Positions 1 to 64,000 of a stretch of DNA of 64,000 nt are shown here, piece after piece. This DNA comes from Natrinema caseinilyticum (GTDB lineage Archaea; Halobacteriota; Halobacteria; Halobacteriales; Natrialbaceae), in assembly GCF_024227435.1 (NCBI RefSeq), contig NZ_CP100445.1, positions 2,787,369-2,851,368 on the forward strand, written 5' to 3'. Each line of letters opens with the position of its first letter. Position 1 is the stretch's first letter. The notes beneath the pieces are model-generated. The model was not told where the DNA came from. It saw only the letters and a list, made by a program, of their open reading frames with translations, and searched no databases. The translations under genes and the position numbers were made by a program.

Positions 1-224
1 ACGATGCTCGGGAGACGGTTCGCGGTACCATCGAGGGTCTCCGACAGCGAACGGTCGCGGTGACCGAAAGCAAACTCGCGCGGCTCCAAGATTCCGATCA
101 CCTCCGGGTCGGCACCCACCGCGTTCTCGCCGACGTCCGGGTCTTCTGCGAAGAGTGTGGGCGCCAGTACGACGTCGCCACGCTCCTCGAGAGCGGCGCG
201 TGCGACTGTGACAACCGACAGTAA
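1..224 (+). CDS. C-terminal end of a zinc-finger-like hypothetical protein
   Basis: The gene enters from the left edge, so its start is missing. The visible 73 residues are read from base 3 and stop at TAA 222-224. They begin with a charged helical stretch and end with a Cys-x2-Cys (CEECG) followed about 20 residues later by Cys-x-Cys (CDC), a likely metal-binding knuckle. Codon use is strongly G/C at third positions, as expected for a real haloarchaeal gene. I do not recognise the family. No function is assigned. Confidence 0.6.
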   Translation, partial: DARETVRGTIEGLRQRTVAVTESKLARLQDSDHLRVGTHRVLADVRVFCEECGRQYDVATLLESGACDCDNRQ

Positions 225-1041
225 GCCCGCTGGAGCGAAGTCCGTTCAGAATCCGTAACAATCGTACTATTGTTATGGGTCCTGGGGAACCCGCGTCTCT
301 CATCTCCCGAACCGGAATTTTGTTCATACCAATACATACATTGCAAATTGTCAGTATGGCTTTCTAGGGCCGTTCTACATGGCGTCGGTGCGAGGTGATT
401 ATAGCAGCTGACAGTCGTTTACCTGTTGCTCGAGTCGACCGAAGACGGCCGATTCGTGGCTCGATCGCCACCGCCAGCGGTCGTCGATAGCCGGACTGCT
501 CGTCCGTCCGACCGACGCGTCAGATCAACTGGGGCGGTCAGAATTCACGTTTCGACGTTTTGCGCCCGTTGGTTTTCGCTCGCTGTGCGCTCGCTACCCG
601 GCTCGAGTGGCGGCGACCGAGGGCGATCGAATCGCGGTTAGCATCACGTCAGCCCGACGAGGACCGAGGCGGCCATCTCGAATAATATGGGAAATCTGCC
701 AAAACGAAGAAACAATATTTTTATCAACATTCGAGGCTCTGTCGCGCATCGAACTCCATCTTGAGCGCGTGCATCTCATCGCTCTCCATCGCCGAACCGG
801 TGGCTGCGCTCGTACCGTCGCATCTCTCGCCGGCGAGTCTCGCAGCGGCGGTCGACGGGGTCGAGGGTGGCCTCGACCGAAAGCGGATCCGCGTCTCTGC
901 GCGAGGTGTGTGGACGACCCGGCGACCGACAGGGCCGTGCCGAGAGCGATCCGTGTGGCCCGATCGCAGGCCAGCCGTTCGAGCGGTTCGCCGGTCAGTT
1001 GGGTACTCGATTTCAGATCGGCAGCCTCCGCGACGTCGTCG
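225..1041. other. Gene-poor stretch of about 0.8 kb
   Basis: No convincing gene is seen on either strand. Two AT-richer patches (around 310-365 and 690-725) could be promoters or decayed DNA. The open frames that cross this stretch are low-complexity Arg/Ser-rich readings typical of shadow frames in high-GC DNA. Confidence 0.5.
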
Positions 1042-2391
1042 TTACGAGACCGTGACCGTCACCTCGTGAGTCGTCCGGTTGCCGGTATTGGCCGTCGCGG
1101 TCAGCGCGACGGTGTACGTTCCCGGCGAGTCGTACCGGTGGGCGTTCCACCACCCGGTCGCGGTGGTGCCGTCGCCGAAGTCCCAGGCGAGGTCCGTGAT
1201 CCATCGACCGGTACCGGACGTGTCCTGGACGTGGAAGGTGATCAGTTCGTCGACGCCCGCGGACGTCGTGCTCGGCGACAGCGTGGCGATCGGATCGGAC
1301 GATCCGCCATCCTCGTCTCCACTGTCGCCTCCGCTTCCATCGTCGCCGCCACCGCCGGTACTTCCGCCCCCGCTCGAGTAGGTGGTGCCATTGATCGTGA
1401 CGTCGAACTGGTTGAACGTGACGTCACCCTGGCTTCCCTGCCAGTACTCGTTGCCGAGTTCGATCCCGGAGATCCACTTCCGGTCGCTGACGCCGTATCG
1501 CTCGGTCATGAAGTCGATGACTTCCGTCAGATCCACGCGGCCGGTCGAGAGGCCGCCGCGGACGCGGAAGATGTGGAAGTCGGCGCTCGTGCCGCCGCTG
1601 CTGTAGTTCGCCCAGTAGTCAATGGTGTTGCCGAACGTGTCGGTCCAGACGTTTTCCTCCTCCATGTAGTGGTTGTGGCCGCCGCCCCAGTCGAGGACCA
1701 CCATGATCTCGTGAGTGTGGGTCTGGGTCTGTTCGGAGACCGGCGAGTCCATCAACCACCACTCCTCGGCGAGGTCCCACTCGCCGCCGGAGATGGTCTG
1801 ATCGATATCCACCTCGAGTTCGAGCTGGTCGACGTCTCCCCGCCGGATCGGGAAGTCCCGGACACCCGTGTCCGAGCCCCAGGGTTTCGTTCCGAGGAGG
1901 CCCTGGGGATAATTCGGTGGCCCGCCGCTGGACCGCGTCGACCACTCGTACCCGTAGTCGCCGTTCGCTTCCGACCAGATGCACATGTCGACGGCGGAAC
2001 TCCCCCAGTCGTTGTTGACGAGTTGGAAGTCACCGCCCCCGATTGGCATCGTCGCGAACGATTCACAGCTCTCCTCTCGGGCGGCCGCCGCCGTACTTCC
2101 GAACGTGGCCGCTGCCCCCGCCACTGCGGCCGACCGGAGGAATATCCGACGGGCCATCCCGCTTCGCTCCGCAGTCGCCGTCGTCGCGTGCTCCGGCGGA
2201 TCACTATCCGCGGGCCGCTGTCGGGCGTCGCCGTTCTCTCGTGTGATCTCGTCGCCTGTTGGGCCCCGTGCTGGGTGGCGTGTCGGTCGCTTGTCCGTCG
2301 TTTCCCGGCCCGACGAATCCTCGGTTTCGTTCGCGACTCCGTCAGTTCCGTTCGATACTCCGTCCCTTCCTGTCGATGACTGGTTGCTCAT
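1042..2391 (-). CDS. Tat-secreted glycoside hydrolase family 12 endoglucanase with PKD domain
   Basis: Predicted extracellular beta-1,4-glucanase of family GH12 (449 residues from this start). An unusually long, polar N-terminal extension of about 80 residues precedes a twin-arginine signal (RRIFLR, residues 81-86) and a hydrophobic stretch ending in Ala repeats. The GH12 fold follows, with the NNDWG strand, the EIMVVLDWGG strand that holds the nucleophile Glu (near residue 227), and the GIELGNEYWQG segment that holds the acid/base Glu (near residue 310). A Gly/Ser/Asp linker leads to a C-terminal PKD domain with WDFGDG. An in-frame ATG at 2469 lies at or before the likely transcription start set by the AT-rich box near 2477-2490, so 2391 is preferred. 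ATG 2157, just before the RR motif, is the alternative. Neighbouring GH3 and TrmB genes support a role in glucan use. Confidence 0.85.
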   Translation of the reverse strand: MSNQSSTGRDGVSNGTDGVANETEDSSGRETTDKRPTRHPARGPTGDEITRENGDARQRPADSDPPEHATTATAERSGMARRIFLRSAAVAGAAATFGSTAAAAREESCESFATMPIGGGDFQLVNNDWGSSAVDMCIWSEANGDYGYEWSTRSSGGPPNYPQGLLGTKPWGSDTGVRDFPIRRGDVDQLELEVDIDQTISGGEWDLAEEWWLMDSPVSEQTQTHTHEIMVVLDWGGGHNHYMEEENVWTDTFGNTIDYWANYSSGGTSADFHIFRVRGGLSTGRVDLTEVIDFMTERYGVSDRKWISGIELGNEYWQGSQGDVTFNQFDVTINGTTYSSGGGSTGGGGDDGSGGDSGDEDGGSSDPIATLSPSTTSAGVDELITFHVQDTSGTGRWITDLAWDFGDGTTATGWWNAHRYDSPGTYTVALTATANTGNRTTHEVTVTVS

Positions 2392-2588
2392 GTTGTATCG
2401 GCGCGTTCGCGTCGTTCGTCTAATGCTACCAACACCCATATTGGGTGACAACGTGCAGTTTATTCGCATACGGAATAAATATTTTTACTAGTCTACAACA
2501 CGTTATTTCGAGGTGTGTGAACGCACCTCAGTAGCCGGAAACAGCAAGTACAACGCGTAATGCTCGGTACCGCCTCGATTCGGACACG

Positions 2589-2951
2589 ATGATGGAAACA
2601 CCCGCGCTCGGGATCGGGTCGGATCGGCCGGGGACGACCGGCCTTCGAGCCACGTTTTTCGGCGTCTGGTTCGTCGACCTCGTCGCGACGATTCTGTTCT
2701 TTACCGTCCCGTACGCCACCGAACTGAATCCGGTGACGGTCTTTCTGCACGATCTCTTCGGACTGGCAGGCGTCGTCCTCGCGGCCCTCATCTACGCCGG
2801 CCTCGTGGTCGGCATCGGCTACGTCCTCTCGCGACCGTTCGACGTCGGCTTCGTGACGACCGTCGTCGTCGTGTACGTCCTCTTTGCGAGCAACAACGTC
2901 GTCCTCCTGGTCTCTCGCGAAGCGTTACTGGCGCTGCTGCTGCCGTCGTAG
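2589..2951 (+). CDS. Small integral membrane protein, DUF5658-like
   Basis: A protein of 120 residues with about four hydrophobic helices. The segment with D-L-V-A-T in the first helix followed by E-L-N-P-V after it resembles the D..T and E.NP pattern of small haloarchaeal membrane proteins of the DUF5658 type; this assignment is from memory and tentative. Two ATGs are adjacent (2589 and 2592). The gene runs on the opposite strand to the endoglucanase and the GH3 fragment starts about 130 bp after it. No function is known. Confidence 0.6.
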   Translation: MMETPALGIGSDRPGTTGLRATFFGVWFVDLVATILFFTVPYATELNPVTVFLHDLFGLAGVVLAALIYAGLVVGIGYVLSRPFDVGFVTTVVVVYVLFASNNVVLLVSREALLALLLPS

Positions 2952-3078
2952 ACTCCTCGCGGTCGTCTCAGCCGCGTCGGTATTCGGCTGCCAGCGCGTT
3001 CGCATCGCCCCCGCCCGGTGCGTTCGTGTCGGGTTCGGTCGCTCGAGGGGTGGCTTCGGTACGAGTGCGAACCGGACC

Positions 3079-4152
3079 CGCGAGTCTCAGACGCTGCTCG
3101 AGAACGACGGTCTCCTCCCGCTGTCGGACGATATCGACTCGATCTTCGTGACGGGTCCGAACGCGAACTCCCTGCGCAACCAATACGGCGGATGGAGCGT
3201 CCAGGATCCGGACCCTGCGGCCGGATCGACTATTCTCGACGGGATCACGGATCGCGCCGGTAGCGGGGCGTCGGTCCAGTACGAGACGGGCGCGTCACTC
3301 AGGGAGCGACGGGATCTCGAGGCGGTCGCGAACGGAGCGGCGGACGCGGACGTAGCGATCGTCGCCGTCGGCGAGGGGTGGTATTACCACGAATTCGGCC
3401 CGTCGGAGCTCACCGGTCCCACCGGGAGCTTTCCGTCCCGTTCGCTGCACGAACTGCCGACAGCCCAGCGCGACCTGCTCGAGACCGTGGCCGAAACCGG
3501 GACGCCGATGGTGGTCGTCGCGGTATCGGGTCGGCCACTCGCGCTGTCGTGGACCGCCGAAACCGCCGACGCGCTGGTCTTCTCGTACTACCCGGGTAGC
3601 GAAGGCGGTGACGCGATCGCCGACGTCCTGTTCGGCGATTACAACCCGTCGGGCCGGTTGCCGATCAGCGTTCCGCGCTCGGCGGCCGAGTTGCCGACGA
3701 CGTTCAACCACGTCGCCCATCCGACGCCGATCGGTGCCGACGAACACCCCGATACGTACGATCCCCTCTACGAGTTCGGCCACGGCGAGAGCTACACCGA
3801 GTTTTCGTGTACCGACCTCTCGGTGGTCGACTCGCGGATCGGTCCCGCCGAATCGGTCACCGCGTCGATCACCGTCGAAAACGTCGGCGATCGCGCGGGC
3901 GATCGGTCCCTCGATTTCTTCCTGCGTGACGAGGTGAGTTCGCGTGTCCGGCCGGTTCGCGAACACGTCGGCTTCACACGAGTCGGCCTCGAGCCCGGTG
4001 CGTCGACGACGGTCGACGTGACGATTTCGAACGATGCACTCGCGGTAACCGACTCCCGGGGCCGAACGAGGGTCGAACCGGGTGCGTTCGAACTCACGTG
4101 CGCCGATTGTTCGACGACGATCACGGTCGAAGAGCCGAACGGACGCCGCTAA
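3079..4152 (+). pseudogene. GH3 beta-glucosidase fragment lacking the catalytic N-terminal domain
   Basis: The reading frame matches only the second half of family GH3 beta-glucosidases. It opens at the motif RESQTLLENDGLLPL, which in intact enzymes marks the start of the alpha/beta sandwich domain. It continues with the GEGWYYHEFGPSE acid/base region, the PTAQRDLLETV helix, the SYYPGSEGGDAIADVLFGDYNPSGRLP motif in pieces, and a fibronectin-III-like C-terminal domain. The N-terminal TIM barrel with the nucleophile Asp is absent, and no good in-frame start codon lies between the preceding gene and the start of similarity. About 357 residues remain of the usual 700-800. Taken as a 5'-truncated relic; a T-run (4165-4169) follows the stop. 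Confidence 0.8.
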
Positions 4153-4480
4153 CCGGCGGCCGCCTTTTTCGATGAACCGTCTCCGTCCGTTCCGTACACG
4201 GTCAGCGACGTCGATCGTGGTCCGGCGCGACAGAAACGTGCCGCACAGGCTATTTCTGGCCGGTTTCCCGTCGATATTGTCTCGGTGGAATCGAAGCCAA
4301 ACGAGACGAAAAATTTTCATATCTGCCGGTGGACAACGAAATGCGAACGAAAAATCGCCGTACTCGAGCCGACTCACGAAAGATAATATGGCAATAAAAA
4401 CATGTACGAATGATGTGTAAGTGAGACGGATAGTACTCGTCGGACATACGTTTTTGTACGTCCAGCGGCCAGTGAATAGT

Positions 4481-5542
4481 ATGGACACGAAGACGCTCCG
4501 ACGGGCGCTCGAGGACGCCGGGTTGACCGGCCAGCAGGCGGACGCGTATCTGGCGCTCCTCGAGTCGGGCCCAGCGCCCGTCGTCGAAATCGCCCAGCGA
4601 TCGTCAGTATCGTCCTCGCGGATCTACGACATCGTCCGCTCGCTGGAGGAAAAAGAGTTCGTCGAGACGCTCGAACGCGACCGGCTCCACGCACGGCCGC
4701 GCGAACCAGTCGACGTCCTCAATCGACTCCGCCAAAAGAGCGAGATGTTCGCGGACGCAGCCGGCGAAATCGAAGACCGCTGGGAGCGTCCGGATCCGCG
4801 AGAGTCGCGAATTAGCGTCCTCAAACGCGCCGAGACTGTACTCAGGAGTGCCGCGGACGCGATCGCCGAATCGAACGTTTCCGTCGCGCTGGCCGTTACG
4901 CCAGCCCAACTCGAGGAGTTGCGGCCGACGATCGAAACCGCCGCCGGAAACGGCGTGTTGATCCAGATCGCGGTCTACGACGACGGCACCGCCGACATCC
5001 CCGAAATCGAGGGCGTCCTCGAGATTCGAAGCTGTCCGCTTCCCGGGCCGTTTCTGGGAATCGTCGACCGACGGTACGCGTTCTTCGAGCCGAACGTCCG
5101 CAGCGATCGCGCGTACGGGATCATGATCGGCGACGAAATCCTCTCGTTCATCATGCACTGGTACTTCTGGACGTGCCTGTGGGTGCGCAACGAACGGGTC
5201 CAGTTCGACAGAGCGCAGCCACCGACGTACGTCAGCATCGAGGGGTTCGTCCACGATGCCGCGTCGCTGCTCCACGACGACGTGACGATGACGCTGCAGG
5301 TACTCGGGCGCCGGATCGAAACCGGCGACCGGGTCGATATTCGCGGCAACCTCGTTCGGGCCACCTGTGGTGGCCACCGCGAGATCCCGCAACATCCGTC
5401 GTATGCGGATCTCGCCGGTCAGGTGACCCTCTTTCTCGAGACCGAAGACGGCATCGTCTCGGTCGGCGCCTGGGGTGCGTCCTTCGAGGATATCGAAGCG
5501 GAGACCATTCGGGTTGACGGGATCGACTTTCCCGAACTGTGA
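4481..5542 (+). CDS. TrmB-family sugar-responsive transcriptional regulator
   Basis: A 353-residue protein with the full TrmB layout. The N-terminal winged helix (residues about 8-75, with the LTGQQADAYLALLESG helix and SSSRIYDIVRSLEEK recognition region) is followed by a linker, a phospholipase-D-like core and a TrmB C-terminal sugar-sensing domain of mostly beta structure. Family members bind sugars and switch glycolytic, gluconeogenic or sugar-transport genes. The ATG at 4481 follows an AT-rich promoter zone (4380-4460). Its position beside the GH12 and GH3 genes suggests control of glucan or glucose metabolism, which is inference. Confidence 0.85.
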   Translation: MDTKTLRRALEDAGLTGQQADAYLALLESGPAPVVEIAQRSSVSSSRIYDIVRSLEEKEFVETLERDRLHARPREPVDVLNRLRQKSEMFADAAGEIEDRWERPDPRESRISVLKRAETVLRSAADAIAESNVSVALAVTPAQLEELRPTIETAAGNGVLIQIAVYDDGTADIPEIEGVLEIRSCPLPGPFLGIVDRRYAFFEPNVRSDRAYGIMIGDEILSFIMHWYFWTCLWVRNERVQFDRAQPPTYVSIEGFVHDAASLLHDDVTMTLQVLGRRIETGDRVDIRGNLVRATCGGHREIPQHPSYADLAGQVTLFLETEDGIVSVGAWGASFEDIEAETIRVDGIDFPEL

Positions 5543-6340
5543 GCCCTTTGCTGGTCGACCAGTCACGTCGCGCGTGCTTCGGCCCGCTTCGTTTTACAAC
5601 CATATCGTTGTAAATCGCTGCATTCCGGGAGTGGGTCGGGCGACGCGAGTGCCGATGCGACCATCGAATTGGCGCTCCGGACGTGTCGTCGTCCCGTCCC
5701 CGGCGAGAGCGGCGCTTCCGCTCTTTACGATCTCTCTCGGTGTCGCTCTCCTCGCGGTGTTCCCCGAACAATATAATCGAATACCAAATGGGTCCTAGTA
5801 AGTATATTATTTATATCATAACGCTATTGGTTTTATCTTCGACTGACCCGGGTCCTGCTCGGCAGTCTCACCCCGAACTGAATCGCTCTCCCGGGCCGCA
5901 ATATGTCGATTCCGTTCGAGATACCTTCGGCAACAGTATCGACGTTCGCGTCGTCCTGCCGCTCCAATACCCGACACTGGGAGTGATACCGAATTCGACC
6001 GAGGAGGGTGTGAGTGGGTCCGTAGCTGGTAATCTCTCTTTCGATCGCCTCTCGCTGCACTCCGTCGTCACGGCCGGTATTGTCTGATAAATCCATATGT
6101 AATGTTCCATTCACATCTATCTCGCCGTCGGCTGTGAGACTGTACAAACCGGTGGAAAGCCGCGTGATGATCACTGCGGGGCGTCGACCGAATCCGTACG
6201 CCGCGTTTCGCGAAAGTCCCGAGGAAAGGAAGCTCCCGCAGGGACCACTACCACAGCAGAAACAGCCTCCGTTCGGGAGTTCCTTCCTGAGCTGCGTTCT
6301 CCCGGTCCCGGATAACTCGCGTGTCGAACGCGATAGGAAT
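5543..6340. other. Gene-poor stretch with an AT-rich patch
   Basis: About 0.8 kb between the TrmB gene and the ABC operon. Positions 5765-5835 are very AT-rich compared with the surroundings and contain TATA-like runs. A minus-strand open frame (5833-6174, 113 codons) has fair haloarchaeal codon use but resembles no family I know and is left as a low-confidence candidate. Much of the stretch looks like decayed or regulatory DNA. Confidence 0.4.
5833..6174 (-). CDS. Doubtful hypothetical protein
   Basis: A 113-codon frame starting MIITRLSTGLYSLTADGEID. The first two thirds are acidic with sensible codon choice, and the last 20 residues turn Arg-rich. No domain is recognised and the promoter is unclear. 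It may be a remnant of a small regulator gene or chance. Kept only because the surrounding 0.8 kb is otherwise empty. Confidence 0.2.
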   Translation of the reverse strand: MIITRLSTGLYSLTADGEIDVNGTLHMDLSDNTGRDDGVQREAIEREITSYGPTHTLLGRIRYHSQCRVLERQDDANVDTVAEGISNGIDILRPGRAIQFGVRLPSRTRVSRR

Positions 6341-7144
6341 TTAGAGGTTCTGAGAGAGTTGATTGAGGCCGATGGCGAGGCTCGCGCCGATCACGATAAT
6401 CACCGCCGCCCCGATCATCACGGTCGAGACGACGCTCACCAGTGGATCGAGTATCTCCCGGAGCGAAATATACGCGAGGACGGGAACAGTGCGAGTACTG
6501 AATCCCGACAGGAACAGCGCCATAATGAATTCCTGCAGACTGATAATGAAGGCGATCAGCATCGACGCGAATATTCCGTTTCGGACGCCCGGGAGAACGA
6601 CCTCCCAGAAGGCGCGGATCGGAGATGCACCGAGATCGAGTCCCGCATCGCGGAGACTCCAGTCGAAGCGAGCGAAGACCGATTGCATGATGAAGAAGAC
6701 GAGCGGTGTCGCCCAGAGGGAATGCGCCAGAATGATCCCGATATAACTCTGCTGAATACCAAGCTCGCTGTAGAACGTAAGCAGGGTGACTGCGGTCACC
6801 ACTGCTGGTATTAGCAACGGAAGTAAGACGAGCGGGACGAGGTACGTCGATAGTTTCCCTCTCGAGCCTTCCACACCCAGTGCGGCGAGTACACCGAGCG
6901 TCGTCGAGAGTACCATCGTTCCGGTCGACGTGATGAGGCTATTTTTCATGGCTGCGATCCACTGGTCGCTGTCGAGGAAGTTCTGATACCACTGCAGTGA
7001 GATCTCTTTCGGCGGGAACGAGAGATAGCTCGACTCGGTAATCGACGTGCTGATTATGATGACGAGGGGGAGGAGCAACATCACGACCAGCGAGATGTAT
7101 CCGACGCGGAAGGCGGCCGTCTCGAGTCGTTCACGCTCAAACAT
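6341..7144 (-). CDS. ABC transporter permease, PotC-like
   Basis: The second permease of a polyamine/iron/opine-type importer, 267 residues, six predicted membrane helices. The cytoplasmic EAA loop reads DAGLDLGASPIRAFWEVVLP, which docks on the ATPase. The start at 7144 is chosen over the in-frame GTG at 7156 because a strong Shine-Dalgarno sequence (GGAGGTGA) sits 8 nt before the ATG. The SD lies inside the last codons of the preceding permease gene and the two genes overlap by 8 bp, which indicates coupled translation. It is the last gene of the four-gene operon that starts at 10295. Confidence 0.88.
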   Translation of the reverse strand: MFERERLETAAFRVGYISLVVMLLLPLVIIISTSITESSYLSFPPKEISLQWYQNFLDSDQWIAAMKNSLITSTGTMVLSTTLGVLAALGVEGSRGKLSTYLVPLVLLPLLIPAVVTAVTLLTFYSELGIQQSYIGIILAHSLWATPLVFFIMQSVFARFDWSLRDAGLDLGASPIRAFWEVVLPGVRNGIFASMLIAFIISLQEFIMALFLSGFSTRTVPVLAYISLREILDPLVSVVSTVMIGAAVIIVIGASLAIGLNQLSQNL

Positions 7145-8048
7145 AGTCCGTTTCACCTCCTCGACTGTCGAGGAACGCGAACAGCCCGACGATGCTTACG
7201 AGGACGACGAGTAACATTATCAGGGACAACGCTGCTGCGGCGGGCCAATTGAACTCGCTCAGCATGAGCGATTCCACCTCCAGTGCGAACGTCGTCTGAC
7301 GAGCCGTCCCGAGAATCGACGGGGCGGAGTACGCTCCGACACCCCACGCGAACGAGATGACGGACGCAACGGCGATCCCGGGAACGATCTCCGGGAGAAC
7401 GACTTCGTAGAACGACCGGACGCGGTTCGCCCCCAGGTCGCGTGCCGCCTCGACGATTTCCCATTCCATCGTCGAGAGAACACTGTAGATGGCCAGTACT
7501 GAGTACGGAACTGTAATGTAAAGTTGCCCGATGAGGACGCCGAGGAAGTTATTCATCAACTGCAACGGCTCGGACCGGACACCGGTACTCATCAGCAGTT
7601 CATTGATTGCGCCGCCCGGTGAAAGGAGCAAGACCCCGGCGTACAGTTTCACCACCAGCGTCGTCAGAAGCGGGAGCACGACTCCGAACAGGAGGAGCAA
7701 TCTGAGTTTCCGGTCCGCCCTCCAGATCGCGTACGCGTAGAAGACACCGATCGCGACGGACGCTACCGTCGAGATAATGGCGAACTTGAAGGTGAACCAC
7801 ATCAGGCCCTGGATGTACTCGGAGGCGATCACGTCGGCATAGGTCGATACCGTCCACGTCCCCTCCCGATAGGCCCCTTGAGACGTCTGCTCGTAGAGGC
7901 TGATCCGCAGAAGATACAGCATCGGGACGACGAAGAAAACCAGTTCGAATACCGTCACTGGCAGGAGGAGAAGTTTCGACCTGTTCGAACCGTCCTTGAT
8001 GTACTCTCCGACCCGCCGAAAGAGGTTCGAAGATGTCTCCACGCTCAT
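7137..8048 (-). CDS. ABC transporter permease, PotB-like
   Basis: The first permease of the importer, 303 residues, with about six transmembrane helices and an EAA loop VEAARDLGANRVRSFYEVVLP. The start at 8048 shares an ATGA overlap with the stop of the ATPase gene. A longer frame reaching to 8108 would run into the ATPase gene and is not needed. Pairs with the PotC-like subunit to form the membrane channel for the substrate delivered by the lipoprotein encoded at 9177-10295. Confidence 0.88.
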   Translation of the reverse strand: MSVETSSNLFRRVGEYIKDGSNRSKLLLLPVTVFELVFFVVPMLYLLRISLYEQTSQGAYREGTWTVSTYADVIASEYIQGLMWFTFKFAIISTVASVAIGVFYAYAIWRADRKLRLLLLFGVVLPLLTTLVVKLYAGVLLLSPGGAINELLMSTGVRSEPLQLMNNFLGVLIGQLYITVPYSVLAIYSVLSTMEWEIVEAARDLGANRVRSFYEVVLPEIVPGIAVASVISFAWGVGAYSAPSILGTARQTTFALEVESLMLSEFNWPAAAALSLIMLLVVLVSIVGLFAFLDSRGGETDYV

Positions 8049-9166
8049 GACTGTACCGTGATTTTGTCCCCCTGCTGATCGAAACAGAGGAGGTCGGTCG
8101 CCTGCCATCGGAGTTCTACCGTACTCCCTTCGTCGATGGACGAGTCACCGACCGACTTCTCGACGAACAGGGACGTTCCCTCCACATCGACGTAGTATCG
8201 AACCGTCGAACCTCGATACAACAGGTTCTCTACAGTGCCGGTAACGGTGAAATCGCGTGACCCGTCCGCTCTGACGGAGGTCCGTTCCTCTGCGACTGGT
8301 TCGAGCGAGAGTATTTCCGGCCGAATGGAGACGTGGAGTACGTCGTCTTCGGTTACGCTCCGGTTCCGAAGCGGGATCCGAAGCGGGTCACCGATGCCCA
8401 TGTCTACGACCGCGCCGTCGGAAACCTCCTGTACGACGGTTCCCTCGACGAAATTGGTTTCACCCAGGAACTCCTCGACGAACTTGTTGGTGGGATCGTT
8501 GTACACCTCCCGCGGCGGACCGACCTGGACGAGCCGACCATCGTTCATGATGCCGATCTTGTCTCCGATCGTGAACGCCTCGTCTTGATCGTGCGTCACG
8601 TGAATCGTCGTCCGCTGAAACTGGCTGTGAAGCTCCTTGATTTCGATCTGCATCTGCTCTTTGAGTCGCTTATCCAGGTTCGAAAGCGGCTCGTCGAGCA
8701 GGAGGACGGGCGATTCCGTCGCAAGCGAACGGGCGAGCGCCACGCGTTGTTGCTGTCCGCCACTTAGATCGGGTGGACTCGCGTCTTCGAACCTGTCCAT
8801 TTCCATCACCTCGAGCATTTCGCGGGCTTTCTCTCGTCGCTTCTCCTTTCCCATCCCCTGCATTTTCAGCCCGAAGGCGACGTTTTCGAGCACCGACTTG
8901 TGGGGGAACAGTGCCCACTCCTGGAACACCATCGAACTGTTCTGTTTGTACGGTGGTTGATCCGTAACGTCCGTATCGTTGATATATACCTCGCCATCGG
9001 TCGGCGTTTCCAGTCCGGCGAGCATGCGGAGCGTCGTCGATTTTCCGCACCCACTCGGGCCGAGGAGACAGAGCAACTCACCGGCTTCGACCGAGAGCGA
9101 TACGTCTTCGACTGCGACGAGATCGCCGAAGTGTTTTGTGAGATTCTCCGTGTGTAATCCAGGCAT
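8045..9166 (-). CDS. ABC transporter ATP-binding protein, PotA-like
   Basis: A 373-residue ATPase of the spermidine/putrescine-iron class. Walker A GPSGCGKST is at residues 36-44, the Q-loop at MVFQEWALFPH, signature LSGGQQQR near 135, Walker B VLLLDEPLS near 155 and the switch His in IHVTHDQDEAF. A C-terminal TOBE domain (about 240-373) is the usual regulatory and docking domain. It lies 10 bp after the substrate-binding gene and overlaps the next permease by ATGA. Confidence 0.92.
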   Translation of the reverse strand: MPGLHTENLTKHFGDLVAVEDVSLSVEAGELLCLLGPSGCGKSTTLRMLAGLETPTDGEVYINDTDVTDQPPYKQNSSMVFQEWALFPHKSVLENVAFGLKMQGMGKEKRREKAREMLEVMEMDRFEDASPPDLSGGQQQRVALARSLATESPVLLLDEPLSNLDKRLKEQMQIEIKELHSQFQRTTIHVTHDQDEAFTIGDKIGIMNDGRLVQVGPPREVYNDPTNKFVEEFLGETNFVEGTVVQEVSDGAVVDMGIGDPLRIPLRNRSVTEDDVLHVSIRPEILSLEPVAEERTSVRADGSRDFTVTGTVENLLYRGSTVRYYVDVEGTSLFVEKSVGDSSIDEGSTVELRWQATDLLCFDQQGDKITVQS

Positions 9167-9176
9167 CGTAGTCTAC

Positions 9177-10295
9177 TTAGTTCCCTGTTTGATCGGTCTT
9201 CAGCGTTTTCATCCGTTCCGAGAAGTCGGAGTTGTAGTCGCTCAGATAGCCCCAGTCCGGAAGCTGAAGTCCTTTCAGTTCCTCGTTCGTCGTCGGAATC
9301 GTTTCGGCGACGAATTCCGGGTATTCCGCGTTCTTGTTGGACTTAATTTCCCAGCTGGTTTCGGACCACTTGGTCTGGATATCGGCACGCAACAGGAAGT
9401 TGAGGAACTCCTCGGCCTGTTCTTTCTTGTCCGAACCGCGGACGAGACAGTAGTCGTCGAAGTATCCCCCGGTCACGTCCGGAACGACCACGTTCAGATT
9501 GAGGCTGTCGTTGGTCCGAGCCTGGTACGCTGCCGTCGCCCAGTAGTACTGGGCCGTATTTATGATGTCGTTTCGGAAGAGTTCCCAGATTTGTGCGCCC
9601 GACGTGAACCACTTGGTGACGTTCATCTCACCGATCGCGTTGAAGGGCGCATCGTGATACTGTTCGTCGTATAGCTCGCCGGTTCCCTCCACGTCATCGG
9701 CGACGATCGCACCCGTCTGTAACGGATAGATGTAGAACCCATCACTCAAACTGATCTTCAAATTACGGTTACTCTCCGCGAAGTGGGCGAACTTCGTCGG
9801 TGGCGACTCGAGGTCGTCGCTGTACGCGATGGCGTTTGGGTTCCCTTCCACTGGAACGCCGTATTTGTGGCCATCGGAGCGGATCTCCTTCAGCACTGGG
9901 AATACGTCGTCGTAATTGGGGATGTTGTCGTGGTCGACTTCGGCGAAGAGTCCGGACTGCGTCCCCTGGAAATAGAAGTAATCGTCGGCGACGGCGAGGT
10001 CGTACGGTGGATTGTCTTCGGGTGCGGACTGAATTTTGGAAAGGATTTCGCTGTACCCGGGGATGCACTGTATCTTGTTGCCCGTTTCCTCCTCGTACGG
10101 CTTCTTGATCTTGTTCCGGAACCGATCCGTATACGGTCCGCTCCAGGTCGCGACGCGAAGCGGTCCGCTGGAGTCTGACCCCGAACCCATACACCCCGCA
10201 ACACCAGCACTGACCGCCGTAACGCCCAGCGCTTTGATCATCGATCGTCGACCGAAACGTGTCCGTCCGTTGTTCTGATTCGTATTACCTTTCAT
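9177..10295 (-). CDS. Extracellular solute-binding lipoprotein, PotD-like
   Basis: A 372-residue binding protein of the spermidine/putrescine family. The N-terminus has a twin-arginine motif (GRRSMIK, residues 15-21), a hydrophobic stretch and a lipobox ending VAGC with the lipidated Cys at 35, so it is probably exported folded by Tat and anchored to the outer face of the membrane. Mature sequence RVATWSGPYTDRF and a YGVPVEGNPNAIAYSDD hinge segment match the family. The true substrate cannot be read from the sequence. Members of this cluster also import iron, opines or other small cations. A TATA-like box (TATAAATAG, near 10398-10408) would give a leader of about 80 nt. First gene of the operon. 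Confidence 0.88.
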   Translation of the reverse strand: MKGNTNQNNGRTRFGRRSMIKALGVTAVSAGVAGCMGSGSDSSGPLRVATWSGPYTDRFRNKIKKPYEEETGNKIQCIPGYSEILSKIQSAPEDNPPYDLAVADDYFYFQGTQSGLFAEVDHDNIPNYDDVFPVLKEIRSDGHKYGVPVEGNPNAIAYSDDLESPPTKFAHFAESNRNLKISLSDGFYIYPLQTGAIVADDVEGTGELYDEQYHDAPFNAIGEMNVTKWFTSGAQIWELFRNDIINTAQYYWATAAYQARTNDSLNLNVVVPDVTGGYFDDYCLVRGSDKKEQAEEFLNFLLRADIQTKWSETSWEIKSNKNAEYPEFVAETIPTTNEELKGLQLPDWGYLSDYNSDFSERMKTLKTDQTGN

Positions 10296-10394
10296 GATTG
10301 TGTTGTCTCTGTCTCTCTCAGTAGTCTCTTGTTGCTCTCCCTACGCAATGCAGGTGTTGCTGTGCTACGAAATCACATGTACCAAGCTAATTCA

Positions 10395-10412
10395 CAAGTA
10401 TAAATAGTTATC
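10395..10412 (-). promoter_or_regulatory. Promoter of the ABC importer operon
   Basis: Read on the minus strand, the box CTATTTATACTT sits about 105 bp before the start codon of the binding-protein gene. It is the best TATA element in the 220-bp gap and predicts a 5' leader of about 80 nt. Confidence 0.5.
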
Positions 10413-10515
10413 GACTGGTCGCAGAACCGATCGGTCGAGCACCCGAAAACAGCGTGTGCGATTTTGGAGGAGACGTGCGACGCTTCGATGGAGTGAGCGA
10501 AACCGAACCGGATAA

Positions 10516-10944
10516 TTAGCCGGCGAGCAACACCACGGACACGACGGCGAATGCGACTCCGGTTACCTCTCGGATGCCGAGAGAATTTTCGAACAGGAGT
10601 ATTCCGACGACAACCGCGACAACGAAGTACAGTGCCGAAATCGTCGTGACCGTTCCGACCCGTCCCTGTGCGATACCCGAATAAAACGCGATCGCACCGA
10701 TTCCAGCGAATATCCCGCTAACCAGGGCCCATCCGACGCCTTCGCCCGTTATCGCCACGTCGTCGTGAGCGATCGAGAGGTATCCGATCGCGACCAGTAT
10801 ACTCGCCACGTACGAGAGGATCATCGCTACTGTCGGATTCACCGTCTCCGTCGCCAGTTTCGCTATTGCAGTCCACATGCCCCAAGAGATCATCGCGATC
10901 AACGCGAACACTATGGGTGAGGATGTCACGAGAGTACTTTTCAT
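10516..10944 (-). CDS. EamA/DMT-type small permease
   Basis: A 142-residue integral membrane protein with about five hydrophobic helices corresponding to one EamA repeat (the ISWGMWTAIAKLATETVNPTV start and the TISALYFVVAVVVGILLFEN end are typical). Family members move metabolites, and single-repeat forms work as dimers. The ATG at 10944 is preferred over a TTG at 10947. It shares a divergent promoter region with the enoyl-CoA hydratase gene. Its place between the importer and the catabolic genes suggests efflux or uptake of a related metabolite, which is inference. Confidence 0.75.
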   Translation of the reverse strand: MKSTLVTSSPIVFALIAMISWGMWTAIAKLATETVNPTVAMILSYVASILVAIGYLSIAHDDVAITGEGVGWALVSGIFAGIGAIAFYSGIAQGRVGTVTTISALYFVVAVVVGILLFENSLGIREVTGVAFAVVSVVLLAG

Positions 10945-10978
10945 CAACTCGCTTATGAAGGTGTTGGTGCGGTGAGTA

Positions 10979-10991
10979 ACTTTATATACTT
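10979..10991. promoter_or_regulatory. Two-way TATA element between EamA and enoyl-CoA hydratase genes
   Basis: The near-palindromic TTTATATAC works as a TATA box on both strands. On the plus strand it lies about 26 bp before GTG 11011, implying a leaderless mRNA. On the minus strand TATATAAAG predicts a start of transcription near 10958, 14 nt before ATG 10944. Confidence 0.6.
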
Positions 10992-11010
10992 CCTTCTCAC
11001 CAGTGGAACT

Positions 11011-11808
11011 GTGCCACGAGATAGCTTTCAGGACATAGAATGGTCTTTAGACGAAGAAACGGGTATCGGTCGTGTCGTCATCGATCGCCCGGAGAGCCTC
11101 AACGCGCTCACCTGGCGAACGCGTCGGGAACTGGCGGAAGCGTTCGAGCGATTCCAGCGACTCGACGACGAATCCCGCGACGTCGTCGTCAACGCAGTCA
11201 TCCTCGAGGGACGCGGGGAGAACTTTTCCGCCGGAGCGGATATCAACGAATTCGGCGGTGAATCCGCTCACTCGCTCGTTCCCGTTCGTATGTACGACGC
11301 CATCGAACGGTACGGGGCACCCGTTATCGCAAAGGTGTCCGGGTACTGTCTCGGAGGCGGGTTGGAACTGGCACTCGCGTGCGACTTCGTCATCGCGTCC
11401 GAGGACAGCGAATTCGGGTTTCCCGAAATCGAACACGGACTCTGTCCGGGTGCCGGGGGGACGGTACGGCTCGTAAAGAAAATCGGCGCCGATCGGACGA
11501 AACAACTCGGAATGACCGGTGAACGACTCTCCGGGCGTGAGGCGGCAGACGAGGGGATCGTCTATGCGGCCCATCCGAACGCCGAACTCGATGCTGCGGT
11601 GGGCGACCTGGCGTCGGAATTGGCTGCACGGCCCCCACTCGGCGTTCGGGGCGTCAAACACACCGCTAACTTCGCCAGAGATGCCGATATCGACGAAGGA
11701 ACGAAGTACGAGTGGGCACAGTTCTACGCGCTGATGGCGACTCGAGACTACGCCGAGGCCGAGGCGGCACGGCGCGAAGGTCGACGCCCCGAGTGGAAGG
11801 GGCGGTAG
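11011..11808 (+). CDS. Enoyl-CoA hydratase/isomerase family protein
   Basis: A 265-residue crotonase. Oxyanion-hole segments GRGENFSAGADINEF and CLGGGLELALACDFVIAS are present. The first catalytic Glu lies in PEIEHGLCPGAGGT and the second in GREAADEGIV, so a hydratase reaction (water addition to a 2-enoyl-CoA) is plausible. The start is GTG 11011, because the in-frame GTG at 10972 lies before the TATA box. With the ligase, dehydrogenase and IclR genes nearby it fits a beta-oxidation-like route. Confidence 0.85.
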   Translation: MPRDSFQDIEWSLDEETGIGRVVIDRPESLNALTWRTRRELAEAFERFQRLDDESRDVVVNAVILEGRGENFSAGADINEFGGESAHSLVPVRMYDAIERYGAPVIAKVSGYCLGGGLELALACDFVIASEDSEFGFPEIEHGLCPGAGGTVRLVKKIGADRTKQLGMTGERLSGREAADEGIVYAAHPNAELDAAVGDLASELAARPPLGVRGVKHTANFARDADIDEGTKYEWAQFYALMATRDYAEAEAARREGRRPEWKGR

Positions 11809-12340
11809 TGCTCGCTTCCGCCTGACGCTCGGACGTTTTTCGCCGGTTCGGTTCTGCGCCGCTCCCTTCGAGACAGCCCCGCCGATTCGTCGCGACGGAA
11901 ACGGGTCACGTCTCGATGCCCCGGGGCCCGTTCGCGACACGTAACAGGGGTCCGACGCGGCCACGTTCGGGGCCGTCTGTGCAACCGGTGTCCATCCCGC
12001 TTCACTCGTACTGGTGTCTCTCGTCTTCCCGATTTCACTCATCGTCTCTGTGAACGTCTCACATTCCGCTCAGCGCCTTTAGAGGACGCTCTCGTGTTCG
12101 ATCTCTCTCGGCTCCTGTCGGTGTCAGATCTCGCTCGCCGTATGACCCGTTCGCCTTCCGACTCGCCCGTTCCTGGCGTCTCTCCCGAATGTCAGCCTGT
12201 GGCGACTCGATAACGCTTCGAATCCGTGTCACGTCGACCGAATTACCGTGGATCATACCACGGAACATTTTTAGTGATTCAGAGATGAACTCCCGGAAAG
12301 GGTCGTTCAGCAAGAGCGACCTGTAGTGGACCACACAACT
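11809..12340. other. Gene-free stretch of about 0.5 kb
   Basis: Separates the enoyl-CoA hydratase and acyl-CoA ligase genes. Minus-strand readings are Arg-rich and unlike real genes. The only AT-rich patch (ACATTTTTAG, near 12266) may be the distal promoter of the ligase gene, about 70 bp before its start. Confidence 0.5.
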
Positions 12341-13843
12341 ATGAACTTCGTCGATTACCTCGAGCTACACAGGCGTAGTAACCCCGCACAGACGGCAATT
12401 CGCTCGGATTCGGATAGTTGGACGTACGAGGAGCTACTCCACGACGTCCGCCGATTTGCGACCGTCCTTGGGCGGGACGAAATCTCGTCTGAAAGTCACG
12501 TCGCCGTGATGCTTCCGAACACCTACGAATTCGCCGTTGCACTGTTCGGGGCGCTGGCGCGCAATCACATGACCGGCTTGATAGACCCTCGAAGCAAGCA
12601 CGGCGAATTGGAAGCGCTCCTCTCGCAGATGGAACCGGCTGCGGTCGTAACGACTGCAGAGAACGCGGGTTCGATCAGGGACATAGATCCGGACGTTACG
12701 ATTTATTGTACCGAGGCGGTCGACGGCGCACACCTGGATTTCTGGGGGGAGATCGAGACTGCAAGCGGTGAATTCCGCGTTCCCGAAACGCTCGGCGAAC
12801 GGGAAGCGCTCATGTTGCATACCAGCGGCTCTACCGGCCAACCGAAAGCGGTCGTTCATACGCACGATAGTTTCATCGCCGTAAGCGACCTCGCGACGAT
12901 CTCGTACGAACTCCATTCGGACACTACCTACCTGGCTGCTCTCCCGTTGTACCACTGCTGGGGACTCATGAATCTGGGTGCGACGTTGAAAATCGGCGGC
13001 GAAGTGGTCCTCTTGGACCGGTGGAACCCCGAAGTGGCGATGAAGCGAATCGACGAACACGAGATCGATTTCTTCTCCGGCGTCCCGACGATGTACAAAG
13101 ACTTGATGGCGTCCGCAGCGTCCGACGCCTGGAACCCGGCGTCACTCGAGGTCGCGATCACCGGCGGGGCTCGCGTCCCGTCGGATCTCATTCCGGACGC
13201 GGAGGCGCTTCTCGAGTGTCCGGTCCTCAACGGATGGGGGATGACCGAGACCTTCGCCGCTGGCGTCTGGGAAGAACCGTCCGTGGAGCGTCGGATCCCG
13301 AGCGTCGGAACGTCGAGCGATCGGCTGTTCGAGGTCAAAGTCGTCGACCAGGAAGACGGGACGGAACTGCCCCGCGGTGAAGTCGGGGAACTCCTCGTCA
13401 GAGGTGACGCGGTAATGAAGCGGTATCTCGGACAACCGACCGAGACGACCGACGTCTTTTCGGGCGAGTGGCTACACACGGGCGATATCGCACGTATCGA
13501 CCGGGACGGGTACGTCTATCTTCAAGACCGCGAAAAATACATGATCATCACCGGCGGCGAAAACATCTATCCTCAGGAGGTCGAAGACGTAATCGAGGAA
13601 CTCGATGGCGTCCAGAACGCGGTCGTTGTCGCGAAACCCGACGAGCGGAAGGGCGAGAAACCGGTCGCGTTCGTGGAACGAAAAGGGCGCTCCGAGATAA
13701 CGGCGGACGAAATCAAAACGCACTGCCTCGACCACCTCGCGGCGTACAAACACCCTCGAACCGTCACGTTCATCGATGACCCGCCGCGAAATTCCGTCGG
13801 CAAGATCCAGCGAAGCGAACTCGAGGAACAGGCAGTCGAGTAG
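12341..13843 (+). CDS. Acyl-CoA ligase (AMP-forming)
   Basis: A 500-residue adenylate-forming enzyme that would join a carboxylic acid to CoA through an acyl-AMP. Core motifs are visible: the phosphate-binding loop LHTSGSTGQPKAV (about 155-167), the GWGMTE motif (about 302), GEWLHTGD, DREKYMIITGGENIYP and the C-terminal catalytic Lys in NSVGKIQR. The ATG at 12341 is preferred; a GTG 15 bp upstream is in frame. The fold does not tell the chain type. Neighbouring acyl-CoA dehydrogenase and hydratase genes suggest the product is degraded. Confidence 0.88.
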   Translation: MNFVDYLELHRRSNPAQTAIRSDSDSWTYEELLHDVRRFATVLGRDEISSESHVAVMLPNTYEFAVALFGALARNHMTGLIDPRSKHGELEALLSQMEPAAVVTTAENAGSIRDIDPDVTIYCTEAVDGAHLDFWGEIETASGEFRVPETLGEREALMLHTSGSTGQPKAVVHTHDSFIAVSDLATISYELHSDTTYLAALPLYHCWGLMNLGATLKIGGEVVLLDRWNPEVAMKRIDEHEIDFFSGVPTMYKDLMASAASDAWNPASLEVAITGGARVPSDLIPDAEALLECPVLNGWGMTETFAAGVWEEPSVERRIPSVGTSSDRLFEVKVVDQEDGTELPRGEVGELLVRGDAVMKRYLGQPTETTDVFSGEWLHTGDIARIDRDGYVYLQDREKYMIITGGENIYPQEVEDVIEELDGVQNAVVVAKPDERKGEKPVAFVERKGRSEITADEIKTHCLDHLAAYKHPRTVTFIDDPPRNSVGKIQRSELEEQAVE

Positions 13844-14008
13844 TCGGCCCAGCGTACCGGACGGCGGGTCGCGTGGTTCACCCCGCCCGTCGGGGCTGGA
13901 ACGGGAGACGCCACAGACAGCCGACTCGCTGGGATCATCCCAGGACGGCAACCAGTTTCGATACACGCGTTTCGACCCGGTTTCGATCGCACCGACGCTC
14001 GCGAACCG

Positions 14009-14782
14009 TCAGACCGCCGTGTAGAGTTCTTTCGACTCGGCTTCGAATTCGCTTTTCCCGTCCTGCAGGAGTTCCACCAATTCGGTCTCGATCATTTCGT
14101 CGGTCATCTTGTATTTCGGGCCGCTGATCCCGAAGGTCCCGAAGAGAGAGCCATCTGGCTCCAGGATCGGTACCGCGACGGCTCGCATTCCCTCGATGCA
14201 CTCCTGATAGCTCACGGCGTAGCCCCCTTCCCTGATCGTCTCGAGTTCGTCGAACAAGCGTCGTTCCGATGTGATCGAGTTCTCGGTCCGGCGGGGCATC
14301 CCCCATTGATCGATGATCTCTTCTACTCGTTCTCGAGGCAGGTGAGCGAGGATCGCCTTCCCCTGGGCGGTGTTCGTCATGTGGAAATACTCGGCAACCG
14401 TAAACTGTGGATTCTGGATCCCGTTGATCGCGAGATGAACGGTCAGAATCCGACCGTTTTGCTCGACACAAAAATCGACGTATTCATCGCATTTGCCCGC
14501 CATTTCCTTCACGTACTGTTCCGCGAGCTCGTACGCCTCGTTGCGGCGTTTCGTGTATTCGCCGAGGAAGAGGAATTTAAAATCGAGGTGGTAGATCTCT
14601 CCCCGCTTCGTCACGTACCCGTTTTGTTTGAGCGTGTTCAGGTGACTAAAGATCGTGCTTCGAGCGAGATCGAACTCGTCTGCGAGTTCCGCCATCGTCG
14701 CTCCGTCCCTGCGCTGAATTTCCTCTATGAGTCGAAGCGAGGTCTGTGTCGCCTGCACCAGATTTGTGTCCGTTGGTGGCAT
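14009..14782 (-). CDS. IclR-family transcriptional regulator
   Basis: A 257-residue protein with an N-terminal winged helix (SLRLIEEIQRRDGATMAELADEF to about residue 65) and the IclR effector domain, including the TAQGKAILAHLP helix and a Cys in SYQECIEGMRAVAVPI. Such regulators sense small acids and control catabolic genes. A TATA box (CTTTTATAAG, near 14802-14813) lies about 26 bp before the ATG, so the mRNA is nearly leaderless. It converges with the ligase gene and is the likely regulator of the surrounding cluster. Confidence 0.88.
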   Translation of the reverse strand: MPPTDTNLVQATQTSLRLIEEIQRRDGATMAELADEFDLARSTIFSHLNTLKQNGYVTKRGEIYHLDFKFLFLGEYTKRRNEAYELAEQYVKEMAGKCDEYVDFCVEQNGRILTVHLAINGIQNPQFTVAEYFHMTNTAQGKAILAHLPRERVEEIIDQWGMPRRTENSITSERRLFDELETIREGGYAVSYQECIEGMRAVAVPILEPDGSLFGTFGISGPKYKMTDEMIETELVELLQDGKSEFEAESKELYTAV

Positions 14783-15331
14783 AGCACAATGATGTCTCCG
14801 ATAGCTTATAAAAGTTTTCCAGAACCGAACTGTAATGATCCGTTCTCCGACGACGTCCCATCGTCAGACCCGCGGCGAAAATTTGCCGGAACTCGAGACG
14901 GGTGCTATCCTCGCGTTTGGTATTGGTTGGCACGAAAATCCACAGTCACGACGACTCGCCGTTTTACCGGGATGCCGATGGACCGCTCACTCGGATTCAC
15001 ATCCATAGGATTGTAAAATCTCGCCAGGGAATTTACAACCGTATTGATGTAACGCAAATCACGGCCGCCCATATAATAGTTTCCGAGAGTCGAACGATCG
15101 ATCGTCGTCTCGAGTGGCACCTTCTGGACCTGCGTCGGAACCGGGACGCGTTCGGAGAGTCGGAGTTTCTGGCCGCCGAGCGAGCCGACGGGTTCCCGAG
15201 AAAAGCCCTGACGAAATGCCAAGCCGTGACCGCGACGCGGCTGATCTCCGCTTCGGCTGGCGGGTCCGACCCAGATGCCCTGACTCGGGGTCTCCCAAAA
15301 GTATAATTAGGTAAGGGCCGATTCGGCACCT
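14783..15331. other. Intergenic region with divergent promoters
   Basis: About 0.55 kb between IclR and the leader ORF at 15332. It holds the IclR promoter at its left end, a TATA-like CATATAATAG near 15070 and the box GTATAATTAG near 15301. No gene is supported here. Confidence 0.5.
15299..15310 (+). promoter_or_regulatory. TATA box of the leader ORF and oxidoreductase gene
   Basis: AGTATAATTAGG is centred about 28 bp before ATG 15332, the spacing expected for a leaderless haloarchaeal transcript starting at that ATG. Confidence 0.6.
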
Positions 15332-15406
15332 ATGCGTCGAGATTGGATGACGGCGGATAGATATCGCTCCGGAACCATCGCTTTCCCTGACGGTGTCGGA
15401 GTATGA
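15332..15406 (+). CDS. Small leader ORF of 24 codons coupled to the LLM oxidoreductase
   Basis: ATG 15332 lies at the transcript start predicted from the TATA box at 15301. The frame encodes 24 residues beginning MRRDWMTADR and ends with a TGA that overlaps the ATG of the next gene (ATGA, 15403-15406). This arrangement would allow ribosomes finishing the leader to restart on the oxidoreductase. The peptide matches nothing I know. Its sequence might be a simple coupling device or an attenuator. Confidence 0.5.
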   Translation: MRRDWMTADRYRSGTIAFPDGVGV

Positions 15407-16389
15407 ACGTTGGAATAAACGTAAGCGACCTCAAATACGATCTGATGCGTGACTACGCGGTACGGGCAGAAGAAAAGGGACTCGACTCGGTCTGGGTGGG
15501 CGAGACGTGGGGATGGGAGGCGTTTACACTGCTCGGCGAACTGTCGCAGCTCACGAACGAAATTACACTCGGGACGGGTATCGTCCCCGTTTATACGCGT
15601 TCACCGGCGCTGCTCGGGCAAGCGGCTGCGACCGCGGCTGAAGCGTCGGACGGTCGTTTCGTCCTGGGACTGGGGACGAGCGGTCCCGCGGTTATCGAAA
15701 ACTGGCACGGAGACGATTTCGAACGGCCGATCGGTTACACGGCCGAAACGATCGACGTCGTCGAGCAGGTCCTCTCGGGCGAGACCGTTTCGCACGACGG
15801 GACCTCGTTCCAGCTGGACGGGTTTCGATTCCGGGCGGAACAAGAGACGGACGGGATACCCGTCTACGTCGGTGCCCTCGGGGCGTCGAACGTCAGAATG
15901 AGTGGCGCCCTCGCCGACGGTTGGATGCCGATTTTCGTCCCGCGCCCCCGTATCGAGGCCCTCTACGAAGAATTCGCCGAGAGTGCAACACAGCGAGGTA
16001 GGGACCCTGAAACCCTCTCGGTCGCACCGAACACCGTCGCGGCCATCAGCGAGGACGGTACCAGAGCGCGACAGGCAGTCAGACATCACATTGCCTTCTA
16101 CGTCGGTGCGATGGGTGACTTCTACCACCGCACCCTCTCGGAGGCCGGTTTCGAGCGAAACGCAGACGCGATTCGAGAGGCCTGGCAGGAAAGCGGCCCC
16201 GAGGCGGCCGCCGAAACGATCAGCGACAGCGTTATTGACGAGACTACTATCGCCGGAACACCGCGTCAGGCCCACGAACAACTCGACTCATTCGCCGAGA
16301 CACCGGCGGACGAGATCCACTTGTTCTTCCCGCGCGCGGCGGGGACGGACCTCATGGAATCGACGATCGACCACCTCGCCGAGTACTGA
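15403..16389 (+). CDS. LLM-class (luciferase-like) oxidoreductase, probably F420-dependent
   Basis: A 328-residue TIM-barrel protein of the bacterial luciferase/F420 family. Signs are the DLKYDLMRDYAVRAEEKGLDSVWVGE start in pieces, LGTGIVPVYTRSP, DGRFVLGLGTSGPAVIENWHG and the VGALGASNVRMSG strand. Archaeal members commonly use coenzyme F420 for hydride transfer, for example in mer-type reductases, but FMN use is not excluded. The substrate is unknown. It starts inside the stop codon of the 24-codon leader ORF. Likely part of the catabolic cluster by position. Confidence 0.85.
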   Translation: MNVGINVSDLKYDLMRDYAVRAEEKGLDSVWVGETWGWEAFTLLGELSQLTNEITLGTGIVPVYTRSPALLGQAAATAAEASDGRFVLGLGTSGPAVIENWHGDDFERPIGYTAETIDVVEQVLSGETVSHDGTSFQLDGFRFRAEQETDGIPVYVGALGASNVRMSGALADGWMPIFVPRPRIEALYEEFAESATQRGRDPETLSVAPNTVAAISEDGTRARQAVRHHIAFYVGAMGDFYHRTLSEAGFERNADAIREAWQESGPEAAAETISDSVIDETTIAGTPRQAHEQLDSFAETPADEIHLFFPRAAGTDLMESTIDHLAEY

Positions 16390-16604
16390 CCTCTCGTCCC
16401 TCTTCGTTCGCGCTCGCGAGCGTGTCGTGACGACTCGTCGTCTTTCGATGACCCGTCGACGGACGGGTTTCGAGGTCACCGAGACAGGGTTTTCACGCCG
16501 AGCGGACCGGAGCGAACGGAGACGGTGCCTCGAGCGGAACCGGGCTGCAGCCTACTTCGACCGGCGATGGTGACACCGCCGGCGGCGTCTCGAAAGTCGC
16601 CTCG

Positions 16605-17741
16605 TCAGTCGAACGTCGAATCGCCTATCACTTCCCGCATCACTTCGTTCGTCCCTTCGTAGATCTGGGGGATCTTCGAGAACCGGAAGTACGTTTCCAC
16701 CCGGTATTCGTCGAAACACCCGTAGCCGCCGTGAAGTTGCACCGCTTCGCTGGATACCTCCTCGAGTAGCGTCGTCGCGACGAGTTTTGCCATCGCGGCA
16801 CGCTCGGTATCGAATTCGTCGGCGTCTTCGCATTCGCGGGCCGTTTGATACACGAGCGAGCGGGCGGCCGCCAGTCGAGCGCGCAGGTTCGCGACACGGT
16901 GGCGTACTGCCTGCTTTTCGGAGACGGACTCGCCGAAAACCTGGCGCTCGGAAACGTAGTCGATCAGCATCTCGAGGGCACCACGAGCAGCGCCGACGGC
17001 GGCGACGGCGACACCGAGTCGGCTTTCGTCGAGAAACTCCATGACGTGATAGAACCCCCGTCCTTCGGCGCCGAGACGGTCGTCTTCGCTGACCCGAACG
17101 TCGTTGAGAAAGACCTGTGCGATGTCGGTCGTCGCGGGGCCGAGATGCCCCTCCATCGGCGTCGTCTCGAGACCCGGTGTCTCCGTCTCGACGACGAATG
17201 CGGTAATTCCCTCGTGCGCCCGCTCCGGCGAACTCGTTCGGGCGTACACCACGAGGAAGTCCGCGACGCTCCCGTTGCTGATGAAGACCTTGTCACCGTT
17301 GAGGACGTATTCGTCGCCGTCTCTCTCGGCGGTCGTCTGGATACGAGCGAAATCCGACCCGGCCTCGGGTTCGGTCATCGCGACTCCGCTTACCTTCTCG
17401 CCCCGGGTTGCGGGCAGCACGTATTTCTCGATTTGCTCGGTCGTTCCGTGTTCGACGATCGATTCGCAACCGAACGTGGCGGAGGTGACGCTTTCTGCGA
17501 TACCCGGGTCGGCCCGATGGAGTTCCTCGTTGATGAGCAGTTCAGTTACCAGATCCATTCCGGCACCGCCGTGGGTTTCGTCGAACCCCGGAGCGAGCAG
17601 GTCGATGTCCGCGGCGTGCTCAATGATGTCGATCGGATACGTCCCGTTTTGCTCGTACTCGACGGCGACGGGCTCGATCTCCTCTTTCGCGAATCGCCGT
17701 ACCTCTTGCTGGACAAACGCCTGCTCGTCACTCAATCGCAT
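16605..17741 (-). CDS. Acyl-CoA dehydrogenase
   Basis: A 378-residue FAD-dependent enzyme that makes the 2,3 double bond in acyl-CoA. Signatures GVAMTEPEAGSDFARIQTTA and QLHGGYGCFDEYRVE are present, and the catalytic Glu sits in PQIYEGTNEVM near the C-terminus. The start ATG 17741 follows a TATA box (GGTATAAACG, near 17765-17774) by about 27 bp, so the longer frame to 17762 is rejected. It is separately transcribed from the LLM gene and converges with it. Confidence 0.9.
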   Translation of the reverse strand: MRLSDEQAFVQQEVRRFAKEEIEPVAVEYEQNGTYPIDIIEHAADIDLLAPGFDETHGGAGMDLVTELLINEELHRADPGIAESVTSATFGCESIVEHGTTEQIEKYVLPATRGEKVSGVAMTEPEAGSDFARIQTTAERDGDEYVLNGDKVFISNGSVADFLVVYARTSSPERAHEGITAFVVETETPGLETTPMEGHLGPATTDIAQVFLNDVRVSEDDRLGAEGRGFYHVMEFLDESRLGVAVAAVGAARGALEMLIDYVSERQVFGESVSEKQAVRHRVANLRARLAAARSLVYQTARECEDADEFDTERAAMAKLVATTLLEEVSSEAVQLHGGYGCFDEYRVETYFRFSKIPQIYEGTNEVMREVIGDSTFD

Positions 17742-18874
17742 ACCTATGGGAGTTCTCCGCATTCGTTTATACCTGTCGGTGTTCCGAACCGCGAAACCGC
17801 CGGTTCGGTGGAGACGGTCTGCTCTTCGAACCCGTCAACAGCGGGACCAATCGGTCTCTGATCGAGACGGGAAACGGTGGCGTCCTCGTGTTCTCGTCAT
17901 CGCGGGTATCGTCGACGATCAAGTGGATCGGCTTCCACCGGCAGGGCTCGTCACCGTCCGGCCTCGGTGTCCAGGTTCCCGCGAATTCGAAGCGATTGCC
18001 CCACCATGGCCGAGAAAGCAGGAGCGCAGTCGTGACACGGACTCGAGAGGGATCGATGTGGCGTCTCCGGGAGAGATCTATAGAGATAAAAAATCAGTCA
18101 AATGCGAGTTTGTATGTGGAAATAAACATATATGGGGTCGGTCTCGTTCTCACTCCCTCGGTAGAGACACTCGAATTCTCTCGTTGCCGTGTCGTATCGA
18201 CCCGCGGTTTTGCTTCCGATAGACGATGAGTAACCCCTCTTTCGATTCTGATCTATTCCGTATTCCTCCGCTATAAAACCACTAACACAATCTTTATTCC
18301 CACATAGTGGTGTGTTTGTTGGAAATTTTTGGTGATAGCGTCTCTATCGGTTCGGTGAGTGTCGGGGTTTGGTGGCGATCGAAGCCAATTGGTTTTCGCC
18401 GCGAGAACGATGAGCAGTTCGATCGGTGCGGGTGTAGTTATTTCACTGACCTATATCGAAGGCTATCTTTCCATTCGCAATATAGTGTCTTATTATGATA
18501 ATATCTCCTTTCGACTCGGTCAGTCGACTTTCTCGAGATATCTCTTCGGCATCCGTCACCCGGCATCCGGCTGCCGTCTACTCTGTGGAGACCCGGCCCC
18601 GACAGGTGACGGCTCACAGATGTCCCGCGTTCGGAAAGTGGGACTCAGACCGCACACTCCAGGGAACGGGAAATCAACGGCGCCACGTCGACCGTCGACG
18701 AACGATAGCCAGCAGTCCGGTTGCGTACGGACTGCTCACCAGTGGACAGTCGCCTCGCATTCGAACCACCTGAAGACGGTCTCGCTCGCTTCGCTCTCGA
18801 GCGTGCGCCTTCCGTACTCCAAACTCGAGTCGGATACAAAACCGCGGCTCGCGGTGTTGCTCGCCGCAAAAGGA
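17742..18874. other. Gene-free region of 1.1 kb with AT-rich segments
   Basis: No gene is supported. AT-rich tracts occur at 18075-18135, 18265-18330 and 18440-18510, in contrast to the G/C-rich neighbours. A 7-bp inverted repeat (ACCACTA ... TAGTGGT, about 18275-18315) surrounds a T-rich loop. The mix of AT-rich tracts and broken frames looks like decayed accessory DNA next to a tRNA gene. Confidence 0.45.
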
Positions 18875-18948
18875 TGGGCCAACTCGGATTTGAACCGAGA
18901 GCCTCCACCTTATCAGAGTGGCGCTCAACCTGATTGAGCTATTGGCCC
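18875..18948 (-). tRNA. tRNA-Ile (GAU)
   Basis: A 74-nt cloverleaf on the minus strand. The 7-bp acceptor stem starts GGGCCAA, the D arm is GCTC...GAGC, and the anticodon arm CCACT/GGTGG encloses the loop CTGATAA with anticodon GAT. The T arm contains GTTCAAATC. CCA is not encoded and no intron is present. Flanking 1.1 kb of gene-free DNA upstream of its 3' end is noted separately. Confidence 0.95.
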
Positions 18949-19015
18949 GCTTCGCAATCAGTTGTTGCCGGGTGGTACGTTTAAACGTTTCTTTCTTCGA
19001 GGGCCGTGGGAACCG

Positions 19016-19615
19016 CTATCGGGCGAGGGGATCGTCGTCTCGCTCGTCGTCGGCGTCGTCCGTGCGCTCGTCCCCGAAGTCGATCGTGTACGACTCTTCG
19101 GCGTCCCCGTCGCGGACGCTGTAGTCGTCGGCACCGAGATCGTACGTGCCGCCGTCGGTCGATTCGGTGGCGCCGCCCTCCGCTCCTCCCTCGGGAAAGC
19201 CGACCGTCCAGACGGCCCCGCTCGCGAGTCCGCCGGTCTTCTTGTCGGCGTACGGAACGATCACGAACCGCTTGAGCGCGGCTCGGATCGGAATTCGCGT
19301 CAGCGGAACGGCGAGCAGAAACCCGATGACGTCGGTCACCAGACCGGGGGTGAGCAGGAAGGCTCCGGCGGCGATCAACAGCCCGCCGTCGAGCAGTTCG
19401 TTGGTCGGCGGCGTGCCCTGGGCCATCGACCGCTGCATCTTTCTGATCGTCCGCCGTCCCTCCGCTCGGACCAACAGCATTCCGACCAGTCCCGTCAGGA
19501 CGACGAGCAGCACCATCCCGATCCAGCCGATGAAATCGAACTGGGTGACGATGACCGCCAGCAAGACGGCATCGAGAAACGGAATGAGCAACAGCGCGAA
19601 GATCCACCAGAGCAT
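19016..19615 (-). CDS. FxsA-family membrane protein
   Basis: A 199-residue membrane protein. The N-terminal 130 residues contain about three to four helices and the FxsA hallmarks: an early PFLDAVLLAVI helix, a GMLLVRAEGRRTIRKMQ turn and GGLLIAAGAFLLTPGLVTDVIGF. The C-terminal 70 residues are an acidic tail typical of halophiles. E. coli FxsA relieves phage T7 exclusion; the archaeal role is unknown. The stop lies close to the tRNA-Ile gene on the same strand. Confidence 0.85.
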   Translation of the reverse strand: MLWWIFALLLIPFLDAVLLAVIVTQFDFIGWIGMVLLVVLTGLVGMLLVRAEGRRTIRKMQRSMAQGTPPTNELLDGGLLIAAGAFLLTPGLVTDVIGFLLAVPLTRIPIRAALKRFVIVPYADKKTGGLASGAVWTVGFPEGGAEGGATESTDGGTYDLGADDYSVRDGDAEESYTIDFGDERTDDADDERDDDPLAR

Positions 19616-19779
19616 ACCCCGACTAGGGCTCGAAGGTTGAAAATCCTTTACTCTCGTCCCACGACGGAGCCACCGCCCCCGCCTCGAGGTCGCACCGGTC
19701 GATACAGCGCGGGCCGGTGGTGGTCGCGTCCCTCTCGAGCGAACGAAGGGCTTACGCCCGGGACTCCCGACGATCAGAT

Positions 19780-21456
19780 ATGAACGATGTAACGCGCGTC
19801 GAGTGGCGCGAGTGGGGGCGGGCGGCCTTCGACGAAGCGTCGGCGGACGACGTCCCCGTCTTGCTCTCGCTGACTGCGACGTGGTGCGACCACTGCCACG
19901 AAATGGACGCAGAGACCTACGCGGAGCCTCGCATCGCGGCGAACGTCAACGATAGCTTCGTTCCGGTACGGGTCGACGTCGACCGCTACCCGCGCGTCCG
20001 AGATCGGTACAACATGGGTGGCTTCCCGTCGACGGTCTTTCTCGCGCCCGACGGACGGGTCCTGACCGGTGCTGGCTATCTCGGCCCCGACGGAATGCGC
20101 CAGGTACTCGACAGCGTCCGAACCATGTGGCAGACGAACGGCAGCGGGGCCGCACGGATCCCTCGCCCGCTTCGGGAAGACAATCCACCGGCCGGCGAGT
20201 TGACGGCCGACGTCGAATCGGCCATGCTCGGCCAGCTCTCGGAGACCTACGACGAGGTCGCCGGCGGCTGGGGCCAGAGCCCGAAGTTCCCGCTGCCTGA
20301 CGCCCTCGAGTTCGCGCTCAAACGCGATCGAGAGATGGCGCTTCGGTGTTACGACGCCGTCGGTGCAAATCTGTTAGACGAGTACGACGGCGGCTTCTAT
20401 CGCTTCGCGACGGAGCGCGACTGGTCGGGGCTCCAGCGGGAGAAACTCCTCGATTCGAACGGGGCGCTCGTGCGCGCGTTCGCCAACGCGTACCTGCTCA
20501 CGGGGAAAGACGAGTACCGCGAGCCCGCCGAGCGGACGGTCGAGTACGTGACCACGACGCTGTGGAACGGCGACGCCAACGCCTTCGCGAACAGTCAGGC
20601 ACCGGGCGAAGACGACGCTCACAGCATCGATGCGACCGATCGGGCGAGCGCGGACGAGCCGCCGATCGACCGCGGCGTCTTCGCCGGTTCGAACGCGCTG
20701 GCGATCGAAGGTCTGTGTACCTTCTACGCCTACACCGACGACGACCGTGCCAGGCGGTACGCCGAACGCGCACTCGAGACGCTTCGCGAAGACCTGCTCG
20801 CCGACGGCGTCGTCCGGCACGCGCTCGCGGAAGCCGACCGCGAGGGCGCCGTCTCCGACCGAGACCGTGGCGCTGCCGGCGACCGCCCCGTCTGCCTCCT
20901 CTCGAATCAGGCGCGGGCCCTCGCGGCGTTGACGACGGCCGCGAGCACCCTGGAGTCGGACGTTCTCGACGATGCGGTGTCGATCGCCGATACGACGATC
21001 AATCGCCTCCACGACGGGGAGTCGTTCCTCGACGGTCCCACCGACGGAATCGGCTTGCTCGATCGGCCGCTGCGTCCCCTCGATTCGAACGTCGCGTTCG
21101 CCGACGCCCTGCTCGAGCTCGCCGTTCTCACCGGCACGGACCGGTACCGCGAGTACGCACGCCGGACGCTCGAGGCCTTCGCGGGTGCGAGCGACCGCAT
21201 CGGCGTCCAGGTCGCGCGCTACGCGTCGACGGTGTCCCGGCTGCTCGAAGGACCGCTGGTGATCCGCGTCGCGGCCGAGCCAGGGTCGGACCTCCATCGT
21301 GCGGCGCTCCGGCTCGCCGACCACGAGAAGGTCGTCGTCCCCGATGCGGCCGAACTCGAGACCCGAACGGCGAGAGTCGAACGCGGCGATCGTGTGTCAG
21401 CTGACGCCGAAACTCCGGCCGAGTTGAGCGATCGCGTTGCGTCCGTTCTCGAGTGA
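19780..21456 (+). CDS. DUF255 thioredoxin-like / YyaL-type protein
   Basis: A 558-residue protein. The N-terminal thioredoxin-like domain (about 1-125) keeps a CxxC pair in ATWCDHCHEM and the cis-Pro region GGFPSTVFLAPDG. The rest is an alpha/alpha barrel with repeated helical motifs (AGGWGQSPKFPLPDALEF, DSNGALVRAFANAYLLTG, DSNVAFADALLELAVLTG), as in YyaL and spermatogenesis-associated protein 20. It is shorter than the usual bacterial homologue of about 650-700 residues. Biochemical role is unknown; a redox-linked or sugar-related function has been suggested for the family. ATG 19780 is the first start after an ATATG-preceding purine tract. Confidence 0.85.
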   Translation: MNDVTRVEWREWGRAAFDEASADDVPVLLSLTATWCDHCHEMDAETYAEPRIAANVNDSFVPVRVDVDRYPRVRDRYNMGGFPSTVFLAPDGRVLTGAGYLGPDGMRQVLDSVRTMWQTNGSGAARIPRPLREDNPPAGELTADVESAMLGQLSETYDEVAGGWGQSPKFPLPDALEFALKRDREMALRCYDAVGANLLDEYDGGFYRFATERDWSGLQREKLLDSNGALVRAFANAYLLTGKDEYREPAERTVEYVTTTLWNGDANAFANSQAPGEDDAHSIDATDRASADEPPIDRGVFAGSNALAIEGLCTFYAYTDDDRARRYAERALETLREDLLADGVVRHALAEADREGAVSDRDRGAAGDRPVCLLSNQARALAALTTAASTLESDVLDDAVSIADTTINRLHDGESFLDGPTDGIGLLDRPLRPLDSNVAFADALLELAVLTGTDRYREYARRTLEAFAGASDRIGVQVARYASTVSRLLEGPLVIRVAAEPGSDLHRAALRLADHEKVVVPDAAELETRTARVERGDRVSADAETPAELSDRVASVLE

Positions 21457-21538
21457 CGTCCGGGTCCGAACCGCCCGTGTCCGCTATCGCGTCAAACTAC
21501 CACAGCGTTTATGTTTCTCCGGTGGGATGGTTCCCGAT

Positions 21539-22342
21539 ATGGCCAGCCTCAGGGATCTCGGGCTCTCCGAGTACGAAGCTCGAGCCTACCGATCGTTGCT
21601 CAATACCGGCCCCACAACGGCGAAGGAGTTGTCACGAGCGAGTGACGTCCCGATGGGGCGCATCTACGACGTCTTGAACAGCATCGAACAGTACAATCTG
21701 GTCCGGAGTCAGACCGCGAGCCGACCGAAGAAGTACGTCGCCGTGGAGCCGTCGACGGCGCTCGATCGGCTGCTCGACGACAAGAAACGCGAACTCGAGG
21801 AGAAAGCAGATCAGTACGAGTCGATCGTCGACGATCTGGCCGACGAACTCGACGCGGCCGAGCCGGTCGAAGAACAGTTCTGGACCGCCGCCGTCGGCCC
21901 CGAAGAGACGATCGACCTTCTCCTCGAGCGCCTCGCAGCGGCCGACAGCGATATCGTAATGGTCTCCGCGGATCCGGCACCCCAGTGGGACATGCAGGCC
22001 GTCAGTGAGGACGTCAATGCGCAACTCGAGGACGCCCTCGACCGCGGCGTCTCGATCGATCTCTTGATGACCCGCGAGATGGTCGCCTCGCTGTCGGAGG
22101 ACGTAGGCCAGCGCTATCGGGAGACGCTCCAGCAGCGCGACGACTTCGACGTCCGCACGAACGACGACATAACGGGTTCGTTCAACATCATCGACGGTGT
22201 CGAGGTGTGCATTCAGGTGCCGAACCCGCTTTCGTCCGGGGAGGCGTTCGGAATGATCGACCTGAAAGATCCGGAGTTCGCCGCGAACGTCCACGAGGAG
22301 TTCATCCCGCGGTGGAAAGAAGCGGAACCGCTCCAGTTTTAG
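21539..22342 (+). CDS. TrmB-like helix-turn-helix regulator
   Basis: A 267-residue protein with an N-terminal TrmB-type winged helix ([29 protein letters not shown], residues about 3-70), a coiled-coil linker ([25 protein letters not shown]) and a C-terminal PLD-like ligand/dimer domain. It lacks the extra sugar-binding domain of the TrmB at 4481. A TATA-like GTTTATG box lies about 30 bp before ATG 21539, which makes the longer frame starting at 21437 unlikely. Its stop overlaps the stop of mptA by 4 bp on the other strand. Confidence 0.85.
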
Positions 22343-23265
22343 GGCGCAATTTCGCCGCGTAAGGTTCCCATTTCGACGACGCGCTCGGCGTGGGCGTTGT
22401 GCTGGTGGATCGACTCGTCGTTGGACTGACTCATCGTGATCACCGCGTCGTCGGGCAAGTGGTCGAATTCGTCGACGACGCCCTCGGCCAGCGCTCGCAC
22501 ACAGTCCTCGACGAACTTGGCGTCCGCGTGAGCCTCGTAGGTCATGTGGTCCTCGTCGGGCCGTTTCGCGAGGTTGTAGATCCGCGCGCTCATCGAATCT
22601 CGAGCGATGTCGATGATGTCGTTCAGGTCGACCGCGGGATCGCCATCGGCTTCGACGGTCAGCGTCGCGTGCCCGCGCTGGGAGTGGCCCGGTTGGGGCA
22701 CTTCGTCCAGGAACTCCGTGATCGTCTCTTCTTCCACGCCGAGGTCCTCGAGCGTCTGTTTCGCGCGAGCGGCGGACATCCCTTGCGAGCACGGACAGAC
22801 GGTCATGCCGGTGACCTGGGCACCGATTTCTTCGCGGGTTCCCTCGTCCGTGGCGGTCGCCGAGGCGACGATGTCGACCATGTGCTGGGTCTCGCGGTCA
22901 CTCGCCGGCGTCCGCTCGCGACGCATGTACTCCGCTTCCATCGAAACCTCGGCTTTCGACGTGTAGTCGTGTTTCTCGAGCAATCGCTCGGCAGCCTCGC
23001 CACAGACCTCTTCGACGCTGTAGGCCTCTTCACGGGTGGCGTCCTCGAGGATCTCGTCGATGACCTCCATGTTGCGGCTCATGTCCGCGCCCTTACGCCA
23101 GGCGGGGAGGTCGACGAAGACTTCGAACTCGGCGGTGAGCACGATGGGGCGCTTTCCGTCGCGGGCCAGTTTGACGAGTTTGTCGACGCCCGTGACGCCG
23201 ACCTGGCTCAAGCCGACGGTGACGTCGGGTGACGTCGCCTGCACGTCCGGCAACTGATGACTCAT
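22339..23265 (-). CDS. mptA: GTP cyclohydrolase MptA
   Basis: Archaeal type IB (FolE2-like) GTP cyclohydrolase of 308 residues, which makes 7,8-dihydroneopterin 2',3'-cyclic phosphate in pterin synthesis and also serves archaeosine tRNA modification. The [13 protein letters not shown] motif with the metal-binding Cys, the [10 protein letters not shown] segment and the C-terminal [17 protein letters not shown] region are diagnostic. The start MSHQLPDVQ at 23265 fits the family length. Convergent with the TrmB-like gene with a 4-bp overlap of stops. Confidence 0.92.
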
Positions 23266-23366
23266 TGGCCGCATTCGGGGGAGCGTGCGATTCAACCTTT
23301 CGGAACCCGAAGTCGCCGTGGGGAGCGGTTCGACCCGGTCTCGGTATCGGCTCGCGCCGTCGCTTC

Positions 23367-23400
23367 TTTAAGTGCTTCTGGTCACAAGGTGGAGCTATGA
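23367..23400 (+). repeat. 34-bp box, copy 1
   Basis: Starts TTTAAGTGCTTCTGG and ends GCTATGA. Compared with the other three copies, 27 of 34 positions are invariant in all and there are no gaps. TTTAAG lies about 27-30 bp before the terminal TATGA, the spacing of a haloarchaeal TATA box to a transcript start. The ATG at 23396 in this copy opens a 13-codon frame (MTGDGSSPVPFVR). Confidence 0.85.
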
Positions 23401-23509
23401 CGGGAGACGGTTCCTCTCCGGTACCATTCGTTCGATAGCCACGACGCCGCGTTTCGACCTCTCCGTTCGGTAGCGAGAACCATCTCGGTACCGGAACACG
23501 GGTCGCGAG

Positions 23510-23761
23510 TCACTCGTGCGACTCGAGAGGTGCTCTGCAACCGTCGGCGGGACGAACCACGGACGGGAGGAGAAACGCCGCACCGACGGCGGCGATCGAC
23601 CCGTCCGTGCGGTGCACTGCCAAGACGGCGGCCAGCATCTCGGTGACGTTTTTGTCCGTTTCAGTCGGCTCCAACTCGAACAGTGCTGACTGGAGGGCGG
23701 CCGTTATTATCGTACCCGGTCGATTGTGAATGCGCCGATCGAACTGGTCGCCGGGGTACAC
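23510..23761 (-). CDS. Possible small hypothetical protein
   Basis: An 83-codon frame with good haloarchaeal codon choice (mostly G/C third positions) and a mix of hydrophobic helices and acidic residues (SALFELEPTETDKNV, MLAAVLAVHRTDGSIAAVGA). No family is recognised. It lies between copies 1 and 2 of the 34-bp box, in opposite orientation. It could be a genuine small gene or a fragment; evidence is composition only. Confidence 0.35.
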   Translation of the reverse strand: MYPGDQFDRRIHNRPGTIITAALQSALFELEPTETDKNVTEMLAAVLAVHRTDGSIAAVGAAFLLPSVVRPADGCRAPLESHE

Positions 23762-23881
23762 GTCGGACGTGTTACGGCGGGTCGAAAGTGAACTGGACCC
23801 GCCCGAACGGCACCGCAGGCGACTGTAACTCGAAAGCCCGTTCGATATCGACCGGCGCGCTGTCGTCTCGGCCGTCGTTCG

Positions 23882-23915
23882 TTTAAGTACTTCTGGTCAC
23901 AAGGTCGAGATACGA
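23882..23915 (+). repeat. 34-bp box, copy 2
   Basis: Starts TTTAAGTACTTCTGG and ends GATACGA. It differs from copy 1 at five of 34 positions. Located 515 bp after copy 1 and 170 bp before copy 3, in the same direction. No start codon lies at its downstream end. Confidence 0.85.
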
Positions 23916-24051
23916 CGGGGAGGCGTCGTTCTCGAGTCCCAGAACTGGTGAGCGACGGCCGTGTCCGCCGTGGGCGAACGTCGAGTCCGTCGCCGCCCGG
24001 TTTCGTCGTCGACGGTGGATGGCCGGGCCGAGTCGTGGCCGGCCGCGATTC

Positions 24052-24085
24052 TTTAAGTGCTTCTGGACACAAGGTAAAGCTACGA
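24052..24085 (+). repeat. 34-bp box, copy 3
   Basis: Starts TTTAAGTGCTTCTGG and ends GCTACGA, with the only change inside the GGTCACAAGG core (GGACACAAGG). It ends about 70 bp before the start codon of the nucleotidyltransferase gene, so it could be that gene's promoter with a short leader. Confidence 0.85.
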
Positions 24086-24156
24086 AGGGCATTCGTCACC
24101 CGGTCGACTCACATTTTGAGCACCGATTTCGTCTCTTCCGCCGTCGAGCCACTGCT

Positions 24157-25077
24157 ATGGCGACAGTTCCCGACCACGTTCGAGAGACCGTCGACGACCA
24201 TCTGACCGCGATCGAACGCGAGAACGACGTCGCGGTCGCGCTGGCCGTCGCCCGGGGGAGCCACGCCTGGGGTGCAGCCAGTTCCGACAGCGACTACGAC
24301 GTCGGGTTCGTCTACGTGCCGACCGATCTTCGGCGGTACGCTCACCTCGGCGGCGTAGCCGGGGTGATCGACGCGGAAGACGGCGAGTTCGAGTACCAGG
24401 GCTGGGACGTGCGGACGTTCGCGGGCTTGCTCGTGGATTCGAACGACGGTGCGATCGATCTCCTTCGAAGCCCGATTCGCTATCGCGTCGCGTACGACCC
24501 CGCGGTCCTCGCCGCGTACATCGAGCGGGCGTACAACCCGATCGACCTCTATCACGCGTGGCGCGGGATTGCGACGAACAACTACCGGAAGTACGTCTCT
24601 CACCACCTGGTCCGCACGGACGACGAAATCTTCCCGATCGTCGAGACGGACGGCGATAGTTACGTCGTCGAGACCGACGACGGCACGACGACGGTCGCAG
24701 CCGACGACGACCGGTTTACGGAAACGGCGACGAGACCCACGGTGAAACGAAATCTCACGATCTACCGGGCGGCCATGTCCGCGCGGTATCTGAAAGAAAC
24801 GGGGGAACGCGGCGACCACGACTTGCCGGCGCTCGCGTTCGATCGCTTCCTCTCGAAACAGGCTCCGGCGGTCTTCGCCGACGAACGGATCGAGCGTGCG
24901 AGGGCGTTGCTCGAGCGGAAACGTGCGGGTGAGGGGGCGGCCGTGGTCGGTGACGCGGTTGGACCCGAGTTCGCTCGGCCGCCGCGGCGTATCGACCCTG
25001 CGATCCACGCCTGCGACGGCCCCAGCACGACTCGTATAAACGGGTTCGTCGACGAGCTAATCGACGCGGTCCAGTAA
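24157..25077 (+). CDS. Predicted nucleotidyltransferase (YcgL-type, Pol beta superfamily)
   Basis: A 306-residue protein of the DNA polymerase beta-like nucleotidyltransferase superfamily. The catalytic motif ARGSHAWGAASSDSDYDVGFVYV carries the G-S and D-x-D metal ligands near residues 30-50. The rest (YNPIDLYHAWRGIATNNYRKYV, KRNLTIYRAAMSARYL) resembles YcgL-like predicted nucleotidyltransferases that occur in bacteria, phages and archaea, some tied to RNA repair. Start ATG 24157 fits the domain. Copy 3 of the 34-bp box lies just upstream and copy 4 about 90 bp downstream. Confidence 0.75.
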   Translation: MATVPDHVRETVDDHLTAIERENDVAVALAVARGSHAWGAASSDSDYDVGFVYVPTDLRRYAHLGGVAGVIDAEDGEFEYQGWDVRTFAGLLVDSNDGAIDLLRSPIRYRVAYDPAVLAAYIERAYNPIDLYHAWRGIATNNYRKYVSHHLVRTDDEIFPIVETDGDSYVVETDDGTTTVAADDDRFTETATRPTVKRNLTIYRAAMSARYLKETGERGDHDLPALAFDRFLSKQAPAVFADERIERARALLERKRAGEGAAVVGDAVGPEFARPPRRIDPAIHACDGPSTTRINGFVDELIDAVQ

Positions 25078-25165
25078 CCCGAGCGATCGGTTTCGACAGC
25101 CGACGCGCCGAGCGATTTTGCACCGCGTTCGATCGATCGGCCGTCGCTCCGTTTTCGAGCCGTCG

Positions 25166-25199
25166 TTTAAGTGGTTCTGGTCACAAGGTGAAGCTACGA
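25166..25199 (+). repeat. 34-bp box, copy 4
   Basis: Starts TTTAAGTGGTTCTGG and ends GCTACGA. It lies 1.1 kb after copy 3 and about 195 bp before the RNA polymerase epsilon gene. A T-run at 25362-25366 between the two could end a short transcript from this box or act as the epsilon gene's own promoter. Confidence 0.85.
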
Positions 25200-25393
25200 A
25201 GAGATTCTCGCGACGCCGTCGGACTCGAGAGAGACGCGGGGCTTGCGTATGGCCGCCACGAATCGGTTGCTCGCCGGTGATCGCACGTGATCCGTGTCGA
25301 CCGCGCGGTACCTGTTCGAGTATCTGAACGTCTGGCCGAGACGGTACTGAAAGGAGCGAGCCTTTTTCACGCTCCCCCTCCGAGCGACAGACG

Positions 25394-26164
25394 ATGCAAG
25401 ACGACGGTGCCGACCCTGGTCCACCCACGGCGGGTGACGTGGCCGTAGCGGACGGCGTCGACCCCGACCCCGAACGCGAACGCCGCCTCGAGACGCGGCC
25501 CGGTTCCGGGGCGCTCTCGCGAGCGGACGTGCAGCGCGATTCGTCGGTTCGACGATGGGGCGTCGTCACGCCGAGTGCGACGGTCATCGGCCGCGCAACG
25601 TCGCCCGACGCGGACCTTTCGGAGAGCGTGCGCCGCCTCCACGACGAACAGCACGCGGCGACGCCGGGCTACGGCGAACGCGCCCACCGACTCGATCGAC
25701 TCCGAACGACGCAGGCGCTGTGTAACGCCCTCGAGGTGACGCCCTGGCAGCGCGATTTAGCACTCGGCGTCATGGACGAGATCGACCTCACCGAGTTCGG
25801 CAGCCAGCGTGCGATTCCGAAGGTCGCGCTCGTGGTGATTCGCCACGTCGTCGACGTCGACCGACAGCGGTACTTCGGACTCGACGACATCGACGCGCAG
25901 TCGCTGTCGGCCGACCGGATGGAAGAACTGTTCGCCCAGTACCGGGCCCACGACATCACCGACGACGGAACGTTCAAGCGACTCGCGGCGGACTACGGGC
26001 TCGACACCACGAGCCTGAATCGATTGCGCCGCGTCCTGAAATCGCAACTCGAGGACGATCTCCCGGCCTACGGTCGCAACCCGTACCGCGATCCGAATCT
26101 GCCGGACGTGACGGAGTCGGACGCTGCGGGCGCGGACGCGGCAACGACCGGCGGGCAGAGCTGA
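25394..26164 (+). CDS. Haloarchaeal DNA-directed RNA polymerase subunit epsilon
   Basis: A 256-residue protein. The conserved block (residues about 55-170) with RRWGVVTPSATVIGR, ESVRRLHDEQHA, LRTTQALCNALEV and GSQRAIPKVALVVIRHVVDVDR matches what halobacterial genomes call RNA polymerase subunit epsilon, a lineage-specific polypeptide that copurifies with the enzyme. The helical block is cyclin-like in look. N- and C-terminal tails are acidic and variable. GCCTTTTTC about 30 bp before the ATG may be the promoter. Assignment is from recalled family sequence. Confidence 0.75.
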   Translation: MQDDGADPGPPTAGDVAVADGVDPDPERERRLETRPGSGALSRADVQRDSSVRRWGVVTPSATVIGRATSPDADLSESVRRLHDEQHAATPGYGERAHRLDRLRTTQALCNALEVTPWQRDLALGVMDEIDLTEFGSQRAIPKVALVVIRHVVDVDRQRYFGLDDIDAQSLSADRMEELFAQYRAHDITDDGTFKRLAADYGLDTTSLNRLRRVLKSQLEDDLPAYGRNPYRDPNLPDVTESDAAGADAATTGGQS

Positions 26165-26215
26165 GCGGCCTGCCGGTGGCCGGCACTTTTTGCCCCGCGG
26201 CACCCAACCGGTGGT

Positions 26216-26878
26216 ATGGCCGACACAGGCACCGACGGGACGCCGACCGGCGACCGGATTACGATGTACGCCGACTACGTCTGTCCGTTCTGCTTTCTGG
26301 GCACGCGCTCGCTCGTGCAGTATCGAGAGCGCCGCGACGAACCGCTGGCGGTCGATTGGCACCCGTTCGATCTCCGACACGGGAAGCGGAACCCGGACGG
26401 GACGATCGATCACGACGTCGACGACGGGAAAGACGACCAGTACTACGAGCAGGCAAAGCGGAACGTCCGTCGGCTCCAGGCGGAATACGGCGTCGAGATG
26501 AGTCTGGACATCGCCACGGATATCGATTCGTTCGACGCGCAGGTGGCCTCGTGGTACGTCGCCCGGGAGTATCCCGACCGGTGGGACGCCTTCGACGAGG
26601 CGGTCTACACGGCGCTGTGGCAGGAGGGACGCGACATCGGCGATCGTCGAGTCCTGCTCGATCTCGCGGAAACCGTCGGTCTCCCGACAGACGAGATCCG
26701 GGCGGCCATCGACGACGACGACCGTCGGACCGATCTCGAGGAGCGATTCACGGACGCACAGGAGGCCGGCGTCACCGGCGTTCCGACGTTCGTCTCCGAC
26801 GGGCACGTCGCCCGCGGTGCGGTGCCACCGGCACAGCTCGAGCGCCTCGTCGAGGGCGTCGGTACCGATAGCCGCTGA
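26216..26878 (+). CDS. DsbA/FrnE-family thiol oxidoreductase
   Basis: A 220-residue thioredoxin-fold protein with the DsbA helical insertion. The active site CPFC lies in YADYVCPFCFLGTRSLV (near residue 23), followed by VDWHPFDLR and the cis-Pro region GVTGVPTFVSDGHVARGAVP. No signal peptide is seen, so it is cytoplasmic, like FrnE/2-hydroxychromene isomerase-type members. It follows the epsilon gene by 50 bp, with CACTTTTTG at -30 possibly serving as its promoter. Confidence 0.85.
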   Translation: MADTGTDGTPTGDRITMYADYVCPFCFLGTRSLVQYRERRDEPLAVDWHPFDLRHGKRNPDGTIDHDVDDGKDDQYYEQAKRNVRRLQAEYGVEMSLDIATDIDSFDAQVASWYVAREYPDRWDAFDEAVYTALWQEGRDIGDRRVLLDLAETVGLPTDEIRAAIDDDDRRTDLEERFTDAQEAGVTGVPTFVSDGHVARGAVPPAQLERLVEGVGTDSR

Positions 26879-26892
26879 GCGCTCCCGAAACG

Positions 26893-27729
26893 CTACTCGA
26901 GTTTGTCGAGGCCGTCGAAGAAGTCGGCCTGCGGTCCGGCCAGCGTGACGGAGTCATCCGCGAGCGTGACGGATATCGTCGCGGGCGGCTCGAGTCGCCG
27001 TCGGTTTCGTCCGTCGCTGATCGCGTAGGCGCTCTCGGTTCCGGAGATGGTGAGGGTGAGTTCGGCCGTCGGTTCGACGACCAGCGGCGGCATCGAATCG
27101 CTGGCGGCCATCTGCGTCACGACGAGCGCGTCGGCCGACGGGTGCACCAGCGGTCCGTCCTCGCTGAGATTGTAGGCGGTGGACCCGGTCGGCGTACAGA
27201 CGAGCACGCCGTCGACGTGGCTTTCGGTGTACCGCTGCCCGTCGACGCGAACCTCGACCGTCGCGCCACCGCCGGGGCCTCGCCGCGGTCCGTGGACGAG
27301 AATCTCGTTCAGCGCGGGCTCGAGCGTCCAGTCCTCGTCGACGCCCGTCGCCTGGAGGCGGGTCAGTTCGCGCCCGTCCACGGCGCCCGTTTCCTCGAGT
27401 TCGGCGACGAGATCGGTGACGACCGCGAGCGCGTCGTCCGGAGCGACGGCGTTGAGAAAGCCGACTTCGCCGAGATTGACGCCGAGAATCGGCGTCGGGC
27501 CGACCTCGCGGGCGACGAACAGTAACGTCCCGTCGCCGCCGATGCTTACGACGAGGTCGCGACCTCCCATCGCAGAAACCGGGACGGCGGTCTCCCCGAT
27601 CGCCCCGCCGGTCGCCTCGTCGACGACGACGTTCGCACCCTCCTGTTCGAGGGCGTCGACGAGGTCCGCGGCGAGTTCCTGTGCACGCTCGTTGTCGCGC
27701 TGGGCGACGATTCCGACGGCGACGTCCAT
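26893..27729 (-). CDS. NAD kinase family protein
   Basis: A 278-residue ATP-NAD kinase-type protein that would phosphorylate NAD(H) to NADP(H). Motifs are SIGGDGTLLFVAR (GGDG), GVNLGEVGFLNAV, ALNEILVHG and the second conserved block DGVLVCTPTGSTAYNLSEDGPLVHP. Two adjacent ATGs (27732, 27729) are possible starts. It converges with the FrnE gene. NAD synthetase is also encoded in this window (35422). Confidence 0.88.
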   Translation of the reverse strand: MDVAVGIVAQRDNERAQELAADLVDALEQEGANVVVDEATGGAIGETAVPVSAMGGRDLVVSIGGDGTLLFVAREVGPTPILGVNLGEVGFLNAVAPDDALAVVTDLVAELEETGAVDGRELTRLQATGVDEDWTLEPALNEILVHGPRRGPGGGATVEVRVDGQRYTESHVDGVLVCTPTGSTAYNLSEDGPLVHPSADALVVTQMAASDSMPPLVVEPTAELTLTISGTESAYAISDGRNRRRLEPPATISVTLADDSVTLAGPQADFFDGLDKLE

Positions 27730-27958
27730 CATCCGTGGCTACCCGCCCCGTCGTCAAAAAGCCACGCTTGTCCCGGCGGCGGCAACAAGGTTAATCGGGC
27801 TGGAACGAATCCGGACATCTACCCCCGCGACGATCTCGTCGCAGTGTCCAGTATGGCGTCCGTCCACTCGAGTACGCGTCCGTCGTGTCGCCCGCGTCGC
27901 CAGCCCGGCTCCTCGTGGCGTTCGGCCGCGCCGTGGCCCCTTCCCGCAGGTGATCGCC

Positions 27959-29064
27959 GTGAGTGACGACACCGACGATTGGTTCGAACGCGCACTCGAG
28001 GACGAGGACGAGGACGGAGCCGCGGACGAGACCGGGTCGCCCCCTCTCGACGACGAGCGGGGCGATTCGGGGGCCGAGAAGCAACGCGACTTCGGAGTCG
28101 AGGAACTGACCGGTCCGGGGACCGAAGAGAGGCGTGAAGCAGGTGCCGAAGAGAGGCGTGAATCGGGGGTCGAAGAGCGCGTCGATGATGGTGACGACTC
28201 GCTGTTCGAGGACGATTTCGGCGCAGCACTCCAGGACGTCGAGTCGCCGGCGATCGGCGACGGCGACCCGGATCTCGCCGCGAGTGGCGGGCCGGAAGGG
28301 TTCGAAGATCTCGATTTCGTGTTCGCGGGAGGCGACGAACCCGATTTCGACGAGGAGATCGACTCGGAGCTTCCTCGGCTCGACCTCGGAATCGAGGGCC
28401 TCGATCGGATGATCCAGGGCGGTATCCCGGAACGCTCGCTGATCGTCGCGATGGGCAGCGCCGGCACCGGCAAGACGACTTTCGGCCTCCAATTTCTCAA
28501 CCACGGCCTCGAGCAGGGCGAGCGCGGCGTCTGTATCACGTTAGAAGAGAGCCGCGAGCGGGTCATCAACAGCGCGACCGAGAAGGGGTACGCCTTCGAC
28601 GAGTACGCCGCCGCCGGACAACTCGCCGTCGTCGACGTCGATCCGATCGAGATGGCAAACAGCCTGGCGTCGATTCGCAACGAACTCCCGTCGCTCGTCG
28701 AGGAGTTCGGCGCGTCGCGGTTCGTGTTGGACTCCGTCTCGTTACTCGAGATGATGTACGAAAACCGGGCGGACCGGCGAAACGAAATCTACGATTTCGC
28801 CCGGAGTTTGAAGGAGGCGGGCGTCACCGCCTTGTTGACCAGCGAGGTATCGCCCGACACGTCGTACGCGTCGCGATACGGAATCGTCGAGTACCTCACT
28901 GACGCCGTCTTCGTCCTGCAGTACGTTCGACCGGACGACTTCCGCGAGACGCGGCTGGCAATCGAGATCCAGAAGATCCGCGACCGAACCACTCCCGAGA
29001 AAAGAAACCGTACGAGATCACCACCGACGGAATCTCGGTGTATCAGCAAGCGAACCTGTTCTAG
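27959..29064 (+). pseudogene. KaiC/RAD55-like ATPase with a C-terminal frameshift
   Basis: A RecA-fold ATPase of the haloarchaeal KaiC-like type. It starts at GTG 27959 (GTG 27950 is also in frame) with an acidic 130-residue leader containing repeated EERRE(A/S)G segments. Walker A is GSAGTGKTTFG (about 165-175) and Walker B is FVLDSVSLL (about 255). After KIRD at 28984 the frame departs from the family, while the next frame continues directly with NHSREKKPYEITTDGISV and a normal QQANLF ending at TAG 29062-29064. A single lost base near 28985 explains this. In the unshifted frame the protein would run on to 29185 with an Arg/Ser-rich tail. It may be a real mutation or a sequencing error; the ATPase core is intact. 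Confidence 0.8.
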
Positions 29065-29085
29065 CGGCCGCTGCGGCCTCGAGTT

Positions 29086-29142
29086 TGCACTTCCGGTTCG
29101 AGCCCGCACTTCCGGTTCGAGTTCGCGCTCCGACCTCGAGTT
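29086..29142. repeat. Three imperfect 19-bp tandem repeats
   Basis: Units run 29086-29104, 29105-29123 and 29124-29142. The first two differ at three positions and contain ACTTCCGGTTCGAG; the third is more diverged. They lie just after the KaiC-like gene. Function is unknown; replication slippage is the simplest origin. Confidence 0.6.
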
Positions 29143-29279
29143 CGCGTTGCGATTTCGGGTCGCGAAGCCGATTCTAGTTCGGTGAGTGAACTGTTGCAGT
29201 GGCTTTCGAACGGGTAACTCCGTGTTAGGGCGGCGTTCGTTGCCCATACTTTTGCGGGCAGAACCGCCATGATTCCCGT

Positions 29280-29576
29280 ATGGCGCAACGGACGACGGCC
29301 GACGAAACACTGCCTCGAGAAGAACTCTCCGCGTATCTCCGAGACCTCGCCGCCGAGTTCGAGCAGGGAGGCGGATCGATGGAGGACGAACCCGAACCGG
29401 GAGAGGACGAACCTGAACCGGGAGCGGATGAAACGGTTACCGTTCCAGTCGGGAACAAGAACGTGTCGCTCCATCCGCCCCACCACGTCGACGTTTCGAT
29501 CGAGGTCGTCGAACGGTCTTCGATGCTCCGGGGGAACCGCGAGACAGTCGATATCGAACTCAGCTGGAAGCCCTAA
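29280..29576 (+). CDS. Amphi-Trp domain protein
   Basis: A 98-residue soluble protein. The ending VDIELSWKP and the paired strands (TVTVPVGNKNVSLHPP, VDVSIEVVERSS) are the hallmark of the short amphi-Trp domain common in haloarchaea. An acidic insert with two copies of EDEPEPG, from an 18-21 bp tandem duplication, sits between helix and strands. Role is unknown. A TATA-like CATACTTTTG lies about 30 bp before the ATG. The next gene starts one base after the stop codon. Confidence 0.8.
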   Translation: MAQRTTADETLPREELSAYLRDLAAEFEQGGGSMEDEPEPGEDEPEPGADETVTVPVGNKNVSLHPPHHVDVSIEVVERSSMLRGNRETVDIELSWKP

Positions 29577-29577
29577 C

Positions 29578-29940
29578 ATGGCCGTCGCGGACTCCATCCT
29601 GATCTTCGCCCTCAGTTTGCTCGTGGGAACAGTCGGCATCCTCGCGGGTGCACGGCTCGTCCTGGACCGTGATGCGGGGTTCGTGAACGCGGCGATGACG
29701 GCGTTGATCGGCGCCGTCGCCTGGGCGGTCACGAGCTTTTTCGTCGGTTGGATCCCCGTTCTGGGTATCTTGCTGATGCTGGTCATCTGGGTCGGTATCA
29801 TCAACTGGCGATATCCGGGCGGCTGGGGATCGGCCGTCGCGATCGGCTTCGTCGCCTGGATCGTCGCGGTGGGAATCGTCTACGCGTTCGCGGCAGTCGG
29901 TATCGTCACACCCGACGTGCTCGGCATTCCGGGGATCTAG
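29578..29940 (+). CDS. Four-helix membrane protein
   Basis: A 120-residue hydrophobic protein with about four helices (SILIFALSLLVGTVGILAGA, AALIGAVAWAVTSFFVGW-like, VLGILLMLVIWVGIINW, AVAIGFVAWIVAVGIVYAF). It starts one nucleotide after the amphi-Trp stop, so the two are probably co-transcribed. Conserved in haloarchaea to my knowledge, without a known function. Confidence 0.7.
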   Translation: MAVADSILIFALSLLVGTVGILAGARLVLDRDAGFVNAAMTALIGAVAWAVTSFFVGWIPVLGILLMLVIWVGIINWRYPGGWGSAVAIGFVAWIVAVGIVYAFAAVGIVTPDVLGIPGI

Positions 29941-30025
29941 CCCGTCGACGGCCCGGGAATTTCCACCGGGAAAGAACGTGGCAAACTCCTTTGTCCGTCC
30001 GCTCGAGAGGGCTACGTAGACAGCG

Positions 30026-30463
30026 ATGTACGAGACGATCCTGTTTCCAACGGACGGCAGTGACCACTCGAAAACCGTCGCGGACCACGCGACCGACGTC
30101 GCGGCAACGAGAGACGCGACCCTCCACGTCCTCTCCGTCGTCGACGACCGCGCCTTCCTCGTTCTCGACGACGACCGTATCGAGCGCGTCCGCGGGGACC
30201 TCGAGGAGACGTCTCGAGCGGCGGTCGACGAAGCGGCCACCCGGGCTGCCGATCGCGGTGTGGAGACGGTGACGGCGGTCGATACCGGTCACCCGGCCGA
30301 GTGCATCGTCGACTACGCCGCCACCAACGACGTGGATCTGATCGTCATGGGAACGAGCGGCGACGAATACGAACGCAACGTCGTCGGCAGCGTTTCCCAG
30401 CGCGTCGTCCGCGAGGCCCCGGTCCCCGTCACGACCGTCGGCCCGAGCGTCAGATCGGACTGA
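30026..30463 (+). CDS. Universal stress protein (UspA family)
   Basis: A 145-residue alpha/beta protein. It opens with YETILFPTDGSDHS and ends with the nucleotide-binding motif GTSGDEYERNVVGSVSQRVVREAPVPV, so an ATP-binding Usp fold is likely. Cytoplasmic, single-domain. Haloarchaea carry many such genes and the specific stress cannot be told. Confidence 0.9.
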   Translation: MYETILFPTDGSDHSKTVADHATDVAATRDATLHVLSVVDDRAFLVLDDDRIERVRGDLEETSRAAVDEAATRAADRGVETVTAVDTGHPAECIVDYAATNDVDLIVMGTSGDEYERNVVGSVSQRVVREAPVPVTTVGPSVRSD

Positions 30464-30642
30464 CGAGCCCGTCATTGCGAGCGCGAGCGCATCGCATCAC
30501 CCAGATCCGACGGTCGCACTCGGACGCGACGGTCGATCGACCGATCGAAACCGGTTCCAACACACCGATCGCCGGTTCTCGAGCGGGCCTGTCGATTTCG
30601 TTACACACGGTTTGATGTGTTCCTGGTCCCAACTAGGGGGAG

Positions 30643-32136
30643 ATGCGTCGCTCGTTCGTGATCGCCGCAGTCCTGCTCGTTCTGGCGTTCGTGCTGGTCG
30701 GCGGTCCGTCGATGGTCCTGTCGCTGTCGACCGGGCAGATAGCATCGGAGGACGCGACGAGAACGAAGACGGTCGATCCGAACGCGGCTCCGGACGTCGT
30801 CACGTTCGAAGACTCCGAGAGCGGTTTCTGGCGGTATCTCAGCCCGCGTCAGGGGTTCCAGAAGCGGAGCCCGATCAACGTGATCGTCCGCGGCGACGTC
30901 GACGACGTCGAACGGGTCCTGACCGAAGCGGGCGACGGCGACTGGTCGGAAGTCAACGAATCGGAGGAAGTGGCGCTCCCGGACACGTACGCGCTCTTCG
31001 GCGGCGGGAACGCCACTGAAAACGAAACCGCAGCGGCGAACGAAACGCTGCCTAACGCGTCCGAATCGAACGCCACCGACGAATCGCTCGCCAACACGAC
31101 CGACGACGAAACCGCGTCGGACCAATCGCAGGGCCGCGTTCCCGATCTCGACTGGGGCGAAGCCGACGGCGGTATCCGATACGCCTATCTCGACCCCGGT
31201 CCGAACGAGCGCGGCTACTGGACGACCGAAACGCTTCAGCTCGAGGACGGCGACTACTACGGCCAGCGATATCACATCCGGCTCTACGAAAGCCCCAACG
31301 AGGACGACGACTGGGTCGCCATGCAGACCCACACCGAACACTTCGACTGGTTCACACTCAGACACCGCGTCGACGGCGCCAAAGCCGCCCAGAAGAAGGT
31401 CGAGTCCGAGTTCATGTCCCATCCGCGGGTCGACACACAGGACGACGTCAGCCGTCTCTACCTCGCCAACGGCGGTCCGTCGGATACCGACGGGTGGGTG
31501 TCCCTCGTCGAACTCGCCGGGTTGTTCGTCGTCCCCACGCTGATCGGCGTCCGCGTCCGCGGGCGCGGCCTCGATACCGACACCGACAGCGGAACGAGCC
31601 AATCCACCGAGCGGGTCAGCCAGCGGACGCCGGCCGCCATCGACGACCACTTGACGGACGTCGACCGCCGTCGGATCGCCGCCGCCGCCGCACGCCTCGA
31701 GACCGGCCACCTCCTGCTCGTGGTCACTATCCTCGGGCTCTACCTCGGTGTCCGGACGAGCGGTATCTTCCTCGAACACCGGGCCGAATTCCTCACGCCC
31801 CACCAGATCGCGGCGCTGCTCTATCCGATCATCGGCGTCGGCATTCCGGCGGCGACGTACCTGATCGCACGCGGACTCACGCGCCGCCTCGACGCCGCCG
31901 TCGTCGCTGCGGGATCGCTCGCAGTGGCGATCTGGCTCGATTACGGCCTGCTCGGCGTCGACACGCTCCCTATCGACGTCGTCGTCCAGCGGATGCTCGT
32001 CGTCGTCGCGCTCGGCCTGATCGCGGGCGGCGCGGCCAAACGAGCGGCCCGCGATTCGAAGTTCAACGACATGTTGCTGGCCGGAACCGCGATGTGGGTG
32101 CTGGTGCTGATCGGAACCCTCTTCGGGTACCTGTGA
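30643..32136 (+). CDS. Membrane protein with an LssY C-terminal-like domain
   Basis: A 497-residue protein. After a signal-anchor helix (residues 4-28) comes an extracellular part. Within it RSPINVIVRGDVDDVERVL and YYGQRYHIRLYES resemble the two ends of the LssY C-terminal domain (a PINL...G start and a RHHVRLW end). The two are separated by an Asn/Thr/Glu-rich insert with several N-x-T/S sequons (NAT, NET, NTT), possible N-glycosylation sites. The C-terminal half has about six helices. The promoter region (30611-30645) resembles the 34-bp box at 23.4-25.2 kb. Function unknown. Confidence 0.7.
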   Translation: MRRSFVIAAVLLVLAFVLVGGPSMVLSLSTGQIASEDATRTKTVDPNAAPDVVTFEDSESGFWRYLSPRQGFQKRSPINVIVRGDVDDVERVLTEAGDGDWSEVNESEEVALPDTYALFGGGNATENETAAANETLPNASESNATDESLANTTDDETASDQSQGRVPDLDWGEADGGIRYAYLDPGPNERGYWTTETLQLEDGDYYGQRYHIRLYESPNEDDDWVAMQTHTEHFDWFTLRHRVDGAKAAQKKVESEFMSHPRVDTQDDVSRLYLANGGPSDTDGWVSLVELAGLFVVPTLIGVRVRGRGLDTDTDSGTSQSTERVSQRTPAAIDDHLTDVDRRRIAAAAARLETGHLLLVVTILGLYLGVRTSGIFLEHRAEFLTPHQIAALLYPIIGVGIPAATYLIARGLTRRLDAAVVAAGSLAVAIWLDYGLLGVDTLPIDVVVQRMLVVVALGLIAGGAAKRAARDSKFNDMLLAGTAMWVLVLIGTLFGYL

Positions 32137-32241
32137 ACGCGTCGTATATTCTTTCGGATACTATCCTGCCCGGACCCGAATTCGAAACCGGTCTGTTTGT
32201 GCCAAGTCCTTAAGTCCTTGCACCGTCGTTACCAACACGAA

Positions 32242-33207
32242 ATGGCTAGTCCACCCCGCCAACGTGAACGCGATCCTGAAACGACCGAAAAAACGCAGGA
32301 CCCTGCGGATCGTGAGCGGGTGTGTGACGAGTGTGAGGGGGGAACCCTCGTCAAAAGCGAGGACCAGGGCGAACTCGTCTGCGACCAGTGTGGCCTCATC
32401 GTCGAAGGGTCGAACATCGATCACGGGCCCGAATGGCGCGCCTTCAATCACTCCGAACGGCAGAACAAATCCCGCGTCGGCGCGCCGACGACCCAGACCA
32501 TGCACGACAAGGGACTGACGACGTCCATCGACTGGAAGAACCAGGACGCGTACGGTCGCTCCATCTCCTCTGACAAACGCAACCAGATGCGCCGACTGCG
32601 AAAGTGGCAAGAGCGCATTCGAACCAAAGACGCCGGCGAACGAAACCTGCAGTTCGCCCTCTCCGAGACCGACCGGATGGCATCCTCGCTTGCAATCCCC
32701 CGATCCGTCCGCGAAGTCGCCTGCGTCATGTACCGGCGGGCTCTCGACGAAGACCTCATCCGCGGGCGCTCCATCGAGGGCGTCGCGACCAGTACCCTGT
32801 ACGCCGCCTGCCGCATGGAGGGCATCCCGCGCTCGCTCGAGGAAGTCGCGGCCGTCTCCCGCGTCGAGCGCAAGGAAATCGGTCGCACCTATCGGTACGT
32901 CGCCCAGGAACTCGGCCTCGAGATGGAGCCGGTCAACCCGAAGAAGTACGTCCCGCGCTTTTGCTCCGAACTCGAACTGTCCGAGGAGGTCCAGGCCAAA
33001 GCCAACGAGATCATCGATACGACGACCGAGAAGGGCCTCCTGTCGGGTAAGTCACCGACCGGCTACGCCGCGGCCGCGATCTACGCCGCGTCCTTGCTCT
33101 GTAACGAGAAGAAGACCCAGCGGGAGGTCTCCGACGTCGCGCAGGTGACCGAAGTCACCATCCGAAACCGGTATCAAGAGCAGATCGAAGCGATGGGCAT
33201 TCACTAG
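32242..33207 (+). CDS. Transcription initiation factor TFB
   Basis: A 321-residue TFIIB homologue that bridges TBP-bound promoters and RNA polymerase. The zinc ribbon uses Cys 28, 31, 47 and 50 (CDEC...CDQC). The B-finger/reader [21 protein letters not shown] follows, then two cyclin repeats (about 115-210 and 215-310) and the recognition helix [30 protein letters not shown] about 30 bp before ATG 32242 fits a TATA element with a very short leader. Haloarchaea have several TFBs, so a specific tfb number is not given. Confidence 0.93.
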
Positions 33208-33434
33208 TCCGCTCGATTTACGCTCGGTTGGCAGGTCGGATTTCTTCTTTCGGCGGCTCTCTTCTCCTGCATCGACGAGAGGCCGGGCGTGACAGCACCG
33301 GCGGTACCCCGCTCTGGCGCTGACACTCTAATCCGCTCGACTGAGAACTCCTCTCGCCGTTCGAACGCGACACGCGGTGGCCTCGAAGGAGTGAGCCGCC
33401 GACGAGGGAGTGAAACTAACGACGGTACCGTCGA

Positions 33435-34889
33435 TCAGTCTTCGTCGTTCTCCGTCGATTCGGGGACGGATTCTCGATTTAGCTGCCACTGTGGATATTC
33501 TGAATCGACCATTCCGCTCTCGCCGAAGCTCGATTCGAGAGATCTGACTAACAGTCGTTCGGAGAACCCCGCTACGAAGGCGATCATGAACGCTGCCAAC
33601 GGGTCGTTGAGTGGGAGCGCGAAAAGGGAGCTCAGTGCACCGCTCTCGAAGAACAGAAACAGCACGAGCGCAGCCGACGCACCGATCGTGACACGAGCGA
33701 CCGCTAACCAGTCCTGGCCGAGCGTCGGGAGTGGTTCGCTCACCTCTGGAGAGAGGCTTCGAAGTGAAAACAGTCCGCTAATGGATGCCCCGAGGATCCC
33801 GAAGAGAACAACCGCGACGTAAATCACGGGTCCGTACGTTTGCGACAGCGGGCCGAACATGTCCCAGATCCCGGACGCTGGTCGAACGAACGTCCCACGA
33901 ATCCATCCATCGAGAGGTGCGATGTACGGTCCCAGTACGTAGAGCAGCGAAAGGAGACCGAGACTCGCAATAGCGGAGAAGAGAAAGATCAGGAATTGCT
34001 GTTCGAGCTGAATGTGCGTTTCACGCACCACTCCGTCCTTCCGATCCAGTATTTTATTCGACTCGATAATATCATCGATAGAGATCGTACTGGATATCCC
34101 CTCTTGAGTCGTGAGTAAATCGAGAACGGTCTGTAGCTCCCAACCGGACAACTGGTACCGAGCTTTCGTCACCGCCTTTTTCGCTTCCCTCGTGAGGAAC
34201 TCCTCCTTCGTCGAAGGACCGTCCAGCAGTTCGTAATCCAGCGCGAGGAGTTCACGTCTGGCCGCGTCGATTCCCCGTAGTGCTATCGCTATGTATCTTC
34301 GATCGCCAAATATGGATCTTCGATCGCTAAATCCCCATTCTGCGACTGAATTATGAGCCATCGCGGCCGTCCAGCGCGGATTCTTGTACGCGCGTTTCAC
34401 TGCTTCTGCATGACACGTATCAGGGTCCTCGGGGAGGTCGATTCCTTCGCTAATGCATATTTTCAACGGGTACTCGTACCTGATCTGATTGTCCACCTCC
34501 TCGTAATCCCAGGCGACTTCGGGCGCAGTGTCGGCTCGTTCCCAAACCGCTTCTTCATACTTTCTCACCGGTTGCTCATTTCCTCTCTGTTGTTCGTCTA
34601 CTATTCGCTCTATTTCCTCTCTGTCGAGGTATTCCGGTTCATTGGTGGGCAGGGATAGACCTGCCGACTCCCTCCTTTCTGGTGAAGCTACTATATGAAA
34701 TATGTCTGATGGATCTCCGTATTCTCCCGTTTGGTGTGACTGCTCTTCGGCGGGCGGTCCGGTCCCGTCCGGAGTCAGCGGTGCGTCCGTCGTAACGCCT
34801 TCGTTCGATTCGGATGATTTCTCGTTTCGCTCGTTTTCCCGCCGCTCATTCGGATTCACCAGTCGGTATAATCGTTGGAAAGTACCCAT
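33435..34889 (-). CDS. Accessory membrane protein with soluble N-terminal domain
   Basis: A 484-residue protein of unknown family. Residues 1-70 are a polar linker and 75-270 a charged helical soluble domain that contains a run of basic and acidic helices. About four membrane helices follow, near 300-322, 350-372, 395-415 and 425-445. The last has FMIAFVAGFSERLLVRSLE, a pattern I associate with C-terminal membrane domains of many uncharacterised, often accessory, bacterial proteins. Codon use is less G/C-biased than in neighbours. The upstream side has nested inverted repeats that overlap the transcript start (next entry), suggesting tight repression. It stands between TFB and tRNA-Gly. Confidence 0.75.
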   Translation of the reverse strand: MGTFQRLYRLVNPNERRENERNEKSSESNEGVTTDAPLTPDGTGPPAEEQSHQTGEYGDPSDIFHIVASPERRESAGLSLPTNEPEYLDREEIERIVDEQQRGNEQPVRKYEEAVWERADTAPEVAWDYEEVDNQIRYEYPLKICISEGIDLPEDPDTCHAEAVKRAYKNPRWTAAMAHNSVAEWGFSDRRSIFGDRRYIAIALRGIDAARRELLALDYELLDGPSTKEEFLTREAKKAVTKARYQLSGWELQTVLDLLTTQEGISSTISIDDIIESNKILDRKDGVVRETHIQLEQQFLIFLFSAIASLGLLSLLYVLGPYIAPLDGWIRGTFVRPASGIWDMFGPLSQTYGPVIYVAVVLFGILGASISGLFSLRSLSPEVSEPLPTLGQDWLAVARVTIGASAALVLFLFFESGALSSLFALPLNDPLAAFMIAFVAGFSERLLVRSLESSFGESGMVDSEYPQWQLNRESVPESTENDED

Positions 34890-34890
34890 G

Positions 34891-34926
34891 CTAGTCGCTA
34901 TCAGCGACTAGCTGATAAAACTATCA
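34891..34926. promoter_or_regulatory. Nested palindromic operator before the membrane protein gene
   Basis: A perfect 9-bp inverted repeat (CTAGTCGCT ATC AGCGACTAG, 34891-34911) begins one base upstream of the start codon. Two further CTGATA/TATCAG pairs overlap it (to 34926). A minus-strand TTTTAT box near 34916-34921 places the likely transcript start inside the palindrome, so a bound protein would block initiation. Confidence 0.7.
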
Positions 34927-34995
34927 GTAGCCTTTCTGAACAACCGTTTCTGCGCACGGCACTCACGTAACTCGAGTATCCGCCCACCGAAAACA

Positions 34996-35066
34996 TGCGC
35001 CGACCGGGAGTTGAACCCGGGCTATGAGCTTGGGAAGCTCATGTCCTGCCACTAGACCACCGGCGC
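34996..35066 (-). tRNA. tRNA-Gly (CCC)
   Basis: A 71-nt cloverleaf on the minus strand. The acceptor stem GCGCCGG pairs with TCGGCGC. The anticodon stem TGAGC/GCTCA closes a loop TTCCCAA with anticodon CCC. The T arm carries GTTCAACTC. CCA is not encoded. No intron is seen. Confidence 0.95.
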
Positions 35067-35421
35067 CTATACGGTTCGCGCCGAGGATCGCGACTCCGCG
35101 GGAGTTGCTCACCACCGGCGCACTGCGCTCACTTCGCCACCCGGACCTAGCGACCGGTCGCACTTGAACGTAGCGCTCTCGAGCAATTGTATACCCGTGG
35201 ACCAGAATCGCCCTCTCGGTCCCTGTGTCGAATTCGAACGGCCCATAGTGTCTCCTCAACGGTCCGCCGATGACACCGACGATACAGCGCGTCACACCGG
35301 TCTCGTGCTTTCGACAAACGGCGGTCGAACGCTCGGTGCGCGACCCCGTAGAAACCGACCGCGCGGTCACTTTTTCCCGGAGAGGGGAGCCTATTAGACC
35401 GCTGCCTCCGAAGTGTCTCCC

Positions 35422-36216
35422 ATGATCGACCTTCGCTTTTCGGAGGCGGAACTGGAACGCCAGCGCGAATACATCACGCAGTTCATTCGCGATCAGGTCG
35501 ACGCCGCGAATGCTGACGGTGTCGTCCTCGGGTTCTCCGGCGGAATCGACAGCACGCTGACCGGCTATCTCACCGTCGACGCCCTCGGCGCCGACCGCGT
35601 CCACGGGCTCGTCCTGCCCGGGACGGTCAGCAGCGACGGGCACATGAGCGACGCCGAACGGGTCGCACAGGACCTCGGAATCAGCTACGACGTCATCGAA
35701 ATCGAACCGATCATCGGCTCCCTGCTGTCGGCGTACCCCGACGCGGAGGGCGACCACGAAGCGGTCGGTAACGCACGGGCGCGCGTCAGAGCGGTTCTGA
35801 ACTATCTCGTCGCCAATCACGAGGGCCGGCTGGTCGTCGGGACCGGAAACCGCAGCGAGGCCGCCGTAGGCTACTTCACCAAGTACGGCGACGGCGCCGT
35901 CGACTGTCATCCGATCGGGAACCTCTACAAGCGACAGGTTCGACAGCTCGCCCACCACGTCGGCGTTCCCGAGGACCTGGCCGAAAAGACCGCGACCGCC
36001 GAGTTGTGGGCCGATCAGACCGACGAGGAGGAACTGGGGATCAGCTACGAGACGCTCGACGACGTCCTCGCGACCCACATCGACGGTCCGCTCTCGGTCG
36101 CCGCGACCTGCCGCCTGCTCGAGGTCGAGAAAGAGACCGTCGAGAAGGTTCGGCGGCTGTACGAACGAAGCGAACACAAGCGCACCGTGCCGCCCGCACC
36201 GGACCCGCTCGCGTAG
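35422..36216 (+). CDS. nadE: NAD(+) synthetase
   Basis: A 264-residue NH3-dependent NAD synthetase that amidates nicotinic acid adenine dinucleotide. The PP-loop GFSGGIDSTLTGYL (about 34-47) binds ATP. GTGNRSEAAVGYFTKYGDGAVD and HPIGNLYKRQVRQLA are family signatures. No glutaminase domain is present. ATG 35422 (MIDLRFSEAEL) is preferred over an upstream in-frame GTG at 35413. Stands alone between tRNA-Gly and a GNAT gene. Confidence 0.92.
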   Translation: MIDLRFSEAELERQREYITQFIRDQVDAANADGVVLGFSGGIDSTLTGYLTVDALGADRVHGLVLPGTVSSDGHMSDAERVAQDLGISYDVIEIEPIIGSLLSAYPDAEGDHEAVGNARARVRAVLNYLVANHEGRLVVGTGNRSEAAVGYFTKYGDGAVDCHPIGNLYKRQVRQLAHHVGVPEDLAEKTATAELWADQTDEEELGISYETLDDVLATHIDGPLSVAATCRLLEVEKETVEKVRRLYERSEHKRTVPPAPDPLA

Positions 36217-36266
36217 GTGCTGTCTCAGTCACCGACTCGACCGCTCGAGTCGGCAGCTGTGACACG

Positions 36267-36800
36267 TCACTCGCCGCGCCACTCGTCCTCGAGCAACCCG
36301 TACCAGTACGCGTCCCGATACTGGCCGTCGACGAATTCGACGTCGCGGTGGACGCCTTCCTGCGTGAAGCCGACCGACTCGAGCAACCGGCGGGACGGCT
36401 CGTTGAGTTCGAACACGCGAGCTTCGATCCGGTGGAGCCCGAGCTGGTCGAAGCCGTACTCGAGAATCTGTTCCACCGCCTCGGTACCGTAGCCCTGTCG
36501 CTGGTGGTCGGGTGCGATCCAGTACCCGAGTTCGGCCTTTTGTACCTCCCAGTCGATCCCGTTGAACCCGAGGCTTCCCACCGGTGTCGATTCGTCGACG
36601 ATCAGGAGCGACACGTTCTCGTCACTACAAACGACGTCCTCGAACCACTCGTGTTCTTGTTCCTGATTGAGCGGCCTCGAGCGACCGATCGGCCGCCAGA
36701 TTCGCGGATCGTTGACCTGTGCCTGCAGGAACTCGAGGTCCTCTTCTTCGATCGGTCGCAACGTCGTGTGATCACCCTCCAGAAACACGGGACCGGACAT
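36267..36800 (-). CDS. GNAT acetyltransferase, RimJ/RimL type
   Basis: A 177-residue N-acetyltransferase. The acetyl-CoA pyrophosphate-binding segment is DHQRQGYGTEAVEQILEYGF, followed by LGLHRIEARVFELNEPSRRLLESVGF. Such proteins acetylate N-termini, small molecules or antibiotics; the substrate is unknown. A TTTATG box 24-27 bp before the ATG implies a leaderless mRNA. Converges with nadE. Confidence 0.88.
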   Translation of the reverse strand: MSGPVFLEGDHTTLRPIEEEDLEFLQAQVNDPRIWRPIGRSRPLNQEQEHEWFEDVVCSDENVSLLIVDESTPVGSLGFNGIDWEVQKAELGYWIAPDHQRQGYGTEAVEQILEYGFDQLGLHRIEARVFELNEPSRRLLESVGFTQEGVHRDVEFVDGQYRDAYWYGLLEDEWRGE

Positions 36801-36845
36801 ATTTGCACCATATATGTCAACGCATAAATCGCTTCCGTTCGCCGG

Positions 36846-37550
36846 TCACTCGAGCAGCGCGTCGACGTCGTCCGCGTGGGCGGCGACGAGGTCTGCGAAG
36901 GCTCGGGCCTCGCGTCGTTCCTGCGTCGCCCGCTCGCCGTCGTCTCGAATCCGTCGTTTCAACGCGGCCAGCGCATCGGCCGCGTTCGCGGTGATCTCCT
37001 CGGCGACCGATCGGGGCTCGTCTTCAATCCTGGAAATCAGTCCCATCCGACGAGCCTCCGCCGCGTCGATCGACCGCCCGGAGAGCGCGAACTCGAGTGC
37101 GTCGCCCTCGCCGATGATGCGGGGCAATCGGACGGTCCCGCCCCAGGCGCCGAACAGACCGAAGCTGACGCCCGGTTCGCCGTAGGTCGAGTCGGGCGTC
37201 CCCACCCGGACGTCACAGGCAAGCGCGAGTTCGAGACCGCCGCCGCGTGCGGGGCCGTCGATCCCCGCGACGACGACCGCGGGCGAATCCTCGATCGAGC
37301 GGGCGACGCGCTGGCCCAGGCGCGCGAACTCGGCCGCGCGGTCTCGATTTCCCTCGAGCGCCGCGACCTCGTTCAGATCCGCCCCCGCAGAGAAGGCCCG
37401 CCCGCGTCCGCGGAGGTAGATCACCGGCTCGTCGACCCCGTCGATCGCCGCCTCGAGGGCCTCGAGTCCGTCGATGGTGAGCGCGTTGCGCGCCTCGGGG
37501 CGGTCGAACGTAACGGTGCGAACCGAGCCGTTCGTGTCAACGTCGATCAT
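36846..37550 (-). CDS. Enoyl-CoA hydratase/isomerase family protein
   Basis: A short crotonase of 234 residues. Oxyanion segments GRGRAFSAGADLNEV and ARGGGLELALACDVRVG are intact. The first Glu position is PGVSFGLFGAWGGTVRL, in which the usual Glu of the hydratase pair is replaced, and the second region is IDAAEARRMGLI. It may therefore be an isomerase, hydrolase or other crotonase rather than a true hydratase. It lies 45 bp upstream of the GNAT gene on the same strand and is not near the catabolic cluster at 10-18 kb. Confidence 0.82.
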   Translation of the reverse strand: MIDVDTNGSVRTVTFDRPEARNALTIDGLEALEAAIDGVDEPVIYLRGRGRAFSAGADLNEVAALEGNRDRAAEFARLGQRVARSIEDSPAVVVAGIDGPARGGGLELALACDVRVGTPDSTYGEPGVSFGLFGAWGGTVRLPRIIGEGDALEFALSGRSIDAAEARRMGLISRIEDEPRSVAEEITANAADALAALKRRIRDDGERATQERREARAFADLVAAHADDVDALLE

Positions 37551-37610
37551 GGCAGCAGTCGACCGGGCGTTTCCAAAGGTCTTTGGCTCCGCCCTCGTAA
37601 CCCCCCGCTA

Positions 37611-38417
37611 ATGGAGAAGGCCGACAGCTGTCGGCGTGCCGCCGTCGAGGCCGTCGCGGACGTCGAACCACCACAACTGCACGACTACATCGAATCCGTC
37701 CTCGAACGAGCGTCGATGGTCCCCGGGACACTCACCCTCGAGAGCGCCGCAGCGATGGCAGCGGACGGGTACGCGCTCGAGGGCGATCTCCCCCGCTCCG
37801 CCCCTTCCGAAACCGATCGAGACCGTACATCCGACCAGGATCACGACCGCACCGGGGAGTGCGAACCCGATCGCGTCGTCACGCACGCGGCCGGGGTCCA
37901 GCTCATCTACGAAGGGCTGCGCCTGACCCGCACGCTCGCCCACGACGAACCCTGGACGGCGACCGACGACAGCGCCGCCGACGGCGATCTCGCGATACTC
38001 GCCGCCGACATTCTCGTCGCCCGCGGGTTCTACCTGCTCGCACGCACGGACGCCGCCGGCAAGGCCGTCCGCACCGTCCAGTCGTTCGGACGCGACCAGA
38101 CCCGTCGCACGGCCCTCCCCGACGAGGGCAGCGACGGCGACCCCGGTACCGAGGGCCAGACTGACGGTCTCGATCCGACGACGATCGACGCGAACCTCGA
38201 GCGCGACGTCCTCGAACTCGCCGTCCTCACCGGGGCCGTCGCCGTCGGCGAAACGCCGTCACCGTGGCTCCTCGCCGTCGCCACGGATCTCGCCGACGCC
38301 ATCGGCCCCTCGTTCCCACCGGCAAGCGAGTGTCTCACCGATCTCGAACCGACGCTCCACGACCGCTCGCTCGAGGAGGGGCCGACCGACCGGGCGACGT
38401 CGGCGACCGACCCCTGA
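37611..38417 (+). CDS. Helical hypothetical protein of haloarchaea
   Basis: A 268-residue, all-helical acidic protein. Helices such as AGVQLIYEGLRLTRTLAHDEPW, DLAILAADILVARGFYLLA and LELAVLTGAVAV recall the arrangement of polyprenyl synthetase-like folds, but the DDxxD metal motifs are missing, so this is only an impression. I recall a haloarchaeal DUF7114-type family next to tRNA-Thr but cannot verify it. ATG 37611 is well placed after the divergent crotonase gene. Confidence 0.6.
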   Translation: MEKADSCRRAAVEAVADVEPPQLHDYIESVLERASMVPGTLTLESAAAMAADGYALEGDLPRSAPSETDRDRTSDQDHDRTGECEPDRVVTHAAGVQLIYEGLRLTRTLAHDEPWTATDDSAADGDLAILAADILVARGFYLLARTDAAGKAVRTVQSFGRDQTRRTALPDEGSDGDPGTEGQTDGLDPTTIDANLERDVLELAVLTGAVAVGETPSPWLLAVATDLADAIGPSFPPASECLTDLEPTLHDRSLEEGPTDRATSATDP

Positions 38418-38516
38418 CCACCGGTGACGACCGCACGACCGGACCGAGACAGACCGACGCACGGCCCGATCGAATCGAAACCCATAAAGACGACTCCGGT
38501 CAACGAACGAGTGCGT

Positions 38517-38588
38517 GCCTGGGTAGCTTAGCGGTAAAGCGCGTCCTTGGTAAGGACGAGAGCCCGGGTTCAAATCCCGGCCTAGGCT
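38517..38588 (+). tRNA. tRNA-Thr (GGU)
   Basis: A 72-nt cloverleaf. The acceptor stem GCCTGGG pairs with CCTAGGC. The anticodon stem CGTCC/GGACG closes the loop TTGGTAA with anticodon GGT, and the T arm has GTTCAAATC. CCA is absent. A CATAAAG box about 30 bp upstream is its likely promoter. Confidence 0.95.
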
Positions 38589-38761
38589 TTCTGCGAGGAA
38601 CGATCGTGACGAGCGAAACGGTCGCAGTTCTTGACGTTTCAGGGTGAACGCGAGTCTTGCGGGCGAACGATGTAACAGACCGATCGAAGATCTATCCGTC
38701 ACCTGTTAGGATCGGCGTGCTGAATGCGGAGGACGTATGCAGTATTCTCTCGGGGCAGAGA

Positions 38762-38956
38762 TCACATCCGCGTCGCTTCCTTCGCTTCCTCGGCGTGTTC
38801 GAGCGCAAACTCCAACTGACGGCGGTGAACCGCTTCCAGTTCGTCCGCATCCGCGTCGGTGAGTTTCGTCGTCACCACCACACCGGGGAGACTCGTCTTT
38901 AGTTGTGAGCCACGCGTCTCGAGCAGTTCCTCTGCGTTGAAGTCATCCATCGCCAT
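38762..38956 (-). CDS. Small hypothetical protein
   Basis: A 64-residue acidic protein starting MAMDDFNAEELLETRGSQ, with a central KTSLPGVVVTTKLTD strand pair and a C-terminal helix (EAVHRRQLEFALEHAEEAKE). It is unlike chance frames because the charge pattern is haloarchaeal. ATG 38956 sits about 30 bp after an AAAGATAG box; 38950 and 38983 are alternative ATGs. No family is recognised. Confidence 0.5.
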   Translation of the reverse strand: MAMDDFNAEELLETRGSQLKTSLPGVVVTTKLTDADADELEAVHRRQLEFALEHAEEAKEATRM

Positions 38957-38983
38957 CGGGCCAGATAGGGGCGCGTGAGGCAT

Positions 38984-39630
38984 CTATCTTTCTGCGAGGA
39001 GAGAATCCCGCCGTTTACCGCGAGGAGGATGTCAAGTGACCGGTACGCGCCCTGCATTCAGCGCAGTTTCGTCGACGGAGATCCGCCATCGCGTGGACGC
39101 CGGGAGGGAATAATCGTCGCCGGCGAGAGCGCTGCAGCCGCTGAAACCGGCGGCGAGGGCGGGGGTACTTTCAGCGTCTTTCTGCGCGTAACGGGGACTA
39201 TCTGTCTGTCCCACTCAGTCTCTTCGTTTCAATGTCACTATTTCCTGTACCAACGCCAGAGAGACCACTCATTGGCGGTCAGGTCTGAGGGGGCTTTCAA
39301 CAGCGTTTCTGACGGACCCTCGGCGAGCCTACGACGGGGCCACTGCCAGAGCACCACCTCCTCGCGTCGTCTCCCTGAACGGTGCTCCATTCACGATCGG
39401 CCAGTCTCCAGTGCCCACGTCGTCAGTAGTCGCCCGTCCTCGAGACGGACAGCCTCGCCGTCGCGATAGCGGTAGCGCCGCGTTCGCTGGTCTACCACCG
39501 AATTCGCGAGGAAAGCGGTATTAGTGACGCCGACGCGAAGAAGCACCCGACGACGGCTGTACGCATATCGCGTTCGAGAATCTGACCAATATTCGCAAGC
39601 GGATGGCTGGTGCAGTACCTTCGCGCCCGC
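38984..39630. other. Gene-poor stretch with decayed coding traces
   Basis: About 0.65 kb between the small protein gene and the MscS gene. On the minus strand near 39400-39535 a short frame reads like a genuine protein end (DGEAVRLEDGRLLTTWALE), but it has no usable start and breaks upstream. The rest shows no gene. Probably remnants of a lost gene. Confidence 0.4.
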
Positions 39631-40512
39631 TCAGTCGCCAGTGACTTTTCTGGTCTCGCCGACGTTCACGACTTCGACACCGCCTGCTAGTTCCGTCGTG
39701 GGGTATGGCATATCGATTCCGTCGGTATCGAAGCGCTGCTTGACCGCCTCGATGAACTGCGCACGTATCGCCCCGTAGCTGCTTTCGTCCGGATCGATCC
39801 AAATTCGGCCCTGGAGCACGACGGCCGAGTCCCCCAATCCCGTGACAGGCGCCGTCGGTACGGGCTCCTCGAAGACGCCATCGATACGCCCGCCCTCGTC
39901 GATGATTGCCTTCCGTGCCCGTTCGATATCGTCGCTATATCCGATGCCGAAGTCGACGGACACTCGGCGCAGGTCGTTGGCCACGTTGTTGATCACGACC
40001 GCATTAGCGAGGTCGCTGTTGGGGACGGTTACCTGTTCGTTATCGAATGTGTCCAGCTTCGTCACGCGTAGTGTGATCTCACGAACGACGCCACTGTTTC
40101 CATCCCACTCGATCCAGTCGCCAACACGGAACGGTTCGTCTTGAATGATGAACACGCCGGCGACGAAGTTCGCAATGAGGTCCTGTGCGGCGAAACCGAC
40201 TGCGAGCGCGAGGGCCCCTGCCAGCGTCGCGAACGCAGCGAGGACCACGCCGAACCCGGCGACCGTCGCCGCCAGCGCGACCGCGGCGACGGCGGTGACT
40301 ACTTCGGTCGTACTCACGGCGAGCCCGACGAGCGTTTCGTCGAAGTCACGGCGTCTGAGACTGGCTTCAACTGCTCGGATGAGGACTGACTTCCCGAGCA
40401 GGTAGAGGGCCACGAACAAGACGGCGAACAATACGACCGTCGTGACGGCGTTGACAAGCGGCGGGATGTACTGCTGTGGGTCGAGCGAGACCCCTTGCTG
40501 AAGAGCTATCAT
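39631..40512 (-). CDS. MscS-family mechanosensitive channel
   Basis: A 293-residue small-conductance channel that releases solutes on osmotic down-shock. Three N-terminal helices are followed by the pore-lining helix GALALAVGFAAQDLIANFVAGVFI and the beta domain start EPFRVGDWIEWDGNSGVVREITLRVTKL. The C-terminal domain continues to the stop. ATG 40512 is preferred over 40527 because the TATA box (GTATAATATT, near 40542-40552) places the transcript start near 40520. Confidence 0.9.
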   Translation of the reverse strand: MIALQQGVSLDPQQYIPPLVNAVTTVVLFAVLFVALYLLGKSVLIRAVEASLRRRDFDETLVGLAVSTTEVVTAVAAVALAATVAGFGVVLAAFATLAGALALAVGFAAQDLIANFVAGVFIIQDEPFRVGDWIEWDGNSGVVREITLRVTKLDTFDNEQVTVPNSDLANAVVINNVANDLRRVSVDFGIGYSDDIERARKAIIDEGGRIDGVFEEPVPTAPVTGLGDSAVVLQGRIWIDPDESSYGAIRAQFIEAVKQRFDTDGIDMPYPTTELAGGVEVVNVGETRKVTGD

Positions 40513-41242
40513 ACCACAAACAACCATAGATTGCGGCCATTAATATTATACCTGTGGTAAGAAATTGCACCGTCCTAAACCTAAAACCGAGACCGGTACA
40601 AACATCCGATATTGACGGGTCCTCCATCCGGCACTACCACCGAACCCCTTCCTCTCCTGGTAGTCCCGATATTGATCGGTACGATACTCTCACAGCGGTC
40701 TTCAATTACAGAAATCCGAGGAGAAATCCCACGACTGAAGTCGTGGGGTGAATCCGATCACAGCCGTCCGCTCGAGCCGTCACCGCCAACCGAGGCGAAA
40801 CACGTCGGGAGGTGACGCCGAATTGGACCTCGTTTCAGCCACCGCCTCGGCCGATCGGACCGCGGCCACTGTTATTGTCTTTTCCCTGAACAATTGCGCC
40901 GTTCGGAAAACGCTCGAGTCGTAACAATAGCCGGATGGAGCGCCGATAAACGATTGTAGCCCGATTCCTGTCGAATATAATACCGTCGATAGTTTTACCA
41001 GCTGGTACGGATGATTGCGAGTTATGGGACAGTCACGGCGTATCACTACGTCTCGGCCAGATGTCAGTGACGGATCTCGGTCCAATGTTGTGTCACCTCC
41101 TTCGAACGCGAACTCGAGTCGGCTGCCGACGGGCGCGCGTTTGCGAGTCGACGCGACGAAACCCGTGCTCGAGACGGCCGCTCGAGAACCCGGAACCAGC
41201 ACTCGGCCGGTCGCGGTCGGTCTCACTCGGTGATCCAGAATC
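40513..41242. other. Intergenic region with a solo IS-type hairpin
   Basis: About 0.73 kb between MscS and the CoA-transferase. Apart from the MscS promoter and the hairpin at 40728-40747 (separate entry) no gene is seen. AT-rich stretches at 40880-41010 may hold the promoter of the CoA-transferase gene. Confidence 0.5.
40728..40747 (+). mobile_element. Solo right-end hairpin of an IS605/IS1341 (TnpB) type element
   Basis: The perfect palindrome CCCACGACTGAAGTCGTGGG in the context gagaaat-hairpin-gtgaat is the right-end signature that I know from haloarchaeal IS605/IS1341 elements, where it forms the 3' part of the TnpB guide RNA. No tnpA or tnpB sequence lies within reach on either strand, so this is a relic or an independently spread end. 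Confidence 0.6.
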
Positions 41243-42478
41243 ATGGCACACGACGACCGAATCTTGGAGGGTGTAACGGTACTGGACCTCTCGACGTTCG
41301 TTACCGGCGGGTTTTGCTCCGCGATGCTCGCCAATCAGGGCGCGGAGGTCATCAAGATCGAGCAACCGGGCTACGGCGATGCGATTCGTCACTCGGGACC
41401 GCCGTTCATCGACGGTGAATCGCCGTACTACTGGACGGTCAACTACGGCAAGCGAAGCCTCGAACTCGACCTGAAGAATCCGCGTGCCGTCGAGGCGCTG
41501 TACGAACTCGCCGAGGACGCGGATATCTTCATCCAGAACTTTCGTCCGGGAACGGCCGAGCGACTCGCGGTCGATTACGAGTCGATCGCAGAGCGGAACG
41601 AGGACGTCATCTACCTCGCGGTCTCCGCGTTCGGACAGACCGGGCCCTGGCGGGAGCGCTCCGGCTACGACCTGCTCATCCAGGGGATGAGCGGGATCAT
41701 GAGCGTCACGGGCGAGCCCGACAGACAGCCGGTCAAGGTCGGGCTGCCGATGACGGATCTCATCACCGCGATGTGGGCCGCGTTCGGCGTCACGACGGCC
41801 CTCTACCGACGGGAGCTGACCGGCGAGGGCGAGTACATCGATCTCGGGATGCTCGAGTCGGCGCTGCCGTGGCTCACCAAGCAGGCCGGCCAGGTGTTCG
41901 CCGGCACCGAGCCGCGGCGCATGGGGACGAAAGATCCGGTGCTCGCGCCGTATCAGACCTTCGAGACCAAAGACGGCTATCTCAACATCTGCATTCTCAA
42001 CGAGAAACTCTGGTGGGAACTCTGTGAGGTTCTCGATCGGCCGGATCTGGCGGAACACGAACACTTCGAGACGAACGCCGACCGCGTCGAACACTTAGAA
42101 GAGCTAGAGACCGAAATCGAAGCCACGCTCGCGGCGAAGACGACCGACGAGTGGATCGAGATTATCGCCGAGGAGGGCGGCGTCCCGGCGGGTCCCGTGT
42201 ACGACGTCGAAGAGGCGCTGAACAATCCGCAGATCGATGCTCGCGATGCGGTGACCGAGATCGACCACCCGGAACTCGGGTCCGTGCCGGTGATCGAACA
42301 TCCGCTGAAGTTCGAGCACGCCGAGAGCGGATTCGAACTCCCGCCGCCGCTGCTCGGGGAACACAACCGGGCGGTGTTTCGGGACCGCGGATACTCGGAG
42401 GCGGAACTCGACGAACTCGAGGCGGCCGGTGTCTTCGGGACCGAATCCGACGGGTCTGAGACGTCCACGACCGAGTAA
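41243..42478 (+). CDS. CoA-transferase family III (CaiB/BaiF)
   Basis: A 411-residue enzyme that moves CoA between organic acids. The N-terminal LEGVTVLDLSTFVTGGFCSAMLANQGAEVIKIEQP, the segment FRPGTAERLAVDYESIAERN and the catalytic Asp in GEYIDLGMLES (near residue 199) are characteristic. The substrate (for example carnitine, formyl, mesaconyl) cannot be told. ATG 41243 is the natural start. No obvious partner genes lie adjacent, and it is separate from the catabolic cluster at 10-18 kb. Confidence 0.9.
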   Translation: MAHDDRILEGVTVLDLSTFVTGGFCSAMLANQGAEVIKIEQPGYGDAIRHSGPPFIDGESPYYWTVNYGKRSLELDLKNPRAVEALYELAEDADIFIQNFRPGTAERLAVDYESIAERNEDVIYLAVSAFGQTGPWRERSGYDLLIQGMSGIMSVTGEPDRQPVKVGLPMTDLITAMWAAFGVTTALYRRELTGEGEYIDLGMLESALPWLTKQAGQVFAGTEPRRMGTKDPVLAPYQTFETKDGYLNICILNEKLWWELCEVLDRPDLAEHEHFETNADRVEHLEELETEIEATLAAKTTDEWIEIIAEEGGVPAGPVYDVEEALNNPQIDARDAVTEIDHPELGSVPVIEHPLKFEHAESGFELPPPLLGEHNRAVFRDRGYSEAELDELEAAGVFGTESDGSETSTTE

Positions 42479-42583
42479 TCGATGCACGAGGCGTCGCTGC
42501 CCGCACTCGAGTGCGACGCGAGTCCCGTCGGACGGGTATTGCACCCGACGGCGTTTCTGTTCGATGGTCACCGACAGAGAGCG

Positions 42584-43318
42584 CTACAACTGCTGTGTCG
42601 TCTCCGATCGAGTGCCGAGGAGTTCTTCCGCTCGGTCGCGATCCTCGGCGTAGCCGACGTCGACCCGCCAGCCGTCCATCCGAATCGCGTCGATCGTGCG
42701 CCCGGATTGGAGCAACAGGTCGATCGCGTCCGGGAGTTCGTACTCGCCGCGGTCCGATGGCTGCACGAGGTGACAGGCGTGAAAGATCGCCGGCGTGAAC
42801 GTATAGATGCCGGTCATAACGAGGTTCGACGGCGGGTCTTCGGGCTTTTCGAGCACCTCGACGATCTCCCCGTACTCGTTCGTATCGAGGACGCCGTACC
42901 TGGTCGCTTCCTCGTACGGGACCTGTTCGACGAGGAACGCCGCGTCGGCACGGTCCTCGCGCTGTCGGTTGACGACGTCGCTGAGGTTCGCCCGAAACAC
43001 GTTGTCACCGAGCATGAGGATGAAATCGTCGTCGACGTGAGGCTGTGCCTGCAAAATTGCGTGGGCGAGCCCCAGTTGCTCGCGCTGGTGCGCATAGGTG
43101 ATCGGAACGCCCTCGTATGCGTCGCCGTATCGCTCGATGATCTGTTCTTGCTTGTATCCGACGACGACGATGAGTTCCGTCGCACCGATCTCGAGCAGAT
43201 TGTCGAAGACGTCCTCGATGAGCGGCGTGTCGTTTACTTCGACGAGTACTTTCGGCTTGGCATCGGTAAGCGGTCGAAGTCGAGTCCCCTTGCCTGCAGC
43301 AAGAACGACGGCTTGCAT
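42584..43318 (-). CDS. Sugar-1-phosphate nucleotidyltransferase (RmlA/AglF-like)
   Basis: A 244-residue nucleotidyltransferase that makes a NDP-sugar from a sugar-1-phosphate. It has the NTP-binding signature AVVLAAGKGTRLRPLTDAKPKVLVEV (3-28), GLAHAILQAQ, LGDNVF and VEVLEKPEDPPSN. It lacks the C-terminal hexapeptide domain of bifunctional forms. A CTATTTACT box about 27 bp before ATG 43318 suggests a leaderless mRNA. It probably feeds activated sugar to the glycan genes at 45-61 kb; whether UTP or dTTP is used is open. Confidence 0.87.
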   Translation of the reverse strand: MQAVVLAAGKGTRLRPLTDAKPKVLVEVNDTPLIEDVFDNLLEIGATELIVVVGYKQEQIIERYGDAYEGVPITYAHQREQLGLAHAILQAQPHVDDDFILMLGDNVFRANLSDVVNRQREDRADAAFLVEQVPYEEATRYGVLDTNEYGEIVEVLEKPEDPPSNLVMTGIYTFTPAIFHACHLVQPSDRGEYELPDAIDLLLQSGRTIDAIRMDGWRVDVGYAEDRDRAEELLGTRSETTQQL

Positions 43319-43898
43319 GTGACCACCGGTCTACGAAGAGTAGTAAATAGAACAACGGACGTTGCGCGGGACAATCGGCCGCTGTTCGAAACGGCTCCCG
43401 ATCCCGGAGGGAGACCACGTGACTAATACGTCTTTACGGACGGCTCGAGAGACCGCAGTCCGCACTCGACGTCCGATTCGACACTCGACAGCGCGGCTGA
43501 CCGTTTGATTCGGATTTTCGGGTCGCAAGACGCTCCTTCTCGACGATACGTCTGCCGATCCCCGTCCGTTCGCGCGGTGAGGCTCGTTCGGCACAGAGAC
43601 TGTTGTCCCCGTCATCGGAGCACGGCGTGTCCGTTTTCGGGTCGTGCCAGGAGTACCGGTCTGCGGACGCGTTCCCGCCAGGGTCCGACTCGTCTCGCCA
43701 CGACGACGAGTTCGAAAGTAATCCACTGTTGGAGCCGACAGCGAGCGGACTCGCTCTCCCGTGTGACGAGCGGGCGACGGTCGTGATTTCTCCTCGAGTA
43801 CCGGCAAAATGACTCCGAAAGTTGACACCGAAAACGAGGTGGCGTCGTCGTGCACCGTGCTGGTGTCGACACGCGCGTGGCCGTCCTCACCCGTCCCG
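43319..43898. other. Gene-free stretch of about 0.6 kb
   Basis: Contains the nucleotidyltransferase promoter at its left end. The open frames here are Arg/Thr/Ser-rich shadow readings. Nothing else is recognised. Confidence 0.5.
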
Positions 43899-45116
43899 TC
43901 ACTCGGCGGAGCGTTCGATGGCGGTCGTCTGGTTGGCATCGTCCGCGCCGTCGATTACAAGTCCAGTAACGGTCAGATCCTCGATGGTCACCTCCTCGAT
44001 GGTTGCGTTCTCGACGCTGGCGACTATCGGCCAGTTCGCACCGTTTATCGGCTCCTGATCGCTCGGCTTTTCGGCTGCGTAGTCGTCCGCCGTGGTATTC
44101 TCAGGACTTTCGTCGCCTTCCGCGTCCGTGTTAGAATCCGCACCACTCTCGTCGTCTTCCGTCACGTGGGCCCCGATTTTCATGGTCTTGACGTCGTCTT
44201 CCGTCACGCTTTTGTCAGGCTCGGCGTCGTCTTCCGTCACGGTATCCTCGGGCCGATCGTCGTCTTTCGGGGCGGGATCCGAAGGACAATCTATTTCCTC
44301 CGAGGCATTACGCTCGGAACTCGAGTCGTCCGCAATAGATGCCACAGAACACTCGCTATCGTTCGAGATGGTGTCTTCGGTTTTGTTATCTTCGGGCACG
44401 GTCGATCCCTCCTCGGTGACGGCATCTTTGGTCGTCGAATCCTCGGCGGTCTCTTTGGCCTCCGTCTCTGTCACCCTGAAGGTGTGCTCGTTCGAGGCGT
44501 GGTCCGTCTCGAGGTCGTCCGACGGCATCGTATCCGCGGGCGGGGTGTATTCCTCGTCGACCCGCTCGGTGACGAGGTCGACCCGGGCATCGTATTCGCC
44601 GACGTCGAACGCTGACGCGTTCAGCGTGATCGTCAACCTGACTTTGTCGCCAGCGCCAGCGCCTTCGTAGCCCGCAGCGCCGACGGGGCGTTCGTACCCA
44701 GGCAGTGCGGCCCCATTACTGATCTCGAGTCTCGGCTCGAGGTGCCGAGCGTCTATCTTCTCGGACGTCGACACGTTCGTGACCGGTGTCCCGTCGACGG
44801 TAAAGACCTGTTCGACGGTATCGCCGTCTCGATCGGTGAGCGTTAGCAGATACCCCCCGAGTTGCGTCTCGCCGTCGTGTTCGATCGTCACCTCGAGGGT
44901 CACGACGCCGTCTCGTTCGACCTCTTCATCACCGGTGAGGGTGGTGACGACGCCGCCAGTTGACGTGCTAGCGAACGTCACTCCCGCGACAATTCCCGCC
45001 GTGATCATCACGGAGAGTACTTTCGTCTGAACGCCGTCACGGCCGATCAGACCGGTGATCGGTTGCACGAATCGTCGGGTGAACTTCGGCCAGTGTAAGC
45101 CATCTCTTGGGATCAT
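43899..45116 (-). CDS. Membrane-anchored acidic surface protein
   Basis: A 405-residue protein with one N-terminal hydrophobic helix (VLSVMITAGIVAGVTFA, about 34-50), so it is probably anchored with the bulk outside. Residues 55-200 look like a beta-sandwich (repeated short strands, N-x-S/T sequons). Residues 205-360 are a Thr/Glu/Asp-rich region with three VTEDD units and several NxT/S sites that may be glycosylated. The end (NATIEEVTIEDLTVTGLVIDGADDANQT) looks like a beta-helix rung. No family is assigned. It lies next to the glycan cluster, divergent from the GT2 gene. Confidence 0.7.
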   Translation of the reverse strand: MIPRDGLHWPKFTRRFVQPITGLIGRDGVQTKVLSVMITAGIVAGVTFASTSTGGVVTTLTGDEEVERDGVVTLEVTIEHDGETQLGGYLLTLTDRDGDTVEQVFTVDGTPVTNVSTSEKIDARHLEPRLEISNGAALPGYERPVGAAGYEGAGAGDKVRLTITLNASAFDVGEYDARVDLVTERVDEEYTPPADTMPSDDLETDHASNEHTFRVTETEAKETAEDSTTKDAVTEEGSTVPEDNKTEDTISNDSECSVASIADDSSSERNASEEIDCPSDPAPKDDDRPEDTVTEDDAEPDKSVTEDDVKTMKIGAHVTEDDESGADSNTDAEGDESPENTTADDYAAEKPSDQEPINGANWPIVASVENATIEEVTIEDLTVTGLVIDGADDANQTTAIERSAE

Positions 45117-45392
45117 TGTGTGCCCCCGAAGAAAGGCCCGTGGATCAGGCTAATGAAAATCTGGAAACGTCTCATCCGGTAAAAGAGCACTATGGGCACG
45201 TGAGCGCTTCTCAGCGTCGTTTTCAATAGAACATTTTCCCCGATAGCAATTGCTATCGGCCACCATTCGTCGAACGATATCTCTCCGAGGCCGCTCTTCC
45301 ATCGCCAATTCCGGCTTGAATTTCCGCACCCTCCATTAAGAGCTGAAACGATCTGGTGTTTATCTGTGTTTTCTGACCGCGAAATTGGCAGT

Positions 45393-46427
45393 ATGACCTT
45401 GTCTGTCGTGCTCCCGGTCTACAACGAGCGAGAGAATATCCGGTCCATCTACGAGGAAACGCGTGCCATACTCGAGGACCTGGGTCGGGAGTGGGAGTTG
45501 ATTTTCGTCGACGATGGCTCGACAGATGGAAGCGACGCCATCCTCCGAACACTCTTCGAGAGCGACGACCGCGTCACGGTGGTGAAATTCGGGACCAACT
45601 TCGGCCAGAGTGCCGCGCTCGATGCGGGGCTTCGCTACGCAGGAGGGGACGTGGTCGTCACCATGGACGCAGACGGTCAGAACGATCCAGCCGACATTCC
45701 ACGGCTCGTTCGTGCGCTCGAGCGAGAGAACCTCGACTGCGTCGTCGGCTGGCGGCGCGACAGAAAGGATCCACGAGGGAAATCGCTGGCCTCGAGCGTA
45801 GCAGCCACGCTTCGTCGACTCTTTCTCGACACGGAACTCCACGATTTCGGCTGCACCCTGAAAGCGTTCCGTCGCGAGGCGGCAGCGGCCGTTCGACTGA
45901 ACGGCGAGATGCACCGATACATCCCCCCACTGCTCGCGTGGCGGGGGTTCGACGTCGGCGAACGTCCGGTCAACCACCGCGAGCGCACGAACGGCGAGAC
46001 CAAGTACGGCTGGAAACGCCTTCCGAAGGGCTTCATCGACATGTTGAACGTCTGGTTCTGGCAAAAGTATTCCGCGCGGCCGCTGCACGTTTTCGGCGGA
46101 ATCGGTCTCCTCACGACGATGATCGGGCTTCTGGGCGGAACCTACTCGGTCTATTTGAAAACGATCAACGGAGTGAGCCTCTCCGATACCGCGTTGCCGC
46201 TCTTTGCGGTGTTCATGTGTCTACTCGGTATTCAGTTTTTCATCTCTGGAATTCTGGCGGATATCGGCATCAAAAACTACTTTGCGGTTCGCCAGCAGGA
46301 CGCCTACCGGGTCACGGCGGTGCTCGACACCGGTGGGATCGACGAGTCCACCGTTCCGGAGTCGACGGTGAACGCGCCTGACCGGGTGCCGACACGAGGG
46401 GGTGAAGATGCGCGTTCTGACGCTTAA
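45393..46427 (+). CDS. Glycosyltransferase family 2, DPM1/GtrB-like, membrane-anchored
   Basis: A 344-residue polyprenyl-phosphate sugar transferase. The GT-A domain (1-230) shows VVLPVYNERENI, IFVDDGSTDGS, the DxD motif in VVTMDADGQNDP and a QXXRW-like region WRRD. Two C-terminal helices (about 235-300) anchor it, as in GtrB/dolichol-phosphate mannose synthase-like enzymes that load a sugar on a lipid carrier. ATG 45393 follows a TTTATC box by about 33 bp. It is the first gene of a tightly overlapping operon (45393-53564). Confidence 0.88.
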   Translation: MTLSVVLPVYNERENIRSIYEETRAILEDLGREWELIFVDDGSTDGSDAILRTLFESDDRVTVVKFGTNFGQSAALDAGLRYAGGDVVVTMDADGQNDPADIPRLVRALERENLDCVVGWRRDRKDPRGKSLASSVAATLRRLFLDTELHDFGCTLKAFRREAAAAVRLNGEMHRYIPPLLAWRGFDVGERPVNHRERTNGETKYGWKRLPKGFIDMLNVWFWQKYSARPLHVFGGIGLLTTMIGLLGGTYSVYLKTINGVSLSDTALPLFAVFMCLLGIQFFISGILADIGIKNYFAVRQQDAYRVTAVLDTGGIDESTVPESTVNAPDRVPTRGGEDARSDA

Positions 46428-47589
46428 TTACGAGTTTCCGCCGCTCGGTGGGGGTGCCGCGCCGGTATCGGAGGAACTCGCGGCCACCCTCGTCGACCGG
46501 GGGCACGATGTCGACGTCGTCACGATGGGGTACGGTGATCTCCCGTCCCGGGAGAACAGACGGGGCATTCGAATCCACCGTGTCCCCTCTCTGCGCGGCT
46601 CACGGTCGATGTCACGACCGCACGAGATGGCGAGCTACATCCCGACCGGATTTCTCCGGGCGCGTCGGCTCCTGTCTCGCCGGTCGTACGACGTCGTTCA
46701 CACCCACTTTATCGTTCCGACCGGTGTGATCGCGCTGAGTCTGAACGCGCGTTACGGCGTTCCCTACGTGATAACCGCCCACGGCTCCGACGTTCCGGGG
46801 TACAATCCGGACCGGTTCGACGTGCTTCATCGGGCCACGGGGCCGATCTGGCGGCGCATCGCCGCGGGGGCGGACTGCGTCGTCTCGCCTTCAAACTATC
46901 TCTCCGAACTGATCCGGTCGGCAGACTCGGACACGTCGGACGAGGTCGAAGTCGAGGTCGTCCCGAACGGCTTCGACCACGAGACGTACGACGCAAACCG
47001 CGAGACGACTGATCGGATCCTCCTCACGAGTCGCCTCTTCGAACGAAAGGGGATCCAGCATTTCCTCGATGCGCTCGCCGCAGTCGACACCGATTGGGAG
47101 GTCGTGATCACCGGCGAGGGCCCGTACCTGCCGGCCTTAGAACGGCGGGCGGATCGACTCGATCAGTCGGTTTCGTTTCCCGGCTGGGTCGACCGCGAAA
47201 CGCTCACCGAACTCCTCGAGACGTCAGAGATCTACGTCTTCCCGTCCAGCCACGAGAACTGTCCCGTGGCGTTACAGGAGGCGATGGCGGCGGGGACCGC
47301 CATCGTCGCATCGAAGTACAGCGGAACCGCCGAAGTGATCGGCGACGCGGGACTGACCGTCGATCCCGAAGACACGGCGTCGTTTTCGGCCGCCCTGTCG
47401 CGGCTCCTCTCCGATCCAGCGTTGCGCTCGAGGTTACAGGCGCAATCGCGAGCACGTCTCGAGAAGCGGTACGGTTGGGACCGAATCGGCACCCGGTACC
47501 AGAACGTTCTCGGCGCTGCCGGTGGGACGCGTGACGCGGCGTCCGAGGAACGCAACCGACCGCCGAATACGGGGGGACCCGAAGCATGA
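46408..47589 (+). CDS. Glycosyltransferase family 4 (GT-B)
   Basis: A 393-residue retaining glycosyltransferase. The N-domain begins MRVLTLNYEFPPLGGGAAP with the Gly-rich donor loop, and the C-domain has GEGPYLPALERRAD, FPSSHENCPVALQEAMAAGTAIVAS and the E-x7-E motif. ATG 46408 is preferred; a GTG two codons earlier is in frame. It overlaps the end of the GT2 gene by 20 bp and the next GT4 gene by ATGA, so translation is coupled. The sugar and acceptor are unknown. Confidence 0.9.
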   Translation: MRVLTLNYEFPPLGGGAAPVSEELAATLVDRGHDVDVVTMGYGDLPSRENRRGIRIHRVPSLRGSRSMSRPHEMASYIPTGFLRARRLLSRRSYDVVHTHFIVPTGVIALSLNARYGVPYVITAHGSDVPGYNPDRFDVLHRATGPIWRRIAAGADCVVSPSNYLSELIRSADSDTSDEVEVEVVPNGFDHETYDANRETTDRILLTSRLFERKGIQHFLDALAAVDTDWEVVITGEGPYLPALERRADRLDQSVSFPGWVDRETLTELLETSEIYVFPSSHENCPVALQEAMAAGTAIVASKYSGTAEVIGDAGLTVDPEDTASFSAALSRLLSDPALRSRLQAQSRARLEKRYGWDRIGTRYQNVLGAAGGTRDAASEERNRPPNTGGPEA

Positions 47590-48689
47590 AACTCGCCGTT
47601 CCCGGACGCGAACTCACCGGTGCCGGTGGGACGCGAACCTACCTCTCGAACGTCCTTCCCCACCTGTGCGAGATGTGGCGCGACGAGGTGGTGGTACTCA
47701 GTAACGACGCTCCGTCGGTCGAACTCGAGTCGCCAGCCTTCAGTCACGTCGACGCGCGGACGGATGTCCCCGTGTTGTCCGACCACCTCGTCGTCCCGTA
47801 TCTCCTCCGAAAGCTCGATCTGAACCTCGGGTGGTTCCCGAAGAACGTCGTTCCGATTCCCTTCGACGGCGTCTCAGTCGTGACCATCCATGATCTCGGC
47901 TACTTCGTGGACGCCGACTACTATCCCGTCCCCGACCGGGTATACATGCAACGAATGATCCGCCTCGCGTGCAAGCGCGCGAGTCGGATAATAGCGGTCT
48001 CGGAGAACACCAAGGCGGACATCGTGGCCTATACCGCGGCCGAGCCGAGCGATATCGACGTGATATACCACGGCGTCGACGATCGGTTTCGGGTCGACCG
48101 ATCTCCGGCCGAACGCGCCCGATTCAGGGATCGGTACGATCTGTCCGGGACCACCGTCTACGGCGGTAACGTCGGCCGGCGGAAGAACATCCGGACAGTA
48201 ATCGATGCGGTCTCCGACGAGGACCGCCTGCGAGGACACGACGTCGAATTGGTGTTCACCGGCCGGTCTCCGCCGTCGAAGCAAGCCGCGGCGATCAGCG
48301 AACACGAGTCGGTCCGCCACCTCGGGTACCTCGACGAGGACGAGATGCCGCTGTTGTACCGGACCGCATCGGCGTTCGTCTATCCGTCGCTCTACGAAGG
48401 GTTCGGGCTTCCACCGCTCGAGGCGATGGCCTGTGGAACCCCGGTGATCACGTCGAACAGGGCCTCCCTGCCGGAGGTGGTCGGCGACGGTGCCATACTC
48501 GTCGATCCACAGGACACGGAAGCGTTCGCGACGGCAATCGAGACGGTGCTCACCGACGACAGGACTCGTCGTCGGATGGCCGATGCGGGACGGAAACGTG
48601 CGAACGAGTTCACGTGGGAAGCGACGGCTGCACGGCTGATAGAGACGTTCGAACGGAGCGAAACGAATCCTGGAGTGGTCCGAGCATGA
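47586..48689 (+). CDS. Glycosyltransferase family 4 (GT-B)
   Basis: A 367-residue GT4 enzyme. The N-terminus [20 protein letters not shown] has the donor loop. The C-domain shows [28 protein letters not shown] and the motif [27 protein letters not shown] with two Glu eight residues apart. It starts by ATGA overlap with the previous GT4 gene. It probably adds a later sugar to the same lipid-linked glycan. Confidence 0.9.
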
Positions 48690-48835
48690 ACTGGACGGGA
48701 CAGCGCGTGAGCCGACCTCCTCGACGCTCGAACGGAGGTCGCGGGAACGGCCCGAGAGGCGGATTTCCCGCGGTCGGACCGGGGCAATCGCCGGCGGTCC
48801 ACCAAACAGAAATCCGCAAGCCCTCGTTCGTATGA
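48686..48835 (+). CDS. Possible small Arg/Gly-rich coupled ORF
   Basis: A 49-codon frame ([18 protein letters not shown]...) that fills the only gap in this operon. Its ATG overlaps the stop of the GT4 gene (ATGA) and its own TGA overlaps the ATG of the LamG gene (ATGA). The basic, Pro/Gly-rich composition is unusual for a haloarchaeal protein, so it may serve only to carry ribosomes across the gap or be chance. Confidence 0.3.
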
Positions 48836-49605
48836 AACGTCATCTGATCGCGACCGTGCTCGCGGTGGTGGTGCTCATCGCGCTCCCACCGGTGGTCACC
48901 TCGCACGATTACGGGTCGGTCGATATGACGGCCCGGACGATACTCGATTTCGAGTTCGAAGGCGCGTACGAGGACGGTAATCGCGTCGTCGATCGCAGTG
49001 GTTCGGGCAATCACGGCGAGTACGTGGGCAACGGGTCGAACGTCTCGGGCGGTGGCCTCGTGTTCTCTCCCGAAACGGGCCACGTTCGTGTCGATCTCCG
49101 GGACGACCTCGAGGGGCCGTTCACCCTCTCGGTCAGGGTCCGTAACCCGAGACACGATTATTATGCCGGCATCGTCGATGGGGACGGCTGGCGGTTAGTC
49201 GCACCCGACGACCGATACGAATTCACGGTCGGTGATTCGGCCGTCGGATTCACCGCGGACGACGGTTCCAAGTGGCATCACCTGACCGTCGTTTCGCAGG
49301 ACGACACCGTCCGATTATACGCCGACGGTGAACTGGTCGACTCGGACTCGGGTGCCGGGAACACGTCGATGGAGGAACTCCTGATCGGTCGGCGAGCGGG
49401 CGGGTACCAGTACGATGGGACGATTTCGTCGGTCACGGTTTACGACCGCGCTCTCACCGCGGCGGAGGTCCGAGGCGCGTCCGCCAACCGGGCCACGGTT
49501 CGGCCGATTCTTCACACCGAGGCGTTCAGAACGGCTATCGTTCTCGCACTCGGAGCGGTGGCGCTGTTCGGGGCTCGGTTCGAACACCGGGTGAGATCGC
49601 CGTGA
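48832..49605 (+). CDS. Secreted LamG-domain protein
   Basis: A 257-residue protein with an N-terminal signal peptide ([18 protein letters not shown]), a laminin-G/concanavalin-like jellyroll (about 38-220; the [37 protein letters not shown] and [13 protein letters not shown] motifs are typical) and one C-terminal helix as membrane anchor. Such domains bind glycans. Coupled to the next gene by a GTGA overlap, it sits within the glycosyltransferase operon and may bind or present the glycan at the cell surface. Confidence 0.82.
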
Positions 49606-51782
49606 TACATCGAACGGAACAGACGGCGGACGTCGTCGTGACGACGGCGCGGCTACTCGTCACGTTCTATCTTGCAGCCATCGTCCTCGCGGGAACCGGG
49701 ACGGTCGGTTTCGATGGCGTCCTCGATCTCCGACTCCTGTTCTGGCCGACGCTCGTCATCGGCACCATCGGCGTCATCACACGGTATCGACTGCTGGCGT
49801 GGGCTGCTCGCGCGTACGACCGCGCCCGCCTCACCAGGTGGCGCCGATCCTGGGACCGGTCCGGAGTGGCGCGGATCCTTTCGCTTCTAACCCGAAATCT
49901 GGCTCTCGCCCTCGCCGTCCTCGCTGTCGGTGCACTCGCCGGTTCTCGGGTGCCGTTCTACGTCGATCTCGATCTCCTCTCGTGGCTCGTGATAGCCACG
50001 CTCGCGGTGACGCTCGTCGTCAGACAGGACCGGACCGCGGCAATCACGGCTCGAGTCGGGTCCCTCGTGCTGGTCTGTTCGGCGCTCCTGGCTTCCGTCT
50101 TCGACCCCGTTCGATCTGCCCTCGGAGTGAAATTCTACGTCCTCACCGGACTCTTCGCGGCCGTCACCGTCTGGAAGGCTCGAGATCGGATTTCTGGTCG
50201 CGATAGGGGGTCCGTGTGGTCGACTCGGCGTGGCGGTCGAATTCCCCGGTTAGGCGGGTGGAGGTCGTCTCGAATCGGACTGGCGGTGCTGCTCGTGCTT
50301 GCCGTGGCCGTCTACTTCTATCGACTGGGGGCATTGCACCTCTTCGGTGACGAGTACCAGGTCGTCTCTGCAGCAGCCGGGTACTACCACACCGGCGAAT
50401 TTTATTCGTGGAATTGGATCGCAGAGAGGCCGACGGACACGCTCTACGACAGGGCGTGGCCCCACACGGTGATGATCGCCGTGTCGTACGCGGTCTTCGG
50501 CACCTCCGAATGGGCGTCGCGACTTCCCTCGGCGATGGCCGGCGTCGTCTTCGTTCCGCTCTCGTACGCCGTCTTCACGTACTTCACCGAGCGGCGCTGG
50601 GTCGGGCTCTTCTCGACCGGTGCCCTGCTACTGTATCCCGCGACGATCGATCTCTTCAGATGGGCTCGAATGTACGCTATTTTGATCCCGTTGTCGCTCC
50701 TCCTCACCTATCTCGTCTATCGATCGCTCACAGAGGGAAACACCGTCGACTTTCACGACGAACGAATAAACGCGTTCGTCGATACCTGGTTCGACTTCAA
50801 TCTCAAAATCGGCGCACTGACGCTCCTCGTCCTCTACTTCGCCTTCCACGTCCACGTCAACTCGCTCTTCGTGCTCGCCGGCGCGTACCTCTTCGTCCTC
50901 TATCGACTCGTGACAACGGACGAGCGGAAGTACGCGACAGCGTCCATCGTCGGCGCGGGAGGGCTGATTGCCGTGACGGCGATCGTTCGCTTCACCGACC
51001 GCCTCGAGTTCCTGTCGAACTTTCTGTCGTTTTTCGGCCGTGACAATACCGTCTACGTGGAGTACCTGCTTCAGTTCCCGGTCGAGGTGTCGCTCGGAGT
51101 CGTTCTCTACGTGATCGGCTTCGTCGGCGTTCACCTGCTCGGTGATCCGGCCGTCCGGGCGAAATTGACGTATCTGTACCTACTGAGTACGTTCTCGCTA
51201 GTCTTTCTGGTCTATGTCGGTGATCGATACGCCAGCTTCGCCTACATCGTCCACGTGGTTCCGATCGCGGTGGTACTCGTCGTGTTCGGGTTCGTGACGT
51301 TCGTTTCGGCGTTCGACTCGAGGGCGATCCGCACCCTCTTGATCGGGTTACTCGCGGTCACCGTTCTCGTCCCGTTCGCTCCGGTCGTCGGAGAATCCAC
51401 CGCCCGTGACCTCTACGTCGACGACGCTCAAGATTTCACGACGGCATACGGGACGATCGAAGAGAACTACGAACCGGAGGACGAGGCCGTGTTCGGTCAG
51501 TATCTCCGCAGCTACTATCTCAAGGATCTCGACCGCGATGCGACGATCGTGAGCATGGAGCACAATCAGGCGTATACGCCGGCGGAGTTTCACCGCGACC
51601 TCTCGGCGTACGAATCGGGGTGGATCACGTGGGAGACGAGAAAGAGCTATCACGTCCATCCCGAGATCCGGGAGTACGTCGACGAGAACTTCGAACACTA
51701 TCACGGGGACGGCGTGGACGAGACCGGCGTCGAGGTCTATTACTTTAACGAGAGTATGATCGAGGGGGACCGTGCGGCGTAA
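49602..51782 (+). CDS. Polytopic glycosyltransferase of the GT39/ArnT type
   Basis: A 726-residue membrane protein with more than ten helices. The catalytic acid in the first large extracellular loop is in ALHLFGDEYQVVSA, as in the D-E motif of PMT/ArnT-type transferases that use polyprenyl-phosphate sugars as donors. A long N-terminal helical extension (about 1-220) precedes this core. The soluble C-terminal part (590-726) is outside. Start is GTG 49602, overlapping the LamG stop by GTGA. Probably transfers the last sugar on the outer face of the membrane. Confidence 0.83.
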   Translation: MIHRTEQTADVVVTTARLLVTFYLAAIVLAGTGTVGFDGVLDLRLLFWPTLVIGTIGVITRYRLLAWAARAYDRARLTRWRRSWDRSGVARILSLLTRNLALALAVLAVGALAGSRVPFYVDLDLLSWLVIATLAVTLVVRQDRTAAITARVGSLVLVCSALLASVFDPVRSALGVKFYVLTGLFAAVTVWKARDRISGRDRGSVWSTRRGGRIPRLGGWRSSRIGLAVLLVLAVAVYFYRLGALHLFGDEYQVVSAAAGYYHTGEFYSWNWIAERPTDTLYDRAWPHTVMIAVSYAVFGTSEWASRLPSAMAGVVFVPLSYAVFTYFTERRWVGLFSTGALLLYPATIDLFRWARMYAILIPLSLLLTYLVYRSLTEGNTVDFHDERINAFVDTWFDFNLKIGALTLLVLYFAFHVHVNSLFVLAGAYLFVLYRLVTTDERKYATASIVGAGGLIAVTAIVRFTDRLEFLSNFLSFFGRDNTVYVEYLLQFPVEVSLGVVLYVIGFVGVHLLGDPAVRAKLTYLYLLSTFSLVFLVYVGDRYASFAYIVHVVPIAVVLVVFGFVTFVSAFDSRAIRTLLIGLLAVTVLVPFAPVVGESTARDLYVDDAQDFTTAYGTIEENYEPEDEAVFGQYLRSYYLKDLDRDATIVSMEHNQAYTPAEFHRDLSAYESGWITWETRKSYHVHPEIREYVDENFEHYHGDGVDETGVEVYYFNESMIEGDRAA

Positions 51783-52026
51783 GTGGATCGGATTCAGCGG
51801 TCTCGTCGCCGGGCGCGAAGACGAGACGCGGCGGGATCCGTCGGGACTGAGACGGTCGCTGACGTGCCGTCGACGAGTGAGCGACGGCGTCCCGGTCGGC
51901 TGGAGATTCCGAGCGGCATCGGTCCGTCTCGGCCGGCTAGTGAGTCCGAGGATCATCGGTCCGTCTCGGATGGATGAAAACGATGGGCGGCACCGGTCCG
52001 TCCGGGCGCCAACGGGTGAACGATGA
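51772..52026 (+). CDS. Possible small Arg-rich coupled ORF
   Basis: An 84-codon frame from GTG 51772, overlapping the end of the GT39 gene by 11 bp and ending in a TGA that overlaps the flippase ATG (ATGA, 52023-52026). It fills the second and larger gap of the operon. The Arg-rich sequence resembles shadow readings. Kept with low confidence because it is the second such gap-filling frame in the same operon. Confidence 0.25.
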   Translation: MRRKWIGFSGLVAGREDETRRDPSGLRRSLTCRRRVSDGVPVGWRFRAASVRLGRLVSPRIIGPSRMDENDGRHRSVRAPTGER

Positions 52027-53564
52027 GTGAGGAACGCGAGGACCCGGGGACGGTCACTGACGCTCTCGAGACGGTCGCCTCCGGCGGGATGCTCGTGGTA
52101 GGAAGCAAAGTCGTTGCACTCGGATTCGGATTCCTGACGCAACTGGTGATGGCCAGATTGCTCCTGCCGGAGGCCTACGGGAGCGTCGCACTGGCGCTCG
52201 CGGTTATTTCGGTCGCCACTATGATCGCGATGTTGGGCCTCGACGAGGGGGTGACGCGGAAGGTCCCCGAATACGAAGATGACCACTCTCGAACCCGCGG
52301 TGTCGTCCGGGCGGGTCTTCGTCTCGGTGCCGTTTCGTCTCTCGCCGTCGCTGCGGCGATCGTTCTCTCCGCACCGACGATCGGCGCCAGGATCTTTGGC
52401 GATCCGTCGCTCACCGTCCTGCTCCGGATCGGCGCCCTGAGCATTCCGTTCATGGTCGTCGGCCAGATCGCCCTCAAGGTGACGCGCGGGTTTCGGTCCG
52501 CCCGCCCCTACGCCTACGTGTATCAGGTCCTGCGACCGGCCGCTCGGCTCGTCTTCATCGGTCTCTTCGTGGGCGCGGGATTCGGCGCAGTCGGTGCAGT
52601 TGCCGGACAGATGGCCGCGCTGGTCGTGATGGGTATCGTGGGACTCGCCTATACCTACCGGCTGCTCCCGTCGTGGCGTGACGTCTCACCGGCGGGGATG
52701 GATCGCACCGTCCTCGCGTTCTCGCTCCCGCTGATGGTTACGGTCGGGATGGACTATCTCATCGCATACACCGACACGTTCGTCATCGGGTACCTCCTCA
52801 CCGCCGATGATGTCGGTATCTATAACATTTCGTTTCAGTTGCGCGGCGGCATCGTTACCGCTGTGGTAGCGAGCGGCTTCCTCCTTCCCCCGGTGTTGAC
52901 GCGACTCCAGGTTAACGAGCAGATGAGAGAACTTCGTGTCGTGTACCGGGTCATCACGAAGTGGGTCGTCTTCCTCACACTCCCGGTCTTTCTCGCGGTG
53001 TTCGTGTTCCCCCAGGGAATTCTCGTGACGCTCTTCGGCGGCGGATACGCCGAAGGCGGACCGGCGCTGCAGGTTCTGGGGCTCGGCGCGATCGCGTCCG
53101 CTGCGATGGGCTCGACCAGTCAGTCGTTGATCGGGCTGGGAAAGAACCGGACCGTTCTCTACACGACCGGGTTATCGGCGATCGTCAACGTGGTACTCAA
53201 CGTCGTGTTGATCCCGCTCCTCGGTATTCTGGGCGCCGCGATCGCGTCCACGACTGCGATCGTCCTGAAACACACCGCAAACGTTACTGTTCTCTACAGG
53301 AATTTCGGGATCGTTCCCCTCTCGCGCGGAGGTGTAACTGCTAGTGCTGTTTGTTTACTCTCGAGCGGTGTCGCTTACCTGTTGATCACCGCTATCCAAC
53401 TGCCGGCTGCGATCGTTTCCCCCGCCTGGCTCATCTTGTATCCGCTACTATTCCTGCGGTTCGGTGGAGTCACACCGGAAGACAAACGCTTCGTGAAACA
53501 AATTGAAGATCGCACAGGGCGGCAGTTTCCGCGGCCCAGAGACTCTCTTGACACTTCCGAGTAG
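52023..53564 (+). CDS. Polysaccharide flippase (MATE/MurJ-Wzx superfamily)
   Basis: A 513-residue membrane protein with about 12-14 helices. The N-terminal GGMLVVGSKVVALGFGFLTQLVMARLLLPEAYG is typical for O-antigen/teichoic acid flippases (AglR and Wzx type), and the second half begins with LPLMVTVGMDYLIAYTDTFVIGYLLT. It would flip the lipid-linked glycan across the membrane. Last gene of the operon that starts at 45393. Confidence 0.9.
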   Translation: MSEEREDPGTVTDALETVASGGMLVVGSKVVALGFGFLTQLVMARLLLPEAYGSVALALAVISVATMIAMLGLDEGVTRKVPEYEDDHSRTRGVVRAGLRLGAVSSLAVAAAIVLSAPTIGARIFGDPSLTVLLRIGALSIPFMVVGQIALKVTRGFRSARPYAYVYQVLRPAARLVFIGLFVGAGFGAVGAVAGQMAALVVMGIVGLAYTYRLLPSWRDVSPAGMDRTVLAFSLPLMVTVGMDYLIAYTDTFVIGYLLTADDVGIYNISFQLRGGIVTAVVASGFLLPPVLTRLQVNEQMRELRVVYRVITKWVVFLTLPVFLAVFVFPQGILVTLFGGGYAEGGPALQVLGLGAIASAAMGSTSQSLIGLGKNRTVLYTTGLSAIVNVVLNVVLIPLLGILGAAIASTTAIVLKHTANVTVLYRNFGIVPLSRGGVTASAVCLLSSGVAYLLITAIQLPAAIVSPAWLILYPLLFLRFGGVTPEDKRFVKQIEDRTGRQFPRPRDSLDTSE

Positions 53565-53599
53565 GTGGTTAGCTCCCCCTGTTCGTATAATTTAGTGTA

Positions 53600-54271
53600 G
53601 CTTCAAGTTTGTACTCGCTATTTCATGCTCTCTGAGCGCCTCTCTACAGGAATGAGTAGAGAGACACACGTTGTTGGACTCTCTGACGCAGAACGCACAA
53701 CACTCGAGTGGTTCGTTCCGACCGGTCACCGCAAGGCCGAAGATATCACTCGAGATCGTATCCTCCTGAAGGCTGACGAGGGGCTCACAGATGCCCAAAT
53801 CTGTGAGTACCTCGGCTGTTCGATCGGGACGCCTCACAACGCACGCAAAAATCACTGTGAGCGAGGGCCCGCGGCGATTCATCGCCGTGAGTACGACCGT
53901 AAGATGGACGGGAAAGCCGAAGCTCACTCATCCGACTTGCCTGTAGCGAACCACCAGAAGGACACGCCCGCTGGACGCTTCACCTCCTTGCCGACGAACT
54001 CGTGACCCTCGACGAGACCGGCTTCGAGTCGATCTCTCACGAAACCGTTCGACAACGTCTAAAAACCACTCTGAAACCGCATCTCTCGAACTACTGGACG
54101 ATTCCACCTAAACAAGACGCTGACTTCGTCTACTACCTAGAGGACGTTCTCGACCTCTACCACGAACCCTACGACGAGACACGTCCGGTCATCTGTTTCG
54201 ACGAGTCCAGCAATCGTCATGCTTGCGCTGATCCCTATTTGAGCCGGACCGTGAGGATGTGGACTTGAAGC
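53600..54271 (+). mobile_element. Internally deleted IS630-family insertion sequence
   Basis: Perfect 9-bp inverted ends GCTTCAAGT (53600-53608) and ACTTGAAGC (54263-54271) flank a broken IS630-type transposase gene. The protein begins MSRETHVVGLSDAERT (53652) with a HTH (TDAQICEYLGCS). A one-base loss near 53930 shifts the frame; the next frame continues LACSEPPEGH...LHLLADELVTLDETG and keeps the second HTH (SISHETVRQRL). It reaches the first catalytic Asp in VICFDESS, after which the DDE domain is deleted. The ends survive, so it could move only with help in trans. Confidence 0.8.
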
Positions 54272-54390
54272 ACGAGTTGACGAGGCGACCGCGTCGAACG
54301 CGGCGATTTCGTTTTCAGAACACGGCAAACGGCGTTTCTCTTGAAGCATACATTCAATACATCCAGAGATGATAAATATACAGACATGTC

Positions 54391-55296
54391 TTACCTGATG
54401 GTGTCGATGATCTTGTCGACAACAACATTATTTCTATCAATTTCGAGATTTGAGAGGAAATAGATAGCACCGGCAACGAGAGTCGGACGGTTTTGGAGAG
54501 ACTTCCGAGAATACCGTTTCGCTGTCGTGAATTGACCGTAAACATACGCACGACGAGCGATGCTTAGGTAATGCTGTGCGGTGACAGTATCCAACTTTTC
54601 TATGTCATATCTGAGCCTTTTCTTCTCTAAGAGTCGCTTCTCGGCTTTCACCAGTTTCTCAATATCTCCACTTATACGATCAGTTCGGTCACGATAGATG
54701 GTTACGAGTCGTTCCTTGACGTATTCGAAATTAAACTCCTCTGCAATTCGTAGCCACATGTCATAGTCTTGACGCGCCGGAAGATGGACATCAAAGAGAC
54801 CCACTTCGGAAAAACAAGCTGTTCGAGCCATTATTGCGGAGGTGGGCGGTATATGATCCTTTATCAATTGTTTCTCAAATATGTCCCCACTAATCATCGA
54901 ATACTTTTCGGGTGTTTTCCGATCACCTTCGACGACATATATACCAGTGTAAACGACGCCGATATCTTGAGCAAGATTTTCGAATCGATTTATCTGCTTT
55001 TCCAATTTGTCTGGAGCCCAAGAATCATCACTATCAATAAATGCGATATAATCCCCTGCGGCGTTTTGAATGCCGGTGTTTCTAGCTGCTCCTCCTCCTT
55101 TGTTTTCGTCGTGCCGGATTAGCGTTATTCTCGGGTCAGTGTACTTCTTAACAACATCTACGGTTCGGTCGGTAGAGCAGTCATCGATAATTAACAGCTC
55201 GAAATCTTCATAACTTTGTGAAAGAACACTCTCAATCGCCCGGTCGATTATGTCCGCTCTATTATACGTAGGCAGTACTACGCTGACCTGAGCCAT
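54391..55296 (-). CDS. Glycosyltransferase family 2, AT-rich
   Basis: A 301-residue GT-A enzyme. VVLPTYNRADIIDRAIESVLSQSY, IDDCSTDRTVDVV, the GGGAARNTGI acceptor loop and the DxD in IAFIDSDDSWAPDKL are clear. The C-terminal 90 residues are helical. Codon use is clearly richer in A/T than the operon upstream, pointing to recent transfer. It runs opposite to the flippase operon, about 120 bp from the IS630 relic. Confidence 0.88.
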   Translation of the reverse strand: MAQVSVVLPTYNRADIIDRAIESVLSQSYEDFELLIIDDCSTDRTVDVVKKYTDPRITLIRHDENKGGGAARNTGIQNAAGDYIAFIDSDDSWAPDKLEKQINRFENLAQDIGVVYTGIYVVEGDRKTPEKYSMISGDIFEKQLIKDHIPPTSAIMARTACFSEVGLFDVHLPARQDYDMWLRIAEEFNFEYVKERLVTIYRDRTDRISGDIEKLVKAEKRLLEKKRLRYDIEKLDTVTAQHYLSIARRAYVYGQFTTAKRYSRKSLQNRPTLVAGAIYFLSNLEIDRNNVVVDKIIDTIR

Positions 55297-55964
55297 CGCT
55301 AAGGGAACTCGTTGTGGACGGTAATACCACTTTCTCAGGAATACCTTAGAATATCTCTCTATACTGTCGAACGTACGCGTTCACTGATCGCGACTGGGTC
55401 GTTTCCGGTCGGTTCCACAGGGACTTGTGTCTGACAGTATAGTGGCCACGGAACCTTTCTCGGGGTTCGAAAACGAGACGGTGGCGATTTTCGAACACCA
55501 GTGCTGATCGGCCACAGGATTTTGCTGCTAACAGACACCTGCGTTCGAGTCGCGGTGGGATCCCCTCACGATTTCGTTTTGATCGGTTAATCACGTACTG
55601 CCGATCCGTTTCGTCTTAATGTATCCGTTCTCCCTCTGCTCGTACAATCGCTCGTCATCCAACCGTTTTCGGTTAACAACTCGAGTATTCGTATGCGCTA
55701 ATTCATAACCGTCTGGTAACAATTTTGAGCGCATATTGGTCGACCGGAATTGGAGAGACCAGTATCCCGGTGGCGATTCCATTTCCATCTAGGGTGTCTA
55801 TCCCCGGTCCGTGGAACTCGCTATCCTCGGATTTTCGCGTCTAGACACGACCGAGCTATGTATTCAGTATACGACCCTCGACGATTGCGACAGTTGGGAC
55901 GCCAAGTCGGTCAAGTCCGACGCTGACGAGGAATAATCGGTCGAACTCGATTTTGGCTTTGTTA
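55297..55964. other. Gene-poor stretch within the AT-rich insert
   Basis: About 0.67 kb. It contains the 84-bp inverted-repeat element (55359-55442) and short broken frames. A minus-strand piece near 55860-55945 (FLVSVGLDRLGVPTVAIVEG) reads like a protein fragment but has no start of its own. No intact gene is supported. Confidence 0.5.
55359..55442. mobile_element. 84-bp MITE-like inverted-repeat element
   Basis: Ten-base perfect inverted ends CTATACTGTC and GACAGTATAG enclose 64 bp without coding capacity. The size and ends suggest a miniature element or the fused ends of a deleted IS. No clear target duplication is seen in the flanks. Confidence 0.45.
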
Positions 55965-56768
55965 TCACTCTGTTCGTTTTGGACACCGGAATATTCGAGT
56001 AGGGCTATGGATCCACTTGTCGCTTTCTCTGAGGCGATGTCTGTTAATATAGGACTCATCTAACTGCTCTATATAATCGATTATAGACACATCAAAACCT
56101 GCTGAACTGATAATTTCTTGGACGTCCCTTCCATACCATCGGACATGGTCGCTTTGACCAAATGCTTCTTCACGACCTTCTTCAGTCGTGATCGATGGGT
56201 CTTCGTAGGTCTTGTCACGGTCTCGATTTTGCGGTACGAGGATGATTGCTTCGCCTCCTGTCCGAAGAACGCGGTACAGTTCCTTCAGAGCTATAGTATC
56301 GCTGGGAACGTGTTCGAGCACATGTGAGCATATGATAATGTCAAACGAAATGTCATCAAACGGCAATTCAGTGATGTCTGCTTTGACATTCACACCTTCT
56401 TGCATCAAATCGGTTGTTGTTACAGTTATAGAATCTTTATTCCTCATCCTTTGTTCAAGCGCTTTATTGGGGGCAAAATAGAGCAGATCTATGCTGCCTT
56501 CAAACATGTATTCTTGAGAAAAATATTCCCAAATAAGGCGGTGGCGTTCCTTCGAACTGCAGTGTGGGCATTTAGCATCCGGACGGTTTTCTACTCCAAA
56601 TGGCAGAAATCGAGAACCTTTCCAGCCACAAATAGAACACTCCCGTCCGGACCCAAGGCCATACCAAACCGGTCGAATCCTGTTAAGTATATGTGTCCCC
56701 GCCAAGTTAATAAAACTCGCGACACCTTCTTCGCGGAGTATCTCTATCGATCTATTGATGGTATTCAT
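55965..56768 (-). CDS. SAM-dependent methyltransferase with N-terminal zinc ribbon
   Basis: A 267-residue class I methyltransferase. An N-terminal treble-clef-like Cys set (CSICGWKG ... CPHCSSKERHR, about 42-75) precedes the Rossmann domain with the acidic SAM loop VTTTDLMQEGV, the FDIIICSHVLEHV motif and LYRVLRTGGEAIILVP. Such two-part proteins occur in polysaccharide clusters and probably methylate a sugar or lipid carrier. Codon use is AT-rich, as in the GT2 gene at 54391. Its first 17 bp overlap the end of the fkbM relic. Confidence 0.85.
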   Translation of the reverse strand: MNTINRSIEILREEGVASFINLAGTHILNRIRPVWYGLGSGRECSICGWKGSRFLPFGVENRPDAKCPHCSSKERHRLIWEYFSQEYMFEGSIDLLYFAPNKALEQRMRNKDSITVTTTDLMQEGVNVKADITELPFDDISFDIIICSHVLEHVPSDTIALKELYRVLRTGGEAIILVPQNRDRDKTYEDPSITTEEGREEAFGQSDHVRWYGRDVQEIISSAGFDVSIIDYIEQLDESYINRHRLRESDKWIHSPTRIFRCPKRTE

Positions 56769-57531
56769 GTGACATTATCACCAACCAAGGGAATATGATT
56801 ATCGCACTAATCGAAATCTTCACCTGTCGTCGTTTGGCCCGGGTCGCGTCCAGCGCGTCGGTCATCCAGCGCAAGACGTCGTACTCTGTTCCTTCGACGT
56901 CGATCTTCACGACGGTCGGCAGCGGTAACCCGCGTTCACGAACGAAGTCGTCCGCTCGTTTTGCCGAAACGGTCCGGATATCGTAGTCCGACCCGCGAGT
57001 TGCCGTATTCAACGTCGACATCTGTGCCTGACTGTCGTTCCGATCGACTGCAAACTCGACTTCGTCGTTGACATCCGAGAGTGCCACCGGAAACTGCCGA
57101 ACCGTTCCGCCGTTGACCGCCGCGTTGCGCTCGAGCTTTTCGTACGCGGGCGGCGATGGTTCGAACGCGATGACCTCTCCCTCGGTGAGCTTCTGACTCA
57201 GGAAACAGGAGTAGATACCGATATTGGCGCCGACATCGAAGAAGACGTCCGTTTCCCGTACCTCGGCGAGGAGATCCTCGAGAATCAGCCGTTCGCTATC
57301 CAGTTGGTAGTAATTTGCGTCCGCCGCGTGTTCGGCGACGAAGGTCGCTTCGACACTGTCGATCGTTCGGGTCAGCGGACGCGATCCGAACCGTCTCCGC
57401 ATCCACCAGTATGGGCGCTGAATCACCAGCGAGTACGGCGTCTCGAGGTACGGAGCGATACCGATGCGGTGTGCTATTTGCTTGATCGACGATAACATCC
57501 GTTGCTCTCTGGTTCGTACAAGCAGAACCAT
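56752..57531 (-). pseudogene. FkbM-family methyltransferase, truncated at its 3' end
   Basis: The N-terminal 230 or so residues are a normal FkbM methyltransferase (VFFDVGANIGIYSCFLSQKL SAM motif, IAFEPSPPAYEKLERNA, VKIDVEGTEYDVLRWM). After DATRAKRR (near 56830) the similarity stops and the frame continues for about 25 hydrophobic residues in AT-rich DNA. The usual ending of about 30-50 residues is lost. The break coincides with the change in base composition, so the gene was cut by the incoming AT-rich segment. Start 57531 or 57498. It may still fold, but is treated as broken. Confidence 0.75.
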
Positions 57532-57882
57532 CGAGTTAAACCACCAGCGTGACTATCTGTACTATCGATCAGCCTGGTATGTTTTCGGACGATCATATTA
57601 CAGCCAGTCATCCGAACCGGGGTCCGTTCGACGTCGAACGCTCGCCTCGATCACCGTAACACGCGGGTCCGCTACTCCGGTGGGGCGTTTCCGGCGTGGG
57701 ATGCACACTCTACCGCCAGTCGGCAGCCTGGTGGACGCTGTTCGGACTCCGTCGCTGTAACTGGTTGCCGAGCAACGAGTTTCCGGACGGCACAGTGACG
57801 ATTCCGACGAGCGCCGAGCCGGGCGAAGTCACGTAGTGGTCGACCGTGACGTCCGTTTCCGGTACGCTGCGCGCCGACCCGA
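57532..57882. other. Intergenic stretch of 0.35 kb
   Basis: Between fkbM and the second GT39-type gene. A minus-strand piece near 57715-57870 (TDVTVDHYVTSPGSALVGIV) has a protein-like composition but no start codon, perhaps a decayed gene. No other feature is seen. Confidence 0.4.
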
Positions 57883-59646
57883 TTATCCGCCGGTGGCCGC
57901 AGTGTTGTCCCACGCGTAGACGTACAACTCACCGTAGCTGGCTTCGAGGCTCGCGCGCCGTTCGAGAACGGCGACTGTCTCGTCATCTAACCGCCGCATC
58001 ACGACCGCGTCCAGGACGACCCATCCGCGATCGTGCGTTTCGATCACCGCCTCGAGCGATCTCGCTGTTCGGATCGGTTCGGCCCCCGCGTACCGATCGA
58101 CGCCGTTTACCGTCCAGTCGCGTTCCTGGCCCAGGAGCGGGTGGGCCAACCAGTAGTCCACGCCCCCTGCGTAGTACAGTCCGGGTGCAGTCCACCCGGC
58201 GACGATGACGTCGCCGGGTTCTCGGTGGTCGTTCACGTACTCGTACGCGCCAGCGAACTCCGGTTGCGGTGCGTTCACGCCGAGTTCGTAGTGAGACTGT
58301 GGTGCGACGGTAAAGCCGCCGCCGAACACCAGTACAGTGACGAGACCGACCGCCACAGTACACGCGGCCCCAGCCCGGATCAGTTCGTCGGCGCTCTCGA
58401 CGCCGACCCTCTCGCTCACCCATCGTCGGGGCGCGCTCGATGCCACCCGGTCGACAGTACCGATCGCCGCGAAATCGACGGTCACCGCGGCCCAGACGAA
58501 AAGTACGGGGACTGCGAAATAGAGATACCGCGTGGCGAACAGGTCGGTGGAGGCGCTGAGTACCCACGCTGGGGGAACGACAGCGAGCACGAGGGCGATA
58601 CCGGCCCGCGTCCAGCCGCGGTAGAACGTCACGGCGGCACCGATCACACCCAGGTAAAACACTCCCGAAAACTCGGAACTGAGCCAGTCGACGTAGGCAG
58701 CCCCGTACGCCGTATCGGTCGAGAGGAGGTCGACCAGTAGGCGAGGGAAGCCGCCGGTCGGCCGAATAACCGCGATCACGAGCATCAGCGATGCAACGAG
58801 TGCCCCTCCCAGCGTTCCGACCGAGAGACGACGGTCGGCGACGCCGATCGATCCGAGATAGACGACCGCAATCGGCAGAAGGATGAACCCGACCCGGTGT
58901 GTCAACGCGGCTCCCGTTCCGACGGCGACGAGCGCCACGACCGTTCGCTTCTCGATGGGGCGCGTCCGTTCGACCGTCAGAAGCAAGACCAGCGTGAGCG
59001 TGTACAGGAACTGGAACTGCTGGTACATTCGCGCCTGTCGACTCCAGGCGATTTCCCAGGTCGCGACGGTGACGAGTGCGGCCGCGAGCAAGCCGATACG
59101 CTCGGTCCCCACCTCGCGACCGAGCCAGTAGGTCGTGGCGATGGTCGCCAGCCCAAAGACGACCGACGGGAGCCGTGCAGCCGCCTCGCCACCACCGAGA
59201 AGCGCCATCGAGGCGGCCATCAGGAGAGTGTGTGGAAACGCTCGCCAGTAGGTGTATTCCGACGGAAAGGTCGGCGTTCCTTTCTCGAGCACGGCGATGG
59301 CGGCGTTGGCCGAAATCGCCTCGTCGAACCAGAAACTCTGGGCGCCGAGCGAGTCCGCCCGGAGGAGACCGCCGACGATGAGGAGGCCGACCAACACCAC
59401 TGTGACGCCCCGCGCCGACAACAGTCGTTTCGACGCGGTCGAGCCCGCCGACTCGTCTTCGGACTCGGGGGCGAACTGCCCCAGACCGATTGCCAACGCG
59501 AACGCACCGACACAGGCGAGCGTCGCCCATCCGAGCGGAACGCCTGTCCGGACCTCACCGGCGGTCTCGAGCACCACCACGCCGATAATCACCGCTAGGA
59601 GATACCGAGCGACAGTTTCGCTCATCGACTGAGACGGCGGCTCCAT
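57883..59646 (-). CDS. Polytopic glycosyltransferase of the GT39/ArnT type
   Basis: A 587-residue membrane protein with about 11-12 helices. The catalytic acid motif of the first outer loop is GAQSFWFDEAISANAAIAV, and the second loop has the SRQARMYQQFQ segment typical for ArnT/PMT-like enzymes with polyprenyl-linked donors. The C-terminal part is soluble and outer. ATG 59646 (MEPPSQSMSET) is chosen because longer frames would overlap the epimerase gene; 59625 is an alternative. It is a second, only distantly similar copy of this enzyme class in the window. Confidence 0.83.
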   Translation of the reverse strand: MEPPSQSMSETVARYLLAVIIGVVVLETAGEVRTGVPLGWATLACVGAFALAIGLGQFAPESEDESAGSTASKRLLSARGVTVVLVGLLIVGGLLRADSLGAQSFWFDEAISANAAIAVLEKGTPTFPSEYTYWRAFPHTLLMAASMALLGGGEAAARLPSVVFGLATIATTYWLGREVGTERIGLLAAALVTVATWEIAWSRQARMYQQFQFLYTLTLVLLLTVERTRPIEKRTVVALVAVGTGAALTHRVGFILLPIAVVYLGSIGVADRRLSVGTLGGALVASLMLVIAVIRPTGGFPRLLVDLLSTDTAYGAAYVDWLSSEFSGVFYLGVIGAAVTFYRGWTRAGIALVLAVVPPAWVLSASTDLFATRYLYFAVPVLFVWAAVTVDFAAIGTVDRVASSAPRRWVSERVGVESADELIRAGAACTVAVGLVTVLVFGGGFTVAPQSHYELGVNAPQPEFAGAYEYVNDHREPGDVIVAGWTAPGLYYAGGVDYWLAHPLLGQERDWTVNGVDRYAGAEPIRTARSLEAVIETHDRGWVVLDAVVMRRLDDETVAVLERRASLEASYGELYVYAWDNTAATGG

Positions 59647-59705
59647 CACTCTCGTTTCCACGTACGGCCCTTTGAATCCTCCAGCGGTGGGCCGATGCCG
59701 CCGTT

Positions 59706-60689
59706 TCAGGACTGACTGACGAGGGGCTCGTACCACTCGCGGTTCCGCCGATACCAGTCGACGAACGACGAGACGCCCTCTCGAATCGACACCGACGGCT
59801 CGTAGTCGATCGACGCCCTGGCCTTCGAGACGTCAGCATGGGTATGGCGTGCGTCTGCCGTCGCCGGAGCGGTGTATTCGAGGGCGAACTCGCTGTCCGT
59901 CGCCTCGGCGATGTGTTCGGCCAGGTCGACGATCGTAATGTTGTCGCCCGAGCCGATGTTCAACACTTCGCCGTCGGCAGCATCCGTCTCGAGGAGTGCG
60001 AGGTTGGCGTCGACGACGTCGTCGATGTGGGTGAAATCGCGGCTCTGACATCCATCACCGTAGATCTCCATCGGCTCGCCCTCGAGACATCGGGCGGTGA
60101 AATTCGTGATCGCCATGTTGGGTCTCATCCGCGGGCCGTACACGGTGAAGTACCGCAAACTCACCGTCGGAACGTCGTAGATATCGTGCCAGACGCGGCA
60201 GTAGTGTTCCCCCATCAGCTTCGTGACGGCGTACGGACTCCGGGGTCGGAGCCGGTCGTCTTCCTCGTAGGGAAGGCTGGCAGCGTCGCCGTAGACGGAA
60301 GACGATGACGCGTTGACGAGTCGGTCGACACCGTGGTCGGCCGCAGCCTGCAACACCGTTATTAGGCCGGTCGTATTGATCCGGTGGGGCTTTCGAGGGT
60401 TTTCGACGCTCTTGCGGACGCCGGCCTGTGCGGCCTTGTGATAGATCACGTCTACGTCGTGACCCGCGATGGTTTCGCGGACCGTTCGTTCGTCGGTGAT
60501 CGACCCCTCGACGAAGGTAAAGTGTTCACCACCCGCGTCGGAACACCGCTGCAGGTTCCGTCGCTTGATCGCCGGATCGTAGTACGAATCGAGGGCGTCC
60601 AGCGTGACGACGTGGTGTCCCTGCTCGAGTAGCTGTTCGGCGATGTGCGAGCCGACGAACCCCGCACCGCCGGTGACGAGTACCTTCAT
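59706..60689 (-). CDS. NAD-dependent sugar-nucleotide epimerase/dehydratase
   Basis: A 327-residue extended short-chain dehydrogenase. The NAD-binding GGAGFVGSHIAEQLL is at residues 7-21, the catalytic YxxxK is in SPYAVTKLMGEH and the Ser is in ASSSSVYGD. LRYFTVYGPRMRPNMAI and EIYGDGCQSRDFTHIDDVV resemble UDP-glucose/UDP-glucuronate 4-epimerases. It supplies a NDP-sugar for the glycan genes. It ends 59 bp before the GT39-type gene and may form an operon with it. Confidence 0.9.
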   Translation of the reverse strand: MKVLVTGGAGFVGSHIAEQLLEQGHHVVTLDALDSYYDPAIKRRNLQRCSDAGGEHFTFVEGSITDERTVRETIAGHDVDVIYHKAAQAGVRKSVENPRKPHRINTTGLITVLQAAADHGVDRLVNASSSSVYGDAASLPYEEDDRLRPRSPYAVTKLMGEHYCRVWHDIYDVPTVSLRYFTVYGPRMRPNMAITNFTARCLEGEPMEIYGDGCQSRDFTHIDDVVDANLALLETDAADGEVLNIGSGDNITIVDLAEHIAEATDSEFALEYTAPATADARHTHADVSKARASIDYEPSVSIREGVSSFVDWYRRNREWYEPLVSQS

Positions 60690-61030
60690 CGTCGATCAGC
60701 CTCTGAGTCGACGCTGTGGCCGAGTCCCTGTCTATCGGTCGGCTGCGGTGACTTCAGCTCTCGCCAGGTCGGCGAGACGAGTCTCGTACCCGCTGCCGAG
60801 CTGTCGTGGTCTTCCCAGTGTCCGTTACCGTCCATGCCCTGCTCTCCACCGAAGAGGCATATGACGCTTCCATCCGTCGGACGGATGGAATTACACAGAG
60901 ACAAGGCGAAAGCCCACGACGTCAGTCGTGGGTGGATGTCAAACGAACCGGAGGAGAAAGCCGCAGGAGGATGTTGAGACCGTCCTGTCGGACGCAGTGC
61001 TGCGTGCGCTGTGATTCACTCGACTGTGGT
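60690..61030. other. Intergenic stretch with an IS-type right end
   Basis: About 0.34 kb between the epimerase and the asparagine-synthase-like relic. Two adjacent palindromes (60868-60890 and 60913-60932) are described separately. A short direct repeat of TTCACTCGA lies near 61016-61037. No gene is seen. Confidence 0.5.
60868..60932 (+). mobile_element. Right-end relic of an IS605/IS1341 (TnpB) type element
   Basis: An 11-bp perfect stem (TTCCATCCGTC g GACGGATGGAA, 60868-60890) is followed after 22 bp by the hairpin CCCACGAC GTCA GTCGTGGG (60913-60932). This tandem of stems preceding GTGGATG is what I know from the 3' ends of haloarchaeal tnpB elements, where they are part of the guide RNA. 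No tnpB reading frame is found upstream. The second such solo end in the window, the first being at 40728. Confidence 0.65.
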
Positions 61031-61760
61031 TCACTCGAGTGCGACCGACGATTCCAGGAGCGTGAGCGGTGAATAGGGCTGGTTCGTGTACTCGTCGCCG
61101 TTCAGGTACGCTCGATAACACGTTCTAACGGCCGATTCGTCCAGGTAGGGGACGGCTGAATGTCGTCGTCGTGTCGCTCGATTTTCCGTCGGACGACCGG
61201 ATGGCTTCTGACGAGTTCTGCGTGCGTCGGCCAGGGGCCATCGCCACCGAGGGTGTCGGTCGTCTCGTCCACACCCTCGACGACTCGGAGCCGATCGCCG
61301 GGTGCGTGCCGTGTGACTGTAACAGACTGGAAAAGACGAGCGCTCCGTCTTCGGTGTGAGTGTAATAGATCGGCCGTGCACCCAGCCGATCGGTGAATAC
61401 GGAGACCGTGTCCGCGTCGCGGTCGTAGACCACACCCGCAAATTCGCTGTTCAGTCCGGCAACGAACGGGAGCCGTACCGCTGATAGAGGCGGGCGCAGT
61501 ACTCCCCGTCGGATACCGCCGCGGGACGGGGAGCGTACGTCCCCCCGTTCGTGGCCCAGTACCTCTCCCCAACACCAGAGTGAGGCGTCACCGCTGGCTA
61601 CCGGTTGGTCCTCGAAGTCGATCGCGTGGTCGACGTACCCGACGTGTACGCTCTCGTCGTGATACGTCGATGCCTCGTGGCTGTCGAGCCAGCATCCTGC
61701 GTCGACGAGGTCATCGAGCGGGCGTCCCGCTGCGCCGATAATCCCGCAGAGGCCGACCAT
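61031..61760 (-). pseudogene. Asparagine-synthase-like pseudogene
   Basis: The start MVGLCGIIGAAGRPLDDL (ATG 61760, behind a TTTATAC box at about 61785-61792) is that of a class II glutamine amidotransferase/asparagine synthase-like protein. The frame then shifts near 61541 (a C6 run), where YAPRPAAVSDGEYCARLYQRYG is found in another frame. It returns near 61471 for LPFVAGLNSEFAGVVYD and FTDRLGARPIYY. The synthetase part is mostly gone. Only the distal pieces (GPWPTHAELVRSHPVVRR, then AVPYLDESAVRTCYRAYLNG) remain in two further frames. At least three shifts and a large deletion make it non-functional. Confidence 0.75.
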
Positions 61761-62181
61761 GGCGATTTCTCTCATCGATCTGTTGTATAAACGGTGCGTG
61801 TCAGAAACCGTGATCGTACTCCGCCGTCGCACGGTCGGCGGCTGTGTCGAGACAGGCCAGTAGACGGGCGCGTCGTCGCAGAGAATCTTCGATCGGTTAT
61901 GTCGGAGAAATCGCGGAGAGTGAGCCACCCAAGAACGACAGGTGCGTCTCGATATCGTCGTCAGAGACGCTGTCACCGGTGAACTGCTCCTCGTCGTCGT
62001 ACGCAGCGCCACCAGCAGATCCGATCGAGTTTGTTCGCGACCGTGAGTGTCCGAATCGCCGACACTGAGGTTCTTTTTCGCTCGTCGTCGGTGAGAGGTC
62101 TATGACCGATACGCATTCGAAGGTACCGAATCCGGGGACCCGCAGTGGCCGTCGACCGTCGATTCACCACCGGATATCACG
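61761..62181. other. Intergenic stretch of 0.4 kb with a coding trace
   Basis: Contains the promoter of the asparagine-synthase-like relic at its left end. On the minus strand 61899-62033 an acidic piece (YDDEEQFTGDSVSDDDIETH...) with a stop at its end looks like a real protein C-terminus, but no start or upstream domain remains. No complete gene is seen. Confidence 0.4.
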
Positions 62182-62784
62182 ATGAGCCGAGAGTACGACG
62201 AAGAGTGGTTCGTCGTCGACAGCCGAACGAACGCCGTGATCACGTGGGCCGGTACCGGGATTCTCGCCAGCGCGGTAATTGCGTTTCTCTTCGCGGGCTT
62301 CGTTGGCGGGGTCGCGTTCGCGGCAGTCGCAACGGCGGTCGCGTCTGTCCCGCCACTGGTTGCACGTTCGTGGACCCACACGCTCCCCTGGCCGCTCCTC
62401 GGTATCGCGTCACTGCCGCTCGTACTCGTCCCGCTTCAGCCGACGTTCTTCGGCCAGTTCTTCGTCGGTGTCGGTATCGCAGCGCTCGCGATGCTCGTCG
62501 TCAACGCGCTCCAGCTCACGACGTCGCTTCGCATGACGCCCGCCTTCGCCGTGGTCTTCGTCTGTATCGTCACGCTCGCCGTCGCCGGATTCTGGGCGGT
62601 CGCCTCGGCGGTCAGCTCGGAATATCTCGGTGGCACGTTCGTCGAGACGAACGACGAACTCATGCTGATCTTCAGCGTCGCGCTCCTTGCCGGGCTCTTC
62701 TCGGGTCTCGCTTTCTGGCTGTACTTCCGGCAGCGGCGCCGAAACGCACCTCGATCACCACCACAACGGGTGAAATCGACGTGA
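62182..62784 (+). CDS. Hypothetical membrane protein
   Basis: A 200-residue protein with about six hydrophobic helices after a short soluble start (MSREYDEEWFVVDSRTNAV) and a basic C-terminal tail. Not recognised. It overlaps the next gene by GTGA (62781-62784), so both are likely translated together. Confidence 0.7.
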   Translation: MSREYDEEWFVVDSRTNAVITWAGTGILASAVIAFLFAGFVGGVAFAAVATAVASVPPLVARSWTHTLPWPLLGIASLPLVLVPLQPTFFGQFFVGVGIAALAMLVVNALQLTTSLRMTPAFAVVFVCIVTLAVAGFWAVASAVSSEYLGGTFVETNDELMLIFSVALLAGLFSGLAFWLYFRQRRRNAPRSPPQRVKST

Positions 62785-63443
62785 CGGTCCGCGAGCGACT
62801 GCGGCTCACCCCCGAGCGGGCCGCACTGCTGGTCCGCGTTCTGCAACTCGTCATGATCGCGATTCTCGTCGCCGGAGTCTGGTATGGAAGGCCGGGCGTG
62901 GTCGTCAACGGAGGAATCGCCTTGCTCGTCACGCAGCTTCCCGCACTCTTCGAACGCCGCTACGCGTTCACGATGAACGAGATGCTCGTCCTCTGGATCA
63001 CGCTCTCCATGTTTCTCCACGCGTTCGGAACGCTCCCGCTGCCCGGTCTCGATTTCTTGACGCCGTACAAGGCCGTCTGGTGGTGGGATCACGTGACCCA
63101 CACGTTCTCGTCCTCGCTCGTGGCCGCCGTCGGGTATGCCACCGCGCGAGCCCTGGACGTCCACACCGACGCCGTTACGTTCCCGCCGACGTTCATGTTC
63201 GCGTACCTCCTCCTGTTCATGATGGCGTTCGGCGTCGTCTGGGAGCTCCTCGAGTTCTACGTCGGCGTCGTCTCCCAGTTACTCGGGATCCCGGGAATCC
63301 TGACGCAGTACGGGCTCGAAGACACCATCCTCGACCTCGCGTACGACACGGTCGGCGCCCTCCTCGTCGCCACCATCGGAACCGCGTACCTCACCGACGT
63401 TTCGGATCAGTTAGCCGAGCGACTGAGTTCTCGGACTCCCTGA
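62781..63443 (+). CDS. Hypothetical membrane protein (YjdF/DUF2238-like)
   Basis: A 220-residue protein with about six helices starting at GTG 62781. The middle part PLPGLDFLTPYKAVWWWDHVTHTFSS and the later FMMAFGVVWELLEFYV resemble the YjdF/DUF2238 family of inner membrane proteins (the conserved D.(I/V)TH and E..E residues). The tail contains the GLEDTILDLAYDTVGALLVA segment usual for the same family (D...D). Function is unknown. Co-transcribed with the preceding membrane protein gene. Confidence 0.7.
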   Translation: MTVRERLRLTPERAALLVRVLQLVMIAILVAGVWYGRPGVVVNGGIALLVTQLPALFERRYAFTMNEMLVLWITLSMFLHAFGTLPLPGLDFLTPYKAVWWWDHVTHTFSSSLVAAVGYATARALDVHTDAVTFPPTFMFAYLLLFMMAFGVVWELLEFYVGVVSQLLGIPGILTQYGLEDTILDLAYDTVGALLVATIGTAYLTDVSDQLAERLSSRTP

Positions 63444-63901
63444 CGTGACGGATTCCGCCTCGCGGCACCCTCGTCGGGACCCTGGACGCTGCTCGAGCGT
63501 GTCGGCTCCGACAGTAGACTGTGTCCCCGCCGCGCTCGAGTCTCGAGAAGCGCGGTACCCGAGCCATCCGCCGAAGATACTCGCGTCGACTTTCGAAAGA
63601 TTAACGGCACACATATCTGTATCTAACGGCGGGGTGACGCCCTGCCCCTGGCGGAACAATAGGGCAGTCCGTAGCGGTCGGCGCCGAAGGTTACCGGCAG
63701 AAGGCGCACGACGACCCCGATGCGGCCGAGGACACGGCTGCCGTCGGGGCGCGTCCGAGCCGAAACCAGTCGCCGACAGGTACCGGCCGCCGGACTGTCA
63801 CACAAGAAGCCCCCCGGGGCCACGCGGGACGCCGAGGCTCGGCGACAGGCACCGTGCTGAAGCCGCGTCGAAGAACTCTCGCGGATCCGTTTCGTCCGAC
63901 G
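63444..63901. other. Gene-free stretch of about 0.45 kb
   Basis: No gene or RNA is recognised on either strand. A short AT-rich patch near 63595-63625 is the only departure from the G/C-rich background. Confidence 0.5.
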
Positions 63902-64000
63902 TTACTCCGTTTTCGGCTCGAGTGCGCCGGCGTCGAGTTCTTCGTTGAGAAACGCTCGCCCATCGTCAGTGAGCCGGTAGAGCCCCTGCGCGATCCGATC
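63902..64000 (-). CDS. C-terminal end of a winged-helix regulator (PhiH1-repressor-like)
   Basis: The gene enters from the right edge on the minus strand; only the last 32 codons are in the window. They read DRIAQGLYRLTDDGRAFLNE followed by an acidic tail ending at TAA (63902-63904). The GLYRLTDxGRxFLxEELDA pattern is the wing and final helix of the small haloarchaeal winged-helix regulators related to the PhiH1 repressor. Confidence 0.7.
   Translation of the reverse strand, partial: DRIAQGLYRLTDDGRAFLNEELDAGALEPKTE

Follow-up and report, generated by a model that had tools for sequence, protein, structure and literature searches.

The 64,000-nucleotide stretch of Natrinema caseinilyticum DNA analysed here (hereafter the window) contains four copies of a promoter-like box, and across the haloarchaea this promoter class matches almost exactly the presence of RNA polymerase subunit epsilon, which gives epsilon a concrete, testable target set. 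The clustering of so distinctive a promoter at the epsilon gene suggests that epsilon is its dedicated reading factor. A description of subunit epsilon dates from 1983, and even now its relevance is called enigmatic (PMC8305020). In Halobacterium, the only organism for which this is known, it co-purifies with RNA polymerase (RNAP) and stimulates native-DNA transcription, and RNAP needs epsilon for efficient transcription of native templates (PMC8305020). In the searchable literature no promoter, target set or fold had been linked with epsilon.

The four copies start at 23367, 23882, 24052 and 25166, all on the + strand and ungapped. They vary at positions 8, 9, 16, 25, 26, 29 and 32 of the 34, the other 27 being invariant. 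A 24-nt pattern applied at up to 3 mismatches matches the window at these four boxes only, with 0.00 matches expected in shuffles, and at the same threshold the whole 4.77-Mb genome holds exactly 4 copies (reversed control 0). A matrix from 397 copies, 4 of which are the window boxes themselves, scores the boxes at 63.5 to 69.1 and the next window site at −26.9, a gap of about 90 bits. The pattern and matrix scans bear out the four ungapped copies with 27 invariant positions reported in the earlier note, while its statement that the surrounding DNA has no common sequence was wrong: 49 nt of the four copies align at 73–86% identity, the immediate flanks also being alike, and across lineages the conserved block covers about 48 bp, from −9 (CCG) to +38 (GGG) when the first T of TTTAAG is counted as 1. 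In this 48-bp form, and all on the + strand, box 1 lies at 23357..23404 (TATA at 23367-23372, presumed start at ~23397-23400), divergent from mptA; box 2 at 23872..23919 (TATA at 23882); box 3 at 24042..24089 (TATA at 24052), 5' of rlaP; and box 4 at 25156..25203 (TATA at 25166), between rlaP and rpoeps.

The consensus derived from 257 copies shows the same anatomy that had been read from the four copies, with a TATA element, a start region and an extra conserved element between them. Upstream, CCG occupies −9 to −7 and YTTC takes the place of the BRE; TTTAAG follows at 1–6, T at 7, G or A at 8, YTCTSG at 10–15 and AYAAG at 18–22, and the start side comprises AG at 27–28, TAYGA at 30–34 and GGG at 36–38 (whole motif TAYGAMGGG). 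In the 257 copies TTTAAG is invariant and TAYGA stands at a fixed distance from it, in keeping with a basal promoter, where a TATA-like element precedes a purine start by about 27–30 bp. This spacing fits archaeal initiation, and transcripts would start at TAYGA. The haloarchaeal basal promoter consists of a BRE (CGAAA), a TATA element (TTWT) and a −10 WW (PMC4983044), which the box resembles in its TATA-like TTTAAG, its AA at about −11 and its initiation spacing of ~30 bp. It differs in that a purine-rich BRE (CGAAA) directly 5' of TATA is absent from the consensus of the 257 copies, in the long fixed element between TATA and start, in conservation that runs into the transcript, and in being confined to epsilon-bearing genomes. 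The literature searched, which takes in a minority of subscription journals, yielded no account of the box, and a search with the core sequence gave one unrelated match.

The earlier note had called for a matrix search of the whole genome and of related haloarchaea. The 24-nt pattern was run at up to 2 mismatches over 392 genomes of the order, and the boxes are kept at matching positions in relatives. They occur in 146 of the 392 genomes and in 35 of 95 genera, with one match in total in the reversed control. A search of the same genomes for epsilon gave 180 strong matches, such that 145 genomes have both, 1 has the box only, 35 have epsilon only and 211 have neither (Fisher p 5e-72, a value that ignores relatedness). 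Relatedness alone does not explain the co-occurrence, since box and epsilon appear and vanish jointly inside two genera, g5 and g38, as well as inside several families; in family f5, strong epsilon is found in a single genome (G245), which is also the only one with boxes. Diverged boxes are held by 29 of the 35 epsilon-only genomes, 27 of them recognised by a relaxed pattern and 2 more (G285 and G312) by boxes at 2–3 mismatches, ~180 nt 5' of epsilon. In the five genomes of genus g65 and in G224 epsilon is present and no box was found. In nine genomes that have no epsilon, or only a remote paralogue, the relaxed pattern found no boxes. In the sole box-positive, epsilon-negative genome (G160), just 327 nt of the contig follow the last box; it breaks off within a transposase-start-like reading frame, where epsilon would be expected. 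This near-perfect co-occurrence adds support to the dedicated regulator that the earlier note had named as one option, with epsilon as the candidate, and another protein of the same distribution could in principle underlie it. A Mantel comparison of epsilon and box divergence (r 0.63, uncorrected for relatedness) was set aside as evidence.

One or more boxes stand near epsilon in 74 of 80 named loci with epsilon homologues, in most cases 5' of it and often on its other side too. The 80 loci include Natrinema, Natrialba, Natronococcus, Halobacterium, Halorussus, Haladaptatus, Halococcus, Halarchaeum, Halocatena, Halosimplex, Halorientalis, Halorhabdus and others, and in distant families the constant neighbour of the box is rpoeps, not rlaP. 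Three genomes of family f6, genus g30 (G061, G077 and G093) have 3–4 epsilon paralogues each, several with a box within ~200 nt. At g65 loci L275, L276, L279 and L281 a dodecin-like gene lies upstream of epsilon in place of the box, and G160 shows at L304 231-724 (− strand) a weak tblastn similarity to epsilon (E 7e-4) that overlaps a box and is possibly a decayed or remote copy.

Most of the plasmid-borne epsilon paralogues examined carry a box variant, even at ~30% identity. Those of Halococcus dombrowskii and Halorussus halophilus are flanked on either side by exact matches to the pattern, and a ~30%-identity paralogue on a Halobacterium hubeiense plasmid has a box with 1 mismatch 230 nt upstream and a TATA-binding-protein gene nearby. 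Remote plasmid paralogues of Natrinema thermotolerans (3 mismatches) and Halarchaeum (4) have upstream variants, and that of Haladaptatus QDMS2 has a variant (4 mismatches) just downstream; the chance rate at up to 4 mismatches is ~0.018 per kb. One Halorussus pelagicus plasmid with a paralogue has no box. In genera g43 and g74, which have remote paralogues only, another variant, TTTAAGTAYTTCTTGCGACAAT, lies just 3' of the paralogue. Viral contigs contain no epsilon, and three exact box-pattern matches in them, which lie in AT-rich DNA and have unlike flanks, were taken as chance. On Halobacterium hubeiense pSTJ003 (L297 1367-3864) the closeness of the TATA-binding-protein gene to a remote epsilon paralogue that has a box of its own is possibly that of a plasmid-borne initiation module.

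The boxes form intergenic tandem arrays, in which same-strand neighbours are 108–149 nt apart in 76 of 104 pairs closer than 400 nt (minimum 108) and the space between boxes is mostly intergenic and has no common reading frame. Of 397 copies thinned for similarity, 282 have UUCU 3' of the box, against 59 in shuffles, and AGC-containing words are enriched above shuffles at positions 57–100. The short unit spacing, the absence of reading frames and the shared UUCU and AGC motifs are the reasons for which we presume small-RNA genes here; the arrays look as tandem short-RNA genes with one promoter each would look, which adds support to the small-RNA family proposed as the other option in the earlier note. 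In the window, and on the + strand, presumed small RNA 1 would occupy 23397..23490 (placed by unit spacing and shared motifs, its 3' end drawn at typical unit length), presumed small RNA 2 23912..24020 and presumed small RNA 4, which begins GAAGAGATTCTCGCG, 25196..25280, the last two with provisional 3' ends. These RNAs may have a function, and their transcribed part diverges fast past the first 25–40 nt, without strong conserved structure. No Rfam covariance model exceeded its gathering score (a sub-threshold sR47 match lies outside the boxes), and no tRNA was found at the boxes. Peptide leaders, suggested by an ATG after some of the boxes, were rejected: most copies have ACG at this site, which is thus not a start codon. 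A 5' hairpin in which the TAYGAM head pairs downstream beats tail-swap controls, yet under a fixed anchor it is found in a minority of copies, and RNAalifold gave 4 pairs, in one orthologous group, so that the hairpin stays a hint.

The earlier note held that copy 3 alone is placed to serve a recognised gene. That copy does precede one, namely rlaP; the gene after copy 4, rpoeps (25394..26164, +), had been missed, and so had the reach of the conserved block into the transcribed region. The rpoeps product is 58–62% identical to plasmid proteins annotated as subunit epsilon, so that, with respect to Halobacterium epsilon (rpoeps, OE_1279R; PMC8305020), the window gene is a homologue of proteins annotated as this subunit. 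Box 4 was considered as the rpoeps promoter and rejected, since a distinct promoter, GAGCGAGCCTTTTTCACGCTCCCCCTCCGAGCGACAGACG (25354..25393, +), sits directly before the ATG, at which it ends with leaderless spacing, and is conserved in 30-odd Natrialbaceae loci. As this separate promoter seems to be an ordinary one, simple autoregulation is not seen.

The core of the rpoeps product (residues 92–222) is predicted to adopt a TFIIB-like cyclin fold, which is a statement about fold and not a proof of ancestry. AlphaFold2 models the core (48 sequences, mean pLDDT 84.9) as a cyclin fold, and TFIIB, Brf2 and cyclins account for every one of the model's best 44 structural matches. The top match is the first repeat of TFIIB (Z 10.0, rmsd 2.5 over 96 residues; first unrelated entry 6.6), TFIIB and cyclins being tied within about 1 Z, and the full-length model agrees (Z 10.3). 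Helical folds easily reach middling Z. Foldseek searches with the epsilon models gave only E-values > 0.1, which are not significant, and sequence searches found no epsilon relatives of known structure. Homology to TFB by sequence was rejected, as neither PF00382 (no match at E up to 10) nor hhalign against 7 TFBs (probability 0.2%, not significant) found kinship. Epsilon has one cyclin repeat, residues 92–222 of 256, where a TFB has two; its N-terminal 75 residues are modelled with low confidence, and a Pfam scan returned no zinc-ribbon domain. Since the fold agrees while the sequence profile and the two repeats do not, we describe epsilon as possibly working like a TFB rather than as a member of that family.

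We consider it probable that epsilon-RNAP reads the box together with TBP, whether or not TFB takes part, and that the family of short RNAs and the rlaP message are its products. Epsilon-RNAP would recognise a BRE-less TATA box plus the fixed element between TATA and start, and would transcribe short non-coding RNAs of roughly 50–110 nt from tandem genes around rpoeps; in Natrialbaceae, rlaP would also be driven by it. Epsilon would then be a TFB-type or sigma-type specificity factor whose single cyclin fold contacts DNA just downstream of TATA. In TFIIB-type factors the upstream DNA contact belongs to the second repeat, and an epsilon that lacks this repeat matches a box that lacks the BRE. 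The first cyclin repeat of TFIIB-type factors and Brf2 contacts DNA just downstream of TATA (PMC4671959), and the cyclin fold matters because this contact site is where the box bears its extra element. Against this reading stand the six genomes with epsilon and no box found (g65 and G224), the non-significant TFB profile and Foldseek comparisons, the seemingly ordinary promoter of rpoeps itself, and the description of epsilon as a general stimulator on native DNA, which taken alone does not suggest a narrow regulon.

It is also conceivable that the box is an operator-containing promoter used by ordinary TBP, TFB and RNAP, with some other regulator binding the element between TATA and start and with epsilon a mere neighbour or target. 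Regulator sites often overlap the region downstream of TATA, and in Natrialbaceae a TrmB-like gene is close by; this gene is, however, missing from boxed clusters outside Natrialbaceae, the element shows none of the dyad symmetry that a dimeric regulator usually needs, and epsilon, the sole family screened in this way, is alone in being known to share the losses of the box and to have it beside plasmid paralogues, so that we regard this explanation as rather unlikely. Still less probable, in our judgement, is that the boxes are decoy or regulatory sites with short abortive units (titrating epsilon-RNAP, for example) whose RNAs have no function of their own. The fast divergence and weak structural conservation of the transcribed part would agree with this, but its UUCU and AGC motifs lie well above shuffles and rlaP follows directly behind a box. 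Scattered copies outside the cluster in several genomes might recall a mobile or dispersed repeat that contains a promoter by accident; this we think very improbable, as no inverted repeat coincides with the boxes, only the 48-bp core is common, positions are kept across genera, and epsilon-free relatives have no boxes.

If epsilon-RNAP does read the box, the system has two familiar counterparts. Brf2 with TBP at Pol III gene-external promoters (PMC4671959) is likewise a cyclin-fold factor at a TATA promoter, with sequence contact just downstream of TATA and small-RNA gene targets; in contrast, epsilon has one cyclin repeat and no detectable sequence relation, and belongs to a single-RNAP organism. 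What bacterial alternative sigma factors would share with epsilon is the dedication of a specificity factor to a promoter class of its own, with a gene-linked target cluster, whereas epsilon is an unrelated protein, its promoter is of TATA type and its targets are apparently mostly non-coding RNAs. Tentatively, and with rather less confidence than in the reading of the box by epsilon-RNAP, we propose a second haloarchaeal initiation system, in which a single-cyclin-fold subunit replaces or supplements TFB, recognises BRE-less promoters by the long element 3' of TATA and is dedicated to a hitherto unrecognised small-RNA family; the system would be plasmid-borne as well and, in some lineages, connected with RNA repair through RlaP. 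If true, archaea would have in it their equivalent of a sigma regulon or of small-RNA transcription by Brf2 and Pol III, an extra TFIIB-fold subunit could redirect archaeal RNAP to BRE-less promoters, and an unstudied small-RNA family would span many haloarchaeal genera, including Halobacterium.

The gene order in the window is a TrmB-like regulator with a DUF7436 domain (21497-22342, +), whose place next to mptA and the boxes is kept in Natrialbaceae, then mptA (to 23264, −), boxes 1–3, rlaP, box 4, rpoeps, a DsbA-like gene and NAD kinase. The rlaP gene (24157..25077, +) encodes an RNA-repair-associated pol-beta nucleotidyltransferase (PF10127, E 1.3e-28, 100.8 bits, cut-off 23), and from the presumed start of box 3 to its start codon a leader of ~75 nt would extend (24082..24156, +), beginning GAAGGGCATTCGTCACCCGG and conserved in the genus. 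All 29 genomes of the genus have an rlaP homologue, with boxes in flanking DNA. The predicted task of RlaP is to replace nucleotides that an RNA has lost, ahead of its ligation (PMC7824862), and one may speculate that the rlaP link hints at a role in RNA repair, in Natrialbaceae only. Elsewhere in the window, 32644-33189 encodes the cyclin repeats of a TFB gene, and 23 TFIIB-repeat matches in the genome correspond to about a dozen TFB genes. Some Natrialbaceae have a second conserved array (L235 528-1452, L237 2554-3537), with 2–3 boxes 5' of a GNAT-like acetyltransferase gene that is followed by thiE-like and thiM-like genes.
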